A DNA stretch of 64,000 nt from Roseibium sp. Sym1. GTDB lineage: Bacteria > Pseudomonadota > Alphaproteobacteria > Rhizobiales > Stappiaceae. Numbering within the stretch: the stretch's first letter is position 1; every line of letters begins with the position of its first letter. The stretch lies in NCBI RefSeq assembly GCF_027359675.1, contig NZ_CP114786.1, positions 4,438,501 through 4,502,500 of the forward strand, written 5' to 3'. Both the position numbers and the translations under genes were made by a program. The notes beneath the pieces were generated by a model. That model saw nothing but the letters and a program-made list of their open reading frames with translations, had not been told where the DNA came from and searched no databases. Shown here piece by piece: positions 1 through 64,000 of the stretch.

Positions 1-164
1 GGCATGGCTCCGGGGGGGCGCAGGGCCTCCGCGGGCAGAGCGCGGGCATCACGCGCCACATAGGCCAGGAAGGTGCCCGCAACCGCACAGCCACCGGCGA
101 CGCGCGCCGTTTCCGTCAGGAAACGGCGGCGGTCGGGAGACTTTGGCTGCGAGGTGGCGGACAT
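1..164 (-). CDS. napG: NapG ferredoxin-type electron-transfer protein, N-terminal part (runs off the window)
   Basis: Only the first 54 or so codons lie in the window. They start at an ATG 22 bases after the napA stop, with an AAGGTAG-type ribosome binding site inside that gap. The peptide opens with a twin-arginine signal (DRRRFLT at residues 11-17), then a hydrophobic stretch, and goes on to ALPAEALRPPGA, the mature N-terminus typical of NapG. NapG is a periplasmic 4Fe-4S protein that works with membrane NapH to pass quinol electrons to NapC/NapAB. Position directly after napFDA supports the call. The cluster cysteines are outside the window, so the name rests on signal peptide, mature start and operon place. 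Confidence 0.8.
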   Translation of the reverse strand, partial: MSATSQPKSPDRRRFLTETARVAGGCAVAGTFLAYVARDARALPAEALRPPGAM

Positions 165-185
165 GGCTGGCTACCTTGGTGCGCT

Positions 186-2678
186 TCAGGCGCGTTCGAC
201 CTTACAGGCGCATTTCTTGAAGTCGGTTTCCTTCGACAGCGGGCAGGTCGCGTCGAGTGTCAGCTTGTTGATGAGCTGGCTCTCGTCGAACCACGGCACG
301 AACACCAGACCTTGCGGCGGCTTGTTGCGCCCCCGGGTCTCGACCCTTGTGAGCATTTCTCCCCGGCGGGTGGAAATCAGGATTTCCTGGCCGCGGCGCA
401 GGTCGCGCGCCCGGGCATCGTCCGGATGCATGTAGCAGACGGCCGACGGAAAGGCCCGATGAAGTTCCGGCACCCGTCGGGTCATGGAACCGGAATGCCA
501 GTGCTCCAGGACGCGGCCGGTGCACAGCCACAGATCGAATTCCTCGTCGGGGCTTTCCGCGGCAACCTCGTAAGGTGCGAAGATGATGTTCGCCTTGCCG
601 TCCGGCTTTCCGTAGAACTGGACGCCCTTGCCTTCCTCGACATAGGGATCATAGCCCTCGCGGAAACGGTAGAGCGTCTCCTTGCCGTCGACCACAGGCC
701 AGCGCAGCCCGCGTGCCTGGTGGTAGGTCTCGAACGGTGCCAGATCATGACCATGACCGCGGCCGAAGCCGGCATATTCCTCGAACAGGCCCTTCTGGAC
801 ATAAAAGCCGAAATGCTCGGATTCGTCGTTGTGGAAGCCTTCCGCCGTCTCCGAGACCGGGTATTTGTCGACGACGCCATTCCTGAACAGGACTTCGTAA
901 AGCGTCTTGCCGGCCAGTTCCGGTTTCTTGGCAACCAGCTCCTCGCCCCAGGCCTCTTCAACCGTGAAGCGCTTGGAGAACTCCATGATCTGCCAGACAT
1001 CCGACCTGGCTTCGCCCGGAGCCTGCACCTGCTGCCGCCAGAACTGGGTGCGGCGTTCCGCGTTGCCGTAGGCGCCTTCCTTTTCCACCCACATGGCGGT
1101 CGGCAGGATCAGGTCCCCGGCCAGGGCCGTCACGGTGGGGTAGGGATCGGACACGACGATGAAGTTTTCCGGGTTGCGATAACCCGGGAAGCCTTCCTCG
1201 TTCATGTTGGGCGCGGCCTGCATGTTGTTGTTGCACTGGACCCAGTAGGCGTTCAGCTCGCCGTCCTTCAGCTTGCGGTTCTGCAACACGGCGTGAAAGC
1301 CAGGCTTCGGCGGAATGGTGCCGGCCGGGACGTTCCAGGCGGTTTCACAGATCTCGCGGTGCTTGTCGTTGGCGACCACCATGTCCGCCGGCAGGCGGTG
1401 GGCAAAGGTGCCGACCTCGCGGGCCGTGCCACAGGCGGACGGCTGGCCGGTCAGCGAGAAGGGCGAGTTGCCCGGCTCCGAAATCTTGCCGGTCAGGAGA
1501 TGCACGTTGTACATCAGTCCGTTGACCCAGGAGCCACGGGAATGCTGGTTGAAACCCATGGTCCACAGCGACATCACCTTGCGGTTCGGATCGGCATATT
1601 GCTGGGCCAGTTTCTCCAGCTGGGCAGCCGGAACGCCGGAGAGTTCGGAGACCTTGTCGACCGTGTACTCGGAAACCGCCGCGGCATATTCGTCGAAACT
1701 CATTTCCGACAGTTTGCCGGAATTCGGGTTGGCGGCCTCCATTTGGAGCGGGTTGTCGTCCCGCAGGCCGTACCCGATATCGGTATCCGTCTTCTTGATG
1801 TTCACATGGGCATTCAGGAAGTCCCAGTTCACCGCATCATTCTGGATGATGTAGTTGGCGATGTAGTTCAGGATCGCAAGGTCGGTCTGCGGCGCGAACA
1901 CAAGGCCATTGTCGGCCAGTTCAAAGGAGCGGTGCTCATAGGTCGACAGGACGTGGACTTCGCAACCGGGCTTGGTCAGGCGGGTGTCGGTGAGGCGCGA
2001 CCAGAGGATCGGGTGCATCTCGGCCATGTTCGAGCCCCAGAGCACGAAAGTGTCCGCATGCTCCAGGTCGTCGTAGCAGCCCATCGGCTCGTCGATGCCG
2101 AAGGCACGGATGAAGCCGACCACGGCGGAGGCCATGCAGTGGCGGGCGTTCGGGTCGATGTTGTTGGAACGCAGCCCGGCCTTCATGAACTTGGCTGCGG
2201 CATACCCTTCCCAGACGGTCCATTGTCCGGAGCCGAACATGCCGACCGAGGTCGGCCCCTTCTTCGCCAGCGCCGCCTTGAATTTCTCGGCCATGATATC
2301 GAAGGCTTCGTCCCAGCTCACCGGCTCGAACTCGCCGTTCTTGTCGAAGACGCCGTTTGTCTTGCGCAGCAGCGGCGTTGTCAGGCGGTCCTGGCCATAC
2401 ATGATCTTGGACAGGAAATATCCCTTGATACAGTTCAGGCCCCGGTTCACGGGGGCGTCCGGGTCGCCCTGGGTGGCGACAACCTGTCCTTCCTTGGTTC
2501 CGACAAGAACCGAGCACCCCGTCCCGCAGAATCGGCAGGGAGCCTTGTCCCAGCGGATATCAGCGGACCCGGGCTGTGAAAGAGCCGGGGTGTTGGTCAG
2601 TGTGATACCTGCGGCAGAGGCCGTCGCGGCAGCCGCGGTCGCCTTCAGAAATGTCCTGCGGGATTCAGAGGTTGTCAT
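186..2678 (-). CDS. napA: Periplasmic nitrate reductase catalytic subunit NapA
   Basis: Molybdenum bis-MGD enzyme reducing nitrate to nitrite in the periplasm. It has 830 residues, the usual NapA length. The start at 2678 puts a Tat signal (SRRTFLK, residues 6-12) at the N-terminus; the frame is open further upstream but those residues precede the signal. The 4Fe-4S motif CRFCGTGC followed by GLNCIKG lies just after the signal, and the likely Mo-ligand cysteine is in NARHCMAS. The C-terminal molybdopterin-dinucleotide binding region is complete. The start lies inside the 3' end of napD (14-base overlap), so the two are probably translationally coupled. NapA usually serves redox balancing or the first step of denitrification, separate from the assimilatory NasA at 39.7 kb. 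Confidence 0.97.
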
Positions 2679-2967
2679 GAGTCTGGTCTCCGACTTGGCT
2701 AGATTGGGCTGGCAGAGAAGCAGTATCGTCCGCTGCAAGGTCTTCGAAATGATGGTAGGTGAGCGTGACTGAAATCACGCCCGGAATCTGGTGCATGGCC
2801 ATGATCTGTTCCGAGGCCTTTTTCGTCTCCGTGTCCTCGACGACAACGACAAGACGGCCGTCTTCGCTGACCGCGTGAACTTCGACGCCATCCAATGCCT
2901 CAACTCCGCTGCGAACAGCGTCGGCCTTTTCAGCCGTTGCATGGACGAGGCAGCCGCAAATGTTCAT
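2665..2967 (-). CDS. napD: NapD, Tat-signal-binding chaperone for NapA
   Basis: Small cytoplasmic chaperone of 100 residues that in the known family binds the NapA twin-arginine signal and holds export until cofactor insertion. The sequence [10 protein letters not shown] near the start and the alternating hydrophobic strands ([21 protein letters not shown]) fit the ferredoxin-like NapD fold. The start at 2967 overlaps the napF stop as ATGA. The 3' end overlaps the napA start by 14 bases. The C-terminal tail after the YHHFED segment is somewhat long and low in similarity to what I would expect. Confidence 0.93.
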
Positions 2968-3485
2968 GCTGTGACCTTCTTCGTTTGATCCTGGGATTGA
3001 ATGATGCGGATCGCTTGAGCTGGGCAGGAGTGTGCGCATGCGCCGCACCCTGTGCATTGAGCAAAGTCAACCAGCGGTTCCGATATGCCGCCGAGTGCGA
3101 GCTTGAACCGGATGGCACGCGGTTCGCAGACGTCCTCGCACGTGCGGCACATGACGCCGTTCATGGAAAGGCAGGTGTTTTGAACCTCAGCCTTCCACGG
3201 CCAGTCGAGTTCTCGCGAGGAATCGATGGCATCCGTCGGACAGGCCTCGGCACACGCGCCGCAAAAGGTGCAGGCGCCCTTGTCGAAATTCAGAAAAGGG
3301 CGCTGGGTTTCCGAAAGTACGATGATTTTTTCAGGGCAGGCCGTGACGCAATCCGCACACCCGGTGCAATGCGCGGCTATCGACGCCTCATCGGACCGGG
3401 GGGGCCGGATGGAAACTTCCCGCGTTTGACGGGGCAATTTCAGGAACGCTCTGCGACTCGCAGAAAATGTCGGATCTGCAGACAT
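2964..3485 (-). CDS. napF: NapF ferredoxin-type protein
   Basis: Cytoplasmic iron-sulfur protein of 173 residues thought to take part in NapA maturation before export. Cysteine clusters are visible as CTGCADCVTACP (about residue 40), CTFCGACAEACP (about 72), a less regular CLSMNGVMCRTCEDVC (about 104) and CTGCGACAHSCP (about 146), consistent with four 4Fe-4S sites. It lies four bases after the stop of a short membrane-protein frame and overlaps napD by ATGA, so napF, napD and napA look like one transcript. Confidence 0.93.
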   Translation of the reverse strand: MSADPTFSASRRAFLKLPRQTREVSIRPPRSDEASIAAHCTGCADCVTACPEKIIVLSETQRPFLNFDKGACTFCGACAEACPTDAIDSSRELDWPWKAEVQNTCLSMNGVMCRTCEDVCEPRAIRFKLALGGISEPLVDFAQCTGCGACAHSCPAQAIRIIQSQDQTKKVTA

Positions 3486-3489
3486 GAGC

Positions 3490-3645
3490 TCAGCAGGCCG
3501 TCGAGCCGGGCAGCAACCGTGTCATCCGGACGACACCCGAGTCCTCGATGCCAGTGGCGACGGCAAAAACCGGTGCAAACGCAACGGCGGACAGGAAAAA
3601 CACCAAACGTTGGTTTCGTTCGGCATGAACGCTGTCTTCCGCCAT
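3490..3645 (-). CDS. Short single-span membrane protein in the napE position
   Basis: A 51-residue frame precedes napF with only four bases between stop and start. A strong purine-rich site (GGGAGAGG) lies five bases before its ATG, which is the main reason to believe it. The product has a charged N-terminus and one hydrophobic segment (LVFFLSAVAFAPVFAVA, about residues 14-30), then a short tail ending in cysteine. NapE and NapK are small one-helix proteins found in this slot, but the usual C-terminal NapE motif is not recognisable, so I do not give the symbol. It could be a diverged NapE or an unrelated leader protein. Confidence 0.55.
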   Translation of the reverse strand: MAEDSVHAERNQRLVFFLSAVAFAPVFAVATGIEDSGVVRMTRLLPGSTAC

Positions 3646-3834
3646 GGCCTCTCCCTCAAGCTTGCGGACACTGGAGGCGCACTTGTTTTGTTTCTTCGCA
3701 CCCGGACAAATCTTAGGTGCAAGCTGAGGAGCGGTGATATAAGGGAAAATACGTAAAAATAATATTCAAATATTCGAAAGTATCAAATCGAATCAAGAGC
3801 TTGCGGGCATTCGCGGGTTTCTGTCCGGTGTGGG
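3646..3834. promoter_or_regulatory. nap promoter region and hisI 3' flank
   Basis: About 190 bases separate the nap operon from the hisI stop. The stretch 3735-3790 is markedly AT-rich (runs such as aaaaataatattcaaatatt), typical of a promoter zone for the leftward nap operon. An FNR site could be expected here, but only one half-site (TTGAT on the minus strand near 3795) is present without a proper inverted partner, so none is called. Confidence 0.4.
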
Positions 3835-4290
3835 TCAGCTCTTGCCGTAGACGTCCGCGGGGTCATATACCTTGTTCGCCTCGACGCGTTCCAGACGCAC
3901 ATTGCCATTATCCGCAATGACGATCTTCCGGTAAAAACAGGAGCGGTAGCCGACGTGGCACGTGGCGCCATTGCCGGCGACGGAAACCTTCAGCACCAGG
4001 GCGTCCTGGTCGCAGTCGGTCAGGATTTCATGGACGGTCTGGACCTGGCCGGAGGTCTCGCCCTTTTTCCAGAAACTCTGCCGCGACCGGCTCCAGTACC
4101 AGGCTTCGCCGGTCTCGAGGGTCCGTTTCAGGGCCTCTGCGTTCATGTAGCCGACCATCAGGACATCACCGGTCGCAACATCTGTCACGACCGCGGCGAT
4201 CAGGCCGTCGGCGTCGAATTTCGGCATCAACAGGTCGCCGTCCTCGACAGCTTTCTTGTCGCCGCGCTCGGTAAATTCAGCTTGACACAT
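3835..4290 (-). CDS. hisI: Phosphoribosyl-AMP cyclohydrolase HisI
   Basis: Third step of histidine biosynthesis: hydrolytic opening of the adenine ring of phosphoribosyl-AMP. The 151-residue protein is a stand-alone HisI without a HisE domain. Family hallmarks are the acidic metal site TDCDQDALV (about residues 90-98) and zinc cysteines in [13 protein letters not shown] (about 108-120), with the substrate segment [15 protein letters not shown] before them. It follows folE by 45 bases on the same strand, so co-transcription is likely. The longer start is kept because homologues carry a comparable N-terminal extension before PKFDADGLI. Confidence 0.95.
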
Positions 4291-4335
4291 CTTGTGGAAG
4301 CCCTTGCCTTCGGGAAGACCGGCAAGGGGTAAAAC

Positions 4336-4968
4336 CTATCCCTTGCCGCGCACCAGGGACATGAATTTGGCCTGCTCGGCCGCATCATCCTGGAACACGC
4401 CGGTGAACTGGGTGGTGATCGTTGAGACCCCCGGTTTCTGGACACCGCGCATGGTCATGCACTGATGCTCCGCTTCAAGCATCACCGCCAGGCCACGCGG
4501 CGCCAGCGCGTCGTCAATGACCGATGCAATCTGTGCCGTCAAGTTTTCCTGGGTCTGCAGGCGCTTGGCATAGATGTCGACGACGCGCGCCAGCTTGGAC
4601 AGGCCGACGACACCTTCGGCCGGGTAATAGGCGATATGCGCCTCGCCGATAAAGGGCAGCATGTGGTGTTCACAATGGGAATGGAACGGAATGCCGCGCA
4701 CCAGGACGATGTCCTGGTAACCGCCGACATCCTCGAAGGTCCGGGCGAGATGCTCGGCAGGGTCCTCGAAGTAACCGCTGTAGAGCTGGCTCAGCGCCTT
4801 GACGACACGCTTGGGCGTTTCGACAAGCCCTTCCCGGTCCGGATCGTCGCCGGTCCAGGCGAGAATCGTGCGAACGGCCGCCTCGGCCTCTTCCCGGCTT
4901 GGCCGATGCAACTGGTCCGGCGTCTTTCTGTCGAAGGTTTTTTCAACCGGCTTGAGGACAGCGTCCAT
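4336..4968 (-). CDS. folE: GTP cyclohydrolase I FolE
   Basis: Converts GTP to 7,8-dihydroneopterin triphosphate, first step of tetrahydrofolate synthesis. Catalytic and zinc residues are in [11 protein letters not shown] (about residues 103-113) and HQCMTMRG (about 174-181). The start at 4968 (MDAVLKP) is chosen because GAGGA lies six bases upstream and gives 210 residues, a normal size; in-frame starts at 5004 and 5058 have poorer sites. It heads a small leftward folE-hisI unit and diverges from the NifU-like gene. Confidence 0.95.
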
Positions 4969-5256
4969 TGGGATCCTCGCAACTTTACCCTTGTCACTCG
5001 TCATACGGCGCTCGCAGGTGCACAGATCATGAAGCCCGGGCGTCAGGGCCGCGGACATGTATCATACTCCACGCAAAATGCGAACGCACAGTTTCTGAGC
5101 GGGAGAAGCCGGTTTCAAGCGCCTTTGCGGCATTCAGGATGACCAACTGCGACCACTCTGCCCCTTGCGAAAACGCTGTGGCGTCTGATCTATATATAGG
5201 AAAGCTATGCGCCATCAATGTGTCGCGCATCACAGGCATTCACGAAGAGGCGAGTT

Positions 5257-5709
5257 ATGCTCGACGACATTTACAATGCGAAGATTCTGGAGTTCGCCGG
5301 AAACATTCCGCGGATCGGACGGCTCGAGCATCCTGACGCCAGCGCCAAGGCCCATTCCAAACTGTGCGGGTCGACCGTGGTCGTCGATCTTTCCGTGAAG
5401 GACGGGGTCGTGACCGACTTCGCCCATGATGTGAAGGCCTGCGCGCTCGGCCAGGCATCGTCGTCGATCATGGCCCGAAACATCATAGGTGCAACCGCCG
5501 AGGAGTTGCGCGAGGTGCAAAAGACGATGCGCGCCATGTTGAAGGAAGGCGGCGAGCCGCCGACGGGGCGCTTCGCGGACCTGAAATTCCTGGAGCCCGT
5601 GCGAGAATACAAGGCGCGGCATGCGTCCACCTTGTTGACCTTCGACGCGGTCGTGGACGCGCTTGACCAGATCGAGGCCAAGGCGCCGGAAAACAGCGTG
5701 GTGGCGTAG
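5257..5709 (+). CDS. NifU/IscU-like iron-sulfur cluster scaffold protein
   Basis: A 150-residue scaffold-type protein starting at MLDDIYNAK behind AGAGGCGAG. It carries two cysteines in the family contexts, KLCGSTV (about residue 36) and KACALGQAS (about 62). The third cysteine expected near the C-terminus in classic IscU/SufU (RH-C-A-LP context) is replaced: the sequence reads KARHASTLLTF. So it may assemble clusters differently or be a related non-canonical scaffold. Similar divergent members sit beside yidD in many alphaproteobacteria. It precedes yidD by 26 bases on the same strand. Confidence 0.85.
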   Translation: MLDDIYNAKILEFAGNIPRIGRLEHPDASAKAHSKLCGSTVVVDLSVKDGVVTDFAHDVKACALGQASSSIMARNIIGATAEELREVQKTMRAMLKEGGEPPTGRFADLKFLEPVREYKARHASTLLTFDAVVDALDQIEAKAPENSVVA

Positions 5710-5735
5710 CGGCACACCCAAAAGGCCGGGCAACC

Positions 5736-6086
5736 ATGTGCGCTCCAGACCCACATCCTCCCAATTCCGGCGGACCGCTTTCCCTTCCGGGGCGGCTCGC
5801 AATCGGTCTCATCTGGCTCTACCGCCATTCTCTTTCGCTGATCATGGGACGAGGCTGCCGCTATGCGCCGACCTGCTCGGATTACACCGAACAGGCGATC
5901 CGAACCTTCGGCTTCTGGGCCGGAGGGTGGATCGGTCTGGCGCGGATCCTGAGATGCAATCCCTGGGGAGCCTCGGGCTTCGATCCGGTGCCTGAGAGCT
6001 TGCCGCAGGAGGCCGTCTGGTACTTGCCCTGGCGCTACGGCCGCTGGACCGGTGCGCATATTCCGGAAAAACATCGGCTCGACTGA
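5736..6086 (+). CDS. yidD: YidD membrane protein insertion efficiency factor
   Basis: Small (116-residue) protein thought to assist YidC in membrane protein insertion at the inner membrane. The family signature is complete: CRYAPTCSDYTEQAI followed by LARILRCNPWGASGFDPVP. An N-terminal amphipathic or hydrophobic segment (IGLIWLYRHSLSLIMG) precedes it. It lies directly after the scaffold gene and is probably co-transcribed with it. The usual length is 70-110 residues, so this is a slightly long member. Confidence 0.95.
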   Translation: MCAPDPHPPNSGGPLSLPGRLAIGLIWLYRHSLSLIMGRGCRYAPTCSDYTEQAIRTFGFWAGGWIGLARILRCNPWGASGFDPVPESLPQEAVWYLPWRYGRWTGAHIPEKHRLD

Positions 6087-6172
6087 GGCCAATTGGCTTA
6101 TCGACCAAGAGATCATTGACCCGGCGGAAAGAGGGTGCAACGCTCTGGCCCAACAGGTGGAGGGCCAGAAAC

Positions 6173-7957
6173 GTGCGCGACTTTCATTTCGTGATGATCA
6201 AGCCGACCCATTATGATGACGACGGCTATCCGATCCAGTGGTTGCGCTCAGCCATTCCCTCCAACACGCTGGCAAGTCTCAACGGTCTTGCGGAGGCGGT
6301 CCGTGACCGGAAGGCGCTGGGCGACGATGTGCGCATTCACCTGCATACTTATGACGAAACGAACAAGCGGGTGAGGCCCGAGAGGATCGCTCAGCAAATC
6401 CGAAAGGCCGGCGGCAAGGCCCTGGTCGCGCTGGTCGGCGTGCAATCGAACCAGTTTCCGCGGGCGACGGATCTGGCACGGAAGTTCCTCAAGGAGGGAT
6501 TGCCGACGGCAATCGGCGGTTTTCACGTGTCCGGCTGCATTTCCATGCTCGACGAGATGCCGGAAGAGATGGTGCAGCTGCAGAAGGAAGGTGTCAGCTA
6601 CTTTGCAGGCGAGGCGGAGGACCGGCGGCTCGATATGGTCTTTCGCGATGCGATCGCGGGCGATCTGAAGCCGCTCTACAATTTCATGGCCGATCTGCCT
6701 TCGCTCGAGGGAGAGCCGACGCCGATCCTGCCGACGAAACACATCCAGTTCACGGCCGGGTCCCATTCCAGCTTCGATCTCGGCCGGGGCTGTCCGTTCC
6801 AGTGTTCGTTCTGCACGATCATCAATGTTCAGGGACGCAAGAGCCGGTTCCGGTCCGCGGACGATCTGGAGCAGATCATTCGCGACAATGTCGCGCAAGG
6901 CATAGACCGTTTCTTCATCACCGACGACAATTTTGCCCGCAACCGGGAATGGGAACCGCTGTTCGACAGGCTGATCGAGCTGCGTGAAAAGGAAAAGTTC
7001 GACATCAAGTTCATCATCCAGGTGGATACGCTCTGTCACCGGATCGAGAATTTCATCGAAAAGGCAACGCGCGCCGGCGTGAACCGGGTGTTCATCGGCC
7101 TGGAGAATATCAACCCGGACAACCTGCTGGCGGCCAAGAAGCGCCAGAACAAGATCACCGAATACCGGGAGATGCTCCAGAAATGGCGCGCCCATGGCGC
7201 AACCACCTATGCCGGCTACATCATCGGCTTTCCGGGAGACACCAAGGCCTCCGTCCTGCACGATGTGGAGATCATCAAGAAGGAGCTGCCGCTCGACCTG
7301 CTGGAGTTCTTCTACCTGACGCCGCTGCCGGGCTCCGAGGATCACAAGGTTCTGCTCGACAAGGGCATCTGGATGGATCCGGATCTCAACAAGTACGACC
7401 TCAACCACCGTGTCAGCCACCACCCGAAGATGAGCGACACGGAGTGGGAGGAGGCCTATCACGCGGCCTGGGAAAGCTATTATTCGGACGAGCACATCGA
7501 GACCGTGCTGCGCCGGGCGGCGGCGCACAGAAAAGGCCGGCCCGGCAACAAGCTGTTCCTGATGATGTGGTTCAAGCTGATGGTGGAATGCGAGGGCGTA
7601 CATCCGCTGGAGGGCGGCTATTTCCGCCTGAAATTCCGCTCCGACCGCCGCAGCACGCTGCCGCGTGAAAATCCGCTGGTGTTCTATCCGCGCTATCTTG
7701 GCGAGATCGTCTACAAGCACTGGGCTTACGTGTCGTCCGTCTGGCGGGTCTACCGGATCTACCGGCGCGTGAAGGCGGATCCGAACCGTCGTGCCTATTC
7801 GGACCTCGCGATCGCGCCGCTTGATACGTCCGGCGAAGAGGACCTGGCAATGATCAAGGAAACGCGCGGTGGCACGGAGGCCGTTGCCAAACAGGTCCGC
7901 GACGCCGCCTTGCGCAAGGCGGGCAAGGACCGGGCAAAGGCCGCCGCCGGATCGTAA
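6173..7957 (+). CDS. Radical SAM protein with B12-binding-like N-terminal domain
   Basis: A 594-residue enzyme from a GTG start with GGAGGG about nine bases upstream; an ATG at 6116 in the same frame would add 19 residues but has no comparable site. Residues about 45-170 resemble the cobalamin-binding Rossmann domain found before many radical SAM cores (VALVGVQSNQFPRA, IGGFHVSG). The 4Fe-4S/SAM motif GCPFQCSFCTI (CX3CX2C) is near residue 205, followed by TDDNFARN and GLENINPD segments of the TIM barrel. A cobalamin-dependent methyltransferase or C-C bond chemistry is possible, but the substrate is unknown and no biosynthetic partner genes are adjacent. The C-terminal ~150 residues are of no recognised domain. 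Confidence 0.8.
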   Translation: MRDFHFVMIKPTHYDDDGYPIQWLRSAIPSNTLASLNGLAEAVRDRKALGDDVRIHLHTYDETNKRVRPERIAQQIRKAGGKALVALVGVQSNQFPRATDLARKFLKEGLPTAIGGFHVSGCISMLDEMPEEMVQLQKEGVSYFAGEAEDRRLDMVFRDAIAGDLKPLYNFMADLPSLEGEPTPILPTKHIQFTAGSHSSFDLGRGCPFQCSFCTIINVQGRKSRFRSADDLEQIIRDNVAQGIDRFFITDDNFARNREWEPLFDRLIELREKEKFDIKFIIQVDTLCHRIENFIEKATRAGVNRVFIGLENINPDNLLAAKKRQNKITEYREMLQKWRAHGATTYAGYIIGFPGDTKASVLHDVEIIKKELPLDLLEFFYLTPLPGSEDHKVLLDKGIWMDPDLNKYDLNHRVSHHPKMSDTEWEEAYHAAWESYYSDEHIETVLRRAAAHRKGRPGNKLFLMMWFKLMVECEGVHPLEGGYFRLKFRSDRRSTLPRENPLVFYPRYLGEIVYKHWAYVSSVWRVYRIYRRVKADPNRRAYSDLAIAPLDTSGEEDLAMIKETRGGTEAVAKQVRDAALRKAGKDRAKAAAGS

Positions 7958-7960
7958 AAG

Positions 7961-8851
7961 TCAGACGGCTGCCTTCTTGGTTCTCACGAGGCGCCAACCG
8001 AAGGTCATGCCCATGGCCGCGAGAATGATCGCGCCGGCACCGACAAGCTGCAGGGCCTGCAGCTTGTGGCCAAAGGCGGCATAATCGACCAGGATCGCCA
8101 CCACGGGATAAATGAACGAAAAGGCACCCTGCAGGTAGGTCGGCAGTTTCTGAACCGCGCCGTACATCAGGATATACATGATGCCCGTATGCACCGCGCC
8201 GAGTGTCAGCAGTGCACCCCAGGCCGTGGTGCCTGCGGGCAAGGCGGTCCAGCTGACAAACGGGGCCAGCATCAGGATACCGACGCAGACCTGGATCAGG
8301 GCGATCAGCTGCGGCGGGGTGCCGGTCAGTTTCTTGGTCAGCAGGGCGGCGACGGCCCAGAAGAAGGCGGCGCCAAGGGCCAGGGCAATTCCAAGGGCGT
8401 AGTTGGTGCCCGCGTAATCCGCGCTGCCGGACTTTGTCTGGACGATGAGAACCACTCCGGCAAAGGCCAGAGCCAGCCAGGCGAGTTTGGTCGCCGTCAT
8501 GCGCTCGCCCAGAAACAGGACGCCGAAGCCGACCAGAATGAAGGGCTGGGTGTTGTAGACCGCCGTTGCAACACCGATCGAGGCCTCGCCATAGGCGCTG
8601 AACAGCATCGCCCAGTTGACCACGATGGCGACACCGCCGACGGCCGCAACCCCAGCCTGTTTCCAGGTGAGCTGCCGACGGATCAAGCCTTGCATCGTGC
8701 AGATCACCAGCAGCGCCAATGCTCCGAAGGCGCAGCGCCAGAAGACAACGTCGATCGCTCCCTGACCGGACAGAACAACAAACAGTCCAATGGTGCCGAG
8801 AATGGTCATGGCGGCGGTCATTTCGGCCGCGCCGCGCAGGGTTGTGTCCAA
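7961..8851 (-). CDS. EamA/DMT-family transporter
   Basis: Inner-membrane exporter-type protein of 296 residues with two EamA repeats, about ten membrane spans. The start is TTG at 8851: a near-perfect AAGGAGG lies five bases before it, whereas the first in-frame ATG (about ten codons on) has none. Substrates of this family are often amino acids or metabolites. It is transcribed divergently from an Lrp/AsnC regulator across 128 bases, a common exporter-regulator pairing suggesting amino-acid-responsive control. It converges with the radical SAM gene with only three bases between. Confidence 0.88.
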   Translation of the reverse strand: MDTTLRGAAEMTAAMTILGTIGLFVVLSGQGAIDVVFWRCAFGALALLVICTMQGLIRRQLTWKQAGVAAVGGVAIVVNWAMLFSAYGEASIGVATAVYNTQPFILVGFGVLFLGERMTATKLAWLALAFAGVVLIVQTKSGSADYAGTNYALGIALALGAAFFWAVAALLTKKLTGTPPQLIALIQVCVGILMLAPFVSWTALPAGTTAWGALLTLGAVHTGIMYILMYGAVQKLPTYLQGAFSFIYPVVAILVDYAAFGHKLQALQLVGAGAIILAAMGMTFGWRLVRTKKAAV

Positions 8852-8979
8852 TGTTGCCTCCTTGGAAATTCAATGAGGCAAGTGTGGCAAGGCGCATTCA
8901 TCGATTCTATTCTCAAAATTAGGAAAATTTCCGATATTCTCTTATTTTGGAAGGTTCTTGAGCCTGAATAGGTGACTTT
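8852..8979. promoter_or_regulatory. Divergent promoter region between the DMT exporter and Lrp regulator
   Basis: The 128-base gap is AT-rich in its centre (ttctcaaaattaggaaaatttccgat and neighbours at about 8910-8940), unlike the flanking genes. Near-symmetric AAAATT/AATTTT elements at about 8916-8932 could be the Lrp binding site. No firm -35/-10 was assigned. Confidence 0.45.
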
Positions 8980-9438
8980 ATGAAAATCGATGACGCGGAC
9001 CGCAAAATTATCGAAGCCCTGATCAGGGATGCGCGGATGTCGCTGAAGGAGCTCGCGGCAGAGGCCGGTCTGTCGTCCCCCGGCGTCTCGGAACGGATCC
9101 GGCGCTTGCAGGACAGGGGTGTCATCCGCGGGTTTACCGCAGACATCGATCCCAAGGCGCTGGGCTACGGTTTGCAGGCGATTGTCCGAATCCGGCCGCT
9201 TCCCGGAAAACTGCATATCGTTCGGCAATTGATCCAGGACATCCCCGAATTCTGCGAATGCGACAAGGTGACCGGGGATGACTGTTTCGTTGCCCGCCTG
9301 GCGGTGCCGTCGATCGAGCTCCTGGACGATATTCTCGACAAGATTTCCGACAAGGCCGAAACAAGCACTTCAATCGTGAAATCACAGCCGATCCGGCGGC
9401 GTCCGCCGCCACTGGTCGTGGCGGAGCGCAAAAGCTGA
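8980..9438 (+). CDS. Lrp/AsnC-family transcriptional regulator
   Basis: 152-residue DNA-binding regulator. The N-terminal winged helix-turn-helix (DADRKIIEALIRDARMS, then LKELAAEAGLSSPGVSERI) is typical, followed by the RAM ligand-binding domain from about residue 65 (GYGLQAIVRIRPLP ... VTGDDCFVARLAV). AGGTGA precedes the ATG. Divergence from the DMT exporter suggests it controls that gene and itself in response to an amino acid. Confidence 0.93.
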   Translation: MKIDDADRKIIEALIRDARMSLKELAAEAGLSSPGVSERIRRLQDRGVIRGFTADIDPKALGYGLQAIVRIRPLPGKLHIVRQLIQDIPEFCECDKVTGDDCFVARLAVPSIELLDDILDKISDKAETSTSIVKSQPIRRRPPPLVVAERKS

Positions 9439-9666
9439 CAGAGCTCCGGTTCGGTCTTTTTCGGAAGTCTCGAAACACGCAGCTTCGGCGCGTTCCAAAA
9501 TTGTGGTGCCGCGCCGAAAATACAGAATGACAGACCCGTCAAATCGGCGTATTTGCCTTGGCGCCGCCGATCGGTCTGACGTGAGGGCATTGCCCCTTTC
9601 AGACCGTCGCCAATATTGGATGGCTGCCGGGCGCGGCACACCGGTTGATGGGGCTCCCGAAGCGCC
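9439..9666. other. Intergenic region with two inverted repeats
   Basis: 228 bases between the Lrp gene and the GNAT-C39 gene. A perfect 9-bp inverted repeat (TTCGGCGCG at 9484-9492 with CGCGCCGAA at 9510-9518) could form a hairpin downstream of the Lrp gene; it has no T-run on the plus strand. A second, CGGTCTGA at 9572-9579 with TCAGACCG at 9599-9606, lies in the leader of the next gene. Their roles are not known. Confidence 0.4.
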
Positions 9667-10797
9667 ATGAACAATGCTCTTCCCCAGGCCGGAACCGGGG
9701 ACATTGTGATCCGCAAGGCCGCGCTTGCCGACCTCGCCGATCTGCTTCGCATTGAAAACAGCGTCTTTGATGGCGACAGGATCTCCCGCAGAAGCTTCAA
9801 GCGGTTCCTTGAGAGCCCGGGCGCCTGCGTTCTTGTCGCCTGCGATGAACACTCCGTTGTCGGCTATGCGCTGCTGCTTTTGCGCGCCGGCACGGCACTG
9901 GCCCGGCTCTATTCGCTGGCGACTGCGCCCGGGTGCAGAGGGCAGGGCCTTGGGGCGAGGCTCCTCGAGGCCGCCGAAGCGGCGGCCTTCGACCACGACC
10001 GCATTGTTCTGCGTCTCGAGGTGCGCGCGGACAACGCCGCTGCGCAAAAACTCTATTCGGGTTTCGGCTACCGGCAGATCGGACAGGTTCCGGGCTATTA
10101 CGACGATGGCTGCGCGGCACTGCGCCTGGAAAAGCTCCTGCATGGACCGAAACTCGGAACGGGCAGGGCGCCCTACTATTCCCAGACCACCGATTTCACC
10201 TGCGGTCCTGCCTGTGCGCTGATGGCGCTGAGCGGTTTTGACGACAGGATCACCGCCGGACCGCTGGAGGAACTGGACCTGTGGCGTGAAGCGACAACCA
10301 TCTATCTGGCTTCGGGACACGGCGGTTGCGGCCCCTTCGGGCTTGCCAATGCGCTTGCCCGGCGCGGGCTCAAGGTGGAAGTGCGCCTGGCGCCGGACGG
10401 ACCCCTGTTCCTGGCGTCCGTGCGCAATCCTGAAAAGCGCAAGATCCTGAAGCTCGTCCAGGAAGGCTACCGCGCGGAAGCGCTGCGCCTTGGGATTTCC
10501 CGCTCGGATCAGCCCTTGGAGGCCGCCGGGCTTGGGAAAGCTGTCGCGGCCGGAGCGTTCGCGATCGTTCTCATTTCCGGTTACCGCATGTTCGGTCAGA
10601 AGGTTCCGCACTGGGTGCTGGTTCACGGCGCGGACGAAAGGCACCTGATCGTTCACGATCCCTGGCTGGAACACGAGCGTCACGAGAGCCCGGCCGATGC
10701 CGCCAACCTGCCCATTCCCCATGCCGAATTCGACCGCATGGCCCGCTGGGGCCGAAGCGCGGTCCGTGCGCAGATCCTGATAGAGAAGGACGCCTGA
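9667..10797 (+). CDS. GNAT acetyltransferase fused to a C39-like cysteine peptidase domain
   Basis: 376-residue two-domain protein. Residues about 12-155 are a GNAT N-acetyltransferase resembling RimI (YSLATAPGCRGQGLGARLL is the acetyl-CoA loop; the NAAAQKLYSGFGY strand-helix follows). Residues about 165-375 are a C39-like papain-fold domain (the Peptidase_C39_like/DUF3335 type), with candidate catalytic Cys in DFTCGPAC, His in PHWVLVHG and Asp in IVHDPW. The next gene, five bases on, is a RimK-like ATP-grasp ligase; this GNAT-C39/RimK pairing recurs in proteobacteria. It may process and acetylate or ligate a peptide or protein substrate; the substrate is not known. Confidence 0.85.
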   Translation: MNNALPQAGTGDIVIRKAALADLADLLRIENSVFDGDRISRRSFKRFLESPGACVLVACDEHSVVGYALLLLRAGTALARLYSLATAPGCRGQGLGARLLEAAEAAAFDHDRIVLRLEVRADNAAAQKLYSGFGYRQIGQVPGYYDDGCAALRLEKLLHGPKLGTGRAPYYSQTTDFTCGPACALMALSGFDDRITAGPLEELDLWREATTIYLASGHGGCGPFGLANALARRGLKVEVRLAPDGPLFLASVRNPEKRKILKLVQEGYRAEALRLGISRSDQPLEAAGLGKAVAAGAFAIVLISGYRMFGQKVPHWVLVHGADERHLIVHDPWLEHERHESPADAANLPIPHAEFDRMARWGRSAVRAQILIEKDA

Positions 10798-10801
10798 TCC
10801 G

Positions 10802-12267
10802 ATGTCTTCCTGGGTCATTCTGGTCGATCATCTGAAAGACCTCTCCAACACCGAAACACCGCACAAGGTGATGACGGTGAAGGACTACCTGACGCATCCG
10901 AAGCTTTTTGCCGGTGCCAAGCCGACCATTCTCAACCTGTCGCGTTCCTATGCCTATCAGGGCGCGGGCTACTATGCCTCGCTGCTGGCCGAAGCGCGCC
11001 AGCACCGGGTGGTGCCGGGTGTCGAAACCATGATCGAACTCTCGCGCAAGCAGCTCTACCAGCATGCTCTGCCCGAGCTGGAGGACCGGCTCAACCGCTG
11101 TCTGCGCAAGATGGGGGACGTGGATGCCGGTCAGCTCAAGCGGATCCTGGTCCATCTCGGCCAAATCGATGACGGCCGGCTCGAACCTTTCGCGCGGCTG
11201 TTGTTCGACTGGTTCCGGGCACCGGTTCTGGAGGTCCTTCTGGAAGAAGGCGACTGGCGCGCAATCCGGCGGATCCGTGTTCTGGCCGTCAATGACCTGT
11301 CTGCGGACGAGCGCGCCCGTTTTGTCGCGGCGATCGACAGCTACACGACCCGGCCCTGGCGCGCGCCCAAGCAGCGTGCCGTCATGAAATACGCCCTGGC
11401 GGTGCTGTCCGATCCGAAGGAGGTGTTGCCGCCAAGCTCGGTTGCCTCGCTGAAGCACATGGCCAGGATTGCGGCCCGGCACGGCGTGGAGGTGGTCCCC
11501 ATCGGCAAGGGCGACCTGGACAAACTGGCGCATACGACGCGCTGTTCATTCGCGAGACAACCAATATCGACAACCACACCTACCGCTTCGCACGCCGGGC
11601 GGTGCAGGAAGGCATGCCGGTGATCGACGATCCCGTGTCGATGATCCGTTGCACCAACAAGGTCTACCTGACGGAACTGCTCGCCAGCCACGGCATCGCC
11701 ACGCCGAAAACCGTCGTGTTGTCCTCTCTGAAAGAAGCCGGAGACCTGGAAGCGCAGCTTGGGTCGCCCGTGGTGCTGAAAATCCCGGACGGATCCTTCA
11801 GCCGCGGTGTCTTCCGCGTTGCCGGAGACGAGGAGATCCGCGGGAAACTGAAGGAACTGTTCCAGGACAGCGCCATCCTCTTGGCACAGGAATACTGCCC
11901 GACCGATTTCGACTGGCGCATCGGCGTGCTTGACGGCGAGCCGCTGTTCGCCTGCCAGTACCAGATGGCCAAGAAACACTGGCAGATCGTGCGCCATGAG
12001 AGCGGCAAGAAATCGGTCGAGGGCGGACACCTGTCTGTCCCGCTGGCGGAGGCGCCTCCAGCCGTCGTGGAGATTGCCGTGCGCGCGGCCCGTCTGATCG
12101 GAGACGGCTTTTACGGTGTCGACCTGAAGGTCATCGGCGACCGGATCGTCGTCATCGAGGTCAATGACAACCCGAACCTCGAACACGGTGTCGAGGATCA
12201 GGCCGACAAGGATGCCGTCTGGGACCAGGTGATCCGCTGGTTCGTGCGCCGTCTGGAGACGCGCTGA
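10802..12267 (+). pseudogene. RimK-family ATP-grasp protein with RLAN-type N-terminal domain, frameshifted
   Basis: Two overlapping frames together encode one RimK-like protein of about 487 residues. The first frame (from ATG 10802) is normal through KGDLDKLA, then reads nonsense from about 11531 and stops at 11623. Joining to the second frame restores AYDALFIRETTNIDNHTYRF and the rest of the ATP-grasp domain ([30 protein letters not shown]) to the stop at 12267. The fault corresponds to one missing base near 11528-11533. RimK relatives ligate glutamate or other amino acids to C-termini. If real, the lesion removes the catalytic domain; if a sequencing error, the gene is intact. The downstream frame still looks under coding constraint, which favours a recent lesion or an error. 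Confidence 0.85.
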
Positions 12268-12401
12268 CATCATTGTGGCCAGAAATTCAAGGCAAAAGCC
12301 TCGGAAAAGGTTGCCCGAACAGGCTGAATCCCGTATGCCCGGCCCGTTCCGAACCCTTGAACAGCTTACCTGCCTTGTCTGCAGGAGTGAGCAGGAGAGA
12401 C

Positions 12402-14375
12402 ATGATGATTCAGCTGACTTTCCCCGACAATTCCGTGCGTGACTACGACCAGGGCACCACCGGCCTTGCCGTCGCCGAGGGCATTTCGAAATCGCTGGCC
12501 AAGAAGGCCGTGGCGATGACCCTCGACGGAGACCTCAAGGATCTGTCAGATCCGATCACCGGAAACCACCAGATCGAGATCGTCACGAGAGACGATCCGC
12601 GTGCTCTGGAACTGATCCGCCACGACGCGGCGCATGTGATGGCCGAAGCCGTGCAGGAACTGTGGCCGGGCACCCAGGTGACCATCGGACCGGTGATCGA
12701 GAACGGGTTCTACTACGATTTCAAGCGCGTGCATCCGGACAGCGGCGACGACTGGCCGTTCCATCCCGACGAGCTGCCGGTGATCGAGAAGAAGATGCGC
12801 GAGATCATCGCGCGCGGTGCGCAGTTCACCAAGGAAATCTGGAGCCGCGAGGAAGCCAAGACCTATTTTGCCGCCAAGGGCGAGGACTACAAGGTCGAGC
12901 TGGTCGACGCGATCCCGGAAGACCAGGAGCTGAAGATCTACAAGCAGGGCCAGTGGCTGGACCTGTGCCGGGGACCGCACATGGTCTCCACCAAACAGAT
13001 CGGCGATGCTTTCAAGCTGATGAAGGTGGCCGGCGCCTATTGGCGCGGCGACTCGAACAACGAGATGCTGTCGCGCATCTATGCCACCGCCTGGCACAAT
13101 GAGAAGGAGCTGAAAGGCTACCTTCACATGCTCGAGGAAGCCGAAAAGCGCGACCACCGCAAGCTCGGCCGGGAGATGGACCTGTTCCACTTCCAGGAAG
13201 AGGGACCGGGCGTGGTCTTCTGGCACCCGAAGGGCTGGGACATGTTCCAGAACCTGATCGCGTACAAGCGCCGGGTGTTGAAGGACACCTACAAGGAGGT
13301 CAACGCGCCGCAGGTGCTGCACACCTCGCTGTGGGAGACCTCCGGTCACTGGGGCTGGTACAAGGAAAACATGTTCGCGGTCCAGTCCGCCGATCCGGAC
13401 GCGGAAGACGCACGCACCTTCGCGCTGAAGCCGATGAACTGCCCCGGTCACGTCCAGATCTTCAAGCACGGCCTGAAGAGCTACCGCGACCTGCCGCTGC
13501 GCCTCGCCGAGTTCGGTGTCGTGCACCGGTACGAGCCGTCGGGTGCGCTGCACGGGCTGATGCGTGTGCGCGGCTTCACCCAGGACGATGCCCATGTCTT
13601 CTGCACCGAAGAGCAGATGGCGGACGAGTGCCTGAAGATCAACGACCTGATCCTGTCGGTCTACAAGGATTTCGGCTTTGACGAGATCGTCGTCAAACTG
13701 TCGACCCGCCCGGAAAAGCGCGTTGGCTCCGACGAGGCGTGGGATCATGCCGAAGCGATCATGGGCGATGTGCTGAAGCAGATCGAGGCCCAGTCCGGAG
13801 GCCGGGTTAAGACCGACATCCTGCCGGGGGAAGGGGCGTTTTACGGCCCGAAATTCGAATACACCCTGCGCGATGCCATCGGCCGCGAATGGCAGTGCGG
13901 CACCACCCAGGTGGATTTCAACCTGCCGGAACGCTTCGGCGCGTTCTATGTCGACAGCGACGGCGAGAAGAAGACACCGGTGATGATCCACCGGGCGATC
14001 TGCGGTTCGATGGAACGCTTCCTCGGCATCCTGATCGAGAACTATGCCGGTCATTTCCCGCTGTGGTTCGCGCCGCAGCAGATCGTGGTCGCGACGATCA
14101 CGTCCGAAGCCGATGCCTATGGCCAGGAAGTCGCCGACATGCTCAAGGCCAAGGGGCTGAAGGTTGAGACCGATTTCCGCAACGAGAAGATCAACTACAA
14201 GGTCCGCGAACATTCTCTGGCCAAGGTTCCGGTGATCATCGTCTGCGGCATGCGCGAAGCGGAAGAGCGCACGGTCAATGTCCGCCGTCTCGGCTCCAAG
14301 GACCAGACCTCCATGGGGCTCGACGAAGCAATCGCGGCCTTTGTCGAGGAAGCGACCCCGCCGGACCTGAAGTAA
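12402..14375 (+). CDS. thrS: Threonine-tRNA ligase ThrS
   Basis: Charges tRNA-Thr. 657 residues from ATG 12402, where GGAGA lies five bases upstream; the frame is open upstream but without a site. Domains in order: TGS (1-60), editing domain with [10 protein letters not shown] (about residues 71-80) and CRGPHMVS (about 190), then the class II core with [10 protein letters not shown], motif 2 in [11 protein letters not shown] and motif 3 in [13 protein letters not shown], and the anticodon-binding domain from about 555 ([11 protein letters not shown]). Full length, no anomalies. No T-box or other leader RNA was recognised upstream. Confidence 0.98.
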
Positions 14376-14539
14376 GGCGATTGCCGTCGGTCCAGGTGAA
14401 ATGTGACAGTTTGCGCATTGTCCTTCCATGCGGGCATAGCGCCGGTTTGAAGGGCAATGCGCCGTCACAATCGTGAAACAGAATATCTGGTATCGGGTAG
14501 AAACTTTGCCGGACGTTTCGAGAGGCCAAGACGACCACC

Positions 14540-15388
14540 GTGGACCACGCCGAATTCAGTTATGCCAATCCGGACCATCATCCGCTGAAGCGGTGGACGA
14601 TCCGTGCCATTGAAGGCCTGTCCGGCCGCCGCAAGCTGGTCGACACCTACGAGGTCTGGAAAAGCACGATTGTCGGCACGTCCGACTTTATCTGGAACGA
14701 TCTTCTCGGCCTGATCAACCTGAATGTCGCCGTGGCGGATGGCGAATGGCCACCGGAGAACCTGCCTGATGGGCCGCTGGTGCTGATCGCCAACCACCCC
14801 TACGGGATCGGAGACGGTCTGGCGATTCTCGCGCTGGCGGAGAAACTGAACCGTCCGTTCAAGATCCTCATCAACAACGAGCTCCTGAAGGTTCCGGAAG
14901 TCCGGCCGTTCTCGCTGCCGGTCGATTTCGAGGAAACCAAGGACGCGCTGAAGACGAACATGGCCACCCGCAAGGAGGCGCTGCGCCTACTTGAGGGCGG
15001 CACCACGATCATCGTCTTCCCCGGAGGCGGTGTCGCCACGGCGGCCAAGCCCTTCGGCCGGGCCGAGGAACTTCCCTGGAAGACCTTCACCGCCAGGATG
15101 ATCCGCGCCTCCAGGGCGACGGTGCTGCCGCTCTATTTCGACGGCCAGAATTCCTGGCTGTTCCATCTCGTCAGCAGATATTCGCTGACCCTTCGCCTGG
15201 CACTGCTGGTGCGCGAGTTCCGGCGCATCCTGGGCAAGGTGATGACCGCCCGCGCCGGCCGGCCAATCCCTTTCGAGACCCTGTCCGGTTTCGGCGACCA
15301 GAAAGAGATCATGGATTTCCTGCAGACCAGGGTCCTGGAAATGGCCCCGGCCGACACCAGGAAACGCCTGCTTGGACGGCGGCATTAG
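14540..15388 (+). CDS. Lysophospholipid acyltransferase family protein (PlsC-like)
   Basis: 282-residue membrane-associated acyltransferase from a GTG start. The catalytic box reads NHPYGIGDG (about residues 86-94), a variant with five residues between His and Asp instead of the usual four. The second block VFPGGGVATA (about 157) fits the substrate-binding region (classical EGTR is not seen). Such variants occur in ornithine-lipid, hemolysin-like and other PlsC-related proteins, so the acceptor cannot be named. It stands alone after thrS; GAGAGG lies about 13 bases before the start, rather far. Confidence 0.75.
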   Translation: MDHAEFSYANPDHHPLKRWTIRAIEGLSGRRKLVDTYEVWKSTIVGTSDFIWNDLLGLINLNVAVADGEWPPENLPDGPLVLIANHPYGIGDGLAILALAEKLNRPFKILINNELLKVPEVRPFSLPVDFEETKDALKTNMATRKEALRLLEGGTTIIVFPGGGVATAAKPFGRAEELPWKTFTARMIRASRATVLPLYFDGQNSWLFHLVSRYSLTLRLALLVREFRRILGKVMTARAGRPIPFETLSGFGDQKEIMDFLQTRVLEMAPADTRKRLLGRRH

Positions 15389-15476
15389 GCGCACTCTCTC
15401 AAACGCTGCGCCTCAACCGGACACGGTTGGCCAAGCCACGGGATGACAGAAACAAATGACGTAACTTGATTTGAAG

Positions 15477-16574
15477 TCAGTTGTTTGCGGTCGTCTGCTG
15501 GCCCGACAGTTCGCTCAGCGAGGTGACCACCTCGACTTCACGGTCATTGCCGGGGTCGACCTTGAACGTGTGCAGATAGGTCTTGCCGTTGTTGCGGGCC
15601 AGCGCTTCGTACTCACCTTCGGCCAGGACGAAGTCGGGGAAGGCACCGGTCGCTTCCACGACCACGTCGCCGCCCGGGCTGAGCACGGACCAGGTGGTGT
15701 TGGCGATTGCCTCGCCGCCGCGCTCGTTGACCAGTTTCAGGGTGATGCCGGCGGCCTTGTGGAAGATGGTTGCCTCGGTCAGCTTGCCGGGCAGAACCTG
15801 AATATCGGCGCGCACGACCGCGTTGACGTCACCGTAGCGGCTGACAACGTGATAGGTGTCGGCGCCGAGGCGGACGATGGATCCCGGCTTGACGTTTCTT
15901 GCGATCACGTTGCGTTCGCCGCGCTGGTTGAAATCCATGCCGAAAATGTCGAAGGAGACCGGTTTGCCGTCAAGGTCGTCGCCGTCCTTGAGCGCGGCGC
16001 CGAACTTGATGCCGCCGGCGTTGAGCGTGACCATCTTGGACTGGACTTCCTTGCCGATCACGATGCGGTTGGTGGCTTGCGCGAAACCATAGGCCGTGTG
16101 GATCAGGTAGGTGCCCGGATCAAGACGGAATTCCGCATCGCCGCCCTTCGAGGTCGCGACCAGCTGGAGCCGTCCGTCGGCATTGGTGACCTCGGAAAAA
16201 ATCCGCCAGATCAGGCCATCATCGAGCGGCGGGCTGTCCGGGGTGAGCTTGGCAAGGAGATAGAGAGCGCCTTGCTGCAGGCCGCTGCCGAGGCCGGGCG
16301 CAGCGGTGGTGGTGGGCGCGTAGGGCAGGGGCGTGTCGGAAAAGAGCGGCTCCGGTTCCCGGTCCAGCAGATTGATGATCGGGTTTTCAGGTGCCGTCGG
16401 CGGCGCGTTGGGGTCCGGTTTGCCGGCCGGAACTGGCGGCAGCTCCTCGGTCTGTGCCAGAGACGTGCCGGAAAGGCCCGCCGAGAGGGCGGCGCAAAGC
16501 ATCGCGCACAGTGCTGCGCCCCTGACGGCGCGCTTCAATGCCGATCGGCCTGATACGGTTTCGGTCTTCAACAT
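15477..16574 (-). CDS. Conserved secreted or periplasmic protein of unknown function
   Basis: 365 residues from ATG 16574 (a GTG two codons earlier is an alternative). The N-terminus is a signal peptide (GAALCAMLCAALSAGLSGTSLAQ, cleavage after about residue 41), followed by a proline-rich linker. The rest is beta-rich with repeated segments that look like carboxypeptidase-regulatory or transthyretin-like sheets (DAEFRLDPGTYLIHTAYG, ADTYHVVSRYG, PDFVLAEGEYEALARN). The recurring G-T/E-Y motif suggests three or four repeats of one beta domain, perhaps carbohydrate or protein binding. Lone gene, divergent from the nitroreductase. No catalytic residues are evident. Confidence 0.75.
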   Translation of the reverse strand: MLKTETVSGRSALKRAVRGAALCAMLCAALSAGLSGTSLAQTEELPPVPAGKPDPNAPPTAPENPIINLLDREPEPLFSDTPLPYAPTTTAAPGLGSGLQQGALYLLAKLTPDSPPLDDGLIWRIFSEVTNADGRLQLVATSKGGDAEFRLDPGTYLIHTAYGFAQATNRIVIGKEVQSKMVTLNAGGIKFGAALKDGDDLDGKPVSFDIFGMDFNQRGERNVIARNVKPGSIVRLGADTYHVVSRYGDVNAVVRADIQVLPGKLTEATIFHKAAGITLKLVNERGGEAIANTTWSVLSPGGDVVVEATGAFPDFVLAEGEYEALARNNGKTYLHTFKVDPGNDREVEVVTSLSELSGQQTTANN

Positions 16575-16752
16575 GCCCACTTCATTATCATTGTGGTTCG
16601 AAAAATATAACCAGTGTTTTTGTTACATGCCCCGTTGCTTCCCTAATGGGCCTGAAATTTGGGCAAATTCAAGACCCCACCTTCAAAGTTGACAATTACG
16701 GTCAATGAATTAGGTGGAACATGTCAATTCAACACGCGGGACAGGACCATCC

Positions 16753-17349
16753 ATGCCGAGTTCGTTCAAAGGGTCTCCGGAAACACTGGCGTTCTTGCGC
16801 GGGCGCCGGTCACATCCTGCCGTCACCATGACCGGCCCCGGCCCGAGCGACGACGAGGTCAGGGATATTCTGACCATCGCGGCACGGGTTCCGGATCATG
16901 GCAAACTGGCGCCCTGGCGGTTCATTCTCTACCGGCCGGAAAGCGGGGCCCGGATCGGTGCGTGGCTGGTTGACCGGTATGAAGCCCTCAACGGGCCGCT
17001 TTCCGGAGAGCCCCGCGAAAAGGAGCTTACCCGCTTCACACGGTCTCCGCTGGTCGTCGGTGTGGTCAGCCGGGCGGCGGAACACCCGAAGATACCGGTC
17101 TGGGAACAGCAGCTTTCCGCCGGCGCCGTCTGCATGAATCTCGTTACCGCGGCTTCCGCCAGCGGCTTCGTGTCTCAGTGGCTGACGGAATGGTACGCAT
17201 TCGACGACGATGCTTCCCGCTATCTCGGAGCCCGTTCCGGGGAACGCTTCGCCGGGTTCGTTCATATCGGCACCGCGACCCAACACCCCGTCGAGCGGCA
17301 ACGTCCCGAGCTCGACGACCTGATGACCAACTGGACCGAGACCAACTGA
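16753..17349 (+). CDS. Nitroreductase-family protein
   Basis: 198-residue FMN-dependent oxidoreductase of the NfsB/YdjA type. The start at 16753 (MPSSFKG) has GGACAGGA upstream. The RGRRSHPAV opening, ARVPDHGKLAPWRFI (FMN phosphate region) and a C-terminal GFVHIGT strand fit the family. It is followed three bases later by a flavin reductase, so the pair probably shares a transcript and a flavin-linked substrate. The physiological substrate is unknown. Confidence 0.88.
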   Translation: MPSSFKGSPETLAFLRGRRSHPAVTMTGPGPSDDEVRDILTIAARVPDHGKLAPWRFILYRPESGARIGAWLVDRYEALNGPLSGEPREKELTRFTRSPLVVGVVSRAAEHPKIPVWEQQLSAGAVCMNLVTAASASGFVSQWLTEWYAFDDDASRYLGARSGERFAGFVHIGTATQHPVERQRPELDDLMTNWTETN

Positions 17350-17352
17350 CCC

Positions 17353-17955
17353 ATGTTTTACGAGACTGAAAAAAACGACCACGGTCTGCCGCACAATCCG
17401 TTCAAGGCGATCGTGTCGCCGCGGCCGATCGGCTGGATCTCGTCCCTGGACAAGGAAGGGCGCGCCAATCTCGCTCCCTACAGCTTCTTCAACGCGGTGT
17501 GCGACACGCCGCCGATCGTGATGTTTTCGTCCTCCGGCTACAAGGACAGTGTCGCCAATATCGATGCGACCGGCGAATTCGTCTGCAACATGGCCAGTCT
17601 TGACCTCAAGGATGCCATGAACCAGACCTCTGCGGCCGTGTCGCACGATATTTCGGAATTCGACCTGTCCGGCCTCGAGATGGCGGCGTCACGTCTCGTC
17701 AAGGCGCCCCGCGTCGCCAGGGCGGTGACGGCGCTCGAGTGCAAGCACCTGCAGACGCTGCGCCTGAAAACCGTCGAAGGAAACGATACCGACAACTATG
17801 TTGTGTTCGGCCAGGTCGTCGGCGTGCATATCGATGATGCGATGATTGTCGACGGCATGCTCGATGTCACCCTCTTCAAGCCGCTTTCCAGGCTCGGCTA
17901 CAAGGACTATGCCGCCGTGACCGAAGTCTTCCAGATGGGGCGGCCGAAGGTCTGA
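17353..17955 (+). CDS. Flavin reductase-like / flavoredoxin-family protein
   Basis: 200-residue FMN-binding split-barrel protein. Characteristic segments: SPRPIGWISS (residues 22-31), NLAPYSFFNAVCDTPP and EFVCNMAS. Family members reduce flavins or carry electrons to partner oxygenases or reductases. The gene starts three bases after the nitroreductase stop. Full length, no oddities. Confidence 0.88.
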   Translation: MFYETEKNDHGLPHNPFKAIVSPRPIGWISSLDKEGRANLAPYSFFNAVCDTPPIVMFSSSGYKDSVANIDATGEFVCNMASLDLKDAMNQTSAAVSHDISEFDLSGLEMAASRLVKAPRVARAVTALECKHLQTLRLKTVEGNDTDNYVVFGQVVGVHIDDAMIVDGMLDVTLFKPLSRLGYKDYAAVTEVFQMGRPKV

Positions 17956-18284
17956 AGAAGGGAAGGTTCTTCCCAGCCAGATAGGGAAGGGCACCGGGCG
18001 AGTCGGGGGCTTTGTCATTAACCAGTTGCCGACTCAGCTTCTTGCCGGTATTCAGTCGTTGCTCTGCGTATTTTCTTGGCGTGTTTTTCCCAAGAAAAGT
18101 CCCGAAATTCTTTGATTTCCACTTTTGCCGACGAACGCATTGGCAGATTTGCTCAGGTGAGCAAGAAAAACAGATCCACCTGACGCTCCTTTCGGCCCTG
18201 TCTGTGGGTCGTTAAGGTTTTGTTAACCTTTTCGGCGCGAAAGTTAACGAAGTAATAACTTAGTTCCGTCGAGGAGGAAGCACC
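17956..18284. other. Intergenic leader of the transglycosylase gene
   Basis: 329 bases without a credible gene. A short open frame at 18012-18215 is cysteine- and phenylalanine-rich without a ribosome site and is rejected. The last 75 bases are AT-rich and hold a CtrA-type box (18212-18226), a second TTAA at about 18245, and a strong GAGGAGGAAG site before the next ATG. Confidence 0.6.
18212..18226 (+). promoter_or_regulatory. CtrA-type binding site TTAA-N7-TTAA
   Basis: The sequence TTAAGGTTTTGTTAA matches the TTAA-N7-TTAA consensus of the alphaproteobacterial cell-cycle regulator CtrA exactly, and the same stretch forms the inverted repeat AAGGTT/AACCTT. It lies about 60 bases before the transglycosylase ATG, a suitable place for an activator. 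The match is short, so chance occurrence is possible. Confidence 0.55.
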
Positions 18285-19589
18285 ATGCGGGTTGCTGACA
18301 CTGCCTCGGTCGCGTCTCGGATCGAGCTTGCGTTTCAGTCTGCGAGTACTTCAACAGGTACGTCATTCGACTATCTGGTGAAGACGGCCGCTCGGGAATC
18401 ATCGTTCAACCCGTCGGCCAAGGCTAAGACGTCGAGCGCGACCGGACTGTTCCAGTTCATTGAGTCCACCTGGCTGGAAACAATGAAGGAAGCGGGGCCG
18501 AAACACGGCCTGGAGAAATATTCCGATCACATCAAACGGTCGAAAAGCGGCAAGTTCTATGTGAGCGACGCCAAGATGCGCCGGGAAATCCTGGATCTGC
18601 GCAAGGATCCGGAAATCTCGTCGATGATGGCCGGGGCGCTGACCCAGAAGAACGCAAACTATCTTCAGAACAAGATCGGCCGTGAGCCGACTGATGGCGA
18701 GCTCTACATGGCGCATTTCCTGGGCGCGCATGGTGCAAGCAAGCTGATCAGTGCGACCAACGCCAATCCGGACATGCGCGCGGACAAGATGTTTTCCGCA
18801 CAGGCCCGCGCCAACAAGCCGATCTTTTACGAGCGCAACGGCAAGGCCAGGTCGATGCAGGAGGTCTACGAGGTCATCGTGTCGAAACATGACGCGGTCA
18901 CCATGATCGCGAAGGCGAGCGGCAAGAAGGACCTGCGTACATCCGGCGAGCTCTTGAACGTGGCCGCGCTGCCAACGGCAAAGCCTGTCGTCGGGGCGCC
19001 GATCAACCAGAACAATTTCGATCATCTTGCCGGCGATCCGGCCGCAGCCTTCGCCATGCAGTCCAAGCCGGTGCCGTCAACCCAGGTGGCCGCCGCCAAT
19101 GCTGCGGTCCCGCAGCTGCCGGACGAGAACCCGCTGGAGCTTGCCGAGGTGACGGTTCCGATTCCCGAAGGACGCCCGGGACAGCCGGCCGCGACGCCGA
19201 GCGCCGTGTTCCTTGAAGAAACCGTCGTGGCTGCCGCCAATCCGTCCGTGCCGCAGAACCCGCGCGAGGCTTCGATCAAGGGTGGCGGTGGCGACTTCGA
19301 TGCCACCACGCGTGTGCTGTCCGCGTTCCAGGCGACCGAAACGGCAAATCCGTTCGAGGCCCTGTTCCGCAATGACGACGCGTCCGCGCAGGCCGAGGTC
19401 AATCCGCGGTTCGCGTCGGCCTTCGCAGCCGTGGAGGAAGCGGCCCTTTTCAGTGCCCTGTCGGGAACGTCCAGCCAGGTGCAGGCCCAGGAACTGGCGC
19501 TGTCCGATCAGGGCGGACCGCTGGATCTCACAAGGTTCCTGCGGTTGAAAGCGGAAGAAGAACAACGGGATTTGCTGCCGCCGGCCTGA
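18285..19589 (+). CDS. Lytic transglycosylase (SLT) domain protein
   Basis: 434 residues. The SLT core lies near the N-terminus: catalytic Glu in AARESSFNPSAKAKT (about residue 38), then TGLFQFIESTWL and the GELYMAHFLGAHGASKL block. There is no obvious signal peptide, so export may be by another route such as a flagellar or specialised secretion system, or the protein acts in the cytoplasm-facing assembly. The C-terminal 200 residues are low-complexity, rich in Ala, Pro and Glu. The CtrA-type box upstream fits a cell-cycle or motility-linked peptidoglycan enzyme. The exact role is unknown. Confidence 0.82.
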   Translation: MRVADTASVASRIELAFQSASTSTGTSFDYLVKTAARESSFNPSAKAKTSSATGLFQFIESTWLETMKEAGPKHGLEKYSDHIKRSKSGKFYVSDAKMRREILDLRKDPEISSMMAGALTQKNANYLQNKIGREPTDGELYMAHFLGAHGASKLISATNANPDMRADKMFSAQARANKPIFYERNGKARSMQEVYEVIVSKHDAVTMIAKASGKKDLRTSGELLNVAALPTAKPVVGAPINQNNFDHLAGDPAAAFAMQSKPVPSTQVAAANAAVPQLPDENPLELAEVTVPIPEGRPGQPAATPSAVFLEETVVAAANPSVPQNPREASIKGGGGDFDATTRVLSAFQATETANPFEALFRNDDASAQAEVNPRFASAFAAVEEAALFSALSGTSSQVQAQELALSDQGGPLDLTRFLRLKAEEEQRDLLPPA

Positions 19590-19653
19590 GCGGCAGAATT
19601 CCAAGACCTTGGCAAAATTATAGTGAACCGATCGTTAAGTCTTTGATGTCAGG

Positions 19654-20844
19654 ATGAGACTCGACATTTGGGAAGATCGTTTTACTGCCATGACCCGACA
19701 CGACATTCTGAACCTGAACAATGACGATGCGCGTCCCCTGGATATCCAGGCTGCACAGGATTTCGCGGAGCGCTGTTTGGCCGCTGATGAAGGCAGCCAG
19801 GAACGGACCAGCATGGCAGCGGCACTGACAATTCTTCTCGACGATCCAAGCCGGGCAGTGCGCAAGGCGATTGCCAAAGTGCTGTGCGCGAGCCCCCGCG
19901 CACCGGGCCACGTCATCCGCTGTCTGGCCAGCGATGTCGATGAAGTCGCTCTGCCCGTTCTGAGCGCTTCTCCGATACTCTCCGAGGTCGAGCTGGTCGA
20001 TCTCATGGCCGAAGGCAGCGATGCGGTTCAATGCGCGATTGCCTCGCGGGCGGGGTTGCAGGCGTCTGTCTGTGCAGCGATCTGCGAGGTCGGCTGCGAG
20101 GCGGCCTGCAGGCGGCTTCTTGAGAACGGAAGCGCGCGCGTGCTGCAATCCTCGCTGCTGCGTCTTGCCCAGCGGTTCGAGGACCGTCCCGATCTGTGCG
20201 ATCAGCTCCTGAAGACACGGGATCTGCCGCTTGTCACGCGGTTTCAGCTGCTGATGCGGCTGGCCGAGAACCTGGACGACCATCCGATCGTGCTTGAACG
20301 TATCCCGGAAAACCGGCGTGAAACCTTTCTCAGCGACGCGGAGGACAAGGTCGTCCTGCGGCTGGCTCTCGAGGCGGGCGATGACGACCTCACCGGGTTT
20401 GTCGAGCATTTGCGGCTCAGCGGCAAGCTGACCACCCGGCTGCTGCTGCGGGCGGTCTGCTGCGGCCGGCTTCGTTTCTTCGCGGCCTCCCTGGCCAATC
20501 TCGGCCAGGTGCCCCTGCCGCGTCTTTGCAAGCTGCTGATCACGGTCCGCCGGTCTGCTCTTCAGGCGATTCTCAGAAAGGCCGGTCTGCCCTTGCGCGC
20601 CCACCAGGCATTCCTGCTGGCCATCGATATCGCCCGGCAGGCCGATGCGGATTTCACCTATGACCTGCCGCTGGATGAAGCCCGTATGCTGACCGAAACG
20701 CTGCTGTCGGAAATGCAGGACGGAGCCCTTGGCGGCGACGAGGACGTGGTCGCTTTCCTGCGCCGCTTTGCGATTGACGTTGCGCGGCTGGAAGCACGCC
20801 TCCTGGTCAAGAACAGCGGCCTTCAGGTGACGGCTGCTGCCTGA
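19654..20844 (+). CDS. DUF2336-type protein
   Basis: 396-residue all-helical protein resembling the DUF2336 family common in alphaproteobacteria: HEAT-like helices such as DDPSRAVRKAIAKVL and APGHVIRCLASDVDEVALPVL. Function unknown; it is predicted cytoplasmic. Starts at 19654 and 19690 are both possible; neither has a strong site. Just upstream, TGAA-N7-TTAA (19624-19638) is a one-mismatch CtrA-type box, mirroring the box before the transglycosylase. It lies 64 bases after that gene. Confidence 0.75.
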   Translation: MRLDIWEDRFTAMTRHDILNLNNDDARPLDIQAAQDFAERCLAADEGSQERTSMAAALTILLDDPSRAVRKAIAKVLCASPRAPGHVIRCLASDVDEVALPVLSASPILSEVELVDLMAEGSDAVQCAIASRAGLQASVCAAICEVGCEAACRRLLENGSARVLQSSLLRLAQRFEDRPDLCDQLLKTRDLPLVTRFQLLMRLAENLDDHPIVLERIPENRRETFLSDAEDKVVLRLALEAGDDDLTGFVEHLRLSGKLTTRLLLRAVCCGRLRFFAASLANLGQVPLPRLCKLLITVRRSALQAILRKAGLPLRAHQAFLLAIDIARQADADFTYDLPLDEARMLTETLLSEMQDGALGGDEDVVAFLRRFAIDVARLEARLLVKNSGLQVTAAA

Positions 20845-20875
20845 GGCATGAGCTTTTGGGTCAGGCGCTTCAGTC

Positions 20876-21388
20876 ACCTCTCCCGGTGGGAGAGGTCGGA
20901 CCGAAGGTCCGGGTGAGGGGGCAGACTTTCCATTGTCTCCCGGGCGTTTGTTCCCTCACCCCAGCCCTCTCCCAACGGGAGAGGGAGTTAAGCAGTGCCA
21001 TTTTCAGAGCGCTTTTGCTTATTGGGCAAAGTGTCCGCAATTGGCCTCACCCGTTTCGGCAGACACCCATGTTACCTCTCCCTGTGGGAGAGGTCGGACC
21101 GCAGGTCCGGGTGATGGGGCAGACTTTTCTGTCTCACCCGGGCGTTTGTTCCCTCACCCCAGCCCTCTCCCAACGGGAGAGGGAGTTAAGCAGTGCCATT
21201 TTCAGAGCGCTTTTGCTTATTGGGCAAAGTGTCCGCAATTGGCCTCACCCGTTTCGGCAGACACCCATGCTACCTCTCCCTGTGGGAGAGGTCGGACCGA
21301 AGGTCCGGGTGAGGGGGCAGACTTTCCATTGTCTCCCGGGCGTTTGTTCCCTCACCCCAGCCCTCTCCCAATGGGAGAGGGGGCTAAG
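20876..21388. repeat. 198-bp tandem repeat array (about 2.6 copies) with internal inverted repeats
   Basis: The unit beginning ACCTCTCCC-TGTGGGAGAGG recurs at 20876, 21074 and 21272, exactly 198 bases apart; the third copy ends at about 21388. The second half of the unit (from CGTTTGTTCCC) is identical between copies 1 and 2, while the first half has a few substitutions. Each unit has two hairpins, CCTCTCC/GGAGAGG and CCCTCTCCCAACGGGAGAGGG. Such hairpin-rich intergenic elements are common in this group. The period is a multiple of three, so two spurious long open frames run through it; no protein is called. Confidence 0.92.
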
Positions 21389-21441
21389 CCGTGCGACTTG
21401 CCGTCTCCGTTCTTCGTTGAAAGTGGGGGCTGGCACAGACT

Positions 21442-21801
21442 TCATTTTCTTCTGTTGAGGTGTGCCAGGATATCTTCCAGCACGTTTTCTAATTTCTGCA
21501 AAATTTCCGAATTCCAGTAACGAATGACCCGATAGCCGCAATTTTCCAAAATCTCGGTTCTTGCCAGATCGGCCCGGATGTTTTCTGCGTGCGGTCCACC
21601 ATCCAGTTCGACAATCAGTTTCGCGTCATGACACAGGAAGTCGACAACAAACCGGTCGACAGGCACTTGTCGCCGGAATTTCCGTCCGTCTAGTTGACGG
21701 TCACGAAGCCTGTACCACAACCGCTTTTCTGGCTCGGTTGAGCGTCTGCGCAGGGATCTGGTGACTGACATGGAAACACACAACGAGCTTTGTTTTTTCA
21801 T
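21442..21801 (-). CDS. DUF559 (Vsr-like) endonuclease domain protein
   Basis: 119 residues, or 109 from the internal ATG at 21771, which gives the usual family N-terminus before EKRLW. Core motifs of the Vsr/PD-(D/E)XK-like DUF559 fold are present: EKRLWYRLRDRQL, KFRRQVPVDRFVVDF, LIVELDGGPH and the C-terminal GYRVIRYWNSEI. It is predicted to be a DNA endonuclease, but targets of this family are not established. The gene lies immediately beside the 198-bp repeat array and ends about 50 bases from it. No partner methylase is adjacent. Confidence 0.8.
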   Translation of the reverse strand: MKKQSSLCVSMSVTRSLRRRSTEPEKRLWYRLRDRQLDGRKFRRQVPVDRFVVDFLCHDAKLIVELDGGPHAENIRADLARTEILENCGYRVIRYWNSEILQKLENVLEDILAHLNRRK

Positions 21802-21982
21802 TCGGCGTATTTGCGCCGGCCGCTCTCACGACGAGATGCGACTATCATTTTCATTGTAAGTCATCAGAAATCAATCAGAAGTAGAATTTTCAGGTATGTT
21901 GTTTGCGTCATTGCGAAGGCAAAGCGAGAGCCGCTGCAAATGTCAGCAGTGAAAGATGTTCAGGGAAACCGACAGAAAGCCC

Positions 21983-22507
21983 TCAGGCCTCTTCGTCCTT
22001 TTTCGGAAACTGGGCCAGATAGGCGTCGGTGACGTCCTGAAGGGTGTCGAGCAATTCGACCCCGGTCTTGTTGGCTTCGTCCTTGGCGCCTTCCATGACC
22101 ATCGCGCGGATGGCTTCCACGTAGCGTGCGGCGAGTTCGAGCGGCAGCTTGTCCGGGGAGGGAATGTTCTCGATGAGCTTGCAGAAACCGGCCGCGACCT
22201 GGCCGACCAGCGGGAACCCGAGGGTCAGCGCCTGTCCCTTGATGTTGTGGGCGGCCTGGTAGAGGGTTGCCAGCCTGTCCTCGGAAAGCCCGTCGATCCG
22301 GATGGCTTCCCAGGCGCTGGTTAGATCCTTCGACTCGTTTTCCATCCAGTTGCCGAAATGCGACGACAACCGTTGCAGCGCGGCTTCCGCCGCCTTGACG
22401 GGATCGAATTTCTTGGCTTCGCGGGGGGAAAGTTCGCGGACCTTCGAACGCAGATCGGTCGGTGGGGTCAAGAACTCGTACTCCTGATCCTTGGATGTAT
22501 CTGCCAT
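21983..22507 (-). CDS. Hpt-domain phosphotransfer protein
   Basis: 174 residues from ATG 22507. The phosphotransfer histidine is in AAHNIKGQAL (about residue 82), followed by VGQVAAGFCKLIE, the standard Hpt helix pair. Stand-alone Hpt proteins shuttle phosphate between hybrid kinases and response regulators; no kinase is nearby, so the partner is elsewhere. It lies downstream of nadK on the same strand with about 100 bases between. Confidence 0.85.
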   Translation of the reverse strand: MADTSKDQEYEFLTPPTDLRSKVRELSPREAKKFDPVKAAEAALQRLSSHFGNWMENESKDLTSAWEAIRIDGLSEDRLATLYQAAHNIKGQALTLGFPLVGQVAAGFCKLIENIPSPDKLPLELAARYVEAIRAMVMEGAKDEANKTGVELLDTLQDVTDAYLAQFPKKDEEA

Positions 22508-22607
22508 GTTCAAAGGTGCCCTCGTCTCCTGGCGCAGCATGCAACTTCTGCGAGGGCATTATGGGCATTCATGTTTAACAGGGCGTTTCCGAAAAATTCA
22601 TTCGAAA

Positions 22608-23420
22608 CTAATAGCGGAACATTTCCGTCAGGATGCGCTCGTCCCAGCCATGGTCGCTGTCGAACATGATCACGCCCTGCGTGTCGCTCGATTCGCGAAC
22701 CGTGACATGGGTAACCCGGCGGATCTCCGTGTGATCCGCCGAGGCGCTGACCGGGCGCTTGGCGGCATCGAGGATCTCGATGTCGACACGGGCCCAGTTC
22801 GGCAGCAGCGCGCCGCGCCAGCGCCGTGGCCGGAAGGCGCTGATCGGGGTCAGGGCGAGGAGCTGCGCCGTGATCGGCAGGATCGGACCATGGGCCGACA
22901 GGTTGTAGGCCGTGCTGCCCGCGGGCGTTGCAACGATGATGCCGTCGCAGATGAGTTCCTCAAGACGGACCCTGCCGTCGACGGAGATCCTCAGCCGGGC
23001 CGCCTGCGACGTCTGCCGCAACAGGGAGACCTCGTTGATCGCAAGGGCCTTGTGGTTGTTTCCGTCCTCGTCGGTCGCGGTCATTTCCAGCGGCCGGATC
23101 GTGGTGGTATCCGCCTTGGCGAGCCGTTCCTTGAGGTCGTTGTCGCGGTACTCGTTCATCAGGAAGCCGACCGAGCCCCGATTCATGCCGTAGATCGGCT
23201 TGCCGCTGCCCATGAAGCGGTGCAGCGTCTGCAGCATCAGGCCGTCGCCGCCAAGCGCCACGATCACGTCGGCATCGGCGGCGGGCACGTTGCCGTAGCG
23301 ATGGGAAAGCTCCAGACGCGCCTTCTGGGCTTCGTCGGTGTCGCTGGCGACAAAGGCGATCCTTTCGGTCGAAACCGGCTGGTAGTGTTCGGCGTCTGGC
23401 AAGGGCGGGGATTGGTTCAT
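22608..23420 (-). CDS. nadK: NAD kinase
   Basis: Phosphorylates NAD to NADP. 270 residues. GGDG motif in [11 protein letters not shown] (about residues 54-64), [10 protein letters not shown], and [15 protein letters not shown] (about 158-172) are diagnostic. Full length for the bacterial family. The two ends look normal, and it may be co-transcribed with the Hpt gene downstream. Confidence 0.96.
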
Positions 23421-23605
23421 GGCCTGCGGCGTAGTCCTCTGACGCTCCAGCCCGGACAGGGCAATCGGAGGGCACCATAACCGGGCTTGCCGCGGAGGGG
23501 CAGCGAAAAGTTCATGAATTGATTGAAAGAACCTCGGAAGCTGCGTTATTGCTATTCCGTATTTTCAACAATGACTATGCAACCGACCAAAGGATTTGAT
23601 CCTCG

Positions 23606-23896
23606 ATGAGCTACAAAGAAACGCTTCCTGTCTGGTGGAGCATATTCTGGCGGTTCTGTCTGGTCTGGATCGTGCTATCGACGGCGTTGGGTTTTGTTTT
23701 TGTTTGGAATTCCGGATTTTGGAATATGGAGTTTTGGGAAACTGGTGACCTTCAAAAATTTAAGGAGCATTCCGAGTCCATTCTGAACTCACTGATGTTC
23801 ACAGTGGTGTCGCCAGTTTTGGATCTTGTGCTCGTCGTGCTGGTATCGTTGTGGGCGGTTCGAGCAGGTTTGAAGAAGCACAATCTGCAAAGGTGA
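23606..23896 (+). CDS. Small membrane protein of unknown function
   Basis: 96 residues with two predicted membrane spans (about 10-33, FWRFCLVWIVLSTALGFVF, and 64-88, MFTVVSPVLDLVLVVLVSL) and a tryptophan- and glutamate-rich loop between. AGGA lies some distance before the ATG. The local DNA is visibly AT-richer than the flanking housekeeping genes. No family is recognised; one of three small genes in the same patch. Confidence 0.55.
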   Translation: MSYKETLPVWWSIFWRFCLVWIVLSTALGFVFVWNSGFWNMEFWETGDLQKFKEHSESILNSLMFTVVSPVLDLVLVVLVSLWAVRAGLKKHNLQR

Positions 23897-23946
23897 GCTG
23901 TCCAAATTATTGCGAGTTCATCTGACAGCTGGGCCGGAGGTCCGCA

Positions 23947-24138
23947 ATGAGAATACTTGTTTTTGAAGAAGGCCGGGCAGCGGAGAGAAACAGTCATGGT
24001 GTTTTTCTCGTGCGTAAACCCGATGAACACGGCGACAAGATCCTTTTTTATTGCGACGAGTGGATGTGGCTTTGGGACGAGGTTGACAATGTGGGGGATC
24101 CAAAGCGCGCTTGGTGCGAAGGGGCAGCGAAAATTTGA
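23947..24138 (+). CDS. Small hypothetical protein
   Basis: 63 residues preceded by GGAGG seven bases before the ATG, the main support. The product is soluble, acidic and tryptophan-rich (DEWMWLWDEV). No known family is seen. Overlapping frames on both strands exist, so the call is uncertain. Confidence 0.45.
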   Translation: MRILVFEEGRAAERNSHGVFLVRKPDEHGDKILFYCDEWMWLWDEVDNVGDPKRAWCEGAAKI

Positions 24139-24313
24139 TTGTGTGGTTGAATGGGAGCGGTAAGCACGCAATTTGAGCTTGCTTCTTCTCAATCGGCTGT
24201 TCATGAGACTAAGCTGACGATCTGTGTGTTTTCTGATTTGAACGCACCGACGGGACTCAAAAAAAGAACACTACGTTTTCGTTTTATGTGCTGCAAAAGG
24301 AGCAATAAGTCAG

Positions 24314-24571
24314 TTGAAAAAGCTGAGTAGAAAGTCGAGGTTTTTTGCGCTTTTGGATACTTCGAAGTTCTGGTTCTTCGTGTACTGGTTTATTTTTACG
24401 GCAATGCTCTGGCATTCTAACGGACATGAGCTTTCTGATTTTTCACAGCTTCTGGTATTGATACCATACGCAATTCTTTCCGGCTTCATGTCGGCCCTAG
24501 TGGTACTTCGTCTTTACACTAGAGGTCATTTTGAAAACGACGATGACCTTAAAAAGAAACCGGGTAAGTGA
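24314..24571 (+). CDS. Small membrane protein of unknown function (TTG start)
   Basis: 85 residues with two hydrophobic segments (FWFFVYWFIFTAMLW, about 19-33; LLVLIPYAILSGFMSALVVL, about 46-65) and a lysine-rich C-terminus. The start is TTG at 24314, with AAAGGAG about 12 bases upstream, rather far. It lies in AT-rich DNA next to two other unknown small genes and its base composition differs from its neighbours. Could be acquired DNA. Confidence 0.5.
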   Translation: MKKLSRKSRFFALLDTSKFWFFVYWFIFTAMLWHSNGHELSDFSQLLVLIPYAILSGFMSALVVLRLYTRGHFENDDDLKKKPGK

Positions 24572-24582
24572 AGCGCAGTCGC

Positions 24583-25404
24583 TTAGTCACTCTCTTCATC
24601 CGACAACCTTAGCCCAGGCACTTCAGCCGCCGTAGATACTCCACAACTCGCGTTCCCCACCAACTCCTGCCATTCAAAAAACGGCACGATCGCCGAGCGG
24701 ACGTCGTCGATCTTGGCCGACATCACCCCGGCAACGCGCAGCCCGTCCGGCGTCTCGACCAGAAGCGGTCCGCCCGAGGCGCCGGCTTCCGAGGCGCAGT
24801 CCGTGACCCAGGCGTCTTCGGCGGTGCCCATAACCTTGCAGGCCTCCACCACCGTCGGCAGGAAGCGGCGGCTGCGGCGGTAGCCGACGGACTTGAAACG
24901 GGTGTCCTTGGTCAGGATCGCGGCTTCTTCCAGGGTCAGGGCGGGCACCGGTGTCAGCGTGCTCGGCTCCTTCAGGACGATCAGGCCGACATCGTCATGG
25001 ACGTTGCGCAGTTTCGGCTTCAGCCGGGGAACGTAGTCCTTTGCGGTGAAAATACAGGCGGGTTCCAGGCGGGCGGAATAGTCCTCCCGGCGGACGCCGG
25101 CGACAAACACCAGGTCGTCGACCGGGAAGGGCTTCAGGGTTTTCTTGTTGTAGAGGCAATGCGCGGCGGTGAGCACGAGCGTCGGCGCGATCAGCGTGCC
25201 GGTGCACATGGAGGTCGAGCGGTAACCGGCGACATTGACCCGGCCGATGGACGGCCAGGGAGCGTCCGTGCTGTCGATGACTTTCAGTTCGGCGGCGGCC
25301 ACCGGCGCAGCGGCGGCTGCCGCCAGGAACATCAGGCCAAGTGTCCGGCGGCGCAGCCGCGCCGGCCTGAGGGAGTGTCCCGGTTGCTTGGTATGTGGCT
25401 GCAT
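24583..25404 (-). CDS. Trypsin-like (S1) serine protease
   Basis: 273 residues, secreted: the arginine-rich N-terminus leads to a signal (LGLMFLAAAAAAPVAAA, ending about residue 38). Catalytic triad: His82 in LTAAHC, Asp138 in HDDVGLIVL, Ser210 in GASGGP. The residue before the serine is Ala, not the usual Asp (GDSGGP), which may alter activity or zymogen activation. Four or more cysteines could form disulfides. No PDZ domain, so not a DegP type. It converges with the small membrane gene at 24314. Confidence 0.88.
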   Translation of the reverse strand: MQPHTKQPGHSLRPARLRRRTLGLMFLAAAAAAPVAAAELKVIDSTDAPWPSIGRVNVAGYRSTSMCTGTLIAPTLVLTAAHCLYNKKTLKPFPVDDLVFVAGVRREDYSARLEPACIFTAKDYVPRLKPKLRNVHDDVGLIVLKEPSTLTPVPALTLEEAAILTKDTRFKSVGYRRSRRFLPTVVEACKVMGTAEDAWVTDCASEAGASGGPLLVETPDGLRVAGVMSAKIDDVRSAIVPFFEWQELVGNASCGVSTAAEVPGLRLSDEESD

Positions 25405-25513
25405 GACCCAAGGTATCCTTACCGGGAGCCATTGTCCCGGAGAGCGTTTAACGGGACCTGAAGGCCGAGGGTGAAACCGGCGTCACGTCGGCGTTGCGCC
25501 GGGCACCGCAGCA

Positions 25514-26935
25514 TCAGCCCCGGCTTGCCGCCAGCGCGGCCACGGGTGCTGCGGCAACGCCGGTTTTTTCAAGGTGATGCGCCACCCGCAGGGCCAGGTC
25601 CTCGCGCCAGGCGGGGGCAATCACCTGCACGCCGATCGGCAGATTTGCGCCTTCCAGCCAGACAGGCACCGTCACCGCAGGCAGGCCGATATAGGAGATC
25701 GGTTGCGTGAACAGTCCGATATTCGGCCGGGCCGGCATGGTTTCCCCGTTGATGGTGAAGGTTTTTGTGCCGGACGGCAGCGCATGGAAGGGTGTTGCGG
25801 GCGCCAGCAGGATATCGACCTTCTCGAAGATCTTGCGGAAGAGATCGCGGAACCAGCTGCGGAAACGCTGCGCCTGCTGGACCCAGACCGCGGGCACCAT
25901 GGTGCCGGCCAGGAACCGGTCGCGGGTCTCCGGGTCGAAGTCGCCGGGGCGTTCGATGATGCGTTTCAGGTGCAGGCTGGAACCTTCCGCCGCGGTGATG
26001 ACATAGGCGGCGGCCCGGGCACGGGCGGCTTCCGGAATGTCGATCTCCCTACCGGCGCCAAGTGCGCTGGCGACCAGGTCCGTGGCGTTCAGCGCCTCCG
26101 GCAGGGCCTTTTCCCTGAAGTATCCCCCCGCCACGGCAATGCGAAGCTGGCCGATACCCTCCTCGAGGCGCGCATGGGTTTCGATTTCCGGATGCGAGGA
26201 CTGCGCCGGGTCGAGCGGATCGTGCCCCTGCAACACGTCGAAGATCAGCGCCAGGTCCCCGGCGGATCGTGTGAGTGGGCCCAGATGGTCCAGGCTGCCG
26301 ACAAAGGGATAGGTGCCGGCCCGGCTGAGACGGCCATAGGTCGGTTTCAGGCCGAAGAGGCCGCAGAAGGATGCGGGGACGCGGATGGACCCGTTGGTGT
26401 CCGAGCCCATGGCGAGCGGCACCATGCCGGCCGCGGCGGCGGCCGCGGAGCCGGACGAGGATCCGCCTGTCATGCGGCTGGTGTCATGCGGATTGCGGCA
26501 GATGCCGTCATGGGCGCTTTCGCCGGTGAAGTCATAGGCGTATTCGCCCATATGCGTGGCGCCGACCAGGACCGCACCGGCCTCCCTGAGCCGCCGGACC
26601 AGGGTGGCGTCGGCAACAGCCGCCGGGTTTTCGCCGTTGATCTTCGCGCCGGCCCGGGTTGTCAGGCCTTCGATGTCATAGAGGTTCTTGACGGCGTAAG
26701 GCACGCCTGCCAACGGCAGGTGGCGGCCTTCGGCGCGCGCGTCGTCGACCGCGCCCGCTTCCTCAAGGGCGCGTTCAGAGACGACTTCGGTGAAGGCGTT
26801 CACCTTCGGATTGAGCTTCTCGATCGATTGCAGGGCCGCGCAGGCGACTTCCAGGGCCTTGACATCGCCACCGGTGACGGCGGCAGCCGTTTGCGCGGCG
26901 GTCCAGCCGCGCATGTCCGCGTCAGGCCCGCTCAT
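25514..26935 (-). CDS. AtzE-like amidase (amidase signature family)
   Basis: 473 residues from ATG 26935. The Ser-cisSer-Lys triad is visible: Lys in GVPYAVKNLYD (about residue 76), cis-Ser and Ser in GGSSSGSAAAAAAG (about 154-167). The family includes AtzE-type biuret/ureide hydrolases, and the small protein immediately upstream resembles AtzG. Its start overlaps that gene's stop as ATGA, as in known AtzG-AtzE pairs. Its substrate (for example 1-carboxybiuret or another ureide) is inferred from the pairing only. It lies divergent from nasTS, consistent with nitrogen scavenging. Confidence 0.85.
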   Translation of the reverse strand: MSGPDADMRGWTAAQTAAAVTGGDVKALEVACAALQSIEKLNPKVNAFTEVVSERALEEAGAVDDARAEGRHLPLAGVPYAVKNLYDIEGLTTRAGAKINGENPAAVADATLVRRLREAGAVLVGATHMGEYAYDFTGESAHDGICRNPHDTSRMTGGSSSGSAAAAAAGMVPLAMGSDTNGSIRVPASFCGLFGLKPTYGRLSRAGTYPFVGSLDHLGPLTRSAGDLALIFDVLQGHDPLDPAQSSHPEIETHARLEEGIGQLRIAVAGGYFREKALPEALNATDLVASALGAGREIDIPEAARARAAAYVITAAEGSSLHLKRIIERPGDFDPETRDRFLAGTMVPAVWVQQAQRFRSWFRDLFRKIFEKVDILLAPATPFHALPSGTKTFTINGETMPARPNIGLFTQPISYIGLPAVTVPVWLEGANLPIGVQVIAPAWREDLALRVAHHLEKTGVAAAPVAALAASRG

Positions 26936-27117
26936 GGCTTGAAGACCGGTGCGGCTTCGACATCGTCTTCCAGGGGGAAGTCGAGCACCTGTTCGGCCGC
27001 CTTCTCGATCGCTGTGACATGCATCTCGACGACCGGGCGCCAGTCGTCCTCGATGGTCAGCCCCATGACGGTTTCCATATGCGCAACATGCTGGTCCGCC
27101 TTGAACGGGTTCGGCAT
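26932..27117 (-). CDS. AtzG-like (DUF4089) small partner of the amidase
   Basis: 61 residues, too short for many gene finders. GGACAGGACA precedes the ATG at 27117. The protein is helical and acidic (VMGLTIEDDWRPVVEMHV), like the AtzG/DUF4089 family that forms a complex with AtzE. Its stop overlaps the amidase start by ATGA, so they are translationally coupled. Divergent from nasT. Confidence 0.8.
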   Translation of the reverse strand: MPNPFKADQHVAHMETVMGLTIEDDWRPVVEMHVTAIEKAAEQVLDFPLEDDVEAAPVFKP

Positions 27118-27315
27118 TGTCCTGTCCTTCTCCTGGATACTCCCTGCCGCATCTTTCTGAGCGCAGGCGGCCGTGTCCAGTGCAGTTTCCGTTCGCGGCG
27201 GTCCTGAACGGCAATTGATCATAGAGACAGGCCTGAGCAGAACGCCGCTGTGAATAGTCATGCTGCGACGCAGCAAAAAGATTGCATAAAAAATAGCCCT
27301 GCGCATAATGGCGGC
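27118..27315. promoter_or_regulatory. Divergent promoter region between the amidase pair and nasT
   Basis: 198 bases. A 15-base perfect inverted repeat TGCTGCG-A-CGCAGCA (27261-27275) is followed by an A-rich stretch and lies about 40 bases before the nasT ATG. It could be an operator, or a hairpin in the nasT leader. NtrC sites would read TGCAC-N7-GTGCA, which this is not. No sigma-54 -24/-12 box was recognised here. Confidence 0.45.
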
Positions 27316-27903
27316 ATGAGCGACGAGCTTTCCATACTGGTCATCGACGACAACAAGATCCGTGCTTCCATCATCGAGCAGGGCCTGCGCGATGCGGGGC
27401 ACGAAAAGGTGATTCTGGTGGACCAGATGGACTGGCTGGTGCGCCAGATTTCCGAGATCAATCCGGACGTGATCGTCATCGATCTGGAGAACCCCAATCG
27501 TGACCAGCTGGAGCACATGTTCCAGGTCAGCCGGGCCGTCCGGCGTCCGATTGCCATGTTCGTCGACAAGGCGGACAGCCATTCCATCGAGGCCGCCGTC
27601 GATGCCGGCGTGTCCGCCTATATCGTCGACGGACTGAAACGCGAGCGGGTGAAGTCGATCCTCGACATGGCCATCAGCCGTTTCCGGGCGTTCTCCAGGC
27701 TGTCCGAGGAGCTTGAAGAGGTGCGCACCGAACTTGCCGACAGAAAGACCATCGACCGCGCAAAGGGCATCCTGATGAGGTCCAAGGGCCTTTCGGAGCA
27801 GGAAGCCTACGACTTGCTGCGGCGTACCGCCATGAATCAGAGCCGGAAAATCATCGATGTTGCCCAAAGCCTGGTGATCGCCAGCGGATTGTTGGGAGAC
27901 TGA
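27316..27903 (+). CDS. nasT: NasT, ANTAR-domain transcription antiterminator
   Basis: 195-residue response-regulator-like RNA-binding protein. Receiver-like domain at residues 1-120 (SILVIDDNKIRAS, VIVIDLENP); ANTAR domain at about 135-190 (RKTIDRAKGILMRSKGLSEQ, then MNQSRKIID). In the established system NasT binds a two-hairpin leader RNA and prevents termination, and is held inactive by NasS without nitrate or nitrite. The start at 27316 is chosen because the longer GTG start at 27250 falls in the palindrome region. It precedes nasS by 58 bases and the target leader lies at 29266-29380. Confidence 0.93.
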   Translation: MSDELSILVIDDNKIRASIIEQGLRDAGHEKVILVDQMDWLVRQISEINPDVIVIDLENPNRDQLEHMFQVSRAVRRPIAMFVDKADSHSIEAAVDAGVSAYIVDGLKRERVKSILDMAISRFRAFSRLSEELEEVRTELADRKTIDRAKGILMRSKGLSEQEAYDLLRRTAMNQSRKIIDVAQSLVIASGLLGD

Positions 27904-27961
27904 CGATGATAAATCACAAGACCGGTCGGGGCGGGGCGGCCAAGCAGGGGACGGGAGCATA

Positions 27962-29071
27962 ATGGAAACCAATCTGAGACCCGTCATCGCAGGTTTCATC
28001 CCGCTCCTGGACAGTGCCGTCGTGGTCGCGGCCGCGGAGATGGGCTTTGCCGAGCGGGAAGGTATCGCGCTGAAGCTGATCCGGGAGACTTCCTGGGCCA
28101 ATATCCGGGACCGCATTTCCGTCGGGCATTTCGACGTGGCCCACATGCTGGCGCCGATGCCGATCGCGTCCAGCCTCAATCTGACCAGCCTGGCTGTTCC
28201 CATGCGGGCGCCCATGCTTCTGGGGCTTGGAGGCAATGCCATCACCGTTTCGACGGCGCTCTGGGCGGACATGGCGGACGCCGGGGCGGATCCGTCCGGC
28301 GATCCGGCGTCGACGGGCAGGGCGCTTGCCGATGTGATCGCCCGCCGGCGGGACGCCGGCGCGCCGCTGCTTCATTTCGGCGTGGTTCATCCCTTCTCGG
28401 GCCATGCCTACGAGCTGCGTTACTGGCTGGCCGCCGCGGGGATCGATCCGGACCGGGATGTTGAAATCACCGTCCTTGCGCCCCAGGTCATGGCCGACGC
28501 GCTCAGGGCGGGGCAGCTGGATGGCTATTGTGTCGGCGAGCCCTGGAACACCGCGGCTGTCGATGCCGGCACAGGCCGTATCGCGACCTACAAGCAGGCG
28601 ATCTGGCCCGACAGTCCCGAGAAGGTGCTGGGCGTGACCGAGAAATGGGCGGAAGCCAACCCCGAAACGCTGGCGTCACTGATGCGGGCTTTTTCCGCCG
28701 CGGCCGACTGGTGTGCCGATCCCAAGAACAATCGGGAGCTCGCCGACATTCTCGCGCGTCCCGATCTTCTGGCCTGTCCGGCCGAGACCTGCCTCGCGGC
28801 CCTGTCCGGCCAGATCCGGCTGGGACCGGCAACCACGAAAAGCGTTCCCGGCTTCCTGACTTTCGCCGGCGGCGCGACGGCGGCGCCGATGCCGGCGCAT
28901 GGCAAATGGTTCTACGAGCAGATGGTCCGCTGGGGCCAGGCCGTGCACTCGGCGGACGCCCTTGAGGATGTCGAGCGGATCTTTTCGCCCGACGCCTATC
29001 TGTCCGCGCTGGGGCTGACAGGTGTCTCGACCGACAATGTCATCGAGATGTTCGACGGCGTGCGGTTTTGA
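27962..29071 (+). CDS. nasS: NasS, cytoplasmic nitrate/nitrite sensor
   Basis: 369 residues, related to NrtA-type nitrate-binding proteins but with no signal peptide, so it stays in the cytoplasm, as NasS does. Shared segments with NrtA include [23 protein letters not shown] and APMPAHGKWFYEQMVRWGQ. Known role: binds NasT when nitrate/nitrite is absent and releases it upon binding. Paired directly with nasT. Confidence 0.92.
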   Translation: METNLRPVIAGFIPLLDSAVVVAAAEMGFAEREGIALKLIRETSWANIRDRISVGHFDVAHMLAPMPIASSLNLTSLAVPMRAPMLLGLGGNAITVSTALWADMADAGADPSGDPASTGRALADVIARRRDAGAPLLHFGVVHPFSGHAYELRYWLAAAGIDPDRDVEITVLAPQVMADALRAGQLDGYCVGEPWNTAAVDAGTGRIATYKQAIWPDSPEKVLGVTEKWAEANPETLASLMRAFSAAADWCADPKNNRELADILARPDLLACPAETCLAALSGQIRLGPATTKSVPGFLTFAGGATAAPMPAHGKWFYEQMVRWGQAVHSADALEDVERIFSPDAYLSALGLTGVSTDNVIEMFDGVRF

Positions 29072-29237
29072 TCGTTGTCAGGGCCTGCCTGCATAAGCAT
29101 CACTCACGCTGCATTGCACAAAAATCAGTCAATTGCCTGCCGAGTTCGCCGATTAAAAATGCAGAGCTGTCGGTCCGCCTAAAAAATCACCTCAGTTAAC
29201 CTATTGTAAAACAGGAGTTTTCCTAAGAAATCCAAAC

Positions 29238-29252
29238 TGGCACGCTTCGTGC
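29238..29252 (+). promoter_or_regulatory. Sigma-54 (RpoN) promoter -24/-12 box
   Basis: TGGCACGCTTCGTGC matches the TGGCACG-N4-TTGC consensus at all but one position, with GG and GC spaced correctly. The predicted transcription start, about 12 bases beyond the final C, falls at about 29264, right before the first leader hairpin at 29266. This makes nitrogen-limitation control through NtrC likely. The agreement between predicted start and hairpin supports the call. Confidence 0.8.
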
Positions 29253-29265
29253 TTTATAGGTTTCG

Positions 29266-29309
29266 AGGCCGACGCTGGCCTAACAGATACCGCGCCCACT
29301 GGCGGGCGC
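29266..29309 (+). ncRNA. ANTAR-target leader: tandem hexaloop hairpins P1 and P2
   Basis: P1: AGGCC (29266-29270), loop GACGCT, GGCCT (29277-29281). P2: GCGCCC (29292-29297), loop ACTGGC, GGGCGC (29304-29309). The P2 loop has A at position 1 and G at position 4, the known ANTAR recognition pattern; the P1 loop has G at 4 but G instead of A at 1. Ten bases separate the stems, as in other NasT/NasR leaders. The terminator begins nine bases later. Confidence 0.85.
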
Positions 29310-29318
29310 ACAGGCAAA

Positions 29319-29380
29319 GCCGCCGCACCGATCTGCATGGATCCTCTTCATGCCTGCAGATCGGTCGGCGGCTTTTTTTT
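29319..29380 (+). terminator. Intrinsic terminator (attenuator) upstream of nrtA
   Basis: An 18-bp stem with one bulged C: GCCGCCG (29319-29325) and ACCGATCTGCA (29327-29337) pair with TGCAGATCGGT (29355-29365) and CGGCGGC (29366-29372), closing a 17-base loop. Eight T residues follow (29373-29380). This is a strong rho-independent terminator placed before the coding sequence, so its by-pass by NasT would switch the operon on. Confidence 0.92.
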
Positions 29381-29434
29381 GGACCTGTGCACAGCCGGAG
29401 GCGGCACAGGATGACAGAGGGACAGGACGTAACA

Positions 29435-30835
29435 ATGGCAAAGACCTTTACTTTCACCCGCCGTGTTGCACTCGGCGCCTTGATGGCCGCCACCGCGATG
29501 ATCCCGGCATCGACCGCCTTTGCGGAGATGCTGGACGTTGAAAAGGACGAACTTACCTTCGGCTTTATCAAGCTGACCGACATGGCGCCGCTCGCCGTTG
29601 CATATGAACTCGGTTATTTCGAGGAAGAAGGGCTGTTCGTGACCCTGGAGGCGCAGGCCAACTGGAAGGTCCTTCTGGACCGGGTCATCACCGGTGAGCT
29701 CGACGGCGCGCACATGCTGGCCGGCCAGCCCCTGGCCGCCACCATCGGCTTCGGTACCAAGGCGCATATCGTCACGCCGTTCTCCATGGATCTCAACGGC
29801 AACGGCATCACGGTTTCCAACGAGATCTGGGAAATGATGAAGCCGCATCTCGAGATGCAGGATGACGGCCAGCCGGTTCATCCGGTCAAGGCCAGCGCGC
29901 TCAAGCCGGTGGTCGAAAAATTCAAGGCTGACGGCAAGCCGTTCAACATGGGCATGGTGTTCCCGGTCTCCACCCACAATTACGAGCTGCGTTACTGGCT
30001 CGCCTCCGGCGACATTCACCCAGGTTTCTATTCCGGTACCGACATTTCCGGCCAGATCCAGGCAGACGCGCTGCTGTCGGTGACGCCGCCGCCGCAGATG
30101 CCCTCGACCCTCGAAGCCGGCACCATCTACGGCTATTGCGTGGGCGAGCCGTGGAACCAGCAGGCGGTCTTCAAGGGGATCGGCGTTCCGGTCATCACCG
30201 ACTACGAGATCTGGAAGAACAACCCGGAAAAAGTGTTCGGCATGACCAAGGAGTTCACCGAGGAGTACCCGAACACCACGCTGGCGATCACCAAGGCGCT
30301 GATCCGTGCCGCCAAGTGGCTGGATGAGAACGACAACGCCAACCGCATGGAAGCGGTCGAGATCCTGTCCAGGCCGGAATATGTCGGCGCGGACAAGGAA
30401 GTGATCGCCAACTCCATGACGGGGACCTTCGAATACGAGAAGGGCGACAAGCGCGACGTACCGGACTTCAACGTCTTCTACCGCTACTACGCGACCTATC
30501 CCTACTATTCCGACGCGGTCTGGTACCTCACACAGATGCGCCGCTGGGGCCAGATCGGCGAGTACAAGCCGGACAGCTGGTATGACGAGGTCGCCAAGTC
30601 GGTCTACAAACCGGAAATCTACCTGAAAGCCGCGGAAATGCTGGTCGAGGAAGGCCATGTCGCCAAGGAAGACTTTCCCTGGGACAGCGACGGCTACCGT
30701 GCTCCGACCCCGGCAGCCGACATCATCGACGGCATCGCCTACGACGGCAAGCAGCCCAACGCCTATATCGACAGCCTGCCGATCGGCCTGAAGGGCAAGC
30801 AGGTCGTGGACGGCTCCGAAGTCGTCGGCGGCTGA
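29435..30835 (+). CDS. nrtA: NrtA nitrate/nitrite ABC transporter substrate-binding protein
   Basis: 466-residue periplasmic binding protein. The N-terminus carries a twin-arginine-like signal ([24 protein letters not shown], cleavage about residue 30). Start at 29435 with GGACAGGA upstream. Segments [30 protein letters not shown] and [14 protein letters not shown] match the NrtA/CmpA family. First gene of the attenuated operon. It is paralogous to NasS. Confidence 0.94.
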
Positions 30836-30851
30836 GCATCTCCCCCAACTT

Positions 30852-30885
30852 GGGCGGCGGACGAGCAGCCCCGCCGCCCCCCTTT
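30852..30885 (+). terminator. Hairpin between nrtA and nrtB
   Basis: Perfect 9-bp stem GGGCGGCGG (30852-30860) with CCGCCGCCC (30871-30879), ten-base loop, followed by CCCCTTTT. Likely a partial terminator or 3' stabiliser giving more nrtA than downstream mRNA, as is common after binding-protein genes. Confidence 0.6.
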
Positions 30886-30929
30886 TCAAGTCAAACGAAC
30901 CGAAGAAATTCGACACAAGGATCGTCATC

Positions 30930-32012
30930 ATGGCCAATGCCGATACCGCAGGCAGTCAGGACATTGCCCGCGCCGCACGCCGGGAGAAGCTATTCACACG
31001 CATCAACAGGGCGGCTGGCTGGCTGGACGCCCTGGGGCTGTCCTGGACAGTGCCGCTTCTGAAAATCGCAGCCGGCGACAGCCCGAAGGAACAGCTTGGA
31101 GAGCTGAAACGCGTGCTTCTGATCCCCTTGATGGGCATCGCCGCATTTCTCGTTCTCTGGGGCGTTCTGGCTCCGCAGGTGCAGACGTCGCTCGGTGCCG
31201 TCCCCGGGCCTTCCCAGGTCTGGGAACAGACCGTCAATCTGTGGGGCGATCATGTGCGCGAGCGCGAGAAGGCGGCTGCCTTCTATGAGCGCCAGGACAA
31301 GCGCAACGCCAAATACGAGGCCGAAGGCAAGACCGACAAGATCAAGTGGCGCAGCTACACCGGTTCGCCGACCTATATCGACCAGATCGGCACCTCGCTG
31401 AAGACCGTCGGCCTCGGCTTCCTGATCGCGACGATCATTGCCGTTCCCCTCGGCATCGCGTCCGGCCTGTCGCGGTCCTTCAACGGGGCCATCAATCCGC
31501 TGATCCAGATCTTCAAGCCTGTCTCGCCGCTCGCCTGGCTGCCGATCGTCACGATGATCGTCTCGGCGACCTACGCCAATCCGGTCGACTGGCTGTCGAA
31601 ATCCCTTCTGATCTCCGCCGTAACCGTCACGCTCTGCTCGATGTGGCCGACCCTGATCAACACGGCGCTTGGTGTCGCCTCGGTCGACAAGGATCTCATG
31701 AATGTCGGGCGTGTCCTGCAGCTGCCGACGTGGAAGACGGTCACCAAGCTGGTTCTGCCCTCGTCGCTGCCGCTGATCTTCACCGGTCTTCGCCTGTCGC
31801 TGGGCGTGGGCTGGATGGTGCTGATCGCGGCCGAAATGCTGGCGCAGAACCCGGGTCTCGGAAAGTTCGTCTGGGACGAATTCCAGAACGGTTCCTCCCA
31901 GTCGCTTGCAAAGATCATGGTCGCCGTCCTGACCATCGGCATCATCGGATTCCTGCTGGATCGCCTGATGTTCGCCCTGCAGCGCGCCTTCACATTCTCG
32001 GCCAACCGCTAA
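30930..32012 (+). CDS. nrtB: NrtB nitrate ABC transporter permease
   Basis: 360-residue inner-membrane permease of the NrtB/SsuC/TauC class, about six spans after a long charged N-terminal part. The permease-ATPase contact loop lies in the [19 protein letters not shown] stretch (EAA-like region, about residue 265). AAGGA precedes the ATG. It is followed 11 bases later by the ATPase gene. A charged insert at about residues 105-150 ([16 protein letters not shown]) is unusual in length. Confidence 0.93.
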
Positions 32013-32022
32013 GGAGACGGAC

Positions 32023-33783
32023 ATGTCCTTTCTGGAAATTTCCGGCGTCTCCAAATCCTACGGCGAAGGCGCCGACAGGACCGATGTCCTCGAGGACATC
32101 AACCTGAAGGTGGACGAGGGGGAATTCATTGCCATTGTCGGTTTTTCCGGCACAGGCAAGACGACGCTGATCTCCCTGCTGGCCGGCCTGATCGAGCCGG
32201 ATACCGGCGGGATCGTCTTCAAGGGCAAGGAAATCGACGGTCCGCATCCCGACCGGGGCGTGGTCTTCCAGTCCTATTCGCTGATGCCGTGGCTCACGGT
32301 CAGCGGCAATGTGGCGCTCGCGGTCGACAGTGTCTTCAAGAAGAAGCCGTCCTCCGAGCGCAAGGCCATTTGCGACAAGTATATCGAGATGGTCGGCCTC
32401 GGCCACGCCAAGGACCGCAAGCCGGCGGAGCTTTCCGGCGGCATGCGCCAGCGGGTGGCTGTTGCGCGGGCTCTGGCCATGCAGCCCGAACTGCTCCTGC
32501 TCGACGAGCCCCTGTCCGCACTTGACGCGCTGACACGCGCCAAGCTGCAGGACGAGTTCGCCGCGATCTGCGACGAGGAAAAGAAGACCATCGTGCTGAT
32601 CACCAACGATGTCGACGAGGCTATTCTCCTGGCCGATCGCATCGTTCCGCTGAAGCCGGGCACCTCCGCGACCCTCGGTCCGGAATTCAAGGTGCCGTTC
32701 AAGCGGCCGCGCGACCGGGCCGAACTCAATCACGATGAGGACTTCATCCGGCTGAGGGCGGAAGTCACCGAATACCTGATGGAAGTGGGCGCGGAACGCG
32801 GTGCGGACCTTGAGCGGGACATCGTCCTGCCGAACATCGTCCCGATCACCCAGCGTCCCGTACCGGGCGACGCGCTGCCAGCGGCCTACGAGCGGGCGGC
32901 CGAGTCGCCGATCCAGGATCGTTTCCTGGATTTCTCGCAACTCAAGAAGGTCTATCCGACGCCCAAGGGCCCGCTGACCGTTGTCGACGGTTTCGACCTG
33001 AAGATGAAGAAGGGCGAGTTCGTCACCCTGATCGGCCATTCCGGCTGCGGCAAGTCCACGGTTCTGTCCATGGTCGCGGGCCTCAACCCGATCACGGAGG
33101 GCGCCATCGTGCTGGACGGCACCCACGTGACCCAGGCCGGACCGGACCGGGCCGTGGTGTTTCAGGCGCCGAGCCTGATGCCCTGGCTGACGGCCTATGA
33201 AAACGTCGCTTTGGGTGTCGACAAGGTCTACCCGGATGCGTCCAAGGCCGAGAAGCGGGACGTGATCGAGTATTACCTCGCCAAGGTCGGTCTGGCGGAT
33301 GCCATGCACAAGGCGGCCCTGGACCTGTCCAACGGCATGAAGCAGCGTGTCGGCATTGCCCGCGCCTTCGCCCTGTCTCCCAAGCTCCTGCTGCTCGACG
33401 AGCCTTTCGGCATGCTCGACAGCCTGACGCGCTGGGAGCTGCAGGACGTTCTCATGGATGTGTGGAAACGCACCCAGGTGACCGCGGTCTGCGTCACCCA
33501 CGATGTCGACGAGGCCATCCTGCTCGCCGACCGGGTGGTGATGATGTCCAACGGGCCCAATGCGCGTATCGGCAACATCATGGACGTCGACCTGCCGCGG
33601 CCCCGCTCGCGCAAGGAGCTGCTCGCCCATCCGGATTACTACGCCTATCGCGAAGAGCTTCTGGACTTCCTGGAAGCCTACGAGGGCGGAGCGGACCCGA
33701 GCGAGGACCAGCTGAAATCCATTCAGGAAAAACGTGCCGCCCGCATGGCCCGGCAGCAGGCCGCCATCGAAGCAGCCGAATGA
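32023..33783 (+). CDS. NrtC/NrtD-like nitrate transporter ATPase, two ABC domains in one protein
   Basis: 586 residues with two complete ABC ATPase modules. First: Walker [11 protein letters not shown] (about residue 42), signature LSGGMRQR, Walker [13 protein letters not shown]. Second: Walker [10 protein letters not shown] (about 343), signature LSNGMKQR, Walker [13 protein letters not shown]. In cyanobacteria these are two proteins, NrtC (with an NrtA-like C-terminal domain) and NrtD; here they are fused and there is no NrtA-like domain. Such double ATPases also occur in other proteobacteria. AAGGAG precedes the ATG. Confidence 0.92.
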
Positions 33784-33800
33784 AAGGCAGGGGACAGAAC

Positions 33801-36254
33801 ATGAGCAAGAAGAAACTTGTCGTTGTCGGCAATGGCATGGCGCCGGGCCGGATGCTCGAACATCTGTTCGAGAAGGACGCAGACGCCTATGACGTCACCA
33901 TTTTCAACGCCGAGCCGCGGGTCAACTACAACCGGTTGATGCTGTCGCCGGTGCTTTCGGGCGAGAAAACCTACGAAGACATCATCACCCATGGCGACGA
34001 CTGGTATGCCGAGCATGGCGTGACCTTGCACAAGGCCGCCCGCGTCAGCGGTATCGACCGGGACGCCAAGACGGTCACCTCGGAAAACGGCATCACGGCG
34101 TCCTATGACAAGCTGGTGATCGCCACCGGCTCCAACCCGTTCATCATTCCGCTGCCGGGCAAGGACCTTGACGGGGTCCTGACCTACCGCGACCTCGACG
34201 ATGTCGACAAGATGCTGGACGCCGCCGGCCGGGGCGGGCGCGCCATTGTCATCGGCGGTGGCCTTCTGGGCCTGGAGGCCGCGGCCGGCCTGAAGATGCA
34301 GGGCATGGACGTCACGGTTCTGCACCTGATGCCGACCCTGATGGAACGCCAGCTCGACCCGGCGGCGGGTTTTCTTCTGGAGGAAGAGTTCCGGAGCCGC
34401 AGCATCGATGTCAGGACCAAGGCCAACAGCCATGAAATCGTCGATGACGGGTCCGGCAAGGTGAAGGCGATCCGCCTTGACGACGGTACCGAGATCGAGG
34501 CCAGCATCGTGGTGATGGCGGTCGGGATCCGGCCGTCCGCCGATCTGGCCAAGTCCATCGGCCTGGACACCAACCGGGGCGTGCTCGTCGGCGACGACAT
34601 GCGCACCAGTGATCCGGACATCTTCGCCCTGGGCGAATGCGTCGAGCACCGGGGCATGTGCTATGGCCTTGTCGCGCCGCTTTACGAAATGGCCGAGGCC
34701 ATTGCAGACAACCTGCTTGACGGGACCGCGGAATATACCGGATCCGTGACCGCAACGAAGCTGAAGGTCACCGGTGTGGATCTCTATTCCGCCGGTGACT
34801 TCGCCGAAGGCGACGACCGCGAGGAAATCGTCCTGCGCGACGCCTCGGCGGGTGTCTACAAGCGCCTGGTGCTGAAGGACAACAAGATCATCGGTGCCGT
34901 GCTCTACGGTGAGACGTCCGACGGGCCGTGGTTCTTCGACATGCTCAAGAAGGGGACCGATGTCTCCGAGATGCGTGAAACGCTGATCTTTGGCCAGGCC
35001 TATCAGGGGGGCGCCCCCCTGGACCCTACGGCGGCCGTTGCAGCCTTGCCGGATGATGCGGAAATCTGCGGCTGTAACGGCATTTGCAAGGGCAAGATCG
35101 TCTCGACGATCAAGGAAAAGGGCCTGACCACCCTGGACGGTGTGCGGGCGCATACCAAGGCATCGAATTCCTGCGGCACCTGTACCGGCCTCGTTGAACA
35201 GCTGATGCAGGTCACGCTCGGTGATGCCTACAATCCGGCGGCCGTCACGCCGATGTGCGGCTGTACGCCGCTTGGGCATGATGAAGTCCGGCGGCTGATC
35301 AAGTCCAAGGAACTGAAGTCCATCCCTGCCGTCATGCAGGAGCTGGAATGGACATCTTCCGGTGGCTGCGCCAAGTGCCGGCCGGCGCTCAACTACTATC
35401 TCGTGTCCGACTGGCCCGATGAATATGCGGACGATTACCAGTCCCGGTTCATCAACGAACGCGTTCACGCGAACATCCAGAAGGACGGCACCTATTCGGT
35501 GGTCCCGCGCATGTGGGGCGGCATGACCTCGTCCAAGGAACTCAGGGCGATTGCCGATGTGGTCGACAAGTTCGACATTCCGGCGGTGAAATGCACCGGC
35601 GGCCAGCGCATCGACATGCTCGGCATCAAGAAGGAAGACCTGCCCGCGGTCTGGGCGGATCTCGGCAAGGCCGGTTTCGTTTCCGGCCAGGCCTACGCCA
35701 AGGGGCTGAGGACCGTGAAGACCTGTGTCGGTACGGACTGGTGCCGTTTCGGTACCCAGGATTCAACCGGCCTCGGCGTCAAGCTGGAGAAGTTCATGTG
35801 GGGGTCCTGGACCCCGGCCAAGCTGAAGATGGCGGTGTCCGGCTGTCCGCGCAACTGCGCGGAAGCCACCTGCAAGGACATCGGCATCATCTGCGTCGAC
35901 AGCGGTTACGAGATCCATTTCGCCGGCGCCGCCGGCCTGGACATCAAGGGCACGGAAGTTCTGGGCCTGGTCAAGACCGAGGACGAGGCGATCGAGCATG
36001 TCGCTGCCCTTGCGCAGATGTACCGCGAACAGGGCCGCTACCTGGAACGTATCTACAAGTGGGCCAAGCGCATCGGCGTCGACGAGATCCGCCGCCAGAT
36101 CATGGACGACGCGAATATGCGCAAGGCCTATTTCGACCGTTTTGTCTTCTCCCAGAAATTTGCCCAGGTCGATCCATGGTCGGAGCGGGTCTCCGGCAAG
36201 GACAAACACGAGTTCAAGCCGATGGCTGTGCTGACCAAGGAGGCTGCCGAATGA
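33801..36254 (+). CDS. nirB: NirB, assimilatory NAD(P)H-nitrite reductase large subunit
   Basis: 817-residue enzyme reducing nitrite to ammonium. Order: FAD/NAD(P)H module (LVVVGNGMAPGRML at the start; VIGGGLLGLEAAAGL about residue 148), two BFD-type [2Fe-2S] segments (CGCNGICKGK ... CGTCTG, and CGCTPLGH ... GGCAKCRP), then the sulfite/nitrite reductase core with siroheme-4Fe-4S ligands in TCVGTDWCRFG and SGCPRNCAEATC. The downstream gene nirD begins by ATGA overlap. In Paracoccus the equivalent (NasB) donates electrons to both nitrite and, through NasG, nitrate. Confidence 0.96.
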   Translation: MSKKKLVVVGNGMAPGRMLEHLFEKDADAYDVTIFNAEPRVNYNRLMLSPVLSGEKTYEDIITHGDDWYAEHGVTLHKAARVSGIDRDAKTVTSENGITASYDKLVIATGSNPFIIPLPGKDLDGVLTYRDLDDVDKMLDAAGRGGRAIVIGGGLLGLEAAAGLKMQGMDVTVLHLMPTLMERQLDPAAGFLLEEEFRSRSIDVRTKANSHEIVDDGSGKVKAIRLDDGTEIEASIVVMAVGIRPSADLAKSIGLDTNRGVLVGDDMRTSDPDIFALGECVEHRGMCYGLVAPLYEMAEAIADNLLDGTAEYTGSVTATKLKVTGVDLYSAGDFAEGDDREEIVLRDASAGVYKRLVLKDNKIIGAVLYGETSDGPWFFDMLKKGTDVSEMRETLIFGQAYQGGAPLDPTAAVAALPDDAEICGCNGICKGKIVSTIKEKGLTTLDGVRAHTKASNSCGTCTGLVEQLMQVTLGDAYNPAAVTPMCGCTPLGHDEVRRLIKSKELKSIPAVMQELEWTSSGGCAKCRPALNYYLVSDWPDEYADDYQSRFINERVHANIQKDGTYSVVPRMWGGMTSSKELRAIADVVDKFDIPAVKCTGGQRIDMLGIKKEDLPAVWADLGKAGFVSGQAYAKGLRTVKTCVGTDWCRFGTQDSTGLGVKLEKFMWGSWTPAKLKMAVSGCPRNCAEATCKDIGIICVDSGYEIHFAGAAGLDIKGTEVLGLVKTEDEAIEHVAALAQMYREQGRYLERIYKWAKRIGVDEIRRQIMDDANMRKAYFDRFVFSQKFAQVDPWSERVSGKDKHEFKPMAVLTKEAAE

Positions 36255-36592
36255 CCGCCGACATACACAACTGGGTCCAAATCGGTACCCTTGACGACAT
36301 CCCTAGGGAGGGAGCCCGGTGCGTGAAGAACGGCGACATGACCATCGCCGTCTTCCGCACCGCCAAGGACGAGGTCTTCGCCCTGGAAGACAAGTGCCCG
36401 CACAAGAACGGGCCTCTCAGCCAGGGAATCGTGCATGACGGTTGCGTCACGTGTCCGCTGCACAACTGGGTCATATCCCTGGAGACCGGTTCCGCCCAGG
36501 GCGCCGATGAAGGCCGCACCACGGCATTTCCCGTCCGGTTGGAGGACGGCAGTGTCCTCATCGACCTTTCCTTTTCTCACGAAGCCGTCTGA
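36251..36592 (+). CDS. nirD: NirD, Rieske-type small subunit of nitrite reductase
   Basis: 113 residues with the Rieske [2Fe-2S] pattern CPHKNGPLSQG ... CPLHNW (Cys-X-His and Cys-X2-His, residues about 45-70). Starts within nirB by ATGA. In Paracoccus the homologue NasG links NirB (NasB) to the nitrate reductase, and the absence of another ferredoxin or NasC-like reductase gene here suggests the same. Confidence 0.94.
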   Translation: MTADIHNWVQIGTLDDIPREGARCVKNGDMTIAVFRTAKDEVFALEDKCPHKNGPLSQGIVHDGCVTCPLHNWVISLETGSAQGADEGRTTAFPVRLEDGSVLIDLSFSHEAV

Positions 36593-36623
36593 GCGGCCAA
36601 AGCGCATATCGAGAGGAATTTCA

Positions 36624-37469
36624 ATGTCTTATGTAATGCCTTCCGAATTCGCATCGAAAATGATCGATGCGGGTGAATCCAAGATCTTCATGTCGACCAA
36701 GGATACGCTGATCCGTGCCTACATGGCTGGTGCCATTCTGGCGCTTGCCGCCGCATTCGCCGTGACCATCGCCGTGAACACGGGCAATTTCCTGGTGGCC
36801 TCGATCCTGTTTCCGGTCGGCTTCTGCATGCTGTATCTGCTCGGCTTCGACCTTTTGACCGGCGTCTTCACGCTGGCGCCGCTGGCTGTCATCGCCAAGC
36901 GCCCGGGCTGTACCTGGGGCGGGGTCTTCCGCAACTGGGGTCTCGTCTTCACCGGCAACTTTGCCGGAGCACTCACGACGGCGGTCTTCATGGCGGTCAT
37001 CTTCACCATGGGGTTCAGCCAGGAGCCGAACGCCGTCGGTCAGAAGATCGGCAAGATCGGCGAGGCCCGGACCCTCGGTTACGCCGCCGCCGGCTGGGCC
37101 GGTCTGCTGACGGTCTTCATCCGTGCGGTCATGTGCAACTGGATGGTCTCCACCGGCGTTGTCGCCGCGATGATGTCCAACTCGGTCTCGGGCAAGATCA
37201 TGGCCATGTGGATGCCGATCCTGGTGTTCTTCTATCTCGGTTTCGAACACTCGATCGTCAACATGTTCCTGTTCCCGTCCGGCATCATGCTCGGGGGCGA
37301 CTTCACCTGGTTTGACTATTTTGCCTACAACGAAATCCCGGTCGTTGTCGGCAACCTGGTCGGTGGTCTGACCTTCGTCGGGGGCATGATCTACGCCACC
37401 CACTACAAGACGTCGCCGAAGCGCAATGCGGGCTATGAAAAAGCCCCGGCCACAGCACCGGCCGAATAA
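36624..37469 (+). CDS. Formate/nitrite transporter (FNT) family channel
   Basis: 281-residue inner-membrane pentamer-type channel with six spans. The FNT signatures are seen in KDTLIRAYMAGAILALAAA and in the half-helix regions GFDLLTGVF and LGFEHSIVNMF. In this operon it most likely moves nitrite (like NasH of Paracoccus). GAGAGGAA lies upstream of the ATG. A small hairpin follows the gene. Confidence 0.93.
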   Translation: MSYVMPSEFASKMIDAGESKIFMSTKDTLIRAYMAGAILALAAAFAVTIAVNTGNFLVASILFPVGFCMLYLLGFDLLTGVFTLAPLAVIAKRPGCTWGGVFRNWGLVFTGNFAGALTTAVFMAVIFTMGFSQEPNAVGQKIGKIGEARTLGYAAAGWAGLLTVFIRAVMCNWMVSTGVVAAMMSNSVSGKIMAMWMPILVFFYLGFEHSIVNMFLFPSGIMLGGDFTWFDYFAYNEIPVVVGNLVGGLTFVGGMIYATHYKTSPKRNAGYEKAPATAPAE

Positions 37470-37480
37470 TCGCGAAACCT

Positions 37481-37503
37481 GCTCCGCCGCATCGCGGCGG
37501 AGC
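37481..37503 (+). terminator. Hairpin between nitrite channel and PP2C-kinase genes
   Basis: Nine-bp perfect stem GCTCCGCCG (37481-37489) with CGGCGGAGC (37495-37503) and a five-base loop, then ATTTCCCCCC. No T-run, so at best a weak terminator or RNA-stability element inside the operon. Confidence 0.45.
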
Positions 37504-37528
37504 ATTTCCCCCCACAGGAACCGCTCCC

Positions 37529-39268
37529 GTGCTGATGCAAGTCCATCAAAACGCCCTGCGTGTTGAAACCGGCCGATTTTCGTCGCCCGGCAGGAAGTCC
37601 GAGAACCAGGACTTTCATGGCGCCATCGTGCCGGAAGATCATGCACTGGTTCACAAGGGTGTTGCGCTGGCCGTCGCCGATGGCATTTCCTCCAGCCCGA
37701 TGGCGCAGGTGGCCGCGGAAACCGCCGTCAAATCCTTCCTGTCGGATTACTATTGCACTTCGGAAGCCTGGTCGGTGAAGACCGCGGCCAGCCGTGTCAT
37801 CGCCGCCTGCAATTCCTGGCTCCACGGTCAGACGAAGCTGGCGGGCAGCCGGGACACGGGACATGTCTGCACGTTCTCCGCGCTCGTCCTGAAAGGGCGA
37901 AAGGCCCATCTGTTTCATGTCGGCGACAGCCGCATCTGGCGTCTTGACGGTCAGAGCCTGGAACAGCTCACGGAAGACCATACCGTCCAGGTCTCCGAAA
38001 CGGAAAGCTATCTCGGACGCGCGCTCGGCATCGGTCCGACTGTTGATATCGACTATGCGGTTCTGGACCTGAGACCAGGTGACGTGTTTCTGCAGACAAC
38101 GGACGGCGTGCATGGATTTCTGCCGCCCAGAACGCTGGCTGCCGCCGTGCTGGAGGCACCCGGGCTCGATGCCGCCGCAAGGTCGATCGTCGATCAGGCC
38201 CTTGCCGCCGGCAGTGACGACAATCTCACGATCCAGATCGTGCGGGTCGAAACGGTGGCGGACCCGGCTGCGACCGATCTCCTTGCGGACGAGGGCACGC
38301 TGCCGCCGCCGCCGCTGCCCAATGTTCCGGGACGTTTCGAGGGCTTCCGCCTTTTGCGGCAGCTCCACGCCACCAGCCGCAGCCACATCCATCTTGCGGA
38401 AAACGAGACCACGGGCGAACGGGTCGCCCTGAAATTTCCGTCCGTGGACATGCGCGGCGATGCGGATTATCTGCGCCGTTTCGCCCTTGAGGAGTGGGTC
38501 GCCCGGCGGATGTCCTCGCCACACGTACTCAAGTCGGCCTCCTATCCGCAAGACCGGGAAAGCCTGTTTCTGGCGAGCGAATACGTCGAGGGGCAGACCC
38601 TGCGCCAGTGGATGATCGACAATCCCCAGCCGGACCTTGAGACGGTGAGGGGTATTCTGGAGCAGATCGTCAAGGGGCTGAGGGCCTTTCACCGCAAGGA
38701 AATGGTCCACCAGGACCTTCGTCCCGAAAACATCATGATCGATGAAGCCGGAACGGTGAAAATCATCGATTTCGGTTCGGTGCGCATCGCCGGCGTGATG
38801 GAAGCCGCGCCGTCGCTCGACAAGGCCGAGATACTCGGCACCCATCAATATACCGCTCCGGAAGTGTTCCTGGGCTATCTCGGCACCGAGATGAGCGACC
38901 AGTTTTCGCTTGGCGTGATTGCCTACGAGATGCTGACGGGCCGTCTGCCCTATGGTGCGGACGTGGCCCGGGCGACCAGCGAGCGGGCACAATCGGCGCT
39001 GACCTACCGCGGTGCATCGGCCGTTACCGGCCGTGTCCCGGACTGGGTTGATGGTGCCCTTCGCCGCGCGGTGCACCCGGTTCCGGGCAAGCGATACGAA
39101 GCCCTGAGCGCGTTCATGGAAGATCTGCGCCGGCCAAATCCCGCCTTTGTGAGCGATCAATCCGTTCCGTTGGCGCAGCGCGACCCGGTCCGGTTCTGGC
39201 AACTGGTCTCGGCTGCCCTCGCGGTGCTCTGCGCCGTCCTGTTTCATCAAGTTTTCGGCAATCCATAG
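37529..39268 (+). CDS. Fused PP2C-type phosphatase and Ser/Thr protein kinase
   Basis: 579 residues from a GTG start with AGGAA eight bases upstream (ATG at 37535 is an alternative). Residues about 8-245: PP2C-like phosphatase (SENQDFHG, VADGISSS, FHVGDSRIWRL, TTDGVHGF, SDDNLTI). Residues about 270-540: Hanks-type kinase (VALKFPS lysine, VHQDLRPENIMID catalytic loop, IIDFGS, GTHQYTAPE). One membrane anchor at the C-terminus (WQLVSAALAVLCAVLF). Similar kinases accompany nirB/nasA in some pseudomonads, so it may adjust nitrate assimilation by phosphorylation. Substrate unknown. Confidence 0.92.
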   Translation: MLMQVHQNALRVETGRFSSPGRKSENQDFHGAIVPEDHALVHKGVALAVADGISSSPMAQVAAETAVKSFLSDYYCTSEAWSVKTAASRVIAACNSWLHGQTKLAGSRDTGHVCTFSALVLKGRKAHLFHVGDSRIWRLDGQSLEQLTEDHTVQVSETESYLGRALGIGPTVDIDYAVLDLRPGDVFLQTTDGVHGFLPPRTLAAAVLEAPGLDAAARSIVDQALAAGSDDNLTIQIVRVETVADPAATDLLADEGTLPPPPLPNVPGRFEGFRLLRQLHATSRSHIHLAENETTGERVALKFPSVDMRGDADYLRRFALEEWVARRMSSPHVLKSASYPQDRESLFLASEYVEGQTLRQWMIDNPQPDLETVRGILEQIVKGLRAFHRKEMVHQDLRPENIMIDEAGTVKIIDFGSVRIAGVMEAAPSLDKAEILGTHQYTAPEVFLGYLGTEMSDQFSLGVIAYEMLTGRLPYGADVARATSERAQSALTYRGASAVTGRVPDWVDGALRRAVHPVPGKRYEALSAFMEDLRRPNPAFVSDQSVPLAQRDPVRFWQLVSAALAVLCAVLFHQVFGNP

Positions 39269-39277
39269 GAGGTTTTC

Positions 39278-39727
39278 ATGTCTGCTCTCACCCGTGAAGA
39301 TGTCACCGGTATGATCCTGTCCGCCAAGCGCCAGGCCGGCCTGACCTGGGAAGGCATTGCCGAGAAGATCGGCATGTCGCCGGTCTGGACCCACTCGGCC
39401 GCCATGGGCATGAACGCCATGCCTGCGGACAAGGCGGAGGCGATGACGGCAACTCTCGGTCTGCCGCAGGAAGCCGCCCTGATCCTGCAGGAGAGCCCGA
39501 CCAAGATCTGGTCCCAGACGGTTCCGACCGATCCCTGCATCTATCGCCTTTATGAAATCGTCGGTGTCTACGGACCGACCATCAAGGCCCTGATCCATGA
39601 GAAATTCGGCGACGGGATCATGTCCGCCATCGATTTCGACATGTCCGTCACCCGTGTCGAGAACCCGAAAGGGGACCGGGTGAAGATCGAGATGTCGGGA
39701 AAATATCTTGGCTATAACGCCTGGTAA
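39278..39727 (+). CDS. cynS: Cyanate hydratase (cyanase)
   Basis: 149 residues, full length. Converts cyanate plus bicarbonate to ammonia and CO2. Catalytic residues align with the E. coli enzyme: Arg90 and Glu93 in CIYRLYEI and Ser116 in GDGIMSAIDF. AGGAGG lies before the ATG. It sits inside the nitrate operon between the kinase and nasA, not with cynT or cynR, so here it is likely induced with nitrate use. Confidence 0.96.
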   Translation: MSALTREDVTGMILSAKRQAGLTWEGIAEKIGMSPVWTHSAAMGMNAMPADKAEAMTATLGLPQEAALILQESPTKIWSQTVPTDPCIYRLYEIVGVYGPTIKALIHEKFGDGIMSAIDFDMSVTRVENPKGDRVKIEMSGKYLGYNAW

Positions 39728-39749
39728 ATCTGGCTCCGGGGAAGATGGA

Positions 39750-42431
39750 ATGACCGAGAACAACAAGACCACCCGGACGACGTGCCCCTATTGCGGTGTC
39801 GGCTGTGGCGTGCTCGCCACCCGCCACGACGACGGCTCGGTGAGCGTTGCCGGCGACCCCGATCACCCCTCGAATTTCGGCCGGCTGTGCTCCAAGGGTT
39901 CGGCCCTGGGAGAAACGTTGTCTCTCGACGACCGGCTGCTTTACCCGCAGATTTCGGCAAGGCGCAGCACCTGGGACGAGGCACTCGATCTCGTGGCGGA
40001 GAAATTCTCCTCGGCGATCCGGGACCACGGCCCGGACAGCGTTGCCTTCTACGTGTCGGGGCAGATCCTGACCGAGGACTACTACGTTGCCAACAAGCTG
40101 ATGAAGGGCTTTATCGGGTCGGCCAATATCGACACCAATTCGCGGTTGTGCATGGCGTCTTCGGTGGCCGGTCACCGCAGGGCATTCGGCAGCGACACGG
40201 TGCCCGGCACCTATGAAGACCTTGAGCTGGCCGACCTTGTGGTGCTTGTCGGATCCAACCTGGCCTGGTGCCACCCGGTGCTGTTCCAGCGGCTGGAAGC
40301 CGCCAAGGCGGCCAATCCGGCGATGCGTGTCGTCGTGATCGACCCGCGCCGGACTGCCACCTGCGCGATCGCGGATTTGCATCTTCCGCTGAAACCGGAC
40401 ACCGATGTTGCGCTGTTCAACGGCCTGCTTGCCTTCCTGTCCGAGGCGGATGCGCTGAACTCCAATTATATCAGGCGTTTCACGGAAGGTTTTGACGAGG
40501 CGATTCAAGCGGCAGGTCCCTGCGAGATCGGCCTGATCGCCGAGAAGACCGGCCTGTCGCGGCAGGATATTGCCTTGTTCTACAAGATGGTGGCGCAGAC
40601 CGAAAAAACGGTCACGGTGTACAGCCAGGGCGTCAACCAGTCGGTCGCCGGCACGGACAAGGTCAACGCCATCATCAACACGCACCTGGCCACGGGCCGG
40701 ATCGGCCGGCCCGGCATGGGGCCGTTCTCCGTGACCGGCCAGCCGAACGCCATGGGAGGCCGCGAGGTCGGCGGTCTTGCCAACATGCTGGCGGGCCATA
40801 TGGCGATTGAAAACCCGGCCCACCGGCGGACGGTACAGGGTTTCTGGAAAAGCCCGGTAATCGCGGACAAGGCCGGCCTGAAGGCCGTCGACATGTTCCA
40901 GGCGGTTGCCGACGGACGGATCAAGGCGCTCTGGATCATGGCCACAAGCCCGTTGGACAGCCTGCCGGATGCGGACGCGGTTGCCACGGCGCTCGAGAGC
41001 TGCCCCTTCGTGGTCGTCTCCGATGTCAGTCGCGCGGCCAGCGCTCTGGTGCATGCCGACGTGGTCCTGCCGGCGTCCGCCTGGGGGGAAAAGGACGGAA
41101 CGGTCACCAATTCCGAGCGGCGTATTTCCCGGCAGCGCGCCTTTCTGGATCGTCCCGGCGAGGTGCGCCCGGACTGGTGGCAATTCTGTGAAGTCGCGCG
41201 GCGCATGGGATTTGAAGACGCCTTCGACTTCGACGGCCCCGCTGCGATTTTCCGGGAGCACGCGGCATTGTCCGCCTGGCAGAACGGCGGCACGCGGGAC
41301 TTTGACATCGGTGCCTACAAGGATGTTTCCGACATGGTCTTTGCCGGCATGGAGCCATTCCAGTGGCCGCAGCCGGCCGATTCGGGTCCGAAGGAGACCC
41401 GCTTCTTCGGCAATGGCGGATTTTATTCCGAGGGCCGCAAGGGCCGGTTGCTGCCGGTGACCTTCAAGCCGCCCCGCAAACGCGCCAGGCGCTATCCCTT
41501 CATTCTGAACACCGGCCGGATCCGCGACCAGTGGCATACCATGACACGCACCGGCAAGACCGCGCGTCTGACGTCTCATATCGCGGAACCCTTCGCCGAG
41601 CTGCATCCTGATGACGCCGATCGTCTGGGCATCGCAGCCGCGGATCTTGTCGAGGTGAGCAGCCCGTTCGGGTCGGTTCTCGTCCGGGCACTCGTGACCG
41701 ACAGGGGCAGGGACGGGGAGGTCTTCGTACCGATGCACTGGACCGGTCATCTGGCCTCGAGTGCCCGGGTCGACGCGGTTGTCGCTCCCTTGACGGATCC
41801 TCACTCGGGTCAACCCGGTTCCAAGTTCACACCGGTTTCCGTGGCCAAGCGGGACATGGCCTGGTTCGGCTTTGCCGTGCTTCGCGAGCGTCCGCAAACC
41901 GTGCCGGCAACCTACTGGGCGCTTGCGCCGATCGAAGGCGGGTACCGGCTTGAATTCGCCGGGGAGAACGACGCGGATTTCGAGGCGCTGGCGGCCGCTC
42001 TCGCCCCGTCGCAGGACGACACCGTCAGCATCGGCGACAAGGCGGGGGACTGGCTCCGCCTGGCCAATTGGAAAGACGGAGCCTTGCAGTCGGCATTCTA
42101 CCTGTCCAGCCAACCCGTGGAAGTGTCGCGGCAGTGGGCCTGTGGCCTGTTTTCCATGCAAGGTGACGATGGCGCAGTTCGCGCCGAGGTGCTCGCCGGG
42201 AGGGCGCCTGCGGACCGGCCGGACCCCGGGGCAATTGTCTGCTCCTGTTTCCAGGTAGGCTGCAACCAGATCGAAGCCGCCGCGCGCTGCGGCGCGACCA
42301 GCGTCAAGGCCGTGGGGGACAAGCTCAAGGCCGGGACCAACTGCGGATCCTGCCGCTCGGAGATCCAGACGCTGCTTGACGAGCTGAACAAGGAAGACCT
42401 CGATGAGACAGACATCGCGCAAGCCAGTTGA
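39750..42431 (+). CDS. nasA: NasA, assimilatory nitrate reductase catalytic subunit
   Basis: 893-residue cytoplasmic molybdopterin enzyme reducing nitrate to nitrite. No Tat signal. The 4Fe-4S motif CPYCGVGCGV is at the N-terminus (residues about 11-20) followed by GRLCSKG; Mo-ligand Cys in SRLCMASSVAG. The C-terminus adds a BFD-type [2Fe-2S] domain (VCSCFQVGCNQIE ... NCGSCRSE), as in electron-accepting NasA forms. GGGAAGATGGA precedes the ATG. It overlaps cysG by 29 bases. Confidence 0.96.
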   Translation: MTENNKTTRTTCPYCGVGCGVLATRHDDGSVSVAGDPDHPSNFGRLCSKGSALGETLSLDDRLLYPQISARRSTWDEALDLVAEKFSSAIRDHGPDSVAFYVSGQILTEDYYVANKLMKGFIGSANIDTNSRLCMASSVAGHRRAFGSDTVPGTYEDLELADLVVLVGSNLAWCHPVLFQRLEAAKAANPAMRVVVIDPRRTATCAIADLHLPLKPDTDVALFNGLLAFLSEADALNSNYIRRFTEGFDEAIQAAGPCEIGLIAEKTGLSRQDIALFYKMVAQTEKTVTVYSQGVNQSVAGTDKVNAIINTHLATGRIGRPGMGPFSVTGQPNAMGGREVGGLANMLAGHMAIENPAHRRTVQGFWKSPVIADKAGLKAVDMFQAVADGRIKALWIMATSPLDSLPDADAVATALESCPFVVVSDVSRAASALVHADVVLPASAWGEKDGTVTNSERRISRQRAFLDRPGEVRPDWWQFCEVARRMGFEDAFDFDGPAAIFREHAALSAWQNGGTRDFDIGAYKDVSDMVFAGMEPFQWPQPADSGPKETRFFGNGGFYSEGRKGRLLPVTFKPPRKRARRYPFILNTGRIRDQWHTMTRTGKTARLTSHIAEPFAELHPDDADRLGIAAADLVEVSSPFGSVLVRALVTDRGRDGEVFVPMHWTGHLASSARVDAVVAPLTDPHSGQPGSKFTPVSVAKRDMAWFGFAVLRERPQTVPATYWALAPIEGGYRLEFAGENDADFEALAAALAPSQDDTVSIGDKAGDWLRLANWKDGALQSAFYLSSQPVEVSRQWACGLFSMQGDDGAVRAEVLAGRAPADRPDPGAIVCSCFQVGCNQIEAAARCGATSVKAVGDKLKAGTNCGSCRSEIQTLLDELNKEDLDETDIAQAS

Positions 42432-43884
42432 GGTGAAACGCCGCCGCCGTCCGGCGCGGGTGGGATCATTGGCATGCCTGCCGCTGTTTTTCCCGCTGGA
42501 GGGACGCAAGGTCCTCCTCGCCGGCGGCACGGAGGCTGCCGCCTGGAAGGCGGAGCTGCTGGTCGCGGCGGGGGCGGAAGTTCATGTCTACGCGGAAGAA
42601 TTCGATTCCGCCTTCGAAAGCGCGTCCGTCACGGGCGAAAACACCGGCAGATATGTCTTTCATCGCCATCCCTGGGCGGACGACAGCTTTGAGGGCATGA
42701 GCCTGGCCATCGCCGACGCGGAGACCGAGGGCGCAGCGCGGGCATTCGCCTGTGCGGCGCGGGCAAGGGGCCTGCCCGTCAACGTGATCGACAAACCCGC
42801 CTATTGCGATTTCCAGTTCGGCTCGATCGTCAACCGGTCCCCGGTGGTGATCGGCATCTCGACGAACGGTGTTGCCCCGATCCTGGGGCAGGCGATCCGG
42901 CGGCGGATCGAGACACTGTTGCCGGAAAGCCTGCAGAGCTGGGCGGAACTTGCCGGGCGTGTCAGGTCCAGGACCCTGGAGCATCTGCGCGCCGGCGCGG
43001 AACGCCGCCGTTTCTGGGAGCGTTTCTCCGATCTTGCCTTTGCGGGCAGGAAGGCACCTGACGGGGAAAACGCCCTGGCGGAAACACTCGTGGCCGATGC
43101 CAGGACGGCGGGCCGGGGACATGTCACGCTGGTCGGCGCGGGGCCGGGCGATGCCGAATTCCTGACGCTGAAGGCCGTGCGTGCGCTGCAGGCGGCCGAT
43201 GTCATCCTGTTCGACGATCTGGTCGACGATGCGGTTCTGGAGCTGGCACGGCGGGAAGCGAAGCGCATGCTGGTCGGCAAGCGCGGCGGCCGGGAAAGCT
43301 GCCGCCAGGAAGACATCAACGCGATGATGGTGTCGCTGGCCCGCCAGGGAAAGCATGTCGTCAGGCTGAAATCGGGCGACCCGATGGTGTTCGGCCGCGG
43401 CGGCGAGGAACTCGACCGGCTCGCCTCGGAAGGCATCGCGGCAAGTGTCGTGCCGGGTATCACCGCCGCTTCGGCGATGGCCGCATCGCTCGGCATTTCG
43501 ATGACCCACCGGGACCATGCCCAGTCGGTCCGCCTGGTGACCGGGCACTCCCGTCACGGCGGCCTGCCGGAGAGCGTCGACTGGCAGGGCCTTGCAGATC
43601 CGGCCACGACCACCGTCTTCTACATGGGCGCGAGGATGGCCGCACGCATCCGGGAGCGGTTGCTCCGGGAGGGGCTGTCTGCGGACACGCCCGCTGTCGC
43701 CGTCTCCGGGATTTCCCGGCCCGAGGAAACCCGCTGGCAGGGCACGCTGGACGGGCTCGCGTCGGGGGTGGAAGGCCTGGGACTGGACCACCCGGTGCTG
43801 ATCTCGATTGGCAAGGTGTTCGGGCAACGCAGTATCGTGGAGGCGGAAGTTCCAGTGCGGGACGAAATGTCCGTCGCGCTTTAG
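42403..43884 (+). CDS. cysG: Siroheme synthase CysG
   Basis: 493-residue trifunctional enzyme making siroheme for NirB: N-terminal precorrin-2 dehydrogenase/ferrochelatase (about 25-215; KVLLAGGTEAAAWKAELL) and C-terminal uroporphyrinogen-III methyltransferase (about 235-480; LVGAGPGDAEFLTL, SGDPMVFGRGGEE, VPGITAASA). It overlaps the end of nasA and is the last gene of the operon, ensuring cofactor supply. Confidence 0.95.
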   Translation: MRQTSRKPVEVKRRRRPARVGSLACLPLFFPLEGRKVLLAGGTEAAAWKAELLVAAGAEVHVYAEEFDSAFESASVTGENTGRYVFHRHPWADDSFEGMSLAIADAETEGAARAFACAARARGLPVNVIDKPAYCDFQFGSIVNRSPVVIGISTNGVAPILGQAIRRRIETLLPESLQSWAELAGRVRSRTLEHLRAGAERRRFWERFSDLAFAGRKAPDGENALAETLVADARTAGRGHVTLVGAGPGDAEFLTLKAVRALQAADVILFDDLVDDAVLELARREAKRMLVGKRGGRESCRQEDINAMMVSLARQGKHVVRLKSGDPMVFGRGGEELDRLASEGIAASVVPGITAASAMAASLGISMTHRDHAQSVRLVTGHSRHGGLPESVDWQGLADPATTTVFYMGARMAARIRERLLREGLSADTPAVAVSGISRPEETRWQGTLDGLASGVEGLGLDHPVLISIGKVFGQRSIVEAEVPVRDEMSVAL

Positions 43885-43970
43885 GGTACGGTTTCACCGG
43901 TGGAATGGCCCGGGTCGCAGTTGCGGGGATCGCCGCTGGAAAGGCGAACAGCACGCAGACGGAGGCCGTT

Positions 43971-44759
43971 TCAGTTCCCGTTCCCGGTCTTGGCTGACTT
44001 GCCGCCCCGCGTGCGCATGGCGGCACGTTCCAGCATGTATCTTTCGGCCTCAAACATGTGGCTGCGCATGATCATGCGGCAGAGTTCCGCGTCGCCCGCC
44101 TTGATCGCGCGCAGGAGCTGCACCTGGTAGTGCAGGCCGGTCGCTCTCAGTGCGGGGTTCGGCTCCTTGTAGATCGACCGGCACACCGTCATGTCGCGCA
44201 GGAGGCTGAGCAGGAAGGAACAGGTGAAGGCGAGGATCGGGTTCGAACAGTGTCGTGCCAGCTCTTCGTGAAAATCGAGCTCCGCGAGGCGCTGGTCGTA
44301 TTCCTCTTCCGCGGTTTGCGGTTCGTCCTCGTAGAGACGGATACAGCCCTGCAGCGACTGGAAGGCCTCTTCCGTGAGGTTGCCGGCCACCGCCGCGGCC
44401 AGTTCAGGCTCGAGCTGCTTGCGCAGCGTGTAGATGTCGGCGATCGAAGGCTGGTCGAACAGGAACAGATTGTCCAGCAGCCGGATGGCTTCGCCCGGTT
44501 CGACGGAAGCAACGAAGACACCGCCGCCCGGCCCGCTCCGTGTTGAAATCAATCCCTGGTATTCCAGAACCTTGAGGGCCTCGCGCAACGTACCGCGGGA
44601 AACCTTGACCGCCTCCGGCATCAGCCAGTCGTTCGGAACGCGGTCTCCGGGCCGCAAGGCCGCCTCGACGATCTGTTCACGAATTTGTTGGGCCACCATG
44701 TCGGGCCGCCGCAGGCGTTTGCGGGTCTTCGGGTCTGTTGCACCTTCTGGTATTTTCAT
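43971..44759 (-). CDS. FadR-subfamily GntR transcriptional regulator
   Basis: 262 residues from ATG 44759. N-terminal winged helix (MVAQQIREQIVEAALRPGD ... VSRGTLREALKVLEYQGLI) and C-terminal all-helical FCD ligand domain (EELARHCSNPILAF). It lies just downstream of the ABC transporter genes on the same strand and is the likely controller of the transporter/amidase locus, perhaps through the palindrome at 50556-50573. Poor ribosome site before the chosen ATG. Confidence 0.88.
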   Translation of the reverse strand: MKIPEGATDPKTRKRLRRPDMVAQQIREQIVEAALRPGDRVPNDWLMPEAVKVSRGTLREALKVLEYQGLISTRSGPGGGVFVASVEPGEAIRLLDNLFLFDQPSIADIYTLRKQLEPELAAAVAGNLTEEAFQSLQGCIRLYEDEPQTAEEEYDQRLAELDFHEELARHCSNPILAFTCSFLLSLLRDMTVCRSIYKEPNPALRATGLHYQVQLLRAIKAGDAELCRMIMRSHMFEAERYMLERAAMRTRGGKSAKTGNGN

Positions 44760-44794
44760 AGCCGGATTGTCTTTGTTTTGGCTCTTTTCCCTGC

Positions 44795-45805
44795 CTATGC
44801 CTGCCCCAGCGGATGATGGCAAGCCGCAATATGACCCGTATCGGCGCTTCCAGCCTCGTCCGGTGCCGGTTTTGCGGCCAGGCACTGCTCCGTCTTGCGC
44901 GGGCACCGCGCCGCGAAGGCACAGCCTTGTGGCGGATTATAGGGGTCCGGCAATTCAGCCGAAGCATCTTCCGACATCAGGTCGTGCCGACCAGGCGCTG
45001 GCGCGGAGCGCATCAGCAGGTCCGTGTAGGGATGCAGGGGATGTCTGAAGATTTCCTTTGCCGGGCCGAGTTCCGCCATGCGGCCGAAATACATGACCGC
45101 GACACGGTCGCTGACGCTTTCCACCACGGACAGATCATGGCTGATGAAGATGTAGGTGAGACCGAATTCGTCCTTCAGCTTGTCGAGAAGGTTCAGGACC
45201 TGGGCCTGCACCGACACGTCGAGCGCGGAAACCGGCTCATCGAGCACCATCAGCTCAGGTCCCGCGGCCAGCGCCCGTGCAATGCCGATCCGCTGGGCCT
45301 GCCCGCCGGAGAATTCATGCGGGTAGCGTTCCAGGAATTCCGGCGCCAGGTTGACGGCCTGCAGCAACTCCGCCAGCCGTTGTTCCCGCCCGTTCGCATC
45401 AAGGTCGGTCAGGTGTTTCAGCGGTGCTTCCAGGATGGTGCGGATGGTCTTGCGCGGGTTGAGCGAGGCCACCGGGTCCTGGAAGACGTACTGCACCTTG
45501 CGGGCGAGCGCGTTGCGGTCTTTCCGGGCAAGGGCAGTCAAGTCCTCGCCGGCAAAGGTGATCGTGCCGGAGGTGGGCAGGTCCAGTCCGACGACGAGCC
45601 GGGCGAGGGTGGACTTGCCGCAGCCGGATTCGCCGACGACGCCGAGGGTCTCGCCCCTTTTCACCTCAAGGCTCAGGCCCTGGACGGCGTGGACGGCCGG
45701 GTTGTGCCCGCCAAACAGCTTGCGCTCGCCACCGAAGATGCGCTCGACTGCCTCGATGGTCAGCAGCGCGTCCCGGCCGGTGTTATTCTGGCTCATCTCG
45801 TTCAT
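44795..45805 (-). CDS. Oligopeptide/dipeptide-type ABC transporter ATPase (DppF/OppF class)
   Basis: 336 residues. Walker A GESGCGKST (about residue 58), signature FSGGQAQR, Walker B LMVLDEPVSALD, and the C-terminal cysteine-rich oligopeptide extension (GCAFAARCPRKTEQC). Start overlaps the previous gene as ATGA. Together with the B, C-D fusion and binding protein it forms one importer; the adjacent carbamoylase-type amidase hints at ureido or carbamoyl compounds as cargo, an inference only. Confidence 0.92.
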   Translation of the reverse strand: MNEMSQNNTGRDALLTIEAVERIFGGERKLFGGHNPAVHAVQGLSLEVKRGETLGVVGESGCGKSTLARLVVGLDLPTSGTITFAGEDLTALARKDRNALARKVQYVFQDPVASLNPRKTIRTILEAPLKHLTDLDANGREQRLAELLQAVNLAPEFLERYPHEFSGGQAQRIGIARALAAGPELMVLDEPVSALDVSVQAQVLNLLDKLKDEFGLTYIFISHDLSVVESVSDRVAVMYFGRMAELGPAKEIFRHPLHPYTDLLMRSAPAPGRHDLMSEDASAELPDPYNPPQGCAFAARCPRKTEQCLAAKPAPDEAGSADTGHIAACHHPLGQA

Positions 45806-47739
45806 GCGCGAGCTCCCGAGGTCAGCGGAAAGAGGCAGCGGACGCCCCGGGTTCCGGAGGACATGTCCAGCGAAATCTCACCCTGCCGGCACGCTGCCTG
45901 AACATGGGGACAGCGGTCGGCGAAGGCGCAGCCAGCGGGCAGGTTGTTGACCACGGGCGGGCGGCCCTCGATGGCGTCGAGCCGGCGTTCGGGCTCGCCC
46001 AGCACGGGCACGCATTCGATCAGCTTGGCGGTGTAGGGATGCTGAGGATTGTTGAGAACCTCGTCGGTCGTTCCGGTTTCCACGATCCTGCCGGCATACA
46101 TCACCGCGACCCGGTCGCAGATGGCGGAGACGACGCCGAAGTCATGGGTGATGAACAGGATCGCCGCGTTGCGTTCGCGCCGCAGGCCGTTCATCAGCGT
46201 CAGGATCTGGGACTGCACCGTCACGTCCAGCGCGGTGGTCGGCTCATCGGCGATCAGCACCTTGGCATCGTTGGCAAGCGCCATGGCGATGCAGACACGC
46301 TGCCTCATGCCACCGGAGAGTTCGTGCGGATAGGCGGCAAGGCGTTCCTTCGCATTCGGGATGCGTACCAGCGACAGAAGCTCGATGGCCTTGTCCCGGG
46401 CCTTTGCCCCGGACATCGGCTGGTGGGTGGTGATGGCTTCGGTGAGCTGGGCTCCGACCGTGAACAGCGGATGCAGGGTCGACAAAGGATCCTGGAAGAC
46501 ATAGGCGACCGAACCGCCGCGCAGGTCGCGGATGCGTCTGTCGGTGGCCGCGAACAGATCCTCGCCTTCAAGGTAGGCGGCTCCGCCGGCTATGCGGCCG
46601 GGCGGCGTCGGCACCAGGCCCATGATCGACATGGCGGTCACCGACTTGCCCGAGCCGGATTCCCCGACAACCCCGAGGCATTCGCCTTCCTGAAGGTTCA
46701 GGTCGACGCCGCCGACGGCCTTGTAGACGGACGAGCCGATCTGGAACTCTGTGCGCATCTGGCGGACATCCAGCACACCGCCTTTTTCTGACGGGGCCGG
46801 AACATCGGCCTTGTCCCGTTCCACGGCGGTGCGCGAAACAGGGCGGGTGAGGGACCCGGCGCGCAGGCGCGGATCCAGAATGTCGCGCACGCCGTCGCCG
46901 AAGAGATTGATGCTCATCACCAGGGCGAAGATCATCAGGCCTGGGATGATGGAGACATGCGGCGCGGTGAACAGGATCTTGCGGCCTTCGCCGAGCATGG
47001 AGCCGAGATCGGCCTGGGGCGGCTGCGCGCCGAGGCCGAGGAAGGACAGGCCCGCCGTTTCAAGGATCATCCAGCCGACCGTGGTCGACATGGTGATGAC
47101 GATCACGGGCAGCACGTTGGGCAGGATTTCCAGGAACAGGATCTGCGGTGGCGACTTGCCGGAAAGGCGCGCCGCATCGACGAATTCCCGCCGGGAGAGG
47201 CCGAGCGTGATGCCGCGGATGTTCCGGGCAAAGAAGGGGATGTTGACCAGGGCAATGGCGTAAAGCGCGTTCAACAGGCCCGGGCCGAGCACGGCGACGA
47301 TCGCCAGCGCCAGCAGGATATAGGGAAAGGCCATGACCATGTCGATGCCGCGCATGATGATCGTGTCGGTGCGCCCGCCGGCATAACCGGCCACCAGGCC
47401 GAGCAGCGAGCCGAAGAAGGCGGCGATCACCGTGGCCGAGAGGCCGACCGCCAGCGACACACGCGTGCCCCAGATCAGCCGGGACAGGAGGTCCCGGCCG
47501 AGATGGTCTGTGCCCAGCAGATGGCCGTCGCTGAAGATCGGTTTCAAGCGGTCTGCCGGAGCGGTCACGTCCGGATCGGGTAGCGGCAGGATGGGGGCGG
47601 CGAGGGCAAGCAGGCAGATCGCGGCCAGCACGATCAGGCCGCCGGTCGCCAGCGAGTTGTTGAGAAGGAGGGCCAGCGTGCCGGGGCGCGCGGATTTCGG
47701 GGCCGGTTTCGCCGGGGCGCTCATGCTGGTCTCGGTCAT
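45802..47739 (-). CDS. DppC permease fused to DppD ATPase
   Basis: 645 residues from ATG 47739, which shares its A with the stop of the upstream permease gene. Residues about 1-300: DppC-type permease (TDHLGRDLLSRLIWGTRVSL, VDAARLSGKSP). Residues about 320-640: DppD ATPase (Walker A GESGSGKSV, signature LSGGMRQR, Walker B VLIADEPTTALD, Cys-rich end CAFADRCPHVQAAC). Natural fusions of these subunits are known in some rhizobia-like bacteria. The continuous frame upstream (to 48756) lies over the permease gene in another frame and is not coding. Confidence 0.9.
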   Translation of the reverse strand: MTETSMSAPAKPAPKSARPGTLALLLNNSLATGGLIVLAAICLLALAAPILPLPDPDVTAPADRLKPIFSDGHLLGTDHLGRDLLSRLIWGTRVSLAVGLSATVIAAFFGSLLGLVAGYAGGRTDTIIMRGIDMVMAFPYILLALAIVAVLGPGLLNALYAIALVNIPFFARNIRGITLGLSRREFVDAARLSGKSPPQILFLEILPNVLPVIVITMSTTVGWMILETAGLSFLGLGAQPPQADLGSMLGEGRKILFTAPHVSIIPGLMIFALVMSINLFGDGVRDILDPRLRAGSLTRPVSRTAVERDKADVPAPSEKGGVLDVRQMRTEFQIGSSVYKAVGGVDLNLQEGECLGVVGESGSGKSVTAMSIMGLVPTPPGRIAGGAAYLEGEDLFAATDRRIRDLRGGSVAYVFQDPLSTLHPLFTVGAQLTEAITTHQPMSGAKARDKAIELLSLVRIPNAKERLAAYPHELSGGMRQRVCIAMALANDAKVLIADEPTTALDVTVQSQILTLMNGLRRERNAAILFITHDFGVVSAICDRVAVMYAGRIVETGTTDEVLNNPQHPYTAKLIECVPVLGEPERRLDAIEGRPPVVNNLPAGCAFADRCPHVQAACRQGEISLDMSSGTRGVRCLFPLTSGARA

Positions 47740-48683
47740 CAACGCAACCTCGGATCCAGAATGGTCTGCACCACGTCCGCGAGCAGATTGAAGAGAACAT
47801 AGGCCGCGGCGACGACCAGCACGCCGCCCTGGACCAGGAGGAGATCCCGGGTGGAAATCGCCGTCACCAGCATGGAGCCGATGCCGGGCCACTGGAACAC
47901 GGTCTCGATATAGACCGCGCCGCCGATGACGAAGCCGGCCTGGATGCCGATCACCGGCACGACGCCGACAAGGGCCGCCTTGAAGGCATGTTTGTAGATG
48001 ACCTTGCGCTCCGACAGCCCCTTGGCACGGGCGGTGCGGATATAGTCCTGGCGCAGGACTTCCAGCATGGCGGTGCGGGTCAGCCGGGCGATGACACCTG
48101 TTGCCACCACGGAGAGCGTGATTGCGGGCAGGGCCAGGTGATAGAGCAGGTCGGGCAGGTCGCCGCCGCCGTAAATCGCGTACATGCCGGAGGCCGGGAA
48201 CAGGCGCAGGTTGACCGCGAAGATCAGGATCAGGAGCAGGCCGAGCCAGAAGGACGGGGTTGAAATGCCGATCAGCACCAGGAGCGTGATGATCTTGTCG
48301 GCCCAGCCATATTGGCGCACGGCGGAGACGATGCCGGCCAGCAGGCCGAAGACGGAACACAGCAGCAGCGCGGTGCCGGCCAGGATCAGCGTTGCCGAGA
48401 ACCGCTCCATGACCTCGTCGAGCACGGGCCGGTTGAGCGTGTAGGAACGGCCGAGATCGCCCTGGAACAGGTTGCCGATCCAGATGAAATACTGCTGGAT
48501 CAGGGGCTTGTCGAGGCCGAGATCCTTGTTCAGCTTGGCGACGTTTTCCGGTGTCGCATAGGAGCCGAGGATGGCGGTTGCGGGGTCGCCCGGGATCATG
48601 GCCATGATCAGGAAGACGATGATGGTCAGCCCGAACAGGACCGGTATGGCGGCCAGCAGACGCCTGGCGATATAGGCAGCCAT
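47739..48683 (-). CDS. DppB-type ABC permease
   Basis: 314 residues from ATG 48683 with a GGGAGAG site upstream. Six spans; family segments MAAYIARRLLAAIPVLFGLT at the N-terminus and the ARAKGLSERKVIYKHAF loop. Stop and next start overlap by one base (TGATG). It is the first permease gene after the substrate-binding protein gene. Confidence 0.92.
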   Translation of the reverse strand: MAAYIARRLLAAIPVLFGLTIIVFLIMAMIPGDPATAILGSYATPENVAKLNKDLGLDKPLIQQYFIWIGNLFQGDLGRSYTLNRPVLDEVMERFSATLILAGTALLLCSVFGLLAGIVSAVRQYGWADKIITLLVLIGISTPSFWLGLLLILIFAVNLRLFPASGMYAIYGGGDLPDLLYHLALPAITLSVVATGVIARLTRTAMLEVLRQDYIRTARAKGLSERKVIYKHAFKAALVGVVPVIGIQAGFVIGGAVYIETVFQWPGIGSMLVTAISTRDLLLVQGGVLVVAAAYVLFNLLADVVQTILDPRLR

Positions 48684-48758
48684 TGCTCTCTCCCCCGTAG
48701 TTGCAGGCGGCCGGACAGTAGAGCGGCCGCAAATCCCGAGTGTCGCAACACACCAAGA

Positions 48759-48864
48759 CGTCATCCTGAGGAGGACCGTTAGGTCCGTCTCGAAGGATCG
48801 GCCCCGGGCGCCGAATGAGCTGCCGATCCTTCGAGCCGGCGCTTTGCGCCTCCTCAGGATGACG
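48759..48864. repeat. Long nested inverted-repeat element between dppA- and dppB-type genes
   Basis: Outer arms are perfect: CGTCATCCTGAGGAGG (48759-48774) with CCTCCTCAGGATGACG (48849-48864), 16 bp. Inner arms, CTCGAAGGATCGGC (48789-48802) with GCCGATCCTTCGAG (48822-48835), 14 bp, also perfect. The result is a cruciform or RNA double hairpin of the rhizobial intergenic palindrome type. It lies in a 282-base gap with no gene and could stabilise the binding-protein message or reduce read-through. Confidence 0.9.
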
Positions 48865-48965
48865 CTTTTCGGTGTGGTGACGCTCGACCTGCGAAAGATC
48901 GCGCCCTTCGCGTCCGATACGAAAATCCCGGCAGACCGCGTGGCCCGCCGGGATGCGTTGTCAGC

Positions 48966-50525
48966 TTACTGAGGCTTCTTGACGTCCTGAAGCATCAGGA
49001 AGAAGGAGGGTTGCAGCTTGAAGTCCTCGACCGAGGCCTTGGTCACGGCATTCTGCTTCCAGTTGGCGACGAAGACCCAGGGTGCGTCCTCCTGGACGAT
49101 TTCCTGCATTTCCTTGTAGAGCTTGGCGCGCTCGCCCTGGTCGGTGACCTCGCGGGCTTTCTCCAGCAGTTCGTCCACCTTGGCGTTGGAATAGTAGCCG
49201 GAGTTGAAGCCGCCCTTGTCAGGCATCGCCTCGGTGCGCAGCGCCAGGAAGGGCAGCGTGTCCGGATCGTTGGTCATCCAGGCCATCTCGGCCATGCCGG
49301 CCTTGCCTTCTAGGCCCGGGTTCACCTTGCCGAGGAAGGTGTTCCACTCGTAGGTCTCGATCTTGACGTTCATGCCGACGGCCTGCAGGTCCGCCTGGAT
49401 GGCGGTGCCCATGGCGATCGGATCCAGCATGCCCGAGCCGCCTTCGGTGACGTAGAAGGTGACTTCCTCGCCGTTGTAACCGGCTTCCTTGAGCAGCTCC
49501 TTGGCCTTTTCCGGATCGTACGGATAGGGCTCGAGGCCTTCGTTATACGCCCAGGCAAAGGCCGGCGGCGTCGGGCCGGCGGCAACTTCGGCCGTGCCCT
49601 GCAGGATGTTCTCGACGAGCGCCTTCTTGTTGATGGCGTAGTTGGCGGCCTGGCGGGCGGCCTTGTTGTCGAACGGTGCTTCCTTGGCGTTCAGGATCAG
49701 GAACCAGACGTGCGGACCGGCCTGTTCCAGCACCTTGAACGTGGAATCGTCCTTGAACTGCTGCAGGCTGTCGGGCGGCACCTCGACCATCACGTCGAGG
49801 CCACCGGAGAGCATTTCCGCGATCCTTGTGTTGGCGTCGGTGATCGGACGGTAGATCAGGGCTTCCAGGTCCGGCGCGCCGTCCCAGTAGTCGTCATTCC
49901 TGACGGCGACCATCTTGGAGTTGGCGATCCATTCGCCGAACTTGTAGGCACCGGTGCCCGACGGATTGCGGCCGAAATCCTTGCCATGCTGCTTGACCGC
50001 TTCCGGCGAGACAATCAGGCCGGTCGGGTAGGCAAGGTTGGACAGGAACGGCGCGTAGGGCGCGCTCAGCTTGAAGGTCACCGTGGTGTCGTCCTCGGCG
50101 ATCACTTCCTCGACCGTCGAGAAGAAGAAGGACAGCGGGAAGGGGCCGGTGTCGTGGAAGGGATGATCTTCCTTCAGCATGCGGTCGAAGTTGAACTTCA
50201 CCGCCTCGGCGTTGAACGGCGAACCGTCATGGAAGGTCACGCCTTCCTTCAGCTTGAACGTATAGGTCTTGCCGTCGTCCGAGATCGTCCAGCTTTCGGC
50301 GAGCGACGGCTCAACCTCCAGGGTGCCGTCCTTGTAGCGGACCAGACCGTCATAGAGGTTCACGAGAATGCGGAAATCATTGACCGCAGTGACCGCATGA
50401 GGGTCGAGCGACTTGGGTTCGGCGATCTGACCGACGACCAGCACATTTGGTGGTGTTTGCGCCTGCGCCTGTGGCGCAAAGGCAAGGAAGGCCGAGGCGA
50501 GCGCCGCGGCTAGGAACTTTTTCAT
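48966..50525 (-). CDS. Peptide-type ABC transporter substrate-binding protein (family 5)
   Basis: 519 residues from ATG 50525, which has GAGGGGA eight bases upstream; an ATG two codons earlier is too close to that site. Signal peptide KKFLAAALASAFLAFAPQAQA. Core segments EPKSLDPHAVTAVNDFRIL, TFKLKEGVTFHDGSPF and GTGAYKFGEW are typical of dipeptide/glutathione/nickel binding proteins. Divergent from the M20 amidase across a palindromic region. Cargo unknown. Confidence 0.92.
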   Translation of the reverse strand: MKKFLAAALASAFLAFAPQAQAQTPPNVLVVGQIAEPKSLDPHAVTAVNDFRILVNLYDGLVRYKDGTLEVEPSLAESWTISDDGKTYTFKLKEGVTFHDGSPFNAEAVKFNFDRMLKEDHPFHDTGPFPLSFFFSTVEEVIAEDDTTVTFKLSAPYAPFLSNLAYPTGLIVSPEAVKQHGKDFGRNPSGTGAYKFGEWIANSKMVAVRNDDYWDGAPDLEALIYRPITDANTRIAEMLSGGLDVMVEVPPDSLQQFKDDSTFKVLEQAGPHVWFLILNAKEAPFDNKAARQAANYAINKKALVENILQGTAEVAAGPTPPAFAWAYNEGLEPYPYDPEKAKELLKEAGYNGEEVTFYVTEGGSGMLDPIAMGTAIQADLQAVGMNVKIETYEWNTFLGKVNPGLEGKAGMAEMAWMTNDPDTLPFLALRTEAMPDKGGFNSGYYSNAKVDELLEKAREVTDQGERAKLYKEMQEIVQEDAPWVFVANWKQNAVTKASVEDFKLQPSFFLMLQDVKKPQ

Positions 50526-50672
50526 GACCATTCCCCTCGTTGTGTTCTGGCAAATAATTAATCATGATTAATTGCATTCGTTCAACAATTATTTCATATT
50601 TATTTTCGCCTGAGGGTTGCGACTCCAGAGCCAAAGAAACGCTTAAGCGCTGAAAAATGGGGAGAAAACCGG
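50526..50672. promoter_or_regulatory. Divergent promoter with 18-bp palindromic operator
   Basis: AATTAATCATGATTAATT (50556-50573) is a perfect palindrome in an AT-rich stretch, between the binding-protein gene and the M20 amidase. It is the best operator candidate for the GntR regulator at 43971-44759 or another dimeric regulator. A second AT-rich stretch (ttatttcatatttattttcgcc) follows toward the amidase. Confidence 0.65.
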
Positions 50673-51923
50673 ATGCCGCAGCCTGCCGCAACCATCAATC
50701 TGGAGCGATTGAAGAGCCTGCTGGGAGGGGTCAACAGCTACGGATTCGACCCTTCGACAGGAGGCTACAACCGGCCGGGCTTCTCGAAGGAGGACCTCGA
50801 CTGCCGTGCCTGGTTCGCCGCCCAGATGCTCGACGACGGCCTGTCCGTCTGGAACGACGGCGCACTCAACCTGTTCGGCCGATTCGGCCCCAGGGACGGC
50901 CCCTGCATCATGGCGGGCTCCCATCTCGACACGGTGGTCAATGGCGGCGCCTATGACGGATCGCTCGGCGCCTGTGTCGCGCTGGAATGCGTGCGGGCCA
51001 TGAAAGAGGCCGGACTGGAGCCGGAAACCGCGATCGAGGTGGCCGCAACCTCGGAGGAGGAAGGGCGTTTCGGCGGCATGCTGGGCTCGCAGGCGATCAC
51101 CGGCGAAGTGACGGCCGACTGGATCGCGGGCGCCGTGGACGCGGACGGCATCAGGCTGACACAGGCCATGACGACGAACGGACTGGTCCCAGAACAGATT
51201 CTCGGCGCCGTCAGGCCGGCGGGATCGATCAGGGCCTTTCTCGAGCTGCATATCGAGCAGGGGCCGATCCTTGAACAGGAAAGGCTGCCGATCGGCATTG
51301 CCGAGGAGGTTTCCGGGGTCTGTTACCTTGAGCTGGCGCTGACAGGGATCGCCAACCACTCCGGCACCACGCCGATGCATTTGCGCGCCGACGCGTTTTC
51401 CGGTCTTGCCGAGGTGGCCGGAACGGTGCGCGACCTCATTCAGGAACATGGTACCGACCAGAGCCGCATCACGATCGGCCATGTCGAGCTGACGCCCAAC
51501 CATCCGCACACGATTCCCGGTAGAGCCGTGTTTTCGGTGATCCTCCGGGACACAAGCGAAGAGGTCATGGTGGCGTTGAAGTCGCGGTTCCTGGAAAATG
51601 CGGCGGCGGTTGCCGGCCGGCACGGGCTTCGACTCGAGACCAGGGAGCGCAGCTGGCTGTCGCCGCTGAAGCTCGACGCGGATATCGCCGACCGGCTCAC
51701 GGCTCTGGCGGAGCGGCACGGCCTGCCGGCCAAGCGCATGCCCTCGGGCGCCGGGCATGATGCCCAGACCATGCAAAGGTTCTGTCCATCAGGGCTGATC
51801 TTCGTTCCGAGCCGGGATGGAATCAGCCATGCGCCGGAAGAGCACAGCGACTGGGTGGACATCGAAAAGGGGGCGAATCTGATGCTTCAGGCCCTGATCG
51901 AGCTGTCCGGAGCAGCGCGCTGA
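50673..51923 (+). CDS. M20-family Zn-dependent carbamoylase/allantoate-amidohydrolase-like amidase
   Basis: 416-residue cytoplasmic metallo-amidase. Metal-site motifs: GSHLDTVVNGGAYDGSLG (about residues 82-99), EEEGRFGG, HIEQGP, SGAGHDAQ and SRDGISHAPEEHS. The family (HyuC, AllC, beta-ureidopropionase) removes N-carbamoyl groups and releases ammonia and CO2. GGGGAGA precedes the ATG. Divergent from the ABC importer, so it likely degrades the imported ureide or carbamoyl amino acid. Confidence 0.9.
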   Translation: MPQPAATINLERLKSLLGGVNSYGFDPSTGGYNRPGFSKEDLDCRAWFAAQMLDDGLSVWNDGALNLFGRFGPRDGPCIMAGSHLDTVVNGGAYDGSLGACVALECVRAMKEAGLEPETAIEVAATSEEEGRFGGMLGSQAITGEVTADWIAGAVDADGIRLTQAMTTNGLVPEQILGAVRPAGSIRAFLELHIEQGPILEQERLPIGIAEEVSGVCYLELALTGIANHSGTTPMHLRADAFSGLAEVAGTVRDLIQEHGTDQSRITIGHVELTPNHPHTIPGRAVFSVILRDTSEEVMVALKSRFLENAAAVAGRHGLRLETRERSWLSPLKLDADIADRLTALAERHGLPAKRMPSGAGHDAQTMQRFCPSGLIFVPSRDGISHAPEEHSDWVDIEKGANLMLQALIELSGAAR

Positions 51924-52147
51924 CCCGGTACGGCAGGCTCGAAAACCGCGGAATTTGGCCGGTTTGGGGAAACTCCAAATTGCGGCCTTTCAAAGGCGCC
52001 TGTGCTCGGCTAGGCTCCGCGTAAGACTTTCGATCCATACCGGCGGTGCGTCACGCCGTCTCCGATTTGCCTGTGAACCCAGTCACATAGTCCCGTGACC
52101 ACGCGGTTCCTATCATGACTGCCTCTGTCCCTTGAAAAGGAGGAGCC

Positions 52148-53074
52148 ATGTACGAAGTGATTGCCGGATCTTTTTTCAGACGGATCGCCTCGGCGGCGCC
52201 GTGGATGCTGCTTTCCTTGTCCGGAATAGTTCTTTCGGGGTGCGCGCTCTCCGATGCGCCGGTTCTCAACCCCAAGGGTCCGATCGCCCTGGCTGAGCGG
52301 GACCTGCTTTATACCGCGTTCTGGCTGATGATGATCGTCGCCATCCCGGCGATCCTCTTGACGCTGCTGTTTGCCTGGCGTTATCGCAGCCGGGAAAACG
52401 GGGCGGAGCACGCGCCCGACTGGGACGGATCCAATGCCATCGAGGCAGTGGTCTGGCTGGTTCCGGCCGCCATCGTGATCGCCATCGGCACGCTTGTCTG
52501 GGAATCAACGCATCGGCTCGATCCCTACAAGGCGCTTGCCGCCGACAAGCCGGAATTCAAGGTCCAGGCGGTCGCGCTCGACTGGAAATGGCTGTTTCTC
52601 TATCCCGAACTCGGCACAGCCAGCGTCAACGAACTGGCCTTTCCCGCCGACCGGCCGCTTTCCATCGAGATCACCTCCGACACCGTGATGAACTCCCTGA
52701 TGATCCCGGCGCTTGGCGGACAGATCTATGCCATGGCCGGTATGCGCTCCGAACTCAACCTGATCGCGGATGAGCCGGGCGTCTTCATGGGCCGCAACAC
52801 CATGTATTCCGGCGACGGTTTCTCCGACCAGCACTTCAAGGCCCACGCGTTGAACGAGACGGACTTCAAGGCCTGGCAGGACAAGGTCTCCGGAGCAGGC
52901 GCCACGCTCGACGCAGACGCCTATGCGGAGCTGCACAAGAAGAGCGTCGCCAATCCGGTGGGCTATTACACTTCGTTCGAGCCGGAGCTGTTCATGACCA
53001 TCATGAAGAAATACGCGCCGGCACGCATGCCAAATCAACAAGAGACACCGCAGACAGGCGAGGGGGCTTCGTGA
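52148..53074 (+). CDS. cyoA: CyoA, cytochrome bo3-type ubiquinol oxidase subunit II
   Basis: 308-residue lipoprotein (LSGC lipobox, Cys at about residue 32) with two membrane spans and a periplasmic cupredoxin domain ([33 protein letters not shown]). The CuA ligands of cytochrome c oxidases are absent, as expected of quinol oxidases. AAGGAGGAG precedes the ATG. Overlaps cyoB by one base. Confidence 0.94.
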
Positions 53075-55110
53075 TGCTGGGACGTCTGACCTTCGATGCC
53101 CTGCCGTTCTATTCCTGGGTCGCCATGGGCGGTGCGGGCGTTACGGTTGGCGGCGGCATCGCCGTCTTCCTGCTGATCACCTACTTGCGTGCCTGGAAGG
53201 TCCTGTGGACCGACTGGCTGACCAGCGTCGATCACAAGAAGATTGGCATCATGTATGTGGTCCTGGCGCTGGTGATGCTGGTGCGTGGCTTTGTCGATGC
53301 CATCATGATGCGCGCCCAGCAGGCCATTTCCCTCAACAGCGAGGGCTATCTGCCACCGGAGCATTTCGAGCAGATCTTCTCCTCCCACGGCACGATCATG
53401 ATCTTCTTCGTGGCCATGCCCTTCCTGACCGGGCTCATCAACATCATCGTGCCGCAGCAGATCGGCGCGCGTGACGTCGCCTTTCCCTTCCTGAATTCCG
53501 TCAGCCTCTGGATGACCGCGGCCGGCGCCGGGCTGGTCCTGGTCTCGCTGGTGGTCGGCAAGTTCTCCCAGGCCGGCTGGACCGGCTATCCGCCCTATTC
53601 GGGCATCGAATACAGTCCGGGGGTCGGGGTCGACTACTGGCTGTGGGCACTGATCGTCTCGGGGGTCGGCTCGACCCTGTCCGGCATCAATTTCATCGTG
53701 ACCATCGTCCGGAACCGCTGCCCGGGCATGACCTTCATGCGCATGCCATTGTTCACCTGGACGACACTGTGCATTTCCGTCCTGATCGCCTTCTCCTTTC
53801 CGGCCCTGACGGTGGTCGCCGCCGAGCTGACGCTGGACCGCACGCTCGGCTTCCATTTCTTCACCAATGGCGACGGCGGCAACATGATGATGTATGCCAA
53901 CCTGCTTTGGATCTGGGGCCATCCGGAGGTCTATATCCTGATCCTGCCGGCCTTCGGCATCTTCTCGGAGGTGGTCGCGACCTTCTCGCGCAAGCGCCTG
54001 TTCGGCTACACTTCGCTGGTCTATGCCACTGCCTGCATTGCCATCCTGTCGTTCACGGTGTGGCTGCACCACTTCTTCACCATGGGCTCCTCGGCCAATG
54101 TGAACGCGGTCTTCGGCATCGCCACCATGATCATCGCCGTGCCGACGGGCGTGAAGATCTTCGACTGGCTGTTCACCATGTACAAGGGCCGGATCGAGTT
54201 CCACCCCTCGATGGTGTTCACCATCGGCTTCATGGTGACTTTCGTCATCGGCGGGGTGACCGGCGTCCTCCTGGCGCTGCCGCCGGCCGACTACCTGATG
54301 CACAATTCCACTTTCCTGGTGGCCCATTTCCACAACATGCTGATCCCCGGCGCCCTGTTCGGCTATTTCGCCGGGCTGAACTACTGGTTCCCGAAGGCTT
54401 TCGGCTTCAAGCTCGACGCCAAATGGGGCATCCGTTCGTTCTGGTTCTGGATCATCGGGTTCTACCTGGCGTTCATGCCGCTCTACGTGCTCGGCTTCAT
54501 GGGCATGAGCCGGCGCATGGAACATTACGCCGATCCGAACTGGCAGCCTTATCTGGTTGTGGCCGCGCTCGGCGCCGTCTGCGTGCTGATCGGCATTGCC
54601 TGCATCGCCATCCAGCTCTGGGTTTCCGCGCGCAACTGGGGGTCCGCACGGGACATCACCGGCGATCCCTGGAACGGACGGACACTGGAATGGGCGACGT
54701 CCTCGCCGCCGGCGCCCTATAACTTCGCGGTGCTGCCGGAGGTGAAGGGGCTCGACGCGTTTCACGACATGAAGATCCTCGGCGAGGCCTACCAGCCGCA
54801 GACCTACGAAGACATCGTGATGCCGAAAAACACCTGGATCGGACCGGTGCTCGGCGGGTTGGCCTTCGTGCTCGGCTTTGCCTTCGTCTGGTACATCTGG
54901 TGGCTGGTGGCGCTTTCATTGGTGCTGTCGCTGATCTGTGTCGGAATCCGCGCCTCTGACGATGACACCGACTTCGTGCTGCCGGCGGCGGAAGTCGCCA
55001 GGATCGAGCGTGAACGACTGGCGCAGATCACGCCGGCGGATCTTCACGACATGCGCGATTTCGCGCCGCGTGGGGCCGCCTCGGGCGCGCCACTGCCCGG
55101 AACGGTTTGA
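53074..55110 (+). CDS. cyoB: CyoB, ubiquinol oxidase subunit I
   Basis: 678-residue heme-copper oxidase core with about 15 spans. The proton-pumping and heme region is present: [37 protein letters not shown] (Cu-B His and Tyr), [17 protein letters not shown]. Start chosen at ATG 53074, whose A is shared with the cyoA stop (GTG at 53071 is an alternative). Full length. Confidence 0.95.
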
Positions 55111-55124
55111 GGAGGAGCGCCCAG

Positions 55125-55718
55125 ATGTCCGACGCCACCATCCTCGAGGAAGAAGAAAAACACGCCCTGGAAAGCCGCGAATTCGGCTTCTGGGTCTATC
55201 TGATGACCGACGCGATCATCTTCGCGCTGCTGTTTGCCACCTATGTGGTCCTGTCGAAGAATTTTGCGTCGGGGCCGTCTTCCAGGGACCTGTTCGATCT
55301 GAGATTCACAGCCGGCGAAACCGCGCTGCTTCTCACCTCCAGCCTGACCTTCGGCTTTGCCTCGATCGCCCAGCGGGCGGGCCACAAGATGCGCGAGGTC
55401 CAGTGGCTGATCGTGACGCTGCTTCTGGGGCTCGGCTTTCTGGCGATGGAACTGATCGAGTTCCGGGGCATGATCGAAAAGGGCGCAGGGCCGGAGGTCA
55501 GCGGCTTCGCGTCGGCCTTCTTCACCCTGATCGGTACCCACGGTCTTCATGTGGCCTTCGGCTGTCTCGGCATTGTTGTGATGATCGGCCAGATCCTGGT
55601 GAAAGGCCTGACACAGCCGGTGCGCTCCAGGGTCTTCCGGCTGGGCCTCTTCTGGCATTTCCTCGACATCGTCTGGATCGGGATCTTCTCGGTCGTCTAT
55701 CTGCCCGGCGTGATGTAG
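55125..55718 (+). CDS. cyoC: CyoC, ubiquinol oxidase subunit III
   Basis: 197 residues, five spans, from ATG 55125 with GGAGGAG upstream. Segments REFGFWVYLMTDAIIFALLF and GTHGLHVAFGCLGI fit subunit III. Part of the cyoABCD operon. Confidence 0.93.
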   Translation: MSDATILEEEEKHALESREFGFWVYLMTDAIIFALLFATYVVLSKNFASGPSSRDLFDLRFTAGETALLLTSSLTFGFASIAQRAGHKMREVQWLIVTLLLGLGFLAMELIEFRGMIEKGAGPEVSGFASAFFTLIGTHGLHVAFGCLGIVVMIGQILVKGLTQPVRSRVFRLGLFWHFLDIVWIGIFSVVYLPGVM

Positions 55719-55727
55719 GAGCACGGA

Positions 55728-56033
55728 ATGTACCGACTAGCAGACCGACCTGTTGCCCGTTACCTGATCGGCTTCGTGCTGGCAGTGATCCTGACCGCCA
55801 TTCCCTTCGGCGTCGTCGGCGCCGGTTTGCTGACCGGCACGCAGGCCTATGTTGTGATCGCATCGGGCGCCATCTTGCAGGTTCTGGTGCATCTGGTGTT
55901 CTTCCTGCACCTCGACCTCAAGTCGACGCCCGCGGAGAACCTGTTCTTCCTGGCCTTTGCGGCAGTGCTGATCGTGATCATGGTCGGCGGCAGTCTCTGG
56001 ATCATGACGGATCTGCATCAGCGGATGATGTGA
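55728..56033 (+). CDS. cyoD: CyoD, ubiquinol oxidase subunit IV
   Basis: 101 residues with three spans (AVILTAIPFGVVGAGL, VIASGAILQVLVHLVFFLHL, LIVIMVGGSLWIM). Nine bases after cyoC. A cyoE (heme O synthase) gene is not adjacent. Confidence 0.92.
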   Translation: MYRLADRPVARYLIGFVLAVILTAIPFGVVGAGLLTGTQAYVVIASGAILQVLVHLVFFLHLDLKSTPAENLFFLAFAAVLIVIMVGGSLWIMTDLHQRMM

Positions 56034-56108
56034 GCAAGAGTCATGCGGGCGCGCCGGTGCGAAAAAGCCGGGCCCAAGCAACCGGGCCAGACAGCCGGGA
56101 GGAAGATC

Positions 56109-56378
56109 ATGTACAGGATTTCACATGCCTTGGCCGGATTGGCCTGCGCAGCGCTTGTTTTGGTGGCGGCCCCCACCGCCGCCGGTGCCGAGTGTAGCAA
56201 GGATATCGACAAGGTGGAATACGCGGTTGATCACAGCGAGCGCGAGGGCATCGACATCACGGTCGCCGAGAAGATGCGCGCGCTTCTGCAGGAGGCCAAC
56301 AAGGCCCGCAAGTCCGGTGACGAGAAAAAGTGCCAGGAACTGATCGACCAGGCAAAATACATGGGTGATGTCGAATAG
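56109..56378 (+). CDS. Small secreted protein of unknown function after cyoD
   Basis: 89 residues from ATG 56109 with AGGAAG upstream. Signal peptide (HALAGLACAALVLVAAPTAAGA, to about residue 27), then a lysine/glutamate-rich helical region with two cysteines (ECSKDIDK and KKCQELI) that could form a disulfide between helices. Not recognised as any oxidase subunit. Position suggests an assembly or accessory role, unproven. Confidence 0.7.
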   Translation: MYRISHALAGLACAALVLVAAPTAAGAECSKDIDKVEYAVDHSEREGIDITVAEKMRALLQEANKARKSGDEKKCQELIDQAKYMGDVE

Positions 56379-56909
56379 GAGCCCGACCCGGGGCATTTGC
56401 GACGTCGCCCTCCGGACACCCGGGTGACTTATTTTTACATATAGGTGTCGAAACCGCTCGCGTCGCCCTCCTGGCATGAGACGCAGCATGAGGCTGCGCT
56501 CAATCTGACGATCGCGGCCACATGACCTTTTCCAAAGAATCTCCGGCGATTTTGCTTTGGCGCGCGGTGCTCCCAGCCAGGCCGACGCCGTGTCTGGCCA
56601 CGTCGTCAAACCTTTCCATTTGCCGTACCGAGAGAGCCGACTGAGACGTGATTTAGGAAAACATCACGAAGAGCGTGTTTCCAGAGTAAGCAATTTTAAG
56701 TTGAAATAGGTGTTGATGTTATTGAGCTGCAATATTGTCATTATAACGGAGTGTGTATTCGCAAAAATCCCTATAACTACTTTTCGGAAATATTTAACAT
56801 TTTTCATTGATGGTTATTAATTGCTGAAAAATAGTGTGTGAATACTGAAATTTCTGCGGAGCGTCCGCGTCGGCTTGCGGGGCGAGTGGATTGTAAGGGT
56901 AAGAGTAAA
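56379..56909. other. Intergenic region before the Tad-like gene set
   Basis: 531 bases with no supported gene on either strand. The first half is GC-rich with small inverted repeats (for example CACCCGGGTG near 56418 and GCAGC/GCTGC near 56482-56497). From about 56660 the DNA becomes strongly AT-rich (tttaagttgaaat ... ttaacatttttcattg), a probable promoter zone for the genes that follow. Confidence 0.55.
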
Positions 56910-57422
56910 ATGTGGGTCAGTCTTAAGTTCCCGGTCATTGCAGTCCTGCTTGTCATCCTGAGCGGCTGCCAGTCGGGCAATTTGGGGGACCTTTCGACCT
57001 TTGGTGATGACGCCTTCACAAACAACGACCTGTCCGACGTCTCCTATTACCGGGATGACGAACTTCTGAAACAGGGGCAAGTCCAGTTCAAGGCGAAGAA
57101 CTACGGCAAGGCCTATTCCCTCTACAAGAAGGCGGTCGAAGTGTACCCCAAGGATCCGGTGGCCTGGATCGGTTATGCAGCTTCCGCCGACATGGTCGGC
57201 CGGTTTGACAGTGCAGACCAGGGATACAGGATCCTTGGGGGTATGATCCCCGGCCGTCCGGAATACCTGAACAATGTCGGCTATTCCCACCTTCTGCGCG
57301 GCGATCTCGTGGCAGCGCGCCGCTATTTTCTGAAGGCCTATGACATCGATCCGAACAATCCAACCACGGCAAACAATCTGCAGCTGTTGGGTAACAGTGT
57401 GTCATTTGCAAAGCGGGGATAA
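56910..57422 (+). CDS. TPR-repeat lipoprotein, TadD-like
   Basis: 170 residues from ATG 56910 (AAGGGTAAGAG upstream). Lipobox LSGC with Cys20. Tetratricopeptide-like helices (QGQVQFKAKNYGKAYSLYKKA, then RPEYLNNVGYSHLLRGDL and ARRYFLKAYDIDPNN). Resembles TadD of Flp/Tad pilus systems, an outer-membrane lipoprotein for secretin assembly, which agrees with the secretin two genes on. Ends exactly where the next ATG begins. Confidence 0.75.
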   Translation: MWVSLKFPVIAVLLVILSGCQSGNLGDLSTFGDDAFTNNDLSDVSYYRDDELLKQGQVQFKAKNYGKAYSLYKKAVEVYPKDPVAWIGYAASADMVGRFDSADQGYRILGGMIPGRPEYLNNVGYSHLLRGDLVAARRYFLKAYDIDPNNPTTANNLQLLGNSVSFAKRG

Positions 57423-58049
57423 ATGAAACACGCCGAAATTTCCCCCGACTACAAAGCCATCAAGCCTCTGGTGTTGCCCGGGTGGACCCGGTCTCTGCTT
57501 TCGGCCGAGCATTCCGGGGATCGCGAGATATTTCTTTTGAAACATGTTCGCGTCCTGATCGCGCTGAATGTTGTGTCCATAGCGCTTGCCCTGTTGCTTT
57601 TCGCCGGGCTTTTTCTTTCGTGGTCTTCCAATTCGGAGCTGAACACGGTCAGAGCGGAACTGGCAGGGCTGCAGCAGTTTGAGAAGCGGCTTCTGACGCG
57701 CATGGACACCATGAACAACGGGGTTCAGCACAGGCTTGCAAAAATCGACCAGCGCATGGGAGCCATTCAGTCCGATATTGGTCTTGTCACCAAGGGGCGC
57801 AGGGATCCGGCAACCACGGTGGAAAGCATTGCCACCATGATCCGCAATGACGGGCCGTATTTCGGAACCGTTACGGCCGAACTCCTGCTGGCACCTGAAT
57901 TGTCCCGGCAAAATACCCAGCGGTTCGCGCCGAGCCCAACAACATCCGGCCCGGCTTTGCCTCGTGCGGGTACTCCGGAGGAAGAGGTGTCCCTCTTCAG
58001 AAGGGTTACCACGGAGGATGGAAAAGTCAGGTATGAAATGAAGAGGTAG
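57423..58049 (+). CDS. Single-span membrane protein with coiled coil, unknown
   Basis: 208 residues; abuts the TPR gene. One membrane span (about 43-67, VLIALNVVSIALALLLFAGLF), then a heptad-like coiled coil (TVRAELAGLQQFEKRLLTRMD, about 73-105) and a proline-rich tail. Topology suggests a cytoplasmic N-terminus and periplasmic coil. No named family is seen; placement in the pilus set suggests a role in assembly. Confidence 0.7.
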   Translation: MKHAEISPDYKAIKPLVLPGWTRSLLSAEHSGDREIFLLKHVRVLIALNVVSIALALLLFAGLFLSWSSNSELNTVRAELAGLQQFEKRLLTRMDTMNNGVQHRLAKIDQRMGAIQSDIGLVTKGRRDPATTVESIATMIRNDGPYFGTVTAELLLAPELSRQNTQRFAPSPTTSGPALPRAGTPEEEVSLFRRVTTEDGKVRYEMKR

Positions 58050-58277
58050 CTTCGAAGGTCGCGGGTAAAATGCCGTTTTCATGCCTTGGCGGAGAACGCC
58101 TTCTTTCTCCAGGCCGGAATTTCAATCCGCCTGGCCTGGTCAAACCGGAACTCAGGTCGGCAGTCCACACGGTCCCGCAGAAAGCCTCATCCAACAACGT
58201 TTCGACACCACGCGGAAATCGGCGTTTCACCGGGTGTTAATCGTAAGGAACATAAGCTGGATGATACCGAGTCGGCG

Positions 58278-58299
58278 AGGCGTCCCTGAACGGACGCCT
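58278..58299 (+). terminator. Hairpin in the leader of the secretin gene
   Basis: AGGCGTCC (58278-58285) pairs perfectly with GGACGCCT (58292-58299), loop CTGAAC. Followed by TGATCAAAC rather than a T-run, so a partial terminator or leader structure; it lies in the 298-base gap 58050-58347, which holds no supported gene. Confidence 0.5.
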
Positions 58300-58323
58300 T
58301 GATCAAACAGATCCGTGAAAGGA

Positions 58324-58337
58324 ACGTGGTTCCACGT
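58324..58337 (+). promoter_or_regulatory. Inverted repeat near the secretin start
   Basis: ACGTGG-TT-CCACGT, overlapped by GGAAC-GTG-GTTCC (58321-58333), ends ten bases before the TTG start. It could hide the ribosome binding site (AAGGAAC lies in it) in an RNA stem, or be an operator. Confidence 0.45.
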
Positions 58338-58347
58338 GGCGCGATAA

Positions 58348-59853
58348 TTGACCAGCCTTAGCAACATCCAATTCTTGCGAGCCAAGTCGATCCTGGCAGG
58401 TGCCGCCTTGATCCTCGGTCTCGCGGTCGGCGTCTCCAACATGCCATCGGCTCAGGCCCAGACCGACGAGATCACGCTTTTCGTCAATGGCGGCAGTGTC
58501 TCGAAGGTCCTCATGCCCCCGGGCACCACCAAGACCGTCCGGACCAACCGAGCCTTTTCCGACCTGGTGGTCGGCAATCCGGAAGTTGCGGACATCGTCC
58601 CGCTTTCCAGTCAGTCCCTCTATATACAGAGCAAGACGCCCGGCCTGACCAACATTTCGATTTACAACGACCGCAAAACGCTGCTCGGCGTGATCGAGGT
58701 TCGCGTTCAGCTGAATTTCGATGACGTTGCCCAGGCGGTCCGCGCGGTGGCGCCAAGTGCGCAGGTCCGTGTTTCCAACGTCGGCAACCGCATAAGGCTG
58801 TACGGCAGCGTCAACGACACGACCGAACTGGCGAAGGTCCTCGAGGTTGCGCAGCAGTTTTCCGAATCCCCGGTGATCAACGCGCTCAGCGTGCGCGGGC
58901 CGCAGCAGGTCGCGCTGGAAATCAGGGTTCTGGAAGCAAGCCGCGCGATCGGGCGAGACCTCGGTGTCAACTGGGTCGGACGATCCGACAACGGCAACGT
59001 CAGCACCTCGGGTGCCAGGGTCCAGACCGGCGTCGACAATTCCACGGGCGGGTTGATTGCCGTTCTGGGATCCGGTGCCAGCGTGGCCCAGCAGGGGGCT
59101 CTGCCCTTCGGAACACTGGTTGCAAAGGTGCTCGAGACCGCAGGCCTGCGGATCGACACCATTATCGATGCGCTGGAGGGCAAGGGACTTGTTCGCCGGC
59201 TAGCACAGCCCAACCTGACCACGATCAGCGGTGAAGCCGCCCGCTTCCATGTCGGCGGCGAAGTGCCCATTCAGACGGCGATCTCGAATGCCGGCGGTGT
59301 CGCAACCTCCACCGATTACCGTCCATTCGGTGTCCGGCTGGAATTCGTCCCGACGGTCCTGGACAACAGCCGTATCAACCTGCGTGTGATGACCGAAGTC
59401 AGCGACATTGACGGGTCGATCAACGTCAATGGCAATCCGGGTTTCCGGTCCCGGCGCGCCGAAGCGGTCATCGAACTCCGCGACGGCCAGAGTTTCTCCA
59501 TGGCCGGGCTTCTGGACAATATCGACCAGCGGGACATCAACCAGATTCCTTGGCTGGGGCAGGTTCCGGTGCTCGGCGCCCTGTTCAGGTCGACAAGCTT
59601 CCAGAAGCGGGAAACGGATCTTGTCATCGTGGCGACGCCGCGTCTCGTCAGACCGGCCAATCCAGGTGAAAACCTGGCGTCTCCACTGGACAAGACACGG
59701 CCCACCGACGACGTCGAGATGTTTGCGCTCGGTCTTCTGGAGGTCAACAAGGACATGCTGCGCAAATACCGCGAAGGTGACGGTTTGATCGGTCCCTACG
59801 GTCATATCGTCGATCTGGAACTCGAGGCTGGCTATGTCTACAAGAAGAACTAA
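58348..59853 (+). CDS. CpaC/RcpA-type Tad pilus secretin
   Basis: 501-residue outer-membrane secretin. A stop codon lies immediately upstream in frame, so the TTG at 58348 is the first usable start and is needed to include the signal peptide (ILAGAALILGLAVGVSNMPSAQAQ). N-terminal pilus domain (TTKTVRTNRAFSDLVVGNPEV), BON-like segment, then the secretin core with the classic end PVLGALFRSTSFQKRETDLV. Belongs to Flp/Tad systems; it would form the pore for pilus exit. The ribosome site is weak. Confidence 0.88.
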   Translation: MTSLSNIQFLRAKSILAGAALILGLAVGVSNMPSAQAQTDEITLFVNGGSVSKVLMPPGTTKTVRTNRAFSDLVVGNPEVADIVPLSSQSLYIQSKTPGLTNISIYNDRKTLLGVIEVRVQLNFDDVAQAVRAVAPSAQVRVSNVGNRIRLYGSVNDTTELAKVLEVAQQFSESPVINALSVRGPQQVALEIRVLEASRAIGRDLGVNWVGRSDNGNVSTSGARVQTGVDNSTGGLIAVLGSGASVAQQGALPFGTLVAKVLETAGLRIDTIIDALEGKGLVRRLAQPNLTTISGEAARFHVGGEVPIQTAISNAGGVATSTDYRPFGVRLEFVPTVLDNSRINLRVMTEVSDIDGSINVNGNPGFRSRRAEAVIELRDGQSFSMAGLLDNIDQRDINQIPWLGQVPVLGALFRSTSFQKRETDLVIVATPRLVRPANPGENLASPLDKTRPTDDVEMFALGLLEVNKDMLRKYREGDGLIGPYGHIVDLELEAGYVYKKN

Positions 59854-60109
59854 CCGGCTCCTCCTCCTGCTTCCGGCAGCGCTGCTTTCAGGCTGTGCGG
59901 ACTACATGAGCCACCGCGACACGGTCACCTTCGGCGCCGGCAGCGCGATGCAAACCAACATCGCCATTCACACCGTCAAGCCGTTTCCGCCTCAGGCCTA
60001 CAATACCAACCTGGACCGGGACGGAAAATCGGTGGCCAATGCCCAGGAACGTTACGTGACACCCGGCGATCCGGAAGTTCCCGGTCGCAGTGAGCGGGCT
60101 GCGGAGTAG
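59834..60109 (+). CDS. Short CpaD-like pilus lipoprotein
   Basis: 91 residues with lipobox LSGC (Cys20) and the conserved CpaD-type stretch DYMSHRDTVTFGAGSAMQTN. Normal CpaD is about 200 residues; this is the short form seen in some rhizobial Tad loci. It overlaps the secretin gene by 20 bases. Role in secretin assembly inferred. Confidence 0.72.
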   Translation: MSTRRTNRLLLLLPAALLSGCADYMSHRDTVTFGAGSAMQTNIAIHTVKPFPPQAYNTNLDRDGKSVANAQERYVTPGDPEVPGRSERAAE

Positions 60110-60333
60110 GTCTTCGGGGCAGGAGCCATTTCATCCAAATGAACGGGTTCCGACCCAAGTCGACCCGCCGGGCCGGACGGTCAAACCGGCTCTGTATAAT
60201 GGCAAGGCCGGTCTGGGCTTGCCGCCGCTCCATATTGATTCGAATTTTTGCTTTCCCATAAGTCTTGTTTTGACCCGTTGGTCCTAGTGTGTCTCCAGTT
60301 GGAAGCTTGTCTCTGGAAGCACTGGAATTGGAA
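60110..60333. other. Intergenic gap before cpaB-like gene
   Basis: 224 bases. No supported gene on either strand. The last part is AT-rich (gaatttttgctttcccataag), a possible separate promoter for the CpaB-like gene. Confidence 0.4.
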
Positions 60334-61107
60334 ATGAAGATCGTTCGCTTACTGGTCCTGTTATTTGCAGCGGGTGCAGGCTTCATGGCGTTCCGTCTTG
60401 TCATGGACAAGCAGGTGCAACCACCTGCAGAACCGGCTCCTGTCGTCGTCTCGAGGGGGGTTCTGGTCGCGGTGAACGACATACCCCTGGGCAAGAAGCT
60501 GGAGGCGGCTGACATTACCTGGCGCGACTGGCCGGAGAGCACCCTTACAAAAGGGGTGATCACAAGGAGTGGCGATCCCTCCGCCGGCAAAAGCTACGTC
60601 GGCATGATCGCCAGGGGCCGGATCTATGCAGGAGAAGCCATCCGGGCAGAGCGCCTGATCAGCACGGACAAGGGCTACATGGCCGCGATCCTGCCGAAAG
60701 GAAAACGCGCGATCGCCGTCAGGGTGGAGCAGGAAACGTCGGCGGGCGGTTTTATCCTGCCGGGAGACAAGGTGGATGTTATCCTGACGAGAAAGTTCAG
60801 CGATAACAATATGATAAGCGATACCATCCTGCAGAATATCCGCGTTCTTGCCATCGATACCACAACGGCCGGCGAACAGGAGACCAAGAACCTTTCGCCC
60901 AAACGGACCGCAACGCTGGAATTGAGCCTCGACCAGTCCGAAATCATCGTTCAGTCGCAGCAGGTCGGAAGCATCGCCCTGGCTCTGCGGAGTGCCGAAG
61001 ATTCTTTTGATGTCTCGGAAGAGGAACAGACGCAGAGGCGCGATACGAAGTTTGTGCGCCTGGATTCCGGTCGGTGGTCCACGGTCGCTGACGACAGCCT
61101 GTTCTGA
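60334..61107 (+). CDS. CpaB/RcpC-type Flp pilus assembly protein
   Basis: 257 residues from ATG 60334, with GGAATTGGAA upstream. N-terminal membrane anchor (IVRLLVLLFAAGAGFMAF), SAF domain (VLVAVNDIPLGKKLEAADITW), then the RcpC segment (AIAVRVEQETSAGGFILPGD, VDVILTRKF). Periplasmic component thought to align the secretin. Last Tad-type gene in the window; cpaE, cpaF, tadBC and a pilin gene are not present here. Confidence 0.87.
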   Translation: MKIVRLLVLLFAAGAGFMAFRLVMDKQVQPPAEPAPVVVSRGVLVAVNDIPLGKKLEAADITWRDWPESTLTKGVITRSGDPSAGKSYVGMIARGRIYAGEAIRAERLISTDKGYMAAILPKGKRAIAVRVEQETSAGGFILPGDKVDVILTRKFSDNNMISDTILQNIRVLAIDTTTAGEQETKNLSPKRTATLELSLDQSEIIVQSQQVGSIALALRSAEDSFDVSEEEQTQRRDTKFVRLDSGRWSTVADDSLF

Positions 61108-61372
61108 TCAGCGGCGCGTGGGTGGAGCAGCGTGACTTGTCCTGCGTGACTGGCCGGCAGCAGGTCATCAGCTGGCCATCGGCAGGGCTGCAGGAGGTCG
61201 GACTCGGGATTTGGCTCGTTTTTAGTCGCCGGCCATGAGCTGGAAGTCTTCGGCGCCGAGGAGGCGCGCATGATGCCGCGCCCAAGAACGCCGGCAATCA
61301 GCCATGCATTCGTGATCCCGATTTGCCCATGCCAGGGGGGCTCCAAAAAGGGTCTCGGCCGCAGGGGAGTTC
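61108..61372. other. Convergent intergenic region
   Basis: 265 bases between the stop codons of the CpaB-like gene and the SGNH-like gene. No supported gene and no clear hairpin terminator with a T-run. Confidence 0.4.
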
Positions 61373-62452
61373 CTAATCGGGCCGGGCCTGATTGCCGGCT
61401 GCGTGGTCTTCTCCTTTTGTCTCCAATTGCCTGACCACCTCCTTCAATTGTGCGGCTTCCTCATGTGCCCTGCCCAGCCTCTTGTTCAACGTGTTGATTT
61501 CGACCTTCAACTGATCGATTTCGCTCTGTTGATGAAGCGCGAGCGAACACATTCCGACGTTCTGACTGGTCTGCGGCCTGGTTTCACCGGCGCCACGCGC
61601 GCTGCCTTGAGGGGCGAAAGGGGAAGACTGGACGTGGGTCTTTGAATGCGTGTCGTCGTCTGGCTGGCGTGGCGATTGATCACCATAATAGTTGCGGATT
61701 TCATCCAGAAAAACGGAACCGGCTTCCCGGCTGGTGTGGGTCAGGTCTTGAGCCCAGTACTCACGTCGCAGGAACCCGTCCGGGCCGATCAGGGAATGTG
61801 GAAACGGCAGGAAGTCGGCATCGTGATTGTGTGCGGTTTCCTGCATCAGATCCTGAAGCTCGGACCAGAGCTTGAGCATCACCGTTGAGGCGGTCAGCCG
61901 GACATCGCTCAGGCTGATTCCGTCTTCGCTTGCCTTCAGGAGCAGACCCGAGTCCAGATTGACGATTTCCTTGCCGGTCTGTTCTTCACTGTTTTTGAGA
62001 AGGATCTTCCTCAGGGCGGCATTGTCTCCCTTGGGGGGCGGCGTGCCCAGCACGATGACCTTTTTTGCGTCGCTCAGCCGCGCAAGAAGGGCCGACAGAC
62101 TGCCAAGAGATCGGGCAAGAAGCGTTCGCACCATTCTTTCAGGCACCAATTGCGCGTCCGGAACAAGGGGCGCTTCGGGAAGCTGCGAACAATGAAAATC
62201 AAACGGACGTTCGTCTACGAACATGAAATGCGAATAATGCTGACTTCCTTGCCAGGTCAATGCCACGACCTGGTCACGGCAGTTGGCGACAAGCGCGTCC
62301 CAGTATCCGGCGGTACGCGGAAAAGGACCGTTCAGCCCGGAGAACACATCGTCAATCGGATCTGTTTCAACGGCTTCAGTGTCACTGCCCAGACCGCGCA
62401 AGCCCAGGGAAAAGGATTGCGAGTGCCCCGCTATTAGAATTCTTTGGATCAT
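61373..62452 (-). CDS. SGNH-like hydrolase fold protein with C-terminal coiled coil
   Basis: 359 residues. The N-terminus LIAGHSQSFSLGLRG looks like SGNH block I (GHS in place of GDS) and DLTHTSREAG (about residue 235) like block V (D-x-x-H), with a strand VIVLGTPPPKGDN between. The last ~70 residues form a heptad coiled coil (SEIDQLKVEINTLNKRLGRA). Downstream of the GSCFA gene by 94 bases on the same strand. May be an esterase on a surface glycan; substrate unknown. AGGTGG precedes the ATG. Confidence 0.65.
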   Translation of the reverse strand: MIQRILIAGHSQSFSLGLRGLGSDTEAVETDPIDDVFSGLNGPFPRTAGYWDALVANCRDQVVALTWQGSQHYSHFMFVDERPFDFHCSQLPEAPLVPDAQLVPERMVRTLLARSLGSLSALLARLSDAKKVIVLGTPPPKGDNAALRKILLKNSEEQTGKEIVNLDSGLLLKASEDGISLSDVRLTASTVMLKLWSELQDLMQETAHNHDADFLPFPHSLIGPDGFLRREYWAQDLTHTSREAGSVFLDEIRNYYGDQSPRQPDDDTHSKTHVQSSPFAPQGSARGAGETRPQTSQNVGMCSLALHQQSEIDQLKVEINTLNKRLGRAHEEAAQLKEVVRQLETKGEDHAAGNQARPD

Positions 62453-62546
62453 GTTGTTTCACCACCTGAACGCAGAGTGTGACCCGACCGGCAAGAGCGC
62501 AACGGCGATGCCGGTTTCAGAGCAGCCGGTCCCCTCATGGGCCGGT

Positions 62547-63605
62547 TCATGGGCTGGTCCGATCCATCATCGCTTCCTCACATTCAGCTTCGACAAGAGC
62601 GGCTGAAAGGGCGGCTATTGACGGTGCCGTGCTTTCGTCCGGGCCCGTTGCCAGAGACGGGTCGGTCTTGCAGTGGCTGAGAAACACGCTCATGACCTGA
62701 TCTATGCCCGCCTTGGAGACGCTTCGTCGATCGGCCTCGAAGAAGCTGCAAGGAGCGGTATGGCTGGTGATGATCTCGTAGCTGGGAAAATAGACGACAT
62801 TGTCGTGTTTGCCGGCCACCTCCTGCGCGGCGACCCTTAAGACCGATTTGCTGAAGGTGGTGGCCGGCACCACGTGGCCTCCCGTCGCTGTTGCGACGAG
62901 CGGAACCGGGGAAACGGTCAGGACAACGCGTACGCCCGGATTGCGCTGTCTCATCAATTGAATGAACTCGGACAGGTCTGACGAAACATCCGAAACGCCG
63001 AAATTTTCAAAAACATGTTTGTCTTCTTCGTATGTCCCGACAATCGTGCCGGGACATGCGGGAAACACGGCGCCATCCGAAGCCGACACCCAGGCCTCCG
63101 TCAGCCCCAGCGTGAAGACAAACACGTCGGCATTGCTGAAAGCGTCCAGGGCCGCCTGAAGATGCTGCGCTGTCAGCAGATCGAATTCCCGATCCGACGA
63201 CGCTGGATACCGCAAGGCCGGGCGGAACGGATCGAACACCTGACCGTCAAGGTGCCATCTGTCCTCTTCGGGTTTGAATGTTCCCAGCGCCCGTTTCATC
63301 AACTGGAGGAGTTGCCGCGTCGTGTAGATGTTTCCGTATGCGGCGCTAAACAGGGAATAGCCAAAATTATCGTTTCTGTATCGGGCGAATGACGGGTGGC
63401 CTGTTTCCGTTCGCAGATAACTCAGGCCGGCCTTTTCCAGATGAGGCACCAGGTTCGCGGCAAAGCAGCTTCCTGCCGAGACGACTTTTTCACCGACCCT
63501 GATGAGGGGGGGACCCTCAAAAAAGCTCTCAAGCATTCCACCTCTGGTGAGTGCTCTTGACCAAAAGGAATGTTCAGGAGCGCGACGATAAGGATGATCG
63601 CTCAT
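62547..63605 (-). CDS. GSCFA-domain protein
   Basis: 352 residues from ATG 63605, with GGAGATTTA immediately upstream. The family signature AGSCFAANL (about residue 44) is present, followed by GYSLFSAAYGNIYTTRQLLQL and FTLGLTEAWV. GSCFA proteins belong to the SGNH/PC-esterase superfamily, proposed to esterify or de-esterify polysaccharide. Probably co-transcribed with the SGNH-like gene that follows. Confidence 0.88.
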   Translation of the reverse strand: MSDHPYRRAPEHSFWSRALTRGGMLESFFEGPPLIRVGEKVVSAGSCFAANLVPHLEKAGLSYLRTETGHPSFARYRNDNFGYSLFSAAYGNIYTTRQLLQLMKRALGTFKPEEDRWHLDGQVFDPFRPALRYPASSDREFDLLTAQHLQAALDAFSNADVFVFTLGLTEAWVSASDGAVFPACPGTIVGTYEEDKHVFENFGVSDVSSDLSEFIQLMRQRNPGVRVVLTVSPVPLVATATGGHVVPATTFSKSVLRVAAQEVAGKHDNVVYFPSYEIITSHTAPCSFFEADRRSVSKAGIDQVMSVFLSHCKTDPSLATGPDESTAPSIAALSAALVEAECEEAMMDRTSP

Positions 63606-63840
63606 TAAATCTCCATGACTTAAAACCTTATATTTTCTTGGTAAATCGGGCGCGCACACAAAATGAATTGAGCAAATCCGGGTTTGCCGAATGCTGTTTG
63701 ATTTAGGTTACGCTGCGTTGGCCGTTTGATCCAGCACGTTTCAATTCAAAAGAGCATTGCGGGCCGGATAAAGGGTTCCGGCTGTGATGAGGCGTGCGTC
63801 GTCGGGCGAGGGGGGAACGACAGGTGCGGCAGGTTCGGGT
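63606..63840. other. AT-rich intergenic region at the right end
   Basis: The first 170 bases are AT-rich and hold the likely leftward promoter of the GSCFA gene; the frame that later encodes the methyltransferase-like motif is open from about 63702 but lacks an ATG or GTG and shows no family resemblance here. Confidence 0.4.
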
Positions 63841-63845
63841 TTTTC

Positions 63846-64000
63846 TTGTCTGAGTGGGCTCCACCGCTGCCGTTGACAGATGCGCTGGTTCAAGTCTGCC
63901 CGGCCAGGACGGTCCTGGCTCCGTTCGCGGGGTCCGGAACGACGGGTCTGGCAGCCCTCAGAGCCGGCCGGCGGTTTGTCGGTTGTGAGCGGGAAAGGGC
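63846..64000 (+). CDS. DNA-methyltransferase-like SAM-binding motif, partial
   Basis: The frame reads LSEWAPPLPLTDALVQVCP, then ARTVLAPFAGSGTTGLAALR and AGRRFVGCERER before the window ends. PFAGSGTTGLAAL followed by GRRFVGxER is the motif I context of DNA N6-adenine/N4-cytosine methyltransferases. In beta-class enzymes motif I lies near the C-terminus, so an N-terminal half with the DPPY motif would be expected upstream, but the preceding DNA shows none and no ATG or GTG; TTG codons at 63846 and 63873 are the only starts. It may be a fragment or a gene continuing past the edge. Confidence 0.5.
   Translation, partial: MSEWAPPLPLTDALVQVCPARTVLAPFAGSGTTGLAALRAGRRFVGCERER

Follow-up and report, generated by a model that had tools for sequence, protein, structure and literature searches.

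The leader that separates nasS from nrtA in Roseibium sp. Sym1 raises the question of which of its hairpins a NasT antiterminator would read, and what a hexaloop opening with G instead of A means beside one that carries A1 and G4. The window analysed here is the whole stretch of 64,000 nucleotides (contig NZ_CP114786.1, positions 4,438,501 to 4,502,500), to which all coordinates refer; the leader elements and the genes nasT, nasS and nrtA lie on its forward strand. Directly upstream of the leader, nasT (27316-27903) encodes a response-regulator-like receiver joined to an ANTAR RNA-binding domain (Pfam ANTAR 74.6 bits and Response_reg 38 bits, within 27250-27900), and it is followed by a gene for an NMT1_2-type, binding-protein-like nitrate/nitrite sensor (27962-29071; Pfam NMT1_2 245.5 bits), which is called NasS because it adjoins nasT, as in the system described in PMC3795266. 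NasT is the only ANTAR match at E ≤ 0.001 in the 7.26-Mb genome and is 98% identical to NasT of Roseibium sediminicola. On the 3′ side stands nrtA (29435-30835; Pfam NMT1_2 318.4 bits), the first gene of the nitrate assimilation operon that the leader would control, with an ABC permease and a double ABC ATPase behind it and, farther on, a formate/nitrite transporter and a molybdopterin oxidoreductase. A receiver-ANTAR protein is thereby placed beside an NrtA-like sensor 5′ of nitrate assimilation genes, the arrangement by which NasS-NasT systems are recognized. The operon gene names nrtB, nrtC, nirB, nirD and nasA are assumed from comparable operons. Between the nitrite transporter and nasA, an open reading frame at 37529-39268 is one that we take to be phosphatase-kinase fusion-like (kinase-like HQDLRPENIM and DFGS stretches), and the next (39278-39727), directly 5′ of nasA on the same strand, is presumably cyanate hydratase-like.

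The sigma-54 consensus consists of a −24 and a −12 element, and a pattern match to it, TGGCA-N8-GC at 29238-29252, predicts a transcription start near 29264. Two bases past this predicted start begins the stem of a first hairpin, H1 (29266-29281), with the loop GACGCT (29271-29276) on 5 bp; a linker of 10 nt leads to H2 (29292-29309), with the loop ACTGGC (29298-29303) on 6 bp, and a linker of 3 nt to H3 (29313-29324), predicted by RNAalifold as GGC-AAAGCC-GCC with its loop at 29316-29321. The 3′ half of H3 is shared with the 5′ arm of an intrinsic terminator hairpin (29319-29372; arms 29319-29337 and 29355-29372), and the two structures are mutually exclusive. The terminator has 18 bp (7 + 11 bp, with one bulged C) and a predicted energy of −38.2 kcal/mol (29318-29380), and eight T at 29373-29380 can be read behind it. 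Over the 131-nt leader region the fold reaches a z score of −6.04, with none of 200 dinucleotide shuffles equally good. A preliminary description of this leader had pointed to the GACGCT loop, the A1/G4 loop ACTGGC and a strong 18-bp terminator followed by eight T, all of which are present as it said; it had counted two hexaloops and labelled H1 and H2 as P1 and P2, and here both loops exist as members of a set of three, H3 having been overlooked.

In the published ANTAR model the terminator has the P2 hairpin at its 5′ base (Ramesh et al., 2012; PMC3369931). Since it is H3 that overlaps the terminator 5′ arm, the working pair by this model would be H2/H3, with H2 as P1 and H3 as P2. These two are hexaloop hairpins in tandem, each with a stem of at least 3 bp, both loops (ACTGGC and AAAGCC) carry A1 and G4, and the second overlaps the terminator, as Ramesh et al. 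(2012) define such leaders; H1, with G1 and G4, falls outside the A1/G4 rule. The G1 loop is consequently assigned to an additional upstream hairpin, because only H3 lies at the terminator base and H2 and H3 are both A1/G4. Tandem short A1/G4 hexaloop hairpins, of which the last overlaps an intrinsic terminator, and an ANTAR protein encoded nearby are what this leader has in common with the dual-hexaloop antiterminators EutV/eutP, NasR/nasF and AmiR/amiE; it differs by a third hexaloop hairpin, with G1, that precedes the pair, and by its 3-nt H2-H3 linker, as against 5-12 nt in the eut genes of Enterococcus faecalis. According to the text of Ramesh et al. (PMC3369931), cutting the linker to 3 nt harmed the eutP leader, and the search motif used there let the linker vary. 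An additional single hexaloop is described for the EutX sRNA (Walshe et al., 2022; PMC8934654). The NasS-NasT system of Paracoccus denitrificans shares the order of nasTS followed by a hairpin leader before the structural genes (nasABGHC; PMC3795266, PMC5424462), with two hairpins, HI and HII, where three stand here, as far as its description allows comparison; altering HI is reported there to cut nasA-promoter activity strongly with nitrate present, and HII may add to attenuation (PMC5424462). NasT of Bradyrhizobium diazoefficiens, likened to ours by its description, also acts by antitermination through leader hairpins, but on denitrification targets (nosR and others; PMC6759348) rather than on a nitrate assimilation operon. 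Our preferred reading, to which we give a probability of about 0.6, is that the leader attenuates transcription under NasS-NasT control and has three ANTAR-type hexaloop hairpins in tandem, to which NasT would bind. The proposal that it is NasT-responsive is well supported by the nasT and nasS-like genes upstream, the single ANTAR match and the conservation before nrtA, and what had to be given up is the P1/P2 naming. An Rfam covariance-model search of the 64-kb window returned no match, and one of 29200-29460 gave four, at E 0.87-3.9 and each far under the gathering score.

Conservation was followed in the family Stappiaceae, for which 52 of 87 genomes carried nrtA at E ≤ 1e-100 and supplied 52 upstream regions (L033-L084). 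By pattern, the H3 motif and a following T run precede nrtA in 48 of the 52, and on reading the sequences a variant leader was seen in two more (L080 and L082), giving 50 of 52; the leader motif is absent from L083 and L084. In four genomes with nasT that lack nrtA at E ≤ 1e-100 (L085-L088), the pattern found no H3 motif with a T run. These four, and L158 (Pannonibacter), have no convincing leader near nasT, a wider scan giving implausible hits in L085, L086 and L158 and none in L087 and L088; their NasT targets may sit elsewhere. The sigma-54 pattern accompanies 47 of the 49 hits in L033-L084, and the H1 core starts 14-17 nt past the −12 C in the 43 hits in which both could be read.

From 45 distinct sequences 40 were aligned, five (L073, L075, L078, L079 and L081) being excluded because H1 was altered or absent. 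RNAalifold predicted H1, H2 and H3 from these 40 relatives. The covariation on which the preliminary description had staked its reading is found in H2 (two-sided changes in 3 of 6 pairs) and H1 (2 of 5), and H3 is invariant; pairing holds in 98.3% of H2 cells and 88.8% of H1 cells, counts that lean towards H1 because H1-bearing sequences were chosen for the alignment. Cells with a two-sided change number 20 against 7.2 after shuffling (0 of 500 shuffles as high) and pairs with such a change 5 against 3.3 (24 of 500), with no excess of further pair types (11 against 9.7; 92 of 500). Conservation is highest in the H3 loop, which reads AAAGCC in 38 sequences and AAAGCT in 2. Position 4 is G in all 40 loops of both H1 and H2, position 2 of H1 is A in all 40, and position 1 is divided equally in H1 (20 G, 20 A) and tilted towards A in H2 (32 A, 8 G).

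Whether G1 marks a special loop was judged from a quick DNA tree of nasT-nasS with 30 named loci, mostly Stappiaceae, in 28 of which H1 could be parsed (all except L129 and L130). Among these 28 leaders of Stappiaceae and near relatives, the fewest changes needed at H1 positions 1 to 6 are 9, 0, 4, 0, 10 and 5, as compared with 3, 6, 7, 0, 7 and 13 for H2 and 0, 0, 0, 0, 0 and 1 for H3 on the same tree, and the chance that 28 H1 changes spread evenly over six positions would spare both 2 and 4 is about 1 in 10^5. Since H1 position 1 has switched between A and G at least nine times while positions 2 and 4 stayed unchanged, G1 in H1 is, on the sequences compared, a tolerated purine and not an asymmetry within a P1/P2 pair. 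Frequent switching at position 1 beside a fixed G4 also fits the EutV work, in which G4 stacks on Tyr164 and A1 has no specific protein contact (Walshe et al., 2022; PMC8934654). The discussion of that paper raises the idea of a pseudotriloop formed with G1 and C5; an avoidance of this combination was not seen, as C5 occurs in 10 of 20 G1 loops of H1 and in 8 of 8 of H2.

Beyond the family, a covariance model built from these relatives gave one clear match in its own genome, the leader studied (2.2e-15), and four weaker matches (0.009 to 0.62) that were judged to be chance. For the whole class this model proved too narrow: of 385 genomes, 9 had a match at E ≤ 0.001, its own among them, and leaders were therefore sought by script near nasT. 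Genes resembling nasT were found in 55 of 385 genomes of the class (E ≤ 1e-30) and in 117 of 398 of the phylum (E ≤ 1e-20), and 80 of 113 nasT loci from contigs of named species were kept; the stretches come from part of all genomes searched. The script, which required H2, H3 and the terminator and set no condition on H1, was run on 250 loci, some genomes being in twice, and recorded 179 hits in 167 of them. Two hits (L230 on the forward and L285 on the reverse strand) were dropped by hand as implausible, leaving 177, and L036 (H3 loop AAAGTG) was dropped later, leaving 176; further hits that look false, such as the second ones of L103, L105, L142, L169 and L272, stayed in the set, where they probably weaken the signal. 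The position-1 rule for H2 and H3 varied among scans (a purine; A in one; C also allowed for H2 in another), and the H2/H3 loop letters in these scans are no evidence, because they were selected for G4 and a position-1 purine. A second leader-type hit within the respective nasT locus was observed at L141:7067 and L147:11772, and on the reverse strand at L191:3565 and L207:3467. In a single bacterium, Ramesh et al. describe six transcription units with at least 13 hits among them (PMC3369931).

For H1, which the script had left free, 70 representative leaders less than 70% identical to each other were drawn from the 177 hits, and the 48 nt 5′ of H2 were scanned blindly for hairpins with a stem of at least 4 bp including 3 G-C, against 60 shuffles that kept dinucleotides. 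With loop letters ignored, a hexaloop hairpin is found in 33 of the 70 (shuffled mean 9.8, maximum 16) and is absent in 37. A1/G4 occurs in 20 of these 33 loops where 0.67 would be expected, and G1/G4 in three more; three of the 20 come from the family of the window (L043, L067 and L082), L142 looks false and L272 is doubtful. Other loop sizes are enriched as well (4 nt, 23 against 10.1; 5 nt, 18 against 10.3; 8 nt, 29 against 9.3), the 8-nt loops probably being these hexaloop hairpins counted with an open closing pair, and the remaining sizes gave 15 against 11.5 (3 nt), 15 against 9.7 (7 nt) and 9 against 9.8 (9 nt). Within 110 nt 5′ of H2, the sigma-54 pattern stands in 45 of the 70 leaders, where letter shuffling leads one to expect 0.68. 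H3 was also tested without selection, an H2-type hairpin and a terminator serving as anchors in 132 of 194 loci (131 distinct): between them lies an R1/G4 hexaloop (R, purine) in 128 of 131, against a mean of 7.8 and a maximum of 16 in 200 letter shuffles, although some anchors are probably H1, the loop found then being H2 (CCC/GGG-like stems), and combinations count more than once per leader. The commonest stems in this test were GGC/GCC (48), AGC/GCT (37), CCC/GGG (12) and GAC/GTC (11).

An R1/G4 hexaloop is the best hairpin 5′ of H2, or within 1 kcal/mol of the best, in 92 of the 176 hits. Named Stappiaceae account for 26 of 30 and family code f1, largely the same species, for 42 of 48, as against 24 of 98 among the others. 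These others include 2 of 2 in each of f25, f69 and f221; 1 of 1 in each of f40, f42, f84, f95, f109, f177, f216 and Cohaesibacteraceae; 1 of 2 in Hyphomicrobiaceae and f215; 1 of 3 in f44 and f45; 1 of 4 in f12 and f123; 1 of 5 in f194; 1 of 9 in Phyllobacteriaceae (L142, probably a false hit); and 2 of 6 hits that carry no family label (L106 and L119, listed for the search among the Stappiaceae). None was found in the 23 hits of Rhizobiaceae, in 4 of Chelatococcaceae, 3 of f175, 2 each of Beijerinckiaceae and f2, or the single hits of Kiloniellaceae, f3, f59, f80, f89, f130, f157, f176, f187, f196, f201 and f219; within the family of the window, L075, L078, L079 and L081 are also without it. 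In L196 and L285 such a loop is visible by eye on a stem whose weakness or mismatches kept the script from accepting it, and both stayed uncounted. With 33 of 70 blind hexaloops, 20 of them A1/G4, a third ANTAR-type loop thus recurs in several families, but it belongs to a minority (24 of 98) outside the family of the window.

The alternative that survives best, although we hold it to be unlikely, is a plain two-hairpin NasT leader in which H2 and H3 do the work and H1 is a 5′-terminal hairpin that guards the transcript or sets its start, its loop unread by NasT. The opening of the H1 stem so close to the predicted start speaks for it, as does the most stable hairpin 5′ of H2 having a 4-nt loop in 10 of 23 Rhizobiaceae and 4 of 9 Phyllobacteriaceae. 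The 5′ hairpin in these two families (L131-L181) often has a GGCC-like stem and a tetraloop ACGA, TTCG, GAAA or AACA. The window itself leans the same way: in the minimum-energy fold of H1, G1 pairs with U6 and leaves the tetraloop ACGC, at −8.3 kcal/mol against −8.1 for the hexaloop, and across the 40 family sequences a 1-6 pair is possible in 29 H1 loops as opposed to 10 H2 loops. Because 1-6 pairing would yield a tetraloop, it counts against an ANTAR role of H1, and we infer that the G1-U6 pair may weaken this hairpin; a methionine plug is suggested to exclude smaller loops (PMC8934654). A hairpin whose loop is unread is nevertheless hard to reconcile with A2 and G4 of H1 staying unchanged in all 28 parsed leaders while their neighbours vary, and with the A1/G4 enrichment of 5′ hexaloops across diverse families.

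Far less probable is the view of the preliminary description, in which H1 and H2 are P1 and P2 of one NasT dimer and differ in affinity through G1. The 10-nt H1-H2 linker does lie within the eut range of 5-12 nt and H1 of the window does carry G1, yet the terminator is overlapped by H3 and not by H2, H3 is the most conserved hairpin and is present where H1 is absent, and G1 also occurs in H2 loops. With the pair that fits the model being A1/G4 on both sides, and G1 sitting in the extra hairpin, the proposed asymmetry is not supported. The preferred three-hexaloop reading is backed by the protein, for which NasT was aligned to EutV (6wsh), whose chain numbering, as we read it, is shifted by two relative to the paper: 8 of 11 RNA-contact residues of EutV (PMC8934654) are kept (Arg142 as R143, Lys143 as K144, Lys149 as K150, Glu160 as E161, Tyr164 as Y165, Arg168 as R169, Met172 as M173 and Asn173 as N174), and three differ (Lys147 to R148, Arg175 to S176 and Arg177 to K178). 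Also in favour of that reading, NasR is described as picking C:G-closed hexaloops with A1 and G4 (PMC7496416), and NasT of P. denitrificans as binding the nasA leader (PMC3795266). The weakest alternative, a constitutive terminator of nasS free of ANTAR control, is suggested by the position of the terminator 3′ of nasS on the same strand and is made very improbable by the sigma-54-like promoter between the two and by conserved hexaloops with a fixed G4.

Under the preferred reading of a three-hexaloop attenuator, RNA polymerase would start at the sigma-54 promoter and make H1 at the 5′ end, then H2, H3 and the terminator. Without nitrate, NasS would hold NasT, the terminator would form with bases that it shares with H3 and would halt transcription; with nitrate, NasS would free NasT, as nitrate or nitrite is reported to do in P. 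denitrificans (PMC3795266), and NasT would load on H1/H2, stabilize H3 and block the terminator, with H1 as a putative extra loading site. As a tentative generalization, which we hold to be somewhat doubtful, NasT leaders in several Pseudomonadota families could be triple-hexaloop relays that load up to three NasT dimers or hand one dimer from the 5′ end to the terminator-blocking loop, and the first loop could have been adjusted or lost from lineage to lineage, being relaxed to either purine in Roseibium, where a G1-U6 pair may close it, and giving way to a tetraloop or nothing alike in Rhizobiaceae. Free NasT of P. denitrificans is reported as roughly hexameric, which would fit the loading of up to three dimers.

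A search of titles and abstracts of open-licence PubMed Central papers turned up no three-hairpin ANTAR leader, and we regard the triple-hexaloop NasT leader as a new variation on the known NasT/ANTAR leader, with priority uncertain. The rule of two loops shapes both the searches for ANTAR targets and the models of antitermination, in which dimers sit on two loops or are passed between them. Leaders with a third loop, set against families without one, offer a ready comparison for loops as loading sites, and the frequent exchange of A and G at the first position of H1 suggests that true sites may escape search models that insist on A1.
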